Assembly: GCA_030673895.1 (NCBI GenBank)
Contig: JAUTCR010000002.1
Coordinates: 1 to 33,620, forward strand
DNA from: Verrucomicrobiota bacterium JB023
GTDB lineage: Bacteria > Verrucomicrobiota > Verrucomicrobiia > Verrucomicrobiales > Akkermansiaceae
DNA length: 33,620 nucleotides
Direction of reading: 5' to 3'
In this document: positions 1-33,620 of the stretch, piece after piece
Layout: every line of letters starts with the position of its first letter
How positions within the stretch are numbered: position 1 is the first letter of the stretch
The notes under the pieces: generated by a model
What the model was told of the DNA's origin: nothing
Seen by the model: only the letters and a program-made list of their open reading frames with translations
Databases searched by the model: none
Translations under genes and position numbers: made by a program

Positions 1-167
1 GGCCTCCAGATATGATTGGCGTAGGCAAAAGGCAACCAGGAGCCTTTCGCATCCTGATAGTGGCGAAACTCAGTCCCATCCGCCCCATTGGCAAAGATCA
101 GGCAAGGCCATAGAATGCCATTAAGAGCCAACCCGAGGAGAACGCGACCGAATGTCTCAAGATTCAC
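1..167 (-). CDS. Truncated exported protein, N-terminus only (runs off the left edge)
   Basis: On the minus strand a GTG at 167-165 opens a frame that stays open to the window edge (about 55 codons). An in-frame TGA lies directly upstream of the GTG, so this is the first possible start. The first 26 residues look like a signal peptide or N-terminal anchor: a short polar start with one Arg, a run rich in Leu and Ile, and an Ala-rich end. They are followed by a soluble segment rich in aromatic residues (FRHYQDAKGSWLPFAYANHI). The codon pattern reads like real protein rather than a shadow frame. No family is recognised, and the rest lies outside the window. No strong ribosome binding site is visible. 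It would be divergent from the gene starting at 316. Confidence 0.42.
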   Translation of the reverse strand, partial: MNLETFGRVLLGLALNGILWPCLIFANGADGTEFRHYQDAKGSWLPFAYANHIWR

Positions 168-315
168 TCAGACAGGCTATAGGCTCCACGCTGACGTTCC
201 ACTCAATTTGGGACTCATTCCGAGGTTCTCACTCGTGGCTCGACGCTCAGGGATTCAAAACGCGGGCTTTCCCTCCCGCCGATAAGGGGTAGGTTCAGGC
301 AAGCATGGCCTCAAT
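168..315. promoter_or_regulatory. Divergent intergenic region
   Basis: This stretch separates the truncated minus-strand gene from the plus-strand TTG start at 316, so it probably holds promoters for both. A small GC hairpin (GCGGG/CCCGC) lies near 262-280. I could not assign -35/-10 boxes with confidence. A 65-codon plus-strand frame across it (88-285) has Arg-rich composition typical of chance and is not called. Confidence 0.3.
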
Positions 316-2307
316 TTGGCTATTCAGACTGACTCCGTAATTAATTCCGTGAACCGTATTCCGAAACGCATTTCTGAAGCTCTTGGCAACTTTCCTCCCT
401 TTTCCTTGCTCGCCCCCGAGGTGGTCGAGAGGCTTGGGGAGAAGGCTGCAGTGCAGGTCTGGGTCAAGAATGATACCATCTGGCAGCAGGGCACGATTCC
501 GGAGGGAGAATTGCTCTTCCTGGCCAAGGGGCGGGTGGAGTATCATTGGAATCGCGAGGGCCACTCCGAGCTTGTGGATGTGCGAGATGTCGGGGACGTG
601 TTGGGTCTCACCGCATTGGTCGAGGGTGTCCCCTATCAGGTCTCGGCGATTGCGACTGACGACTGCCTGATTTTTTCCCTGCCTTACAAGGACTTCTCAG
701 AAGAGATTGAGAGAAACGACGAGGCGCGCAACTACATTACCCGCCACCTCTTCTGGGTGACCCGGTTGGGTGGAGCGGTCTCATCCACCGCAGTCAAGGA
801 TATCACCACTCCGGCTGGGATGAGCGGACGGGCCAAGGGCATCCTAGGAGCGCACTTGCACAGCGCGCAGGTCATCTCGGTGAGCGGGAATCAGCCAGTG
901 AGCTGCCGGCCTGAGGCCCCCGTTGCACAGGCAGCCGAGTTACTCTCAAATCACAATCTGGACGCCATCGTGATCGTGGATGGCGAGCAGCGCCCCCTCG
1001 GCTACATCGCAGCCACCGACTTGGTCAGTGAGATCATCGTGAAGGGCCGCCCGCAGGAAATGCCGGTCTCCGAGATCATGCATGGTCCGGCGGTGTGCAT
1101 CCCCGATTATTCCAGCGCTATCGCGGCTGTGCTGCTCATGATGCAAAAGCGCGTCTCCCTGCTCTGCGTGACGGAGGATGGATCGCCAACCAAGCCTCTT
1201 CTCGATGTCTGGACCGACCGGGCCTTGATGAAGATGAGTGGGTATCATCCTGCGGGGCTGATGCGCGATCTCGGGCGCACGACCACAATTTCGCGGGCCC
1301 GGCAGCTCTCGGACGAGGTCGAGAATCTGGCCGGACAATACCTCCGCTCAGGGGTGTCCTCAGTGGTGGTGGGTCAGATCTGTGCGGAACTTTACGATGA
1401 GCTGGTGGATCGGCTTATCCAGCTTGCAATGGAGGAATTGGCGGAGAAGGGGCAACACTTCGACGACTTCAACTGGGCTTGGATTTCGGTTGGGAGCGAT
1501 GGGCGCCGCGAGCAGATCCTCCGCACGGACATGGACAATGCGCTTATCTTCGCGGATGGAGACACGCCGGAGGAAACCGAGAGCCGGAGGCAGCGTCTGC
1601 TGGTCTTGAGCAATCGGGTGGTCGCAATGCTCGTGGAATGCGGGATCTCGCGCTGCCAGGGCGGCGTGATGGCCTCGAATCCCAAGTGGTGTCGCTCGGA
1701 AGAGGAGTGGCTCCAGGAGCTGAGATTGACGGAATGGAATCCGTCTCCCGAGAATATTCTGCGCGCCATCGTGCTCTACGACATGAGGTTTGTCTCTGGT
1801 GATGAGAGCCTGGTGACTCCGATTCGCGAATCAATTTTCCAGCGTATTCCCAAGTGCTTCGGCGTCATGCATCGCCTCGCGGAGCTCACGGTGAGTTCGC
1901 AGCCTCCACTCAACTTCTCGGCCAAGCACGTCATTGAAAAGAAAGGGCGCAAGCGCCGGGACTTTGACCTGAAAAAACGGGCTATTACCCCACTCCGCGA
2001 TGCCGCTCGCCTCTGGGTCTTGCGCCACGGCCTCAGCAAGCATTACTCCACGGGCTCCCGCTTCACGGATCTGCAAGCCAATGTGCCCAAGATCGCGGAG
2101 CTCTGCCAGCTCTCCCGGCAAAGCTACGAGGACCTGATGCGCTTGCGAGTCCTCAACGGGCTTGATAACAATGACTCCGGTCGCTTCATCAATCCGGCGA
2201 CCTTAAGCAAATTGGAGCGAGCTCGGCTCTCCAATGTCTTCGATGTCATCAGAATGGTGCAAGCCGAAGTGCGCTCCCAATTCGGCCTGGAGGCCCGCTT
2301 GAAATGA
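316..2307 (+). CDS. cNMP-binding/CBS/DUF294 nucleotidyltransferase-like signalling protein
   Basis: A 663-residue multidomain protein of the COG2905 type. In order: a cyclic-nucleotide-binding-like domain (about 25-140), a pair of CBS domains (about 185-305; segments such as DAIVIVDGEQRPLGYIAATD), a DUF294 nucleotidyltransferase-like domain (about 330-475) and its C-terminal partner domain (about 500-655). The DUF294 core motif is clear: VGSDGRREQ, then L-R-TD-M-DNAL with the acidic pair expected for metal and nucleotide binding. Proteins of this architecture are thought to sense nucleotides and modify or regulate a partner; the target is not known. The annotated start is a TTG at 316; an in-frame GTG at 349 is possible, and neither has a good ribosome binding site. 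The stop overlaps the ATG of the exonuclease gene (ATGA), so the two are translationally coupled. This pairing with a DnaQ-like exonuclease is a recurrent one in this family. Confidence 0.9.
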   Translation: MAIQTDSVINSVNRIPKRISEALGNFPPFSLLAPEVVERLGEKAAVQVWVKNDTIWQQGTIPEGELLFLAKGRVEYHWNREGHSELVDVRDVGDVLGLTALVEGVPYQVSAIATDDCLIFSLPYKDFSEEIERNDEARNYITRHLFWVTRLGGAVSSTAVKDITTPAGMSGRAKGILGAHLHSAQVISVSGNQPVSCRPEAPVAQAAELLSNHNLDAIVIVDGEQRPLGYIAATDLVSEIIVKGRPQEMPVSEIMHGPAVCIPDYSSAIAAVLLMMQKRVSLLCVTEDGSPTKPLLDVWTDRALMKMSGYHPAGLMRDLGRTTTISRARQLSDEVENLAGQYLRSGVSSVVVGQICAELYDELVDRLIQLAMEELAEKGQHFDDFNWAWISVGSDGRREQILRTDMDNALIFADGDTPEETESRRQRLLVLSNRVVAMLVECGISRCQGGVMASNPKWCRSEEEWLQELRLTEWNPSPENILRAIVLYDMRFVSGDESLVTPIRESIFQRIPKCFGVMHRLAELTVSSQPPLNFSAKHVIEKKGRKRRDFDLKKRAITPLRDAARLWVLRHGLSKHYSTGSRFTDLQANVPKIAELCQLSRQSYEDLMRLRVLNGLDNNDSGRFINPATLSKLERARLSNVFDVIRMVQAEVRSQFGLEARLK

Positions 2308-2978
2308 AATTTCCCTGGACTCCAAAACGCGAACCCGAGGTTGAAGCTTATCTCGCGGGCACGTCACGGCGCTATCGGAGGAAGGACCCCACGGCGGAAG
2401 CCCCCTTCGTGGTGCTGGATACCGAAGCATCAGGCTTCCAATTGCACACTGACAAGATCCTCTCCGTCGCCACCATGTCCGTGCAGGGCAATCGTGCCGA
2501 AACATCCTCCCTGCGCCACTGGCTCATCAGGCGGACGGAAGCCGACGTCACGCCGGCCACCCGCATCCACACCATCCTTCCCTCCGACTCCTCGGAGGGC
2601 ACTCCGGAGAAGGAGGTGCTCGGCCAGCTGCTCCCCATCCTCACCGGGTCCATCATCGTGGGCCATCACATCGGGTTCGACATCGCAATGCTCAACCGGG
2701 CCTTCCAGGAGCATTACAACCTCAAGCTCAAGAACCGCTACCTCGATACCGCCGTCCTGGCCCAGCGGGTGCTCGATGCCTACCGGCGTACTGGCTACGC
2801 CAACCAGCGTCCTCCCGGCCTCGATGAAGTCGTCTCCCACTTGGGGCTCACCGTCTGGGAGCGCCATACGGCTGATGGCGACACCTTCGCGACGGGTCAG
2901 CTATTCCTTCTTCTCTGCGCCCGCTTGCGACGGCAATTGGAGCGCGAGCTCGTGCTCTCTGATCTTCCGCTCACTTGA
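2304..2978 (+). CDS. DnaQ-family (DEDDh) 3'-5' exonuclease
   Basis: A 224-residue exonuclease-fold protein. Exo I is VLDTEASG with the D-x-E pair, Exo II is GHHIGFDIAML with the conserved D, and Exo III is HTADGDTFAT with the H-x4-D spacing of the DEDDh subgroup. Such proteins remove nucleotides from DNA or RNA 3' ends using two metal ions. The sequence is too divergent and too isolated from replication genes to call it the proofreading epsilon subunit. The ATG overlaps the stop of the upstream COG2905-type gene, which implies a shared mRNA and probably a shared process. The order of domains and the length fit a stand-alone exonuclease domain with a short N-terminal extension of about 35 residues. 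Confidence 0.9.
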   Translation: MKFPWTPKREPEVEAYLAGTSRRYRRKDPTAEAPFVVLDTEASGFQLHTDKILSVATMSVQGNRAETSSLRHWLIRRTEADVTPATRIHTILPSDSSEGTPEKEVLGQLLPILTGSIIVGHHIGFDIAMLNRAFQEHYNLKLKNRYLDTAVLAQRVLDAYRRTGYANQRPPGLDEVVSHLGLTVWERHTADGDTFATGQLFLLLCARLRRQLERELVLSDLPLT

Positions 2979-3057
2979 TAGGGAACCGGCCCGATAGAGC
3001 TCCTCTGGGATGCTTCCTTGCAGCCGCTCTTCCATTTGATTAAGCTCGCTTAACTAA

Positions 3058-3960
3058 ATGCCTGCCTCCGCCGACCAGCTTCAAGATGGCTTCCTTGAGT
3101 TCCTCGCCACTGAGAAGAACGTCTCGCACCACACCCTCTCGAATTATGAGCGGAGCCTCCGCTTCTACCGGGAGAGTCTTGGCGAGCGCTTCACCAATTG
3201 GCCTGATCTCACCGCGGATCACTTCCGGGCATGGCTCTTCGAGCTGATGAAGGGCGAGGTCTCGCGCAGCACCATTCGTCTCCGCTTTGCCGCATTGCGC
3301 TCCTTCTACAAGTATCTCACCCATCGGCATGGCCTCCCTGTCAATCCTCTCACCGAGGTGCAATTGCCAAAGGCCGAGAAGAAGCTCCCGGTGACCTTGA
3401 CCCTGGCCCAGATCGAGGGATTGCTTGCCCTTCCCCATCAATTGCCCTTGCCGAAGCAGGCTCCCGATTGGCTGCCTCACCGGGATACGGCGATTCTCGA
3501 ACTATTTTACTCCAGCGGTCTTCGCCTCGCGGAGCTTGCGGGGCTCGATGCGGAGCAGGTCGACTTCTCCTCCTCTACCCTCCGGGTGATTGGTAAGGGC
3601 GAGAAAGAGCGCATGGTGCCAGTCGGCTCCCATGCTGCGGAGGCCATCCAGCGCTATCGGCAAGCGGCCCAAGTCCATGAGGGCCCGCTATTCATCTCCA
3701 AGCTCCGGCGGCGTCTCTCCACCAGGTCCATTGACCAGTTGCTTCAAAAGTATCTGCGGCACTCCGGGATCCCCTTCAATGTCACTCCGCACAAGCTCCG
3801 CCACTCCTTCGCCACTCATCTGCTCGACCACGGTGCGGACCTGCGCTCGGTGCAATCCCTGCTCGGCCATTCCTCCCTCTCCACCACCCAGATCTACACT
3901 CACGTGACCAAGACGCGGCTTAAGGAAGCCTATCACAAGGCGCATCCGAGGGCACAATGA
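3058..3960 (+). CDS. xerC: Tyrosine recombinase, XerC/XerD type
   Basis: A 300-residue integrase-family recombinase of normal Xer length. The N-terminal SAM-like core-binding domain spans about 5-95 and the catalytic domain about 110-295. The full catalytic set is visible: R156 (in SGLRLAEL), K180 (in [10 protein letters not shown]), H245 and R248 (in [10 protein letters not shown]), H271 (in [10 protein letters not shown]) and the nucleophile Y280 (in QIYTHV). Xer proteins resolve chromosome dimers at dif. The sequence alone does not separate XerC from XerD, and no dif-like site was recognised here. No phage genes adjoin it, so a housekeeping role is favoured over an integrase. The start lies 79 bases after the exonuclease gene, with no obvious Shine-Dalgarno. 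Confidence 0.92.
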
Positions 3961-4038
3961 ATGAGGTAAGGGCAAATTCCTTGTTTGAATTTGTGCGATC
4001 CTTTTTTTAGTCTCAGCTTGCTGTCTCGCAAAATCGTT

Positions 4039-5046
4039 ATGAACCGTCCCCGCTTTCTTCTTCTGCTGCTCGTCCTGGCGATTGGCCTCCTCGCGCCTTC
4101 GGTCACGCAAGCACAAAGCACGAGCGCCCTGGAAACCCAGGTCGTCAATGGTCAGAGCTACGTGACGGGTGACAGCATTAAGAAGTTCTACGGCTTCACC
4201 GCGATGAAGAAGTCGGGCCGCCAATTGACCTTCGAGCGCAAGGATGTGCGCATGAAGTTCCTCCTCGGCCAGCAGGATGTTTACATGAATGGGGTGAAGT
4301 TCATCTTCTCCTTCCCCGTGCTCGCCTCCAGCAAGGGTTGCCTCATCCATCGCATCGATTTCGCCAAGATCGTCCATCCTGTCCTTTGTCCTTGGAATGT
4401 GAACAAAAAGGGCGCCTTCGACACCGTCATCATCGACCCCGGCCATGGAGGTCACGACTCCGGAGCGCGGAGTCCCCATGGCAATGGCATGGAGAAGAAT
4501 CACGCCATGGAGGTAGCCAACAGGCTCTCCACGCATTTGAGAAAAAGAGGGTTCAAGGTCGGCCTCACCCGCAGCACGGACAAGTATCTCACCCTCCAGC
4601 AGCGGGTTGATTTCGCTAATAAGTTTCCAAACGCGATCTTCATCTCCCTCCACTTCAACTCGGGCGGCGGTGGCCGCGCGGAAGGAATCGAGACCTTCAC
4701 TCTCTCGCCGAAGGGAGTTGCTCACTACGGCCGCGGGCTCATCGCCTCGGATTATAAGGACAAGCCTGGCAACGCCCAGGATTCTGCCAATATCGCCCTC
4801 GCCACCGCAATTCACTCCAATTGCATCCGCTACACCGGCCGCAAGGATCGAGGCATTCGCCGGGCCCGCTACTCGGTGATCACAGGAGTCCGCCACCCGG
4901 CAGTCCTCGTCGAGGGCGGCTTCTTGAACAATCGGGTCGAGGGAAGCCTCATCAAATCAACGGCTTATAAGGAGCGACTGGCGCTCGCCATCGCGGATGC
5001 CGTCGTCAAATACAAGGTCGCCACCGAGAAGATGCAGCGCCGCTAA
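4039..5046 (+). CDS. Exported N-acetylmuramoyl-L-alanine amidase (Amidase_3)
   Basis: Zinc amidase that cleaves the bond between MurNAc and the stem peptide, probably in the periplasm during cell separation or wall turnover. From the ATG at 4039 the protein is 335 residues. It begins with a signal peptide (NRPRF then a Leu-rich core, ending near AQA at 24-26), which is why this start is preferred over an in-frame TTG at 3985. Residues about 30-118 resemble the copper-amine-oxidase-N-like accessory domain often found before amidases. The catalytic domain (about 127-330) has H136 (in DPGHGGHD), E152, H205 (in FISLHFNS) and E292 (in LVEGGFLNN), the expected zinc and catalytic residues. It follows xerC after 78 bases. 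Confidence 0.93.
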   Translation: MNRPRFLLLLLVLAIGLLAPSVTQAQSTSALETQVVNGQSYVTGDSIKKFYGFTAMKKSGRQLTFERKDVRMKFLLGQQDVYMNGVKFIFSFPVLASSKGCLIHRIDFAKIVHPVLCPWNVNKKGAFDTVIIDPGHGGHDSGARSPHGNGMEKNHAMEVANRLSTHLRKRGFKVGLTRSTDKYLTLQQRVDFANKFPNAIFISLHFNSGGGGRAEGIETFTLSPKGVAHYGRGLIASDYKDKPGNAQDSANIALATAIHSNCIRYTGRKDRGIRRARYSVITGVRHPAVLVEGGFLNNRVEGSLIKSTAYKERLALAIADAVVKYKVATEKMQRR

Positions 5047-5077
5047 TGTTCTCCTCCGGTGAGATGCTTCAGCCGAC

Positions 5078-5791
5078 TCAGGCGGCCTTTCGAGCCACCC
5101 AGCTGCCGAAGTTGAGGCATTGCAGGACTTGAGTCACTTGGACGAAACCCGCTTCCCGCAGACGCGAGAGATGGGTCTCGGGTGATTCCGGCACGAGGAC
5201 TTCTTCCAAGGCCTCCCGCTTTCTCGCGATCTCTAGCTCGGAATAGCCTTGCTGCCGCTTGAACTGCCAGTGCAGCTCACGAAGCCATTGCTCATCGGGG
5301 TCACTCTGGCTCACGAACTTCTCGGAGAGGAAAAGAACCCCACCGGGTCGCAAGGCTTCATGGCAGCGGGTGAGGAGAGCGACCCGCTGAGACACGGGCA
5401 CGAACTGCAGGGTAAAGTTCATGAGAATCAGCTTGGCCGACGACATCGCCCAAGTGGCGGCGTCTCCCTGATGGACGTGGAGCCCCTCCTTCCCGGCCAG
5501 CATCTCGCGGGCCCGGTCCACCATCGCCGGCGAGGAATCGATGCCATGAATGGTCACTCTCCTGCCCCGCACGCCCTGCCAAGCCGCTTGCATGCAAGCC
5601 CCCAGGGAGCAGCCAAGATCATAGACCTCATCCCCTGCCTCGCACTCCATGCCCGCGAGAGCTTGCACGGCGGTCAACGTCAACCCATAGCCCGGGACCG
5701 AGCGTCGAATCATGTCCTCAAACACCCGGGCCACATCGGGTGAAAACTCAAAGCGCCCGCCCGCTTCACTCCGGTAGATCTCGTCTTTCAT
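5078..5791 (-). CDS. cmoA: Carboxy-S-adenosyl-L-methionine synthase
   Basis: CmoA converts SAM and prephenate into carboxy-SAM, which CmoB then uses to make cmo5U at tRNA position 34. The 237-residue protein is close to the usual CmoA length. It carries family landmarks: the DMIRRSVPGY segment near the N-terminus, the SAM-binding motif VYDLGCSLGA, DSSPAMVDRA, LMNFTLQFVP, LSEKF, and the C-terminal FNFGSWVA. These match E. coli CmoA closely from memory. The usual partner CmoB is not in this window. The ATG abuts the stop of the upstream serine hydrolase gene with no spacer, so the two are likely translated from one message. Confidence 0.93.
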   Translation of the reverse strand: MKDEIYRSEAGGRFEFSPDVARVFEDMIRRSVPGYGLTLTAVQALAGMECEAGDEVYDLGCSLGACMQAAWQGVRGRRVTIHGIDSSPAMVDRAREMLAGKEGLHVHQGDAATWAMSSAKLILMNFTLQFVPVSQRVALLTRCHEALRPGGVLFLSEKFVSQSDPDEQWLRELHWQFKRQQGYSELEIARKREALEEVLVPESPETHLSRLREAGFVQVTQVLQCLNFGSWVARKAA

Positions 5792-6934
5792 TTACGCATA
5801 AATCGCTTTCACCAGACCCAAGGCCCGCTCGCCGGGCAGTACCCCAAGCTCCATCTGATTCATCACATAGGCGAAGGACACGCCTGTCGCGGGATCACAG
5901 AAGGCGTGACTCCCCCCGGCCCCGGGGTGACCAAAGGCCTCATCATTGGGTCCGAAAAGCTGCCTGCGCTTCTTCCCACTATCATCACGGGCATCCATCA
6001 TCATCCCGGCAGCGAAGGAGGTCGCGACCCGCAGAACCTGGTCCGGTCCCTCCACCACCCTCTCGCCAAGCAGGCGACCCACTGACGCGGGGATGACCTC
6101 TCCGTAGCCGAGCACGGCTTGATAAAATCGCGCCAAGGCCGCTGCCGATCCCACCCCACCGAAGGCAGGAAACCCGCCTGCCCAAGCCTCGGGATCATTC
6201 ATCTCGCCCGCGGACTGAAACCCCTTGAGTGATGTGAAAGCGCGGCGGCTGAGAGAGCCTTCCGTCTGCATGGCCTGATAGAATTCCTTCTCTTCCTTCC
6301 GCACGAGATAGCGACCGGGATACAGCGTGGCCACGCGATCGTTTTCCTCCGCAGGCAGGCCGATCCAAAAATCAAGCTCAAGCGGACCACCAATCCACTG
6401 CTGGAAGCATTCTCCCAAGCGACAGCCAAGGATGCGCTGACAGAGCTCATCCAGGCAGAAGCCGATCGTGCGCGCGTGATAGCCATGCCCCTCACCCGGC
6501 TCCCAGTAGGGAGCGGTCTCTTCCAAGCCACGGACCACCGCCTCCCGGTCCGCCACCGAGGTCTGGTTGGCGATGCCGGGCAGACCCGCCTGATGAGAGA
6601 GAAGCTCCAGAAAGGTCAAATCGCCGATCCGGCCTGCTCCCAGCTCGGGCCAGACGCTTCTCACCCATGCATCGGGCGAGAGTCCCGCCTCCTCCAAGAC
6701 CATGAGGAATGTCGCAGCCGCCGGCCCCTTGGTGGATGAATAAACCGGAGCCAAGGAACGCTCCGTCCAAGGGCGCTGCTGCTCCCGCTCACACCATCCT
6801 GAGGACAAGGAGACAAGTTCCTCCCCCTCGAGCCAGACGGAGACCGAGGCCCCTAGCTCGCCCCGCTCCGCGAAGTTTTCCTCGAAGACGGCTCGCACCC
6901 GGTCCGCCAGTCCGTCCCTGACAATTTGCTTCAT
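5792..6934 (-). CDS. Serine beta-lactamase-like hydrolase/esterase (class C fold)
   Basis: A 380-residue member of the beta-lactamase/penicillin-binding-protein-like serine hydrolases (COG1680 type). The catalytic SxxK motif is S66-S-T-K69 in VYSSTKG; the second motif is Y152-H-A in GHGYHARTIG, in place of the Y-x-N of true class C beta-lactamases; and HPGAGGSHAF near the C-terminus occupies the KTG-strand position. This pattern is typical of esterases such as EstB and of many uncharacterised hydrolases rather than of resistance enzymes. No signal peptide is evident, so it is probably cytoplasmic. It starts at an ATG 52 bases after the YyaL-type gene's stop and abuts cmoA, consistent with one operon. 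The substrate is unknown. Confidence 0.88.
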   Translation of the reverse strand: MKQIVRDGLADRVRAVFEENFAERGELGASVSVWLEGEELVSLSSGWCEREQQRPWTERSLAPVYSSTKGPAAATFLMVLEEAGLSPDAWVRSVWPELGAGRIGDLTFLELLSHQAGLPGIANQTSVADREAVVRGLEETAPYWEPGEGHGYHARTIGFCLDELCQRILGCRLGECFQQWIGGPLELDFWIGLPAEENDRVATLYPGRYLVRKEEKEFYQAMQTEGSLSRRAFTSLKGFQSAGEMNDPEAWAGGFPAFGGVGSAAALARFYQAVLGYGEVIPASVGRLLGERVVEGPDQVLRVATSFAAGMMMDARDDSGKKRRQLFGPNDEAFGHPGAGGSHAFCDPATGVSFAYVMNQMELGVLPGERALGLVKAIYA

Positions 6935-6986
6935 GGCCCATCCACGTCCAAGGCCTGCCCACCTGTCAACGCCCTAGTGGGTCCCC

Positions 6987-9029
6987 TTACCCAGCGGGCT
7001 CCCGCTCCCTCAGCATCTCCTGAAGCTGAGCGGCCTCGGAAGTGGGCTCACGGCAGCTCTGACCTTCGCACAAGTAGGCCACCACTCCCTCGCTCTGGTC
7101 CAGGGTGCGGGAGAAGTCATCGACTGGCCCCCGGCTCCCCATGATCAACAGGTCCGCGCCGCCATCACGCCAGGCAACGCGGAGGAACTCTCCTCGCTCC
7201 TCCCCCTCGCCAGCTAATACCAGCCTGGAAACAGGTTGCCGCGCCAGTTCCAGCCCCCTCGTCATGAGAGGCAGGGTTCCCGCCTGATGACGAAGAGCAT
7301 CTCCGTGATAGGCCAGCGTCTTCTCCGCCACCTCGGCGAAGTCCTCGCGCCCCGTCATCTCCGCATAGCGAAGGAGCTCGCCTACCCCGAGCGAACCCGC
7401 AGCAGGGATCGCGTGGTCAGTGTCTTCCTTTAACATCATGACCAAGTCCTCTCTCTCCTTGGCATCGTAGAAGCCACCAAGACGATCGTCATGGAAGCGC
7501 GCCACTGCTTGCTCCATCAGTTGCAAGCCTTTCTCCAAATACGACACCTCTAGTAGTGAGGAATAGAGCTGTCGGCCAGCCTTCGCCATCGCAAAGTAGT
7601 TTAGGGAATGCTGGCTCGTCTCCACATCATCCTCCAGCCAGCGATTGTGCAAAGTCGCTCCCTCGCAAAGATGGTTCATCACGAAGTCCCAAGCTCTCAC
7701 CGCGGAATCCAGATAGCGGGGTTCATCAAGGATGCGACCCGCCGCGGCCATGCTCGCAATCATCATCCCGTTCCAACTCGCGAGAACCTTCTCGTCCGTC
7801 ATGGGTTCCGCTCGCTGCTCCCGCCTTTCCCGCATCTTGGCTACGGCCTGCTCGAATCGGTCGCTGTCTTCTCCGGGTTGTTCGACCAGTGAGAGAACGT
7901 TCAGATTGGGCAAGGGCTCGGGATCGGAGAAATCATGGAAGTTTCCCTGCTCGCTCATCCCAAAGACCCGCTCCACCACGACCCGCTCATTAGCATCTAA
8001 GAAGCTGGCCAACTCCGCTGTCGTCCAACACCAATACTTCCCTTCCTTTCCCTCGCTCTGCGCATCACGGGCACTGTAGTAGCCGCCGCCGGGAGACTGC
8101 ATCTTCCCGATCACAAAGTCGCCGATGCCCTTCGCCACTTCGGCGAAGAGAGGCTCCTCGGTCAATTGCCAGGCCAAGAGATAGCACTCTAACAGCTGAG
8201 CCTGATCATAGAGCATCTTCTCGAAATGAGGAACGAGCCATATCCTATCCACCGCGTAACGATGGAAGCCCCCGCCGAGCTGATCGTGGATGCCCCCCCG
8301 GGCCATCCGTCGACAAGTCATCAGAGCCGCCTCACGTTCCATTTCGTCACCACTGGAGAGGAGTAAGTAGAGGTGAGACGGCTGCGGGAATTTGGGTCCG
8401 GGCCCCCAGCCGCCATGCTTCTCGTCCAGATTCTCGAGGAGGCTTCGTCTCGCCGCTTCCACTTCCGCCATGGTCAATGACTCCGTGCTGCCGGATCCCT
8501 CCGAGAGGATTCTGCCCAACTCCTCGTGGAGCCGGGTCCCGGTCTGCTCCACCTCCTCACGCTTCTCGGCCCAGGCCCTTTGCACTCCCTCAAGGACTTG
8601 GCGAAAGGAAGCCCGCCCCCCCGCCGGCCGGGGGGGGAAGTAGGTGCCGCCGAAAAACATCTTGCGGTCTGGCGTCAGGAAAACGTTCAGGGGCCACCCT
8701 CCGCCCTCACCCATGAGAGCTTGGAATGACTTCATGTAGATCGAATCAAGATCCGGTCTCTCTTCACGGTCCAGTTTGATGGCCACGAAGTGCTCGTTGA
8801 GGTAGGCGGCTGCTTCCTCGTTGGCGAAGGACTCCCGCTCCATCACGTGACACCAGTGACAGGTCGAGTAGCCGATGCTCAGGAGAATGGGTTTGCCTTC
8901 CTCTTCCGCCTTCTCAAAGGCCTCCCTCCCCCAGGGATACCAAATGACAGGATTGTGGGCATGCTGCCGCAGGTAGGGCGACTTCTCATCGATAAGCCGG
9001 TTCGAGTGCTTCGGTTCCTCACTGACCAT
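6987..9029 (-). CDS. Thioredoxin-domain protein of the YyaL/DUF255 family
   Basis: A large cytoplasmic protein (681 residues from the ATG at 9029) of the COG1331 family, whose human relative is SPATA20. The N-terminal thioredoxin-like domain has [17 protein letters not shown] followed by the active-site C57-H-W-C60, then [11 protein letters not shown]. The remainder is an alpha/alpha-barrel region resembling sugar epimerase and glycosidase folds (for example [20 protein letters not shown]). The biochemical role of the family is not settled. An in-frame TTG at 9065 would add 12 residues; neither start has a convincing ribosome binding site, and conservation usually begins around [11 protein letters not shown]. 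It is the first gene of a probable three-gene minus-strand operon. Confidence 0.92.
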
Positions 9030-9203
9030 GACCGCAAGAGAAGCTCGTATCGATGACCTCGCCAACGTTTTCTCGCTGCAGCCTCATCTCGATCAAGTCT
9101 GGTCGCCCCCTACCCCATCGCCCGGCCAGAAAGCTTGGATCGAACGGATTTAATTCTTACTTCGAACGAACCTGATGCCGGAGAGTCTGACGTATTGAAG
9201 ACC

Positions 9204-9223
9204 GCGACTTCGGTCGCTGTTTT
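9204..9223 (+). other. UUCG-capped hairpin in the ppiD upstream region
   Basis: GCGAC-TTCG-GTCGC is a perfect 5-bp stem closed by a C(UUCG)G tetraloop, an unusually stable cap, followed by TGTTTTC. On the plus strand it resembles a small intrinsic terminator. There is no plus-strand coding sequence upstream of it to terminate, so it may be part of a structured leader or small RNA. Confidence 0.45.
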
Positions 9224-9296
9224 CATAAGGGTGAACAGCAGTGATTCAGCTTGAACCTCACCATACCGGTTCTGTTGAAGTTGATGAACTTGTTGG

Positions 9297-9326
9297 CCCC
9301 GGAGGACGATGGTCCTCCGGGGTTTT
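9297..9326 (+). terminator. Intrinsic terminator-like hairpin inside the ppiD leader
   Basis: CCCCGGAGGAC (9297-9307), loop GATG, then GTCCTCCGGGG (9312-9322) form a perfect 11-bp stem followed at once by TTTT. This is a textbook intrinsic terminator on the plus strand only. It sits 165 bases before the preferred ppiD start and after a region with no gene on that strand. It therefore most likely ends a short leader transcript or small RNA, or works as an attenuator for the downstream genes. Confidence 0.65.
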
Positions 9327-9490
9327 CCTCAACGTCAACTACCTCGCCGGAAAGCTTGCAGTTTGGTGACTGCCTGGACCGCTTGACCCGGACCTCTCGC
9401 TCCTGGGAAGGCACCAAGGGAAAAGCCGACTCACTCTTCCACCTCCGCACTTGCGCCCGCCCTTTCGTGAGGCTAAGCATCCCGTCTCAC

Positions 9491-11425
9491 ATGCTCGAAG
9501 ACATTCGTAAACATACCGGTCTCTTCATCATCGTACTGGTGGCGATTTTCATTGGCCTGATTTTCATGGAAAGCGCCGGAGGTGGCGCCGGGGGCGGAGG
9601 CCCGGTTGTTGCACAGACCGACGACTTCACCGTTTCCTACAAGGAAGTTCAGGAAGAGGCGGGCGCGACCCTGCAATTGGCCGCACGCCTTCGCGACAAC
9701 TCGATTCGGGGTGGTTCCTTCGAAGGCTTTTCCGACCTCAGCGCCTACATGACCTCCCTGCAATCACGTGCCGAGCAGGCCCCGACCACGGAGATCGAGA
9801 GTCTGGCCGCCTTCATGGTCAGCCGGCGCTTTCTCCAGGATGCAATCGAGGAATACGGCGTCCAAGCCGGCGAGAAGGAAGTGCAAGAATACATCAAGGA
9901 AAAGCTCTTCGCCGACCGCAACGGCCTCTTCGACCAGGCTAGCTACGATGCTTTTGTCGAGAATGGACTTCAGGGCCTGGGGATGAACCTGCGCGATTTC
10001 AACGAGTTCGTCGGTGAGCTTCTCTCCTTTAAGAAATTCTCGGAGGTTCTTGCAGCTGGCGTGCAAGGGAATTCCACAAGCGCCCAGGAAAACTACTCTT
10101 CCGAGGCTCAATCCCTCGATATCACCACGTTCTCCTACGATCTAGCGACCTTTAAGCAGGAACTCGAGCCAAGCGACGAAGAACTCAAGTCTTACTGGGA
10201 AGAGAACAAAGGGCGCTATCTCTCGGAGCCTAAGCGCAAGGTTCATTATGTCCTCGCCACGCCGGACTTCGACACCCTCCTTGAGGAGAAGAAGGCTCGC
10301 GAAGCGGAAGCCAGCGAAAGCGGTGACGCCCCTGAGGAAGAGGAGGAAGAAGAAGAAGTCGTCGAAAATGCCTCGGAAGAGACAGCCGAATCCCCCCTCC
10401 CTACGGACAGCGAAGAGCCCATGACTGAAGCCCCGACCGCTTCCGAAGCCTCGGAAGTTCCCGCTGCCGAAGTTGCTCCCGCTGCCGAGCCCGCTCCAAC
10501 GACAATGGAAGAAGTCGAGGAATCGATCTTGGAGCAAGGTCTCCCGAATATCGCTGACCTCGCGCAACAGGCGGAAGGCACTGCCCTCACCGACCTGGAG
10601 CGCAAGAAAGCAGTCGACGAACTGGGCTTGGTGATCGAAGAGGTCTGGCTCGGATTGAAAGACTTGGTCGATGAAGAAGGTCAAGCTCCCAACCTCAAGC
10701 CTGTCGTGGCCAAAGTCTCAGAGGACTTCGGCGTCGAGCTGGAGGTTAAGGAAACCGACCTCGTCTCCGTGAGCGAATTGCCCCCCGGCTTGAAAGGTCC
10801 CGATCGCGGAGACTCGCGCAAGACGATCGAGCAACGGATTCTCGAAGCTCGCGTCAATGAGGCAAATCCCATGGACGCTGTTGTCGACGTCCCCGTCGGT
10901 GCCGGCAAGGAATCCTGGCTCGTGTTCTACGTTTCGGAAGTCGCCGATCCGCAGGAACTTCCCTTCGAGGAAGCCAAGAATGACGTTCGGGAGGACTATA
11001 TCGACGAGAAAGGCAAAGAGCTGATGCGGGAGAAGATCGAGGAGGCTCACGAGGCCCTCGTTGCCGCTGCTGCCGAAGACAAGAACCTGACCGAAGTGGC
11101 TGCAAGTCTCAACCTGAAGACCGCCAATCACGAAGGCTTCACCAACGGCTCCCAGCTCCCTGGCGAAGCCAATCCCCAAGAGGTTTTCCGCCTCGCCGCA
11201 CAAACTCCTGTTGGCGAATTGTCCGCGGCTGAGCTTCTGCAACCAGGTGAACAACGGGCAGTCATCGTGCAGGTGCAGAAGCGCGAGTTCGTGGAAAACG
11301 ACGTCAACAAAGACGGCCTGACCCGCGCGGTTGATTCCCAGCGTGACCTCTTGCGCCGCAGTCTCGTCGAGCATTGGTTCCAAGCTCGTTGGGAAGAATC
11401 CGACGTCGAATTCCCCGAAATCTGA
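9491..11425 (+). CDS. Membrane-anchored PpiD/SurA-like peptidyl-prolyl isomerase
   Basis: From the ATG at 9491 this is a 644-residue protein with a short basic start, one transmembrane segment (about 10-28) and a Gly-rich linker, followed by a large periplasmic region. This matches the topology of PpiD: an N-terminal anchor, a SurA-N-like helical chaperone domain (about 40-230) and a parvulin-like region split by inserts (KRKVHYVLATPDF, later YVSEVADPQELPFEEAKNDV). A low-complexity acidic and Ala/Pro-rich insert lies at roughly 275-345. Such proteins help outer-membrane and exported proteins fold. The frame is open further upstream to 9251, but that extension would place about 80 non-conserved residues before the anchor. 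The stop overlaps the next ATG. Confidence 0.82.
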   Translation: MLEDIRKHTGLFIIVLVAIFIGLIFMESAGGGAGGGGPVVAQTDDFTVSYKEVQEEAGATLQLAARLRDNSIRGGSFEGFSDLSAYMTSLQSRAEQAPTTEIESLAAFMVSRRFLQDAIEEYGVQAGEKEVQEYIKEKLFADRNGLFDQASYDAFVENGLQGLGMNLRDFNEFVGELLSFKKFSEVLAAGVQGNSTSAQENYSSEAQSLDITTFSYDLATFKQELEPSDEELKSYWEENKGRYLSEPKRKVHYVLATPDFDTLLEEKKAREAEASESGDAPEEEEEEEEVVENASEETAESPLPTDSEEPMTEAPTASEASEVPAAEVAPAAEPAPTTMEEVEESILEQGLPNIADLAQQAEGTALTDLERKKAVDELGLVIEEVWLGLKDLVDEEGQAPNLKPVVAKVSEDFGVELEVKETDLVSVSELPPGLKGPDRGDSRKTIEQRILEARVNEANPMDAVVDVPVGAGKESWLVFYVSEVADPQELPFEEAKNDVREDYIDEKGKELMREKIEEAHEALVAAAAEDKNLTEVAASLNLKTANHEGFTNGSQLPGEANPQEVFRLAAQTPVGELSAAELLQPGEQRAVIVQVQKREFVENDVNKDGLTRAVDSQRDLLRRSLVEHWFQARWEESDVEFPEI

Positions 11426-11754
11426 TGAGCGACCGCGACGATTATTTGGACGAAGGTCACGCCAAGATGGCGGTGGGAGAAATTGATGCCGCCATCTCTT
11501 CCTTTCGCCAAGCCGTCGCGGCTGATTCCGAGTTTTTCGATGGGTGGCACGCCCTGGGCATGGCCTTGATGAAAAAGGGCGAAATCAAGGAAGCCATCGG
11601 CTGCGGCCTCAAAGCCACCACCCTTGAGCCCAACGATCTGCTTGCGTGGACCGCTCTCTCCCAGATGTACGTGAAAGACGGCCAGATTGCGGAGGCCGAG
11701 CACGCCAAGGGCAATGCCCGTATCCTCTCCATGGGCGGCAAGGTAGTGAAGTGA
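11425..11754 (+). CDS. Small tetratricopeptide-repeat protein
   Basis: A 109-residue protein made of about three TPR helix pairs. Typical repeat signatures are visible (AISSFRQAVAADSEFFDGWHALG, written here as positions about 19-41; then a second repeat about 46-78 and a third about 79-105). TPR proteins act as interaction scaffolds. The ATG at 11425 overlaps the TGA of the PpiD-like gene by one base, so the two are coupled and probably work together at the envelope. No signal peptide is present, so it should be cytoplasmic. The frame is open upstream to 11374, but the overlapping ATG is the natural start. Confidence 0.85.
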   Translation: MSDRDDYLDEGHAKMAVGEIDAAISSFRQAVAADSEFFDGWHALGMALMKKGEIKEAIGCGLKATTLEPNDLLAWTALSQMYVKDGQIAEAEHAKGNARILSMGGKVVK

Positions 11755-11867
11755 GCGACAAAACGAGTGCAGAGCACCGAGCACGTAGCCCGCTTCTGGT
11801 CTGCCGCAGAGCGACTTAAGCAAGAGCTTGATGAGACCGCCAGCGTGCGGAAAGCGCCGCGATGACG

Positions 11868-11905
11868 AGGGCGGTGGTATGCCGCTGATACCTCAACTCC
11901 GCCCT
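11868..11905. other. Two-part hairpin between convergent genes
   Basis: AGGGCGG (11868-11874) pairs with CCGCCCT (11899-11905), and inside it GGTAT (11876-11880) pairs with ATACC (11888-11892). It lies between the convergent TPR gene and the M15-like peptidase gene. There is no T-run on either side, so a factor-independent terminator is not certain. The rest of 11755-11957 shows no supported gene. Confidence 0.4.
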
Positions 11906-11957
11906 TCTCGGCCACAAGCCCTCGCCTGACAAGGAGGCGGCTGCCATCAAGGCATAG

Positions 11958-12524
11958 TTACATGCCCGGCGGCCGAGGCCAAGCGACATGAATATGCGTT
12001 GAATGACCCGGATCTCCGGGCCCTAAGGTTTCCGTGGCTCCCATCGCTTCGCACTGTCGGATGAAGTCACGCCAGTAAGGCGAGCCAGCTCGAACCGGCA
12101 CCCCATTGATCCGATTGATATCGAAGGCCACCCCAAGATAATGACGGGAGCGTCGGCTGTGAGAACTGCCCGCAATCGAAGTGACATGGTAGCGATACCC
12201 GCGGTCAGCCATCACCTTCATGGCATAGAGCATCTCCTCCCCCAATTCGATCTGCCCGCCGGGCGCCGTGCCATATGAGCTACGCGCTGCAGGCAAGCCA
12301 GCTGCAGTCTGCTTGATATTATCAAGCGCGGTGGCCCGGTCGCGCCGACCACTCACGTGGTAGTTCGCGAGTTCAACATTCTTATGATTGAGAAGGGATT
12401 GAGCGAGCCCCTGACGGCTGGAAAACAAGCGGCCAATCCCGGTCGTCTCATCCTTCACCGAGCAACTGATCACGGTCACCAAGGTCAGACCAAGGGCCGC
12501 TGCCAATGCGCCATTCATCTTCAT
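11958..12524 (-). CDS. Lipoprotein with M15-type zinc carboxypeptidase-like domain
   Basis: Predicted lipoprotein of 188 residues from the ATG at 12524. The signal sequence ends in a lipobox (TVIS-C21). The C-terminal domain resembles the D-Ala-D-Ala carboxypeptidase/hedgehog fold: H122 and H128-x6-D135 in SSHSRRSRHYLGVAFDI, and a terminal H-x-H (H177, H179) in HSTHIHVAW, the usual zinc-binding layout. It may trim peptidoglycan peptides, but several such proteins are non-catalytic or act on other substrates. Three starts are close together: TTG 12530, ATG 12524 and ATG 12518. The AGGA upstream of 12524 and the GGAG upstream of 12518 make either ATG plausible. Confidence 0.8.
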   Translation of the reverse strand: MKMNGALAAALGLTLVTVISCSVKDETTGIGRLFSSRQGLAQSLLNHKNVELANYHVSGRRDRATALDNIKQTAAGLPAARSSYGTAPGGQIELGEEMLYAMKVMADRGYRYHVTSIAGSSHSRRSRHYLGVAFDINRINGVPVRAGSPYWRDFIRQCEAMGATETLGPGDPGHSTHIHVAWPRPPGM

Positions 12525-12601
12525 CTCCAATTCCTAGAGAACACGGGCGTTTTCGGCAATCCCCCTCTCTGCCATTCCCCCGTCGCCGGGAGCCTGGCGG
12601 G

Positions 12602-13495
12602 TCACTCTTCGCTCAGTGACTTTCGATACTCGCTGGGGCTGGTTCCATAAACCTGCCCGAAGGCCCGAGAGAAAGAAGTGAAAGAGCCAAAGCCACACTG
12701 CTTGGCGATGTCGCCTACACCTTCGTCGGTATCCCGGAGTAACTCGGTCGCCTTCATCAAGCGCACCGAGCGCACGTAGTGACCTAGGGAGACCCCCGCT
12801 TCCTCACGGAAACGCTCACGAAGATAACTTCCGGACCAATCCATTTTCAGAGACAAGGAATTGACCGACAGATCTTCCGTGAGGTGGGTCTGGACGTATT
12901 CCCGCACCTTACCGACCAATTCCGTATTCTGCGCCACTCCGGCCACCTCATCGCCTTGGAGAATGCCCTTCAAAAGTCGTCCCAGACTCGCACTGGCCAA
13001 GAGAACGTCGCCCCCTTCTTCCGCCTTTTGCCATTTGGACAAAAAGGCACCCATCTCCCGCATGGCATTCGCTGTCAAGCGGCGCGGATTGTCTCTCAAT
13101 TGCTCGAGCGGCCCCCACTTGGAGCGCTCCAGCTCGAAGGTGATGAAGAGCCAGCAGAAGCCCTCTTCAAGCTCCGGATAATAATGCACCTGATGAGGAA
13201 ACATTAGGACCGCATCTCCGGGGACAAGATTCCAAAGGTTCGTCTCGACCCCAACGCGGCCCCGTCCCTCAAGGGCGACCAAGAGCACGAAGCGTCTGTG
13301 TTGATCGTAACGGCCGGGAGTTGCGGTGATTCCGCCCCACCCTCCAGTCTCGGACTGTTTGAGACGACTGAAACAAAGAATTTTCTTCGGCAAGAGCTCC
13401 TCCGACCAATCTTTGCCATTAAAGTAATCTGACGGCTCCTGCAGACTTTTGGCTAGAGTCGCTAAAACGCTGGGGTCCACGTTCGAATTTTCCAC
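12602..13495 (-). CDS. AraC-family transcriptional regulator
   Basis: A 297-residue regulator with an N-terminal cupin-like sensing domain (about 55-130; PGDAVLMFPHQVHYYPE is typical) and a C-terminal double helix-turn-helix of the AraC type (about 195-292). The latter contains VGDIAKQCGFGSFTSFSRAF and the family's end motif GTSPSEYRKS. It probably senses a small ligand such as a sugar. It lies 137 bases downstream of nagB on the same strand, so amino-sugar control is a reasonable guess but not shown. The first codon is GTG (13495-13493), without a clear ribosome binding site; a second in-frame GTG follows five codons later. Confidence 0.93.
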   Translation of the reverse strand: MENSNVDPSVLATLAKSLQEPSDYFNGKDWSEELLPKKILCFSRLKQSETGGWGGITATPGRYDQHRRFVLLVALEGRGRVGVETNLWNLVPGDAVLMFPHQVHYYPELEEGFCWLFITFELERSKWGPLEQLRDNPRRLTANAMREMGAFLSKWQKAEEGGDVLLASASLGRLLKGILQGDEVAGVAQNTELVGKVREYVQTHLTEDLSVNSLSLKMDWSGSYLRERFREEAGVSLGHYVRSVRLMKATELLRDTDEGVGDIAKQCGFGSFTSFSRAFGQVYGTSPSEYRKSLSEE

Positions 13496-13614
13496 TGGCG
13501 ATTAGTGAATCGAATGATCCGAAAGCGCGCAACCCTGTTCCACGCCTTCAATGGAAGAATTTATGCCGAAATTGCATTTTTGACGCTCAATCGGGCAAAT
13601 TTCGCGTCTACAAC

Positions 13615-13639
13615 TGGCGAAATCCGCCGAATTTAGCCA
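13615..13639. promoter_or_regulatory. Palindromic operator-like site between nagB and the AraC gene
   Basis: TGGCGAAAT (13615-13623) and ATTTAGCCA (13631-13639) are inverted repeats with one mismatch, 7 bases apart. The site overlaps the nagB stop codon and lies about 120 bases upstream of the AraC-type gene. Further AAATTTCG-like half-sites occur at 13597-13604. It could be an autoregulatory operator or a 3' hairpin of nagB. Confidence 0.4.
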
Positions 13640-14397
13640 AATTTCAATTCAGAAGCCGCAGCTTCATCGAGCAAGACTAGCACGTTCCGGTGCTCTTGAA
13701 GGAAACTGGCCGGAACTTCAGCCGTCACTTCGCCTTGCAAGGCCTTGGCCACTATCCCGGCTTTCCCCTTGCCCCAAGCCATCATCACAATGCGACGGGC
13801 TTCCAGGATCGTCCCAATTCCCATCGTCAACGCAGCCACAGGCACCTTGTCCAACCCTCCAAAAGCCTTGGCGGCATCGCTCCGCGTCCGGGCATCTAGT
13901 TCCACCCGTCGAGTCCGGCTCTCCATATCAGACCCCGGTTCATTGAAGGCAATGTGCCCATTCCCGCCGATTCCGAGCAGCTGCCAATCCAAGCCACCGG
14001 CCTGCTCAATCGCATGCTCATAAGCGGCGCATACGTCCTCCGCCTCATCCGGCGTGCTGGTGCCGGGCAGGAAATTTGCCTGCCTCGCATTGATATGATC
14101 GTAGAGCCGGGACTCCATGAAAGAACGGAAACTCATCGGATCCCCTGCCTCCACACCCTCATACTCATCGAGATTGAATCCGCTCATGCCCCGAAACGAC
14201 AGCCCGCTCTGATGCCGTCTCACCAGCTCTTCATAGAAAAGCTCCGGAGTCGAACCCGTTGCCAGGCCGACGACAGGATAAGAGACCGACTTCAGCAGGT
14301 CCGCGAGTTCATCACCCGCTCGCACCACCGCATCCTGCGGCGTGGCATAGATCTCCACCGACAAACCCGTTTGCAATTCCAAGCGCTCAGCAGTCAT
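13633..14397 (-). CDS. nagB: Glucosamine-6-phosphate deaminase
   Basis: NagB converts glucosamine-6-phosphate to fructose-6-phosphate and ammonia, the last step of amino-sugar catabolism. The 254-residue protein shows the family motifs in order: GLATGSTPELFYEEL (phosphate binding), FNLDEYEG with the catalytic Asp, SFRSFM, and GGNGHIAFNEPGS with catalytic His and Glu. The residue equivalent to E. coli Asp141 is Asn, as in other NagB groups such as the Bacillus enzyme. TRSDAAKAFGG and ALTMGIGTILEAR complete the fold. It starts at an ATG without a clear Shine-Dalgarno and is followed by an AraC-family regulator. No nagA is present in the window. Confidence 0.93.
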   Translation of the reverse strand: MTAERLELQTGLSVEIYATPQDAVVRAGDELADLLKSVSYPVVGLATGSTPELFYEELVRRHQSGLSFRGMSGFNLDEYEGVEAGDPMSFRSFMESRLYDHINARQANFLPGTSTPDEAEDVCAAYEHAIEQAGGLDWQLLGIGGNGHIAFNEPGSDMESRTRRVELDARTRSDAAKAFGGLDKVPVAALTMGIGTILEARRIVMMAWGKGKAGIVAKALQGEVTAEVPASFLQEHRNVLVLLDEAAASELKFG

Positions 14398-14553
14398 TAA
14401 GGGAAAATCTTGACTATGTATTCCATTTTTACAATTCGAAAAATCTTCTTAGACTTTTCCCCGTTTGGCCCAAGATTGACCGCCCACCGCGACTCACGGC
14501 CTGGCTCGCAGTTTTCACTATTTTCTGAAAAAACTGTTGCACGTCCGGTGACT

Positions 14554-14571
14554 TTGTGAAATTTTTCACAA
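14554..14571. promoter_or_regulatory. Perfect inverted repeat upstream of polyprenyl synthase
   Basis: TTGTGAAA-TT-TTTCACAA is a perfect 8-bp inverted repeat with a 2-base spacer. Its end lies 27 bases before the ATG at 14599. It is in the AT-rich intergenic region between nagB (-) and the polyprenyl synthase gene (+). The size and symmetry suit a dimeric repressor binding site near the +1 region. The regulator is unknown. Confidence 0.45.
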
Positions 14572-14598
14572 GCTTCCAAGCCATCCGGAATTTTCAGT

Positions 14599-15606
14599 AT
14601 GAACCGAAAACTAAAAAAGCCCGCTAAGACCGACCTCCTTGCCCCCTTCGCTTTGGTTCGCCCCCACCTTTCTGAGATTGAGAAGCTCCTCCGCGAACAG
14701 GTTGATTCCTTCGATCCCGGTGTTCAGCCCTACGTCGATTACGTTTGCGATACTGCGGGCAAGAGAATTCGCCCGGCCCTGGCCATCCTCACCGGTGGTG
14801 CTCTGGGCGATATCACTCCTGACCACCTGAAGCTGGGCAGCATTCTTGAGCTCATCCACATCGCCAGTCTCGTGCACGATGACATCATCGACGGTGCGGA
14901 TATCCGCCGGAAGGTGGCCACCCCCCACACCAAATGGGGTGAGGGACTTGCCGTGCTTCTGGGTGATGCCCTCTTCTCCCACGCACTCATGTTGAGCACG
15001 GAGTTCAACGACCTGCATCTCAGTCGAGGCATTGCGAAAGCCGCGCGGGAGGTCTGTGAAGGCGAAATCATCCAGACCCAGAGACGCTTTGACCTCACCT
15101 TGGGACGTAAGGATTACTTCCGTATCCTTGAGATGAAGACGGGCGCTCTCTTCGCCGCCGCCACCGGACTTTCGGCTTATCTAAGCGGGGCCGACGAAGA
15201 AACCGTCGAAGACCTCTACCAGTTCGGCCTTAAGCTGGGCACAGCCTATCAGATCTACGACGATTGCCTCGACTTGGTCGGCACCGAAGAGCAATTTGGA
15301 AAAACCCTCCGCACGGACTTGGAGAAAGGCAAACTCACCCTCCCCATTCTCCGCCTGCTGGAGACCGCCAGCCCATCCCAGCGTGAGAAGCTGCAGGAGC
15401 GCATCATCAAGCAAGAACCTCTGGACTTGCCCGTCCTAAGCGGCATCGCCGATTACGAAGGAGCCATCGATTACTCAATCGAGACCGCCGTCCGCCTTGT
15501 TGAGGATGCTCGCGACCCTCTGCACTTCCTCCCGGACAATCAATATCGCGACGCCCTCTTCACCCTCGCGAACTACCTTCTCGATCTCCTGCGCAAGCTT
15601 CGTTGA
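14599..15606 (+). CDS. Long-chain trans-polyprenyl diphosphate synthase
   Basis: A 335-residue enzyme of the IspA/IspB class that extends allylic diphosphates with isopentenyl diphosphate, most likely to make the side chain of a respiratory quinone. The first aspartate-rich motif is D94-D-I-I-D98 (LVHDDIIDGADIRRK) and the second D221-D-C-L-D225 (YQIYDDCLDL). GKRIRPAL and GKTLRTDLEKGKLTLP are also conserved. The residue five positions before the first motif is the small A89, which in this family permits long products; this argues for an octaprenyl- or similar synthase rather than a farnesyl synthase. It stands alone as a transcription unit, with a palindrome upstream and a strong terminator 35 bases downstream. 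Confidence 0.92.
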   Translation: MNRKLKKPAKTDLLAPFALVRPHLSEIEKLLREQVDSFDPGVQPYVDYVCDTAGKRIRPALAILTGGALGDITPDHLKLGSILELIHIASLVHDDIIDGADIRRKVATPHTKWGEGLAVLLGDALFSHALMLSTEFNDLHLSRGIAKAAREVCEGEIIQTQRRFDLTLGRKDYFRILEMKTGALFAAATGLSAYLSGADEETVEDLYQFGLKLGTAYQIYDDCLDLVGTEEQFGKTLRTDLEKGKLTLPILRLLETASPSQREKLQERIIKQEPLDLPVLSGIADYEGAIDYSIETAVRLVEDARDPLHFLPDNQYRDALFTLANYLLDLLRKLR

Positions 15607-15640
15607 GCAATTGCATCGCGATTAAGATACCTTAAAAACC

Positions 15641-15680
15641 AAGGGGACTGGAATCTTCGTCATTCCAGTCCCCTTTTCGT
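15641..15680 (+). terminator. Strong intrinsic terminator after polyprenyl synthase
   Basis: AAGGGGACTGGAAT (15641-15654) and ATTCCAGTCCCCTT (15662-15675) form a perfect 14-bp stem around the loop CTTCGTC, followed by TTCGTTT. The stem is also symmetric enough to act in both directions, but only the plus-strand gene ends here. Confidence 0.85.
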
Positions 15681-15825
15681 TTAAGATTTTTCTGCAAGGC
15701 CTTGGATTCGCCTTCTCGTCACGATCTTTTACAAAAATTCAGTCGGGCAATTCTGCAAGACTCGATATCACACGATTTACTCTTTCGTCCCTATCTTTGC
15801 AGGGAAAACTGGGCCCCGAAACGCG

Positions 15826-16314
15826 ATGCGATGCATTCAATGTGGCTCCATGAAGGACAAAGTCCTCGATTCCCGCCTCTCCAAGGACGGGACATCGATC
15901 CGGCGCCGTCGTGCCTGCTTGGAATGCGCCTACCGTTACACAACCTACGAAACGATCGAGCGTACCGAATTGCAAGTGGTCAAGAAGGACGGCACGAGAC
16001 AACCACTCGACCGCGAAAAGTTGACCCGCGGACTGGTCAAAGCCTGCGAAAAGCGTCCGGTCTCTCTCGCCCGCATCGACCGTGCCGTGGAGGAGATCCT
16101 CAGCGAACTCCACCGCGACAATCTCCCCGAACTCCCTTCCTCGATGATCGGAGCCAAGGTCATGGACAAGCTCCATCAAATCGATCCCGTCGCCTACGTC
16201 CGCTACGTCTCCGTCTACCGCGAGTTCGAAGACGTGGGCGAATTCATCGCCGAAATTCAAAATCTCACCAAGAACGCCAGACGTGACCCCCTCCAGCGGA
16301 AGTTCCCTATCTAA
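15826..16314 (+). CDS. nrdR: Transcriptional repressor NrdR
   Basis: NrdR represses ribonucleotide reductase genes in response to ATP/dATP. The 162-residue protein has the N-terminal zinc ribbon (C3, C6, C31, C34; MRCIQCG and ACLECAYRYTTYE), then the conserved VVKKDGTRQPLDREKLTRGL opening of the ATP-cone, ACEKRPVS and the AYVRYVSVYREF end motif. Length and order are normal. No ribonucleotide reductase gene is present and no convincing pair of NrdR boxes was found in the region directly upstream. A protein of unknown function follows after 24 bases. Confidence 0.96.
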   Translation: MRCIQCGSMKDKVLDSRLSKDGTSIRRRRACLECAYRYTTYETIERTELQVVKKDGTRQPLDREKLTRGLVKACEKRPVSLARIDRAVEEILSELHRDNLPELPSSMIGAKVMDKLHQIDPVAYVRYVSVYREFEDVGEFIAEIQNLTKNARRDPLQRKFPI

Positions 16315-16338
16315 TCTCTCGAAAGACTCTCTACCTGT

Positions 16339-16908
16339 ATGATCTGCCTCGTTGGAAATCGCCCCGTCCTGCAAGTAGGACGCTACCAAATAGCCGGTTA
16401 CGATACCGATTGGATCGAAACCGCGCTGCAACGGGCAGCGATTGCGGCAGACCGCGACGACTTCCCGTTCATCAATGATATCCGTGATGGCATCGTGCAC
16501 TACCTGGAGAATAAATGCCCGCTCCGGCTTCTTCCCATCGAGGAGCTCTACGCCCGCATGCAGCGAATGCTGGAACGAATCGGCTGTGAGGCCATCGCCA
16601 AGCAACTCTCCATCCTCACTCCCCCGGTCACTCTTTCCCTCGCCCGCTCCGCGCGCCAAGTCCCGGCAGGCTTTGAGCTCGGGTTCTTTCAGCGAATCAG
16701 GGACGAACTGGATGCCCTTCACCAACTCGGCACCGAAGAAGTCCACTTTACAGAGATTCGAGAAGCGACGCTGATCCTTGTCGGTTCAAAACGATGGTCG
16801 CCGACGTGCGAACATCTGATGGGCGAAATTCTCGCCTTCCTCCGAATGACTGCTGAGCAAAACTCAACTCCTGACAGTCAACTTTGTGTCACTCTGGAGG
16901 ATGCCTGA
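16339..16908 (+). CDS. Uncharacterised protein, possibly ATP-cone-like, downstream of nrdR
   Basis: A 189-residue protein of no family I can name. Its first 85 residues follow the spacing and residue pattern of an ATP-cone: a short beta start (VLQVGRYQIAGYD), a helix WIETALQRAA in the place of the DxxKLxxxLxRA helix, a middle helix IRDGIVHYLENK, and then IEELYARMQRMLERIG-CEAIAKQL, which resembles the V-x-x-L-x-x-x-G-x-x-x-A-x-x-Y end. The C-terminal half (about 95-180) is mixed alpha/beta with no recognised motif. It starts 24 bases after nrdR, so the two are probably co-transcribed. The ATP-cone assignment is an inference from pattern, without a profile search. Confidence 0.8.
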   Translation: MICLVGNRPVLQVGRYQIAGYDTDWIETALQRAAIAADRDDFPFINDIRDGIVHYLENKCPLRLLPIEELYARMQRMLERIGCEAIAKQLSILTPPVTLSLARSARQVPAGFELGFFQRIRDELDALHQLGTEEVHFTEIREATLILVGSKRWSPTCEHLMGEILAFLRMTAEQNSTPDSQLCVTLEDA

Positions 16909-16990
16909 AGCTCGGCGTTGTTCGAGCATAACATCAGGACTCCTGAAAACGTTCCGGTCAATCTGGCTGGCGACTTTCCGATACGTAACG

Positions 16991-17068
16991 AGCGGCTTGA
17001 ATCAGCCACCCATGATTACAGACTCACGATGGTCCAGAATCATGATAAATAAGCCGCTTTGAGCGGCT
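16991..17068. other. Nested inverted repeats (structured intergenic segment)
   Basis: AGCGGCTT (16991-16998) is complementary to AAGCCGCT (17051-17058), and inside it CATGATT (17011-17017) is complementary to AATCATG (17038-17044). AAGCCGCT can alternatively pair with AGCGGCT at 17062-17068. Two exclusive folds are thus possible. It lies just beyond the 3' end of the minus-strand HTH gene and also after the plus-strand gene ending at 16908, so it may be a terminator-like or regulatory RNA structure. Confidence 0.4.
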
Positions 17069-17085
17069 ATCTCAAGTGTTAGCAC

Positions 17086-17421
17086 TTATTTGATACGACG
17101 CTTCAAATCGTCATATTCACTCTGCATCGCATCGAGCTCAGCACGCTTCGCTTCCATAGATGAATGGAGATCGGCTAGACGCTGATAAATTTCGACTGCA
17201 GTAGCACTTTTAGGCAGGGGCGCACCCACTCCTGTTTCTTTCTGTGACCTCAACCAGCTATTTACTGTAATTGGCGAGATGCCGAAGTGGCGTACAGCTG
17301 CCGAGACGCCTCCACGGCCCTTCTCGGAATTCACTTTTCGCACGTATTGCAGAATCTCTGCTTTCTCGGCGTCAGTGTATCGTCTTGCGGTCTTTTTCTT
17401 TAGTTCGTCCGTCATTTTCAT
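17086..17421 (-). CDS. Lone transposase-like HTH protein with C-terminal coiled coil
   Basis: A 111-residue protein. Residues about 13-60 resemble the helix-turn-helix of IS3-type OrfA proteins (TARRYTDAEKAEILQYV, then VSAAVRHFGISPITVNSWL). Residues about 73-111 form a probable coiled coil with heptad-like spacing of Leu and Ala. No transposase catalytic ORF and no terminal repeats of an insertion sequence are nearby, so it looks like a free-standing DNA-binding protein derived from, or related to, OrfA. Its upstream region is markedly more AT-rich than the rest of the window, which suggests foreign origin or a strong AT-rich promoter. Start is ATG 17421 or ATG 17415; neither has a Shine-Dalgarno. 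Confidence 0.72.
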   Translation of the reverse strand: MKMTDELKKKTARRYTDAEKAEILQYVRKVNSEKGRGGVSAAVRHFGISPITVNSWLRSQKETGVGAPLPKSATAVEIYQRLADLHSSMEAKRAELDAMQSEYDDLKRRIK

Positions 17422-17531
17422 AAATTTTTAATATGGTTTTTTATAAACTCAAGCGTATTGTTCGAATTCTTTTATTTTTGATTTATCATTTTCGTTGCCT
17501 TATCGATAGCGTCTGACAAGAGACAAACATC

Positions 17532-17879
17532 ATGGCCGAAAAGTCACTATTCGAAAAAATCTGCGATAGAGAAATTCCTGCCGAAATCATCTACGAAGAT
17601 GAGCTCTGCCTCTGCTTCAAGGATATCTCCCCGCAAGCCCCAACACATCTGCTAGTCATTCCTAAAGAGCGGATAAATCGTTTGGCTGAAGCAACTTCCG
17701 ACCATCAGAATCTTTTGGGTCATCTCTTTGCAACGGTTCCTCACATCGCCAGGCAAGAAGGCTTTCTCGAGAGCGGCTTCCGCTGTGTCATCAATAGCGG
17801 TCCCGATGGCGGCGAGACCGTGCCCCACCTTCACATCCACCTTCTTGCCGGACGTAAACTGGAATGGCCTCCCGGCTAA
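17532..17879 (+). CDS. HIT-family (HinT-like) nucleotide hydrolase
   Basis: A 115-residue histidine-triad protein of normal HinT length. It starts FEKICDREIPAEIIYEDE, has THLLVIPK, and ends with the catalytic triad H99-L-H101-I-H103-L-L. HinT-type enzymes hydrolyse purine nucleoside phosphoramidates such as AMP-lysine; the exact cellular substrate is not known. It is divergent from the HTH gene across an AT-rich spacer of about 110 bases. The coding end and stop (PPG-stop) lie in the first copy of a 15-base direct repeat at 17867-17902. Confidence 0.93.
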   Translation: MAEKSLFEKICDREIPAEIIYEDELCLCFKDISPQAPTHLLVIPKERINRLAEATSDHQNLLGHLFATVPHIARQEGFLESGFRCVINSGPDGGETVPHLHIHLLAGRKLEWPPG

Positions 17880-17902
17880 GAGGTGAAGCCTCCCGGCTAA
17901 GA
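17867..17902 (+). repeat. Tandem duplication across the HIT gene stop codon
   Basis: GCCTCCCGGCTAAGA occurs at 17867-17881 and again at 17888-17902, with a 21-base period. The first copy carries the stop codon of the HIT gene; the second is just after it in the same frame, so it encodes a second potential stop. This looks like a recent partial tandem duplication of the gene's end. Confidence 0.75.
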
Positions 17903-17919
17903 AGAGAATTCAAGGAGAC

Positions 17920-17942
17920 CGGGAGCCGCTCTCCCGCATTTT
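17920..17942 (+). terminator. Weak terminator-like hairpin after the HIT gene
   Basis: CGGGAG (17920-17925), loop CCGCT, CTCCCG (17931-17936), then CATTTT. The stem is only 6 bp and the T-run short, but it is correctly placed about 40 bases after the HIT stop. Confidence 0.4.
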
Positions 17943-18408
17943 GCACAAATTCCGCGAAGAGAGCGGTAAGGCGTTTCAATTTCGAGGGGGGATTTTTAAT
18001 ATTTTTCATGGGAACACCCGCTTTTTGGAGTTGTCGGCCAAGACCGATTCACATGCTTGACTGCCGCCCGAGAATAGCGAATTTTCGCATTCTCGCCGCA
18101 GTTGCTATACACTACCTTACCGAAAATCAGCAAAAAGACATCTAAAAGTTCATTTTTTTGTTCATACTCGAGCCCGTGGCCATCTCTCTGAGAGGGTTAC
18201 GTAATTTTGCGCAACTGAACAAATCCCCCCTCTGGCTTTCTGCTAGCCCCTCCGGTAGCTCCTCTGTTGATGACTTTCCTGCGCCTTGTGGTGGATGCTA
18301 GGCGATCTGTCTTACGAAAGTTGCCACTCGCAGTTCCCGGCCACCCCAAGCGAGATCTCGCTTTTTGGAGAATCGCGACGAGAGCTCCGGTTCTCCCTCT
18401 AGTTCACG

Positions 18409-18441
18409 AAAAAGCCCTTGGGGCAGATGCATCCAAGGGCT
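18409..18441 (-). terminator. Intrinsic terminator of the ABC-F gene
   Basis: On the minus strand AGCCCTTGG, an 11-base loop and CCAAGGGCT are followed directly by TTTTTC. The 9-bp stem (18413-18421 with 18433-18441) and T-run make a good intrinsic terminator about 80 bases beyond the ABC-F stop codon. Confidence 0.75.
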
Positions 18442-18519
18442 CGTCCGACGTTCATCAGACATCGGTAAGGCCGGTCAGGGGCTCCACGCAGAAGCCCTCC
18501 CCCGGTAATCAGGACAGCC

Positions 18520-20136
18520 TTACTCAGCCGTCACCGCCGCGCGGTCATCGTCGAGACCGCTTTTCTCCAGGAAGTAATCATAGCCTCCCGTGTAACGAGT
18601 CAGTGTGCCATCATTCACGTGCAGAGTGGTCTCGGCGAGCGAGCGGATGAAGTGCACATCGTGCGAGATGAAGACGAGCGTGCCCTCATACTTTTTGAGG
18701 CCCGCGACCAAGGCATCGATCGAGTTGATATCCAAGTGGGTGGTCGGCTCATCCATCAGCAGAAGGTTTGGAGGATCGACGAGGAACTTGACCAAATTGA
18801 GACGAGACTTTTCTCCCCCGGAGAGAACCTTGATTCGTTTCTCCGTGTCGGCGCGGCGGAAGAGGAAAGAGCCGAGCACCGCACGCACCTCGTCTTCGGG
18901 CATCGTCGTATTGGCAGCCATCACCTCGTCGATGACCGTATTATCCTCATTGAGCGAATCCACCCGGTGCTGGGAAAAGTAGCCCAACTTGGTGGCGTAG
19001 CCCATCTTGCGCTCACCGCTCTTGAGCTCCAGCAAACCAGCAATGATCTTGAGGAGGGTCGACTTACCAGCACCATTCGGCCCGACGAGAACGACCTTGT
19101 CACCTCGCTCTAGAACGAGGTCGAGATCGCGGTAGATGATCTTGTCGCCGTAGCCCTGCGTCACTTTCTCCAGCTCGATAACCTTTTGATTCGCTCGGGG
19201 TGGCTCGGGGAAATTGAATTTGAAGACCTTACGAGGAGCGCGCGGCTTCTGCATCTTCTCCTTCATCTTGTCGAGCTGCTTCATACGGTCCTGCACCTGT
19301 GAGGCCTTGGAGCCCACATTGCGGAAGCGGTCGATGAACTCTTGGACCCGATCCATTTCCTTCTTGTGGTTACGCCAAGCCTGCACCTTCTGCTCATAGC
19401 GGGTCTCGCGCTGCGTCTGGTAACTCGAGTAGTTCCCCGTGTAGCTCACCAACTCCATCGCCTCGGGGTCAATCTCTACCACTTGCTCAATCAATCCGTC
19501 CATGAAGTCGCGGTCGTGCGAAATCATCAGGATCGCGCCGGGGTAATTGATCAAATAACGCTGGAACCACATCAGGGACATGAGGTCGAGGTGGTTGGTG
19601 GGTTCATCCATCATCAGGAGGTCCGGCTCCATCACCAGGAGACGGGCAATGTGCGCACGCATGACCCACCCTCCGGAAAAACTGCCGGCAGGCTTGTCAA
19701 AGTCCTCTTGTTTGAATCCCAGTCCGGCGAGAATCTTCTTTGCTTTCGGCTCCAATTGATAGCCGTTCAGCTCGGTGAAGCGATCCTGGGCCTTGGCGAA
19801 TTCAGGAGTATCGAGCTTACCCGAGGCTTCTCCCTCGCGAATCGTCCTCAGAATCGAGACCATCTCGGGGTCGATACCGATCGCGATCTCCAGCACGGTC
19901 TCATCGCCGGGCGTGCCCGCCTCCTGCGCCAGAAAGCCGGTGATTGCGTATTCATCACGATCGATCGTCCCCTCATCCGGAGTCTCCTCGCCGAGGATCA
20001 TCTTGAAAATGGTCGACTTGCCCGCGCCATTGGGGCCGACCAAGGCCACTCGCTCCCCCCAGTTGACGGTCATGTCCGCATTGCGGAACAACGTCCGCCC
20101 GCCCATTGTCTTCGTCAGATTTTTGATCGTCAGCAT
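18520..20136 (-). CDS. ABC-F family ATPase (EttA/YbiT/Uup-like)
   Basis: A soluble tandem ABC ATPase of 538 residues from the ATG at 20136 ([10 protein letters not shown]). Both nucleotide-binding domains are intact: Walker [10 protein letters not shown] twice, signatures FSGGW and LSGGEKSRL, and Walker B LLMMDEPTNHLD and LLLMDEPTTHLD. A charged helical linker (about 240-330) joins them, and there are no membrane segments. ABC-F proteins bind the ribosome E site and modulate translation or, in some groups, give antibiotic protection; length and lack of long tails suggest a housekeeping YbiT-like member. An upstream in-frame ATG at 20202 is less likely because residues would precede the conserved start and overlap the DoxX frame. 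A purine-rich GGGGGCGAGAG precedes the chosen ATG. Confidence 0.94.
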   Translation of the reverse strand: MLTIKNLTKTMGGRTLFRNADMTVNWGERVALVGPNGAGKSTIFKMILGEETPDEGTIDRDEYAITGFLAQEAGTPGDETVLEIAIGIDPEMVSILRTIREGEASGKLDTPEFAKAQDRFTELNGYQLEPKAKKILAGLGFKQEDFDKPAGSFSGGWVMRAHIARLLVMEPDLLMMDEPTNHLDLMSLMWFQRYLINYPGAILMISHDRDFMDGLIEQVVEIDPEAMELVSYTGNYSSYQTQRETRYEQKVQAWRNHKKEMDRVQEFIDRFRNVGSKASQVQDRMKQLDKMKEKMQKPRAPRKVFKFNFPEPPRANQKVIELEKVTQGYGDKIIYRDLDLVLERGDKVVLVGPNGAGKSTLLKIIAGLLELKSGERKMGYATKLGYFSQHRVDSLNEDNTVIDEVMAANTTMPEDEVRAVLGSFLFRRADTEKRIKVLSGGEKSRLNLVKFLVDPPNLLLMDEPTTHLDINSIDALVAGLKKYEGTLVFISHDVHFIRSLAETTLHVNDGTLTRYTGGYDYFLEKSGLDDDRAAVTAE

Positions 20137-20623
20137 CTCTCGCCCCCACCTTGCGAATCCCGGGCCACCTTTCAACCCTAATCCATGGACTCTGCTCCTC
20201 ATTTGAAGACAGGTCGGAAAAGAGCCCTTTCAAGAAGCCGAATCCACCAGTGGACCACAGCGCCCAGGCGATAAGAAGAGGCTGGAAGAAAAGTCGCACC
20301 AACCGCTTGGTATCCGTATCGAGACCGAAGGCATCGGTCCCCTCCCGGTATTGGTGAACGTTACCCGGGAAGACGAGGACGAAAAAAATAGCCAGAGCCA
20401 GCCCCACCTCAGCCCGCCGCTGTCTCCAAAAGAGCATGGCAAGCCCGAAGAGAAGCTCCACGACCCCTGAGGCGATCACGGTGAAATCCTTCCCTGCCGG
20501 CACCCAATCCGGGACTTGTGCCTGAAACTCTCCTCGCTGGAAGGTGAGGTGAGCGACTCCGGCGAAGACCATGAAGCCCCCCAGGAGAATTCGCGCTCCA
20601 TCCTGCCACCGATTCGTCTTCAT
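19973..20623 (-). CDS. DoxX-like membrane protein with 3' extension into the ABC-F gene
   Basis: A small membrane protein with about four transmembrane segments, of the DoxX-like type ([52 protein letters not shown]). Members are usually about 125-150 residues. Here the frame does not stop after the last helix: it runs on for some 70 residues, about 55 of which are read out of frame inside the ABC-F coding sequence (overlap 19973-20136). The extension has shadow-frame composition, so either a stop codon was lost by a small indel or the long overlap is tolerated. The start is taken as ATG 20623; a GTG at 20638 is an alternative. Family roles are ill-defined, often linked to redox or thiol chemistry. 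Confidence 0.72.
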
Positions 20624-20690
20624 TCTCACAGCATTCACTTCCGCAAGGTCGTCCGCCCTCCCCTTCCGGCAAATCTTTTCTCTTTACTTA

Positions 20691-20705
20691 GTGTCACTTT
20701 CACAC
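20691..20705. promoter_or_regulatory. Candidate operator upstream of nrtR-pncB operon
   Basis: GTGT-7 bases-ACAC, with additional symmetric A/T positions, forms an imperfect 15-base palindrome ending 11 bases before the ATG at 20717, in the divergent region between the DoxX-like gene and the NrtR-type gene. The short motif TTCACAC is repeated just before pncB (near 21439-21445). NrtR regulators bind palindromes at their own operons, so this is a reasonable candidate, but it does not match a consensus I can quote. Confidence 0.35.
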
Positions 20706-20716
20706 GAAGAGAAGAC

Positions 20717-21403
20717 ATGCCGTTCACTTATGAGCACGCTCGACCATCGGTCACTGTCGATTGCGTGGTCTTCGGTTTTGCCGGAGAAGGCTTGCAGCTG
20801 CTACTCGTGAAACGGGGTGGCGAACCCTACGAGGGAGAATGGGCCCTGCCCGGTGGATTCGTTCGGCTCGATGAAGATCTCGATTCCGCCGCCCGCCGGG
20901 AATTGGAGGAGGAAACCCAGCTGCGGGAGACCTATCTTGAGCAGCTCTACACCTTTGGCTCACCGGAACGGGATCCAAGGGGAAGAGTCATCAGCGTTGG
21001 CTACTACGCACTCGTTCGGCCCGACCGGCAACCGGTTGCTGGCGGGACCGACGCTGCAGACGCCCGCTGGTTTCCGCTTAACGGGCTCCCCTCTCTCGCC
21101 TTCGACCACGGGGAGATCATCAAAGTGGCCCGAGACCGCCTCCAAGGAAAAATTCGCTATCAACCCATCGGCTTCGAACTCCTGCCGGAGAAGTTCACCC
21201 TCACGCAAATTCAGACGCTCTATGAAGCCATCCTCGGATGCCCGATTGATAAGCGCAACTTTCGCAAGAAACTTCTCTCCTTCGGGTTCCTCGAGGCACT
21301 CGAGGAATATGTTCGCGGCCCCCACCGACCCGCCCGCCTCTATCGTTTTGACCAAGCCCGATACAGCAAACTCCAACGAGAAGGGATTCTCTTCCAGATT
21401 TAG
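20717..21403 (+). CDS. nrtR: NrtR-type Nudix/winged-helix regulator of NAD metabolism
   Basis: NrtR regulators sense ADP-ribose through a Nudix-like domain and repress NAD biosynthesis genes. This 228-residue protein has the Nudix domain at about 10-145, with a near-complete Nudix box from G47 (E53, R61-E62-L63-E-E65-E66); the usual Gly of the box is Gln68, so hydrolysis may be reduced or lost. The C-terminal 80 residues ([16 protein letters not shown], then [13 protein letters not shown]) match the winged-helix domain of the family. The ATG at 20717 is preceded by a purine-rich GAAGAGAAG. Its place as first gene before pncB, an ADP-ribosylglycohydrolase gene and pncA strongly supports the assignment over a plain Nudix hydrolase. 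Confidence 0.88.
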
Positions 21404-21449
21404 CGAACAAGTCGCAGCTTTCAACCTTCTCTAACTCAAGTTCACACAA

Positions 21450-22877
21450 ATGACTCCCCTTCAAACCGATCTCTATCAGCTCACGATGGCCGCCGCCTAT
21501 TTTGCCAATGGCAAGGCCGACCAAGAGAGTGTCTTTCATCTCTTCTTCCGCCGCCTGCCCTTCGCCGGAGGATACGCGATTGCCGCAGGGCTTGATTCTG
21601 CCTTGGATTGGCTTGCCAGTTTTCAATTCAGTCACAATGACCTTGCCTATCTGGAGAAGCTGAAGACTGCGCAAGGAAACCCACTCTTTGACGCGTCCTT
21701 CTTGCAATACCTTGCCGACCTGCAATTGAGCCTCGATATCGAGGCGATGCCCGAGGGAACGGTGGTCTTCCCTCACGAGCCCCTCCTCCGGGTGCGCGGT
21801 CCCATCCTCCAAGCTCAATTGGTCGAGACCGCGCTCCTCAATATCATCAACTTCCAGACTCTCATCGCGACGAAAGCAGCCCGTATTTGTCGGGCCGCCG
21901 GAGAGTCACCTGTCGCCGAATTTGGCTACCGCCGCGCCCAGGGTCCGGATGGGGCGCTCATGGCCAGCCGGGCCGCCTACGTCGGCGGGTGTGAGAGCAC
22001 CTCGAACGTCCTCGCCGGGCAGCGCTATGGCATCCCGGTCAAGGGAACGCATGCTCATTCCTGGATCATGTCCTTCGACAACGAGCAGGAGGCCTTCGAT
22101 GCCTACGCCCGGGCCATGCCAGAGAACGCCATCCTTCTCGTCGATACCTACGACACCCTTGCCGGGGTCGACAAAGCGATTGCCACCGCCCGAAAGCTCA
22201 AGGAACGCGGGCATCAACTCGCGGGCATCCGCCTCGATTCCGGCGATCTCGCTTGGCTCAGCCGCCAAGCCCGCCAACGTCTGGATGACGCTGGCCTACC
22301 CGAAGTGAAAATTGTTGCCAGTAATGATCTCGACGAACACTTGATCGAAAGCCTCCGCCACCAAGGTGCCCGTATCGACATCTGGGGTGTGGGGACCAAC
22401 CTGGTGACCGCTGCGGATCAGCCGGCTCTCGGAGGAGTCTATAAGCTGGCTGCTATCCGCGACGCGCAGGGAGACTGGCAACCGCGTATTAAACTGAGTG
22501 AGCAGCGGGCAAAAAGCTCCATCCCAGGACGGCTTCAGGTCCATCGCATCGTTCGCGAAGGCAAGTTTCTGGGTGATGCGATCTATGACGACAGCGAACC
22601 ACGTCCGCAGAACCTGACAATTGTCGACCCGGACAATCCCCTCCGTCGCCGAAATTTCCCTCCGGACTGCAGCGGGACCGACCTCCTCGTTCCTGTCATG
22701 ACTAAAGGAGAAGTCGTTCACCGCGAAGGACTGGACCGCATCCGTGATCGCACCCAGGAGCAGCTAGACCAGCTGGATGAAACGATCCTTCGTCTCGATA
22801 ACCCTCATCAGTATCCTGCCGGGATTGAAAATGGCCTCAACGACCTCCGCGAAACCCTTCTTGCAAACCCGAAATGA
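21450..22877 (+). CDS. pncB: Nicotinate phosphoribosyltransferase
   Basis: PncB makes nicotinate mononucleotide from nicotinate and PRPP with ATP, the entry to the salvage branch fed by nicotinamidase. The 475-residue protein begins TDLYQLTMAAAY, contains NIINFQTLIATKAARI, EFGYRRAQGPDGA, GTHAHSWIMSF with the likely phosphorylated H203, LLVDTYDTL and GIRLDSGDL with the PRPP-contacting acidic residues. It belongs to the longer bacterial/eukaryal-like class rather than the 400-residue E. coli type. It starts 46 bases after nrtR and its stop overlaps the next ATG (ATGA), so the genes are coupled. Confidence 0.95.
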   Translation: MTPLQTDLYQLTMAAAYFANGKADQESVFHLFFRRLPFAGGYAIAAGLDSALDWLASFQFSHNDLAYLEKLKTAQGNPLFDASFLQYLADLQLSLDIEAMPEGTVVFPHEPLLRVRGPILQAQLVETALLNIINFQTLIATKAARICRAAGESPVAEFGYRRAQGPDGALMASRAAYVGGCESTSNVLAGQRYGIPVKGTHAHSWIMSFDNEQEAFDAYARAMPENAILLVDTYDTLAGVDKAIATARKLKERGHQLAGIRLDSGDLAWLSRQARQRLDDAGLPEVKIVASNDLDEHLIESLRHQGARIDIWGVGTNLVTAADQPALGGVYKLAAIRDAQGDWQPRIKLSEQRAKSSIPGRLQVHRIVREGKFLGDAIYDDSEPRPQNLTIVDPDNPLRRRNFPPDCSGTDLLVPVMTKGEVVHREGLDRIRDRTQEQLDQLDETILRLDNPHQYPAGIENGLNDLRETLLANPK

Positions 22878-23788
22878 ACTCATCTCTCCAAGACAAAGCA
22901 CTCGGCTGCCTCCTTGGCCTCGCTATTGGCGATGCTCTGGGGACGACCCTCGAATTCCGGCCTCCAGGCTCATTCCCCCCTATCGATGACTTGGTCGGAG
23001 GCGGCCCCTTCAATCTACGACCCGGCCAGTGGACCGACGACACCTCGATGGCTCTCTGCTTGGCCGAAAGCCTTATCGAATCAGGCTTCGATGCCCGCGA
23101 CCAAATGACTCGCTACCTGCAATGGCGAGATGAGGGGCATCTCTCGTCCAACGGAACCTGCTTTGATATTGGCATGACCGTCAGCTCGGCCCTGCGCACC
23201 TTTGAACAATCCGGAGAACCCTACTCCGGCTCAACGGATCCTTATTCGGCGGGGAATGGCTCCATCATGAGACTCGCTCCCCTCCCCATCTACTACGCCG
23301 AGGCATCGAAAGCGATTCACTTATCTGGAGAAAGCTCCCGCACCACCCATCAGGCTCCGGCCGCCATCGATGCGTGCCGTTATCTCGGTAGTCTGCTCTG
23401 GGGCCTGGTCCACGGCGGGGCCTCCAGAGAACAAGTGCTGGCTCCCGACTACCATCCTCAACAAAAAACGTGGCAGCTGCAGGCAGAGATTGCCCGAATC
23501 GCCGCAGGCTCATTCAAGGAAAAGGAGCCCCCCGCGATCAATGGCAGTGGCTACGTGGTGGAGTCTCTGGAAGCCGCCCTCTGGGCTTTTAACAAAGCGG
23601 AGGACTTCCGCCACGGAGCCCTCCTAGCCGTCAATCTCGGAGATGATGCCGACACCACCGGTGCCATCTACGGACAACTCGCCGGTGCTTACTTCGGACT
23701 CGCCGGCATCCCCGGCGACTGGCTGGAAAAACTTGCCCACCGCCCACTCATCACCGACTTCGCCCTCAAACTCATCGCATCAAAGTGA
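22874..23788 (+). CDS. ADP-ribosylglycohydrolase (DraG/ARH family)
   Basis: A 304-residue member of the DraG/ARH fold, which removes ADP-ribose from proteins or other acceptors using two Mg ions. Typical motifs are LGLAIGDALGTTLEF, the first metal site W-T54-D-D-T57-S, and the second site LGDDADTTGAIYGQLAGAYFG near residues 254-276. All metal-binding acidic residues appear present, so it is probably active. Its position between pncB and pncA, with overlaps on both sides (ATGA with pncB, GTGA with pncA), ties it to NAD turnover. Releasing free ADP-ribose, the effector of NrtR, would connect it to regulation of its own operon; this is inference. Confidence 0.92.
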   Translation: MNSSLQDKALGCLLGLAIGDALGTTLEFRPPGSFPPIDDLVGGGPFNLRPGQWTDDTSMALCLAESLIESGFDARDQMTRYLQWRDEGHLSSNGTCFDIGMTVSSALRTFEQSGEPYSGSTDPYSAGNGSIMRLAPLPIYYAEASKAIHLSGESSRTTHQAPAAIDACRYLGSLLWGLVHGGASREQVLAPDYHPQQKTWQLQAEIARIAAGSFKEKEPPAINGSGYVVESLEAALWAFNKAEDFRHGALLAVNLGDDADTTGAIYGQLAGAYFGLAGIPGDWLEKLAHRPLITDFALKLIASK

Positions 23789-24402
23789 ACCCACACGCTC
23801 TACTCCTCATCGACCTCCAGAACGACTTTCTCCCCGGCGGCCCCCTCGGCGTGCCGGGAGGAGACGAGGTCATCCCCCTCGCCAATGCGCTCATCGACAA
23901 CTTCGAGACCATCGTCGCCACCCAGGATTGGCATCCGGCCAATCATGGAAGTTTTGCGGCCAACCATCCGGGACGAGAACTCTACGAAACTATCGACCTC
24001 CACGGACTCTCCCAAACTCTTTGGCCGATCCATTGCGTCCAACAAACCGGAGGTGCCTACTTTGCTCCTGGCCTTGATACCCGTCGCATTACCCGCGTCT
24101 TCCCCAAGGGCACCGATGCCGAAATCGACAGCTACAGCGGCTTCTTCGACAATGGCCACCGCCAAAGCACCGGTTTGGCGGACTGGTTACGGAAGCAAGG
24201 GATCACCGAGCTCACGATTTGTGGCCTGGCCACCGACTATTGCGTCAAGTTCACCGCCCTTGACGCCTTGGCCGAAGGCTTCACCACGAACCTCTATCTT
24301 CCCGCCTGCCGAGGCGTCAATCTCCAGCCCGGAGACGTCGACCGAGCGGTGCAGGAAATCGTCGATGCGGGAGGGAATCTCATCGATTCCATTCGCAGCT
24401 AG
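23785..24402 (+). CDS. pncA: Nicotinamidase
   Basis: PncA hydrolyses nicotinamide to nicotinate, the substrate of PncB. The 205-residue isochorismatase-fold enzyme has the catalytic triad D10 (LIDLQNDFLPGG), K108 (VFPKGTD) and C153 (LATDYCVKFT), and the metal ligands D48, H50 and H54 in TQDWHPANHGSFA. It starts at GTG 23785, overlapping the stop of the ADP-ribosylglycohydrolase gene, and is the last gene of the operon. Its TAG stop codon lies within a CTAG that forms the left boundary of a MITE-like element. Confidence 0.95.
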   Translation: MNPHALLLIDLQNDFLPGGPLGVPGGDEVIPLANALIDNFETIVATQDWHPANHGSFAANHPGRELYETIDLHGLSQTLWPIHCVQQTGGAYFAPGLDTRRITRVFPKGTDAEIDSYSGFFDNGHRQSTGLADWLRKQGITELTICGLATDYCVKFTALDALAEGFTTNLYLPACRGVNLQPGDVDRAVQEIVDAGGNLIDSIRS

Positions 24403-24612
24403 ACCGTTTCTCAAAAGTCTATTCGCCTATCGGGTTTTTGCCCATTTTTGGTGATAAGCTTTCTACGAAAGAAGCGACCCGGATTCCGGACAGCTTTACC
24501 AGATGGCTGCGTTACTTGTCGGTCATTGGTCCCGACCAACTCCCTCCTCGCGCCTTGCCCTCGAGAAAAGCTGTCTCGGCGATAAACGAACTAACTTTTG
24601 AGAAGCGGTCTA
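24400..24612. mobile_element. MITE-like element with terminal inverted repeats and TA flanks
   Basis: GACCGTTTCTCAAAAGT (24402-24418) and ACTTTTGAGAAGCGGTC (24594-24610) are inverted repeats matching at 16 of 17 positions. They are flanked by TA on both sides, within CTAG, the kind of target used by IS630/Tc1-type transposases. The inside (about 175 bases) has no ORF but further symmetry: weaker pairing continues inward past the termini, GACAGCTTT (24489-24497) pairs with AAAGCTGTC (24567-24575), and TTGGTC-CC-GACCAA (24526-24539) forms a central hairpin. It sits between the convergent pncA and MocR-type genes, whose stops would otherwise be only a few bases apart. No transposase gene is present in the window. 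Confidence 0.7.
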
Positions 24613-24618
24613 GCCCTC

Positions 24619-26073
24619 TCAACGCCCGGGTCCGAAGCTTTTCTTGCTAGAGGTTGCCAGCAATTGCCCCAAACGCTTGATTGCTTTGGGAATACGCTCG
24701 TCGCTGCCAAATCCGCAATTGAGGCGGAGGCAGTTTCGCAGGGAGTCCGAGGCAGTGAAGATGGTTCCCGGAGCCACGCTGATGCCTTCGTTGAGCGCGT
24801 CCAGCGCCAATTGCTCGGAGTCGTATTGTCGCGGCAACTGGACCCATAGTACGAACCCTCCCGTAGGAGCGTTCACCCGCGTCCCTTCGGGAAAGTTCGC
24901 GAACACGGCCTCCCTCATGTGCATCGATTTATCCTGATAAATTTGACGTATCCGGCGCAGATGTCGGTCTAGCCCTCCATCAGCGAAGAAGGCCGCGACC
25001 ACCATCTCCGACAAGGTCGAGCTGGCGGGGAAGGACACGCTCTTCACTGCCTCCAGCTGTGAATAATAGCGCTCGCTGACCAGCCATCCCACCCGGAGAG
25101 CCGGTGAAAGGATTTTCGACACTCCTCCGCAATGAATCACTCGACCATCCTTATCGTGTGCCAACATGGAGGTGGGACGCTTGCCCTCGAACGGCAACTC
25201 GCCGTAGAGATCGTCCTCGATGATGGCGAACTCGCGCTCTGCCGCGAGAGTGGCAAGCCGTTCGCGATCGGACTTGCCCATCACACTTCCGGTCGGGTTT
25301 TGGAAATTGGGCTGCACAATGCAGGCCTTGATGCGGTGCTCCCCCGTCACTTCATCAAGGAAGTCGAGGTTCATCCCCTGGATGGGACAGACCGGGATCT
25401 CCACCACCTTCAGTTTGAGGGTCTCAATGATGCGTAGAATGCCAAAGAAGGTCGGCATCTCCACCGCCACCAAGTCGCCGGGCTGCGCGATAGCAGTCAG
25501 GGCGACGACCAAGGCCTCGGTCGCGCCGGTCGTGGTGATCACTTCGTCCTCGGTCACCGTGGCACCCGCCGTCATCAGACGCCGCGCGATCTGGTGGCGA
25601 AGCTCCTGACGCCCGGGACAGATGGTGTAGCGATAGGCGGAGGAACCGTGCTCACGCAGGGCCGCATTGGAAAGCCTGGCCAGGGTCTTCGTCGGATAGA
25701 CCTCATCGCTGGGTACGGCGCAGCCGAGGGGGACAATCTCCGGATTATTGATGGCCGACATCACCTCCTCGTAAAAGTCGGGACGCTCCACCTTCGCCGT
25801 CCGGTTTCGGCCCTGCGGCATCACCGGCAAACGGTCCTCAAGCTTGATGCGAGGACAGACGAAGAATCCCGACCGGGGGCGAGCCTCGATGAGCCCGCGA
25901 CTTTCCAAGACCTCGTAAGCGCTCTGGACCGTCGTCAGACTCACCCCGCGATCTCTGGCCAACCTCCGCAGCGAGGGCATCTTGTCGCAGACGCGCAGGG
26001 TTTTGCTCTCGATCAGCTCCTGCAAGTCATCAGCCAACTGGCGATAGGTCGACTTCTCGAGGGCGGCTTTCAC
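24619..26073 (-). CDS. MocR-family GntR/aminotransferase regulator
   Basis: A 484-residue fusion of a GntR-type winged helix (about 5-75; YRQLADDLQELIES, then MPSLRRLARDRGVSLTTVQ) and a class-I PLP aminotransferase-like domain (about 105-475). The PLP lysine lies in GGVSKILSPALRVGW and other fold motifs such as IIEDDLYGEL are present. MocR regulators use PLP-bound ligands to control neighbouring, often divergent genes in vitamin B6, amino-acid or taurine/GABA metabolism. No such enzyme gene is next to it here; the divergent neighbour is a 58-codon ORF. The stop codon lies 6 bases beyond the MITE-like element. Start is an ATG with no strong ribosome binding site. Confidence 0.93.
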   Translation of the reverse strand: MKAALEKSTYRQLADDLQELIESKTLRVCDKMPSLRRLARDRGVSLTTVQSAYEVLESRGLIEARPRSGFFVCPRIKLEDRLPVMPQGRNRTAKVERPDFYEEVMSAINNPEIVPLGCAVPSDEVYPTKTLARLSNAALREHGSSAYRYTICPGRQELRHQIARRLMTAGATVTEDEVITTTGATEALVVALTAIAQPGDLVAVEMPTFFGILRIIETLKLKVVEIPVCPIQGMNLDFLDEVTGEHRIKACIVQPNFQNPTGSVMGKSDRERLATLAAEREFAIIEDDLYGELPFEGKRPTSMLAHDKDGRVIHCGGVSKILSPALRVGWLVSERYYSQLEAVKSVSFPASSTLSEMVVAAFFADGGLDRHLRRIRQIYQDKSMHMREAVFANFPEGTRVNAPTGGFVLWVQLPRQYDSEQLALDALNEGISVAPGTIFTASDSLRNCLRLNCGFGSDERIPKAIKRLGQLLATSSKKSFGPGR

Positions 26074-26103
26074 GCTGCCAGCATAACCTCGATCAAGCTG
26101 GAG

Positions 26104-26180
26104 AACAGATACAGTTTTCGCAAAATTCGACCATGACAGATGAACTGATCCGCTCGTTTTTCATACTGTCTGCCTCTGTT
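26104..26180. promoter_or_regulatory. Repeat sites in the MocR divergent promoter region
   Basis: AACAGATACAG (26104-26114) is matched in inverted orientation by CTGCCTCTGTT (26170-26180), 9 of 11 positions identical after complementing, and a related ACAGATGAACTG lies between them (26137-26148). They fill the 133-base space between the MocR-type gene and the small ORF at 26207. MocR proteins bind repeated half-sites in such divergent regions, so these are candidate operators. Confidence 0.42.
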
Positions 26181-26206
26181 TTCAAGGTCGCCGGCTTGCT
26201 AGATTG

Positions 26207-26383
26207 ATGGTGATGAAAGCATCAATGAAAAAAATCCAGAACCTGCTCAAGGCCTTTGCCCAAGCCTACTTCCGTGTCCCGTTCGGTTGCGCGCTCGCAG
26301 CCGAATTCATCTTACAAAATGGGCGTCCCTCGCCGGCGGAGGAGGTGGCGCCTCCATTGGCAGGCACGACCCAAAAGTGCTAA
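26207..26383 (+). CDS. Small protein of unknown function, divergent from the MocR gene
   Basis: A 58-codon ORF with four clustered starts in one frame: ATG 26207, GTG 26210, ATG 26213 and ATG 26225. The product (KKIQNLLKAFAQAYFRVPFG, then an Ala-rich segment and a Pro-rich tail ending in Cys) reads as an amphipathic or weakly membrane-associated helix followed by a flexible tail. Composition is not that of a shadow frame, and no longer gene overlaps it. No family is recognised. No clear Shine-Dalgarno exists for any start, so the annotation rests on composition and the divergent position beside a MocR-type regulator. Confidence 0.5.
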   Translation: MVMKASMKKIQNLLKAFAQAYFRVPFGCALAAEFILQNGRPSPAEEVAPPLAGTTQKC

Positions 26384-26453
26384 ACGCTCGAAACCGGAAT
26401 TCAGGCCCCTCTATAAGACGACCCGAACAATTGAGGACCCTCCGAAATGAGAA

Positions 26454-26489
26454 ACGGAGCTGGTCACCCAGCTCCGTGAAAATACTAAA
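26454..26489 (-). terminator. Probable terminator of the Mn-catalase gene
   Basis: ACGGAGCTGG (26454-26463), loop TCAC and CCAGCTCCGT (26468-26477) form a perfect 10-bp stem. On the minus strand the stem is followed by TTTCTCATTTC, a weak T-rich tail, about 115 bases beyond the catalase stop. On the plus strand it lies 70 bases after the small ORF but is followed by GAAAAT, so the minus-strand use is favoured; both are possible. Confidence 0.5.
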
Positions 26490-26592
26490 TTGCGATTGCC
26501 GAGCCATCTTCTCCGGGCCGGCCGACGGGCTTCGGTGGCCGAGGCACCGAGAGGCGGGTAAGGTGAACGACTTAGAGACAGCCCTTCACGAA

Positions 26593-27378
26593 CTACAGCT
26601 GTGAGGTCTGCACAGGGGCATCGGGACTCGCCTTGCCGAGATCTGCCTTCGAGCCACCCGGAGCGACCCGTGTGGTCGTGAATTGCCCCTTTCCGTCGAT
26701 ACTGTCTCCTTCGGACCAGCGCCCGACGGGAGGTTCGACGGAATCCACTGCGGTACTAAAGAAGGAATAATTCACGTCCTGTAACTCTTCGGACTGAGGG
26801 AAATTATTAGGAATAGGATGCGCGTCGGTCCCACCTAGCTCTTCCCAAGCGGCCAACCACTGATTTTGGTGCATGGTATCGCGGGCGATGAGGAAGCGGA
26901 GCATATCCTTCATGCCCGGGTCGTCTGTCATCTTGAACAACTGGCAAGCGAGCATCCGTCCGGTTGATTCGGCAGTCGCATTGGCGAGCATATCCGCCGC
27001 CACGTTGCCAGAGGCATAGACATGGGAGCAGTCGAAGGGATTCCCACTGGAGTCCACCGGCATTGCGGCCATGCAGGTGGAGAGTACGTGCTGAAGATTC
27101 ATGCCTCCCAGCACGGCGGCCACGGCAGGATCCTTGGCTGCCTTTTCCTGTTCGAGAGGAGCGCCCTCGAGATTCAAGGCCACTGCGGTGGCCAGGATCT
27201 CGATATGACCGAGTTCCTCGGTTCCCGTTTCCAAGAGGAGATCGCGATACTTGGAAGGTCCGCGACTTCCCCAAGCCTGAAAGAGATATTGTAGGGCGAC
27301 ACGAATCTCACCTTGAATTCCTCCAATCGCCTGCTGAAGCGCTTTGGCAAAAACGGGATCCGGTTTCGTGACTTTCAC
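26593..27378 (-). CDS. Manganese (non-haem) catalase
   Basis: A di-manganese catalase that degrades hydrogen peroxide. The 261-residue protein has all five expected metal ligands in a four-helix bundle: E24 (QGEIRVALQYLFQAW), E55 and H58 (TEELGHIEI), E137 (AESTGRMLACQLFKM) and H170 (ARDTMHQNQW). The IPNNFPQSEE segment after the bundle is also typical. The last 50 residues are Gly/Pro/Ser-rich as in related proteins. The start is GTG 27378; a GGAGG lies about 16 bases upstream, rather far. It stands alone, so it is probably induced by its own stress-responsive promoter within 27379-27430. Confidence 0.92.
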   Translation of the reverse strand: MKVTKPDPVFAKALQQAIGGIQGEIRVALQYLFQAWGSRGPSKYRDLLLETGTEELGHIEILATAVALNLEGAPLEQEKAAKDPAVAAVLGGMNLQHVLSTCMAAMPVDSSGNPFDCSHVYASGNVAADMLANATAESTGRMLACQLFKMTDDPGMKDMLRFLIARDTMHQNQWLAAWEELGGTDAHPIPNNFPQSEELQDVNYSFFSTAVDSVEPPVGRWSEGDSIDGKGQFTTTRVAPGGSKADLGKASPDAPVQTSQL

Positions 27379-27944
27379 CTCATACTGAAGTTATCCTCCG
27401 TCGTGATAAAACATGGTTTTCTTAGGTTAGGGTTGGTGGATGACGGCTATACCGACCTGAGGCTCCTTACCCCCGGCCTGCCATCGACCGCTTTTTTGCA
27501 TCAACCATACCGAGCGCATCGAAGAGCGTGAAAGGAGCCCCATTCTTGCAATGCCAGCGAGATATCCCAGAACCGGACGGAGGGCTCCTCAATCTATCAA
27601 ATTTAATCACCATCAGGCCGTTAGCTGATAAGGCGATTATCTATCATCCACCCAATCATCACGGGCCAATGCGTTCGCCTTCCCTCTCCATCGAAACGAG
27701 GACGCGCCCAATCTCTCACCTCTAACCCTCAAGTGAAGATCGCACCGTGCAAGGGAACGGCGAAACCTCATCAGCAGCCTGCACGATGGCAAACCGTTCG
27801 TCTGATAAGGGCGCAAATCATGGTTCCCGCCGTGGGCCCGCATGGCCATTCACCCACACCAAGGTGGCTGTCGCGTGGTCTTTTCGCGACCTTTCTTGAG
27901 ATCAGGATTGTCACTGGGGCCTGTCCATCGCCAGACTTGCGGCG
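27379..27944. other. Long intergenic region without a supported gene
   Basis: About 565 bases between the catalase gene (-) and the permease gene (+), so it should contain both promoters. Visible structure: AGGAGCCC (27533-27540) is complementary to GGGCTCCT (27582-27589), and a further GGCTCCT lies upstream near 27461-27467; two similar segments containing CTGATAAGG occur near 27627 and 27810; and GTCGCG/CGCGAC (27870-27875 with 27885-27890) forms a hairpin followed by CTTTCTT. The open frames across it have Arg/Pro-rich, low-quality composition and are not called. Confidence 0.45.
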
Positions 27945-29429
27945 ATGTCCGAGAAGTCTTCGCCAGCATCCAGTGCCTCACCCCCTCCCCTGCCGCCGAA
28001 GCCTTGGGAGAGGTTGGCGGACTTTTCAGACAAGCTGAGTCCCATGTTGGTCAAGGAGCTTCGGCAGGGGCTGAGGACGAACACCTTTGTGATTCTCTTC
28101 CTTGTCCTCCAAGCCTTGCTGGGGCTCATCCTTCTTACCACTGCGGCGGCAGATACCAATGCCGGCACCTTGGTCTCCGGCATCATCTTCTGCCTCTTTT
28201 CGCTCTCCGTTCTCGTCATCCAGCCATTGCGTGGCATTGGAGCCATCTCTTCGGAAGTGAAGGGTGACACCATTGATCTGATGGTGCTGACCAAGCTCTC
28301 CGCTTGGCGAATCGTCTACGGCAAGTGGTCATCGCTAATCGGCCAATCCGCGCTCATCTTGAGCACGATCATTCCATACCTAATCCTGCGCTACTTTTTC
28401 GGTGGGATGCAGCTCTTCTCCGAGCTCCTGCTGTTACTGAGCCTTTTTCTCCTCTCCGGGCTTTTTACGGCTTTGACGATTGGGGTCTCTGGCTCGGCGC
28501 TCGCGCTCGTCCGCGTCATTCCGTTGATTGGTGCCATCCTCCTCGTTTTCCCCATCTTCATGTTCGCTTTTGGCGAGTTCGGCATGTTGCTCGAGCTCTT
28601 CACGCCGGAGGATCTCGACCACTGGCTCATCCTTTGCGGGTGCTACCTGCTGATTATCTATCTCACCTATTTCTTCCTCGAGCTCGGCACTTCCTTCATC
28701 GCTCCGGCGGCCGAGAACAGGGCCACCTTGAAGCGGCTCATTGCCGCGCCCGTCGTCTTGCTACCCACGCTGTTGTTTCTGTTCATTGAGGAAGACATGG
28801 CATGGACCTATGCGTTGGTGCTGCTCTGCCTCATCACCTTTGACCTCTTCACCGAGCGGGACGAATTTCCCTCCATCGTGACGCGTCCCTTCCTCCGCTG
28901 GGGGCTCATGGGGCGCTTGATCGGCCGTCTGCTCTATCCCGGCTGGGCGACTGGGACGCTCTTTCACTCCCTGCTCTTTCTTCTGATCATGGCCGCTGGT
29001 TTTTCCTTCGGCTCCCACCTTGATAGTGAGGAGCTGCAGGAGGGCACGGGCATCATCTTCGGCGCTCTTCAGTTCGGGCTTCTCTTGGTGAACCTCTTCC
29101 GCCGGGTCCTCCATGACCGCTTCACGGCTTACATTCTCATCACGACGGTGCTTTGCGTGCTGATACCTCTGTTTGGGATACTTTATGAAGTGAACAGCGA
29201 GAACATGATCTGGTTCTTCTGCTTCATCCCCCACATCCAGCCTTGGATGGCGTTTGAAATCGATCCCTCGAAGGATATCTCGCTCATGATCATTTGGGGA
29301 AGCGCTTTCGCCTATTTCGCGGTGAATCTCATTCTCGCCTTCCCCCGTCTCCGCCAGCTGAGTCAGCTGGAGGAGGAAGAATTGGTCATCGTCAGCGAGA
29401 AAGAGCGAAAAGACGCTGGCGAGAGCTAG
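27945..29429 (+). CDS. Multi-spanning ABC-2-type transporter permease
   Basis: A 494-residue integral membrane protein with about ten to twelve hydrophobic segments. The cytoplasmic N-terminus is Pro/Ser-rich, followed by LSPMLVKELRQGLRT, the amphipathic lead-in typical of ABC-2 permeases, and the loop EVKGDTIDLMVLTKLSAWRIVYGK, which in this family marks the ATPase-contacting region (written here as positions about 104-127). The C-terminus is acidic. No ATPase gene is adjacent, so its partner must be elsewhere or downstream of other loci. The substrate is unknown. The ATG at 27945 has only a weak ribosome binding site. Confidence 0.82.
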   Translation: MSEKSSPASSASPPPLPPKPWERLADFSDKLSPMLVKELRQGLRTNTFVILFLVLQALLGLILLTTAAADTNAGTLVSGIIFCLFSLSVLVIQPLRGIGAISSEVKGDTIDLMVLTKLSAWRIVYGKWSSLIGQSALILSTIIPYLILRYFFGGMQLFSELLLLLSLFLLSGLFTALTIGVSGSALALVRVIPLIGAILLVFPIFMFAFGEFGMLLELFTPEDLDHWLILCGCYLLIIYLTYFFLELGTSFIAPAAENRATLKRLIAAPVVLLPTLLFLFIEEDMAWTYALVLLCLITFDLFTERDEFPSIVTRPFLRWGLMGRLIGRLLYPGWATGTLFHSLLFLLIMAAGFSFGSHLDSEELQEGTGIIFGALQFGLLLVNLFRRVLHDRFTAYILITTVLCVLIPLFGILYEVNSENMIWFFCFIPHIQPWMAFEIDPSKDISLMIIWGSAFAYFAVNLILAFPRLRQLSQLEEEELVIVSEKERKDAGES

Positions 29430-29578
29430 GCCCGCCGGCGACGGAGCCCTCCTTCATGCACTGAGGTCAGTTTACTCAGACCCTGCGACTCCGCCCCCCT
29501 TCCCGCCCGATCGGGGGGAATGCCATAGAGGAACCTTTTGACAACGTTTCGATTCAGCGAAGACTGAGGACAGTTCTT

Positions 29579-32548
29579 ATGAAGAAGCCCTTTCCTCTCC
29601 TTTTCGCCCTGCTGATTCTGGCAGTTGGCGTCATTGGGTTTGTCATCCTCCGCGACCCGACTCCTCCCGCGACGCCACCCAACCTGACCGAGACCCCCGC
29701 AGAGCAGTCTGCCGCTCCCGAAGCGGATGAATCGGCCACGCCCACAGAGGGGCCTTCGGGTGAAACCACCAATGAGCCCGCGTTCGCAACCGAGCCCCGC
29801 ACACCCTGGCCTCACGAGACCGGCGATATCACGGCAAACCCCCGGGCCCACTTTGGCTCGCTCGAGAATGGCCTCCGCTACGTCATCGTCCCCAATGCCC
29901 ATCCTCCCAAGCGGGTCTCCCTCCGGCTTCACATTGATGCCGGCTCGCTCCACGAGGCAGACGACCAGCGTGGCATCGCACACTTCCTTGAGCACATGGT
30001 TTTTAATGGCAGCGAGAATTTCCCCGACCCCAAGGAGCTCATCCCCCAGATGCAGCGCCTCGGCATCGCCTTCGGAGCCCATGCCAATGCCTACACCACC
30101 TTTGACGAGACCGTTTACATGCTCGATCTCCCCAATCTCATGGATCCCACCTTGGATCTCGCCTTCACAGTGATGCGCGACTTTGCTGATGGAGCTCTTC
30201 TCAAGGAGGCCGAGATCGACAAGGAGCGGGGCGTGATCCTCTCCGAGAAAAACTCTCGCGACTCGGTGCAGATGCGTCTCATGGAGCAACAGTTCGACTT
30301 CTTGATGCCTGACTCCCTGATCACCCACCGCTTCCCCATCGGCATTGAGGAGGTCATCAAGAATGCAGTCCGCGAGCGCTTCACTGCCTTCTATGACAGC
30401 TACTACATTCCTCGTAACATGACCTTTATTGCCGTCGGCGATATCACCGTGGAGGAGATGGAAGCGCGTGTCACCGAGTCGTTTTCCGCTTTAACCAATC
30501 CTTCCAATCCCGGAGCCGATCCAGAGCTAGGGGCGATTCCCAGCGGACATGGCTTCCAGGCGGCGATCTTCTCCGATCCCGAGGTCGCTTCCGATGACCT
30601 TTCCCTTCTGAAGATCAAGGAAGCCGAGCCCAAGAGCGACTCCGTCTCCGCCCGCTTGGAGCGGCTGCCTCTGGAGGTCGCCCATGCCATCATGAATCGC
30701 CGTTTCTCCATCCTCGCCAAGGAAGAAGAGTCCCCTATCCGTGGTGGCAGCGCCTCTCGGGGAGTCTGGTTCCAGGCCATCGAATTCGGCTCTGTTGATA
30801 TCACTGCCGCAGAAGGCCGCTGGCAGGATGCCGTCGGCGTGCTGGAGAAGGAATTCCGCCGGGCGATGGACTATGGCTTCACCGCAGCCGAACTCGACGA
30901 GATCCGGGCCAAGACCCTCAATGCCTATGAGCAAGCGGTGAAGCGGGAGCCCACCCGCGAGTCGCCCCAAATCGCCATGCAGTTGGTGCAAAGCATTAAT
31001 AGTCTCCGGACTTACTCCACCCCCGAGGAAGACCTGCGGATCGCTCGGGAAGGACTTGAAAACCTGACCCCCGAAGCCTGCCATGCCGCCTTCCGAGAAT
31101 TCTGGCAAATTCCGGATCTCAATCTCATCCTCACCACCGACCAGGAAGAAGAGGACACCCGCGACACCCTCCTCGCCCTCTACGAGGAAAGCAGTAGCCA
31201 GCCTGTCGAACCTCCCGTCGAGGCCGAGCTCGTCCCCTTTGCCTACACCGATTTCGGCGAAGCGGGCACCATCGTGGGTGAGACCACCATCGACGATCTG
31301 GAGGCGACGCAACTCGTGCTCTCCAATGAAGTCCGGGTGAACTTCAAGAAGACCGATTTCAAGAAAAACTCCATTAGCCTTCTCGCACGTTTCGGCTCGG
31401 GCAATTTGACTCTGCCTCGCGACAAGCCCGGACTCCACCAGCTCGCCGGCGCGCTTCTGAACGGCGGAGGCCTTGGGCTTCACTCCGAGGACGATCTGCA
31501 AAGTATCCTCGCAGGAGAAAATGTGGCGGCCTCATTTGGCATTGGCGAAGATGCCCTGACCCTCTCGGGCGCGACCACGCCGGAAGACTTGGAACTCCAG
31601 CTCCAGCTCATGTGTGCCTATTTGGTCGACCCGGGCTTCCGTGATGAAGCCCTCCGCCAATACCGGAAGGCTCTCCCCGACCTCTACGCCCAGCTCAAGC
31701 ACGACCTTTCCGGCGCGCAGGCCCAGATGGCCGAGTGGCTTCACGGTGGAGACCCGCGCTACGTAATCCCCCCTCTCGAGCAAGCGCTCTCCTACACCAA
31801 GGAAGATGTCCAAAGCTGGCTCCTCCCCCAGCTCAAGCAAGACTACCTCGAGCTGACCATCGTGGGCGACTTCGACCCCGCCACGCTGAAGCCTCTCCTC
31901 ACGAAGACCTTCGGAGCGCTCGCTCCCCGTGCGTCCGAGCCCTCCGATTACCCAGAGGCCCGGAGCATTGAGTTCCCTGACACTCCCGCCCAGAAACAGT
32001 TCACCTATCAATCGAAGATCCCCCGCGCCGCGGCCATCACGCTGTGGGAGATCCCCGGCGTCGATGAGGACATCGCCCGCGCGCGCCGCTTTAATATCGT
32101 GGCTGACATCCTCGGCGACCGCATGCGGGACAAGATTCGCGAAGAACTCGGTGCCACCTACTCACCTCAAACCGGAGCCAGCCCGTCAACGACCTTTCCC
32201 AACTTCGGGAATATCATCGGCTTCTCCCTGGCCAAGCCGGAGGACTTGGAGACGATCAACAAAATCACGGTCGAATTGGCTGGTGAATTGGCGGAGAACG
32301 GAGCGAGCGAGGATGAACTCGACCGCGCCCTCAAGCCGATCATTTCGGAACTTGAGCAATCGCTGCGTGAGAACTCCTACTGGCTGGGCACCGTCCTGTC
32401 CCGCTCCCAGGCCGAGCCCCAGCGTCTTGACTGGGCCCGCCAGAGAGATGAGGACTACCGTTCCATCTCCTTGGAGGAAATTAATGCATTGGCGAGAGAC
32501 TATCTGAAGCCAGAGAATGCGATCGAGGTACAGCTCGTTCCTCAATAA
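29579..32548 (+). CDS. Exported or anchored M16-family zinc metalloprotease
   Basis: A 989-residue insulinase/pitrilysin-type protease. Residues about 5-25 form a signal anchor, followed by a Pro/Thr/Glu-rich linker to about 80. The first M16 domain has the inverted zinc motif H135-F-L-E138-H139 and the downstream ligand E216 in KERGVI, exactly at the family spacing (HxxEH-x76-E), so it should be active. The later halves (about 330-989) contain the inactive M16 domains that shape the chamber, with an R/Y-like pair region near the C-terminal domain (REELGATYSP). It probably degrades peptides in the periplasm. A GAGGA lies about 10 bases before the ATG. It is transcribed alone or with the preceding permease 149 bases upstream. 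Confidence 0.93.
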   Translation: MKKPFPLLFALLILAVGVIGFVILRDPTPPATPPNLTETPAEQSAAPEADESATPTEGPSGETTNEPAFATEPRTPWPHETGDITANPRAHFGSLENGLRYVIVPNAHPPKRVSLRLHIDAGSLHEADDQRGIAHFLEHMVFNGSENFPDPKELIPQMQRLGIAFGAHANAYTTFDETVYMLDLPNLMDPTLDLAFTVMRDFADGALLKEAEIDKERGVILSEKNSRDSVQMRLMEQQFDFLMPDSLITHRFPIGIEEVIKNAVRERFTAFYDSYYIPRNMTFIAVGDITVEEMEARVTESFSALTNPSNPGADPELGAIPSGHGFQAAIFSDPEVASDDLSLLKIKEAEPKSDSVSARLERLPLEVAHAIMNRRFSILAKEEESPIRGGSASRGVWFQAIEFGSVDITAAEGRWQDAVGVLEKEFRRAMDYGFTAAELDEIRAKTLNAYEQAVKREPTRESPQIAMQLVQSINSLRTYSTPEEDLRIAREGLENLTPEACHAAFREFWQIPDLNLILTTDQEEEDTRDTLLALYEESSSQPVEPPVEAELVPFAYTDFGEAGTIVGETTIDDLEATQLVLSNEVRVNFKKTDFKKNSISLLARFGSGNLTLPRDKPGLHQLAGALLNGGGLGLHSEDDLQSILAGENVAASFGIGEDALTLSGATTPEDLELQLQLMCAYLVDPGFRDEALRQYRKALPDLYAQLKHDLSGAQAQMAEWLHGGDPRYVIPPLEQALSYTKEDVQSWLLPQLKQDYLELTIVGDFDPATLKPLLTKTFGALAPRASEPSDYPEARSIEFPDTPAQKQFTYQSKIPRAAAITLWEIPGVDEDIARARRFNIVADILGDRMRDKIREELGATYSPQTGASPSTTFPNFGNIIGFSLAKPEDLETINKITVELAGELAENGASEDELDRALKPIISELEQSLRENSYWLGTVLSRSQAEPQRLDWARQRDEDYRSISLEEINALARDYLKPENAIEVQLVPQ

Positions 32549-32651
32549 AGGACAATAATTATTTAGCTATCCTTAGAATAGTCATCTCATTTATTTTTCC
32601 CGGACTTTTTTCGCTAGCCATCAATAGTATTTTGCGAAAGGGTCACGGAAG

Positions 32652-33290
32652 ATGAAGTTAGGATGCTTTCCTTGGCTGATAACTGCCGCCCTCATTATAG
32701 GCGGGGGTCAGAGTCTCTTCACGGGGCTCACCAATACGAAGGTCACGGAAATCGACATCCGGGACCTTGATTCTGCAACCGTCGAGGCCAAGTGGCTCCG
32801 CATCACCGGAGGCCATCTCGATGTCTTGAATTACTCCTACACCAGTTTCTTGGGAGGAACGCCTTCCGAAGTCTATGTGCCGCTGGTTCCGCCCGATGTC
32901 GAAGAAGGCCAGCTCATTCACGTCCTCTTTAAGACCAGCGACTCAGCGATTCTGTCCACCGTCGAAGAACTTCAAAAAATTCAGGAAGAAGGTCAGCCCG
33001 ATGGGGAAGGAATCATGAAGCTGCTGGAAATGAGTGACGAAAAGCTGCGCCCGAAACGCGATGTTGAAGGTATTGTCCTCTTCGGGATCGATACTGGAAG
33101 GGATGAAAGAAAGATCCGCGAATCCTATGAAAACCTTGCGCCTAAAAACATCATTCTTGCTGAAGGCGAACAACCCTCCTGGTTCCTGGGCGGACTATCC
33201 CTGATTGGAGGAGTCGTCCTCGGAGGCTTTCTCCTCCGGGGAACGAAAACCAAGACCGTCGCCGGGCCTCCTACCCTTCCGCCAAACTAA
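32652..33290 (+). CDS. Uncharacterised two-TM membrane protein
   Basis: A 212-residue protein with hydrophobic segments at about 6-22 and 180-197 and an extracytoplasmic or cytoplasmic middle domain of about 150 residues rich in beta-type sequence (TVEAKWLRITGGHLDVLNYS; EVYVPLVPP; IHVLFKTSD). The C-terminal tail is Lys/Thr/Pro-rich. No family is recognised. GGAAG lies directly before the ATG. The upstream 103 bases are AT-rich and include the near-palindrome CTATCCTTAGAATAG (32567-32581), a possible promoter or operator region. The zinc-ribbon gene follows 15 bases after the stop, so the two likely form an operon. Confidence 0.75.
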   Translation: MKLGCFPWLITAALIIGGGQSLFTGLTNTKVTEIDIRDLDSATVEAKWLRITGGHLDVLNYSYTSFLGGTPSEVYVPLVPPDVEEGQLIHVLFKTSDSAILSTVEELQKIQEEGQPDGEGIMKLLEMSDEKLRPKRDVEGIVLFGIDTGRDERKIRESYENLAPKNIILAEGEQPSWFLGGLSLIGGVVLGGFLLRGTKTKTVAGPPTLPPN

Positions 33291-33305
33291 CAACCCGATT
33301 TCGCC

Positions 33306-33620
33306 ATGGCCAAATGCGCTTATTGTAATACCGGTATTCTCTTCGGCGGAATCAACGACGGAGCCCAACGCTACTGCAATGACACCTGCCATGCCGCCGG
33401 CTACTTCGTCTCCCTTGCGGACCAAATTCCAGTGGATACCCTCAATGACATGGCGGTTGCCACCAAGGGAGGAGCCTGTCCCAAGTGCCAGAAGACAGGT
33501 TCCCCGGTCGATGTTTACAAGGCTCACCGCATCTGGTCAGCCCTGATCCTCTCTTCCTGGAGTTCCCATCCCGAAATCTCGTGCAAGAAGTGCGCCGTTA
33601 AGCGTCAAATTGGCGCCGTC
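33306..33620 (+). CDS. Zinc-ribbon protein, partial (cut by the right edge)
   Basis: The first 105 codons of a protein with repeated cysteine pairs: C4-x2-C7, a further YCNDTCHAAGY pair, CPKCQKTG and CKKCAVK. These would form two treble-clef or ribbon-type zinc sites. The segment HRIWSALILSSWSSHPEISC suggests a membrane-proximal helix, and the reading frame is still open at the edge. I recall similar uncharacterised proteins with a zinc-ribbon start and membrane-associated C-terminus, but no function is known. It starts 15 bases after the two-TM protein gene. Confidence 0.75.
   Translation, partial: MAKCAYCNTGILFGGINDGAQRYCNDTCHAAGYFVSLADQIPVDTLNDMAVATKGGACPKCQKTGSPVDVYKAHRIWSALILSSWSSHPEISCKKCAVKRQIGAV

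Follow-up and report, generated by a model that had tools for sequence, protein, structure and literature searches.

A gene kept beside nrdR encodes a diverged ATP-cone joined to a fragment resembling the class III ribonucleotide reductase core

Control of DNA precursor synthesis by NrdR is very widespread among bacteria. In the window, by which we mean the whole 33,620-nucleotide stretch of DNA that was analysed, nrdR is followed on the same strand by an unannotated gene, here called X. We asked what X encodes, how firmly it is tied to nrdR, and what it might do there.

The gene behind nrdR and its distribution

The features of the locus to which the text refers are as follows.

15826..16314, + strand: nrdR, ribonucleotide reductase (RNR) gene repressor with a Zn ribbon and an ATP-cone (TIGR00244, PF22811, PF03477)
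16339..16908, + strand: X, nrdR-linked protein of 189 aa with a diverged ATP-cone and a class III RNR core-like fragment (open reading frame, nrdR adjacency, purifying selection)
16354..16614, + strand: X residues ~6-92, ATP-cone fold in which the canonical triphosphate-binding basic residues are mostly lost (VIA-align, hhalign, residue counts)
16618..16905, + strand: X residues 94-189, a fragment similar to NrdD alpha/beta-barrel strands 6-8 (AlphaFold, VIA, hhalign)

The nrdR product matched TIGR00244 with 189 bits (E 3.9e-56), and the Pfam models for the Zn ribbon (PF22811) and the ATP-cone (PF03477) were both above their cut-offs. X gave no match to Pfam or NCBIfam up to E 10, TIGR00244 included, and neither X nor an X profile found anything meaningful among PDB sequences. 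A preliminary description of this DNA had placed a protein 24 bases after nrdR and had noted that it lacks the zinc ribbon, and both points held. X begins with ATG after 24 bases that separate it from the nrdR stop, and it is a real conserved gene; the window protein has no CxxC, and cysteine occurs in at least 15 of 32 X sequences at columns 3, 60, 83 and 157 only. Lacking the zinc ribbon, X therefore lacks an NrdR-type DNA-binding domain.

X is present in 33 of the 38 genomes of the window's order, the window genome counted, and both same-genus genomes (G001 and G002) carry it. Among 387 genomes of the phylum, full-length X was found in 47, every one from the window's class, and was absent from 340, genomes from many families of the same class among them. 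Together, the genomes with X represent 12 families of the class (f1, f2, f3, f5, f6, f10, f12, f15 and f19-f22), and the other families of the class gave no match in the 387-genome search. Save for four loci, all genome comparisons were made within the phylum. Alignment A1, which served for the PDB profile search and the phylum search, contained 27 rows, with eight loci excluded (L001, L003, L004, L008, L012, L016, L021 and L023); the later X and NrdR alignments contained 32 rows each and dropped L001, which is the window itself, and L031 and L032, which are the same contigs as L003 and L004.

The preliminary description had named an unconserved linkage to nrdR as grounds for refutation; the linkage is conserved. 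nrdR was the immediate upstream neighbour of X on the same strand at 34 of 34 loci (32 genomes without two duplicates) and again in 31 of 31 further X-bearing genomes, for a total of 63, with the reservation that two loci from another collection (L033 and L034) might repeat one of the 63 genomes. Coordinates placed the two genes side by side in 11 more genomes. Gaps between nrdR and X ranged from a 4-base overlap, seen at three loci, to 105 bases, with L025 left out as a read-through artefact. Other flanking genes were seen less often than nrdR: a HIT-like gene occurred at 23 of the 34 loci and a polyprenyl synthase gene at 10, in flanks of mostly 1.5 kb, and these labels, like that of an ABC-F gene, were assigned by eye. 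All 47 genomes with full-length X have nrdR, and none of the 23 nrdR-less genomes among the 387 has full-length X; G017 has neither gene. Six genomes of family f4, in the same order, have kept nrdR without X, which indicates that NrdR can function without it. At one locus of this family (L108) a HIT-like gene lies directly after nrdR.

The dN/dS ratio of X was 0.04-0.13 in 9 of 12 pairs, those with unsaturated dS, although three of the nine were near saturation (dS 1.6-2.1). For comparison, nrdR gave 0.05-0.07 in six pairs. The low ratios together with the wide occurrence show X to be a protein under purifying selection and not a chance open reading frame.

A diverged ATP-cone in the N-terminal half

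The preliminary description had recognized an ATP-cone pattern at the N-terminus of X and had looked to profile comparison and structure prediction for a check; both now bear the pattern out. An AlphaFold2 model built from five sequences (pLDDT 87) has the order hairpin-helix-helix-strand-helix-helix. Foldseek with the whole model placed two RNRs at the top, weakly (E 0.03-0.05). When Foldseek's 1000 best chains were realigned with VIA-align, the X cone gave Z 9.3-10.7 over 82-87 residues, and the eight best rows were NrdR, NrdA, NrdB or NrdD. The three best were NrdR chains, namely 9a6n_B at 10.7, which is an integrative model, 9gex_C at 10.2 and a third at 9.8; the RNR matches included NrdA (5im3_B, 9.7), NrdD (9d3x_A, 9.6) and NrdB (5olk_A, 9.3).

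Profile comparison agreed with the fold. In hhalign, the profile of 32 X sequences scored 33.2 (P 9.6e-6, probability 83%) against one of 21 non-NrdR cones; none of 150 column shuffles exceeded 17.1, and the reversed profile reached 13.7. These 21 cones remained after removal of three loci with short flanks (L048, L052 and L055) from 24; most lie in open frames of >1,000 aa that we presume to be RNR large subunits. The N-half scored 41.6 at the cone of a 28-row NrdD profile, where 100 shuffles reached no more than 19.6. The match to NrdR cones alone was not significant (14.3, P 0.069), and that to the pooled cone set was weak (16.9). X does not reach the PF03477 cut-off, which is a detection rule and not a biological trait. 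We conclude that residues ~6-92 of X are an ATP-cone, diverged, by both fold and homology.

A second group of proteins bridges the gap between X and recognized cones. Among the 18 weak matches of the phylum X search, 16 were open frames of 324-361 aa that belong to other classes of the phylum. Three of the eight that were scanned (L097, L100 and L101) passed the Pfam ATP-cone cut-off, and L101 lies directly behind nrdR. The N-domain of eight of these long forms matched X with P 2.5e-16 and cones with P 2.2e-8, so that it joins the two. Nine of the 16 are directly behind nrdR, two are ~2 kb away and five are in nrdR-free stretches; three genomes (G088, G251 and G352) have a long form and no detectable nrdR. 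A search with one long form, L099, against PDB sequences gave no match, and we found no published name for these proteins. Of the remaining two weak matches, L104 is a genuine NrdD, and L106:2748-4121 (458 aa, from G321) is a fusion of an ATP-cone with a uridine-kinase/PRK-like domain, in a genome without an NrdR match.

A C-terminal half resembling class III ribonucleotide reductase

The C-half of X had been described as unrecognised. That stands for Pfam and NCBIfam, and is revised by structure and profile, which liken it to the class III RNR (NrdD) core. In the whole X model, VIA-align matched the C-half to NrdD with Z 8.4 over 95 residues at 2.6 A. Modelled alone by AlphaFold (pLDDT 89), the C-half had NrdD chains of T. 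maritima, S. thermophilus and P. copri in every one of its 13 best VIA rows, with Z 7.0-9.5, 94-96 of 96 residues aligned and rmsd 2.3-2.7; the first row of another kind was Cdc48/p97 (Z 6.8, 3.7 A). By the tool's own warning, Z values below 8 may be common. A plain Foldseek search with the isolated C-half placed no NrdD among its 50 best chains (lowest E 0.16), which included RuvC, glycosidases and AAA proteins, and NrdD reached the top only after VIA realigned Foldseek's 1000 best chains.

Sequence profiles pointed to the same place. Against a 19-row NrdD profile, the C-half scored 36.7 in hhalign (P 7.5e-5, probability 62%), with a maximum of 23.9 in 150 shuffles. Against the 28-row profile, from which 20 of 48 rows had been removed as near-identical, it scored 34.0 (P 2.2e-4, probability 45%) with a second co-linear piece at 24.5; 100 shuffles reached 20.1 at most, and four other families 15.3. 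When NrdD was cut into 140-column pieces, the C-half responded only to those overlapping 416-541. Whole X ran co-linearly with the NrdD profile, with X 18-89 on 18-89 (P 6.3e-5), 97-130 on 416-448 (P 0.021) and 121-180 on 482-541 (P 0.0011). Taken one at a time, these profile matches are weak.

The structural match covers residues 369-499 of the T. maritima enzyme, 422-561 of that from S. thermophilus and 436-580 of that from P. copri, and the first two ranges begin at the NLPR strand of the NrdD alignments. According to the P. copri study (PMC11226230), Asn435 is on strand 6, a loop at 577-581 follows the third-last strand, and Cys416 and Gly711 are the radical residues. The P. copri range thus begins right after Asn435 and ends in the 577-581 loop, with Cys416 and Gly711 outside it, so what X retains is strands 6-8, without either radical residue. 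X stops at the equivalent of strand 8, nothing in it matches the region of Cys416 or Gly711, and neither Pfam NRDD nor Gly_radical matched it. The position of the NrdD Asn is Ser in 27 of 32 X sequences.

An alternative is that the N-half is an ATP-cone and the likeness of the C-half to NrdD is a chance beta-alpha-alpha arrangement with its true origin elsewhere, a reading compatible with any of the functional alternatives discussed below. The Foldseek top 50 speaks for it, as does the closeness of Z 7-9.5 to the level that the tool calls common, and the C-terminal ~220 aa of the long forms gave no profile match to NrdD or to the X C-half. However, the 13 best VIA entries are NrdD from three species, and structure and sequence profiles agree on one site in NrdD while the rest of NrdD is silent. 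We therefore regard chance likeness as unlikely, though a serious competitor, and an origin of the C-half in class III RNR as likely. Belonging to the class III core, for strands 6-8 only, is indicated by profile and VIA, whereas Foldseek alone does not show it.

Two other ideas about this half were set aside. A second degenerate ATP-cone was rejected: the C-half scored 10.8 against cones (P 0.25), and the two halves of X matched each other with P 0.03. The ends of the long forms and of X look alike by eye, and the idea that long forms retain the X C-half was dropped after profiles gave P 0.05 and no NrdD match. As a separate observation, Trp153 (29/32) and Cys157 (28/32), encoded at 16795-16809 of the window, are near-invariant in X, a degree of conservation compatible with a possible binding or redox role.

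The nucleotide pocket and possible roles of X

Work on S. coelicolor NrdR assigns the contacts with the inner nucleotide to K50, R51 and E56 and finds binding impaired when V48, K50, E56 or K62 is changed (PMC9110341). All 32 NrdR cones and all 21 other cones compared here have basic residues at the K50, R51 and K62 positions. At the equivalent positions X has a basic residue in 11, one and none of 32 sequences, respectively: the K50-like position holds Q in 17, K in six, R in five, L in two and E in one, with one gap; the R51-like position holds V or I in 31 and R in one; and the K62-like position holds W in 31. Alignment of the X hairpin is uncertain by one or two residues, but W25 sits at the better-aligned start of a helix. 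The pocket thus looks degraded, and, to judge from the residues at these positions, X may have lost nucleotide binding. The preliminary description had proposed that X senses ATP/dATP together with NrdR; such sensing finds no support here and appears doubtful, because two of the three canonical basic residues are lost and the third is kept in 11 of 32.

Our best guess is that X is a partner of NrdR. The ATP-cone fold and the conserved linkage support by context a role tied to NrdR, although adjacency is not proof of physical interaction. In two studies, NrdR acts by changing its oligomeric state via paired ATP-cones (PMC9110341, PMC12176259), and a cone protein made beside it would be well placed to join or block the pairs. 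We tentatively propose that X derives from an RNR of class III (NrdD) type, is no longer catalytic, and uses its cone and half-barrel to bind NrdR and shift its state; we prefer this proposal without being confident of it. An ancestral NrdD would have been reduced by internal deletion to the cone plus strands 6-8. X is probably co-expressed with nrdR on one transcript, as the short gaps suggest, and its cone and half-barrel would most likely bind NrdR and move it between DNA-binding and storage forms. The degraded look of the pocket makes a structural partner or titrating decoy more probable than an independent ATP/dATP sensor. The fuller version, in which an RNR lost all but its allosteric sensor and three strands of the barrel and was taken over as a dedicated partner of the RNR repressor, tuning dNTP synthesis transcriptionally, is possible, and we hold it with distinctly less conviction.

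The strongest competing idea is that X acts on the enzyme: the cone or half-barrel of X would dock on the large RNR subunit and inhibit or assemble RNR. Adjacency to nrdR would then reflect that both genes control RNR, and cones mediate RNR oligomerisation (PMC9110341). The X cone is also closer to non-NrdR cones (P 9.6e-6) than to NrdR cones (P 0.069), and some long forms occur without nrdR. Nevertheless, the gene constantly found next to X is nrdR, and the other cone-bearing gene of the window genome is on a separate contig, so we rate this rival as improbable, if a real contender. More doubtful is that X is itself an ATP/dATP sensor, a second nucleotide-reading cone working with NrdR. The fold and the linkage fit, as do K or R at the K50-like position in 11 of 32 and, by eye, K there in long forms L100 and L101; the V/I and W at the R51-like and K62-like positions (31/32 each) argue against it, with the proviso that the hairpin alignment is perhaps off by 1-2 residues. 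That X is a functionless, decaying NrdD relic would fit the missing catalytic part and its absence from f4 and from further families in the class, yet is very improbable given the dN/dS of the nine pairs, intact frames in 12 families and constant position.

An accessory role for NrdD also appears unlikely, since NrdD was undetected in the window genome and in ten further X-bearing genomes; other X-bearing genomes, those of genus g3 (probably Akkermansia) and G337, do have it. The class III RNR itself seems split at one locus (L153, in G099), where the main NrdD frame ends after a CxxC-type motif and the glycyl-radical segment is a separate open reading frame of ~64 aa that starts ~50 bases past the NrdD stop. 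A similar split is possible where two separate NRDD matches occur, in 10 of 10 g3 genomes and in G337, whereas the reading from sequence is for L153; in G104 both pieces are in one 832-aa frame.

Set against known systems, X shares with NrdR (TIGR00244) an ATP-cone and a gene neighbourhood; it differs in having no zinc ribbon, in giving no significant profile match to NrdR cones, and in the loss of most basic nucleotide-contact residues. With NrdD (PF13597) it shares an N-terminal cone followed by barrel strands 6-8, and unlike NrdD it has no flap, cysteine loop, specificity region or glycyl-radical domain. The long-form proteins resemble it in their homologous N-domain and frequent position behind nrdR and depart from it in their C-terminal region. 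The Leeuwenhoekiella NrdB (5olk) likewise has its cone joined to a protein that is not the RNR large subunit (cone Z 9.3). An ATP-cone-bearing NrdB has a full radical-generating domain, whereas X has none. We therefore class X as an ATP-cone homologue joined to a class III RNR-like fragment, and not as NrdR, NrdD or a canonical nucleotide-binding cone. Entry 9a6n, by its title, models NrdR in contact with a second protein, Soj. In the open-licence literature searched, we found no cone protein beside nrdR; the parts of X are known, and their combination, the nrdR link and the spread were not found there. If our reading is true, X would be a dedicated partner of NrdR or of RNR in 12 families of one class and would clearly exemplify the conversion of an enzyme into a regulator of the pathway it belongs to. 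The finding offers a testable role for an unannotated gene.

We also searched for candidate NrdR-box pairs, using a consensus and no shuffled control. At the set score none was found in window 15400-16400 or in L035, which holds the genome's own RNR-type cone gene; the best pair was at L038 (26/32), and L022, L025, L014, L026, L029 and others gave weaker ones (20-23). Finally, a HIT-family-like open reading frame (17532-17879) comes after X in the window, and in some loci such a gene possibly shares one transcript with X.
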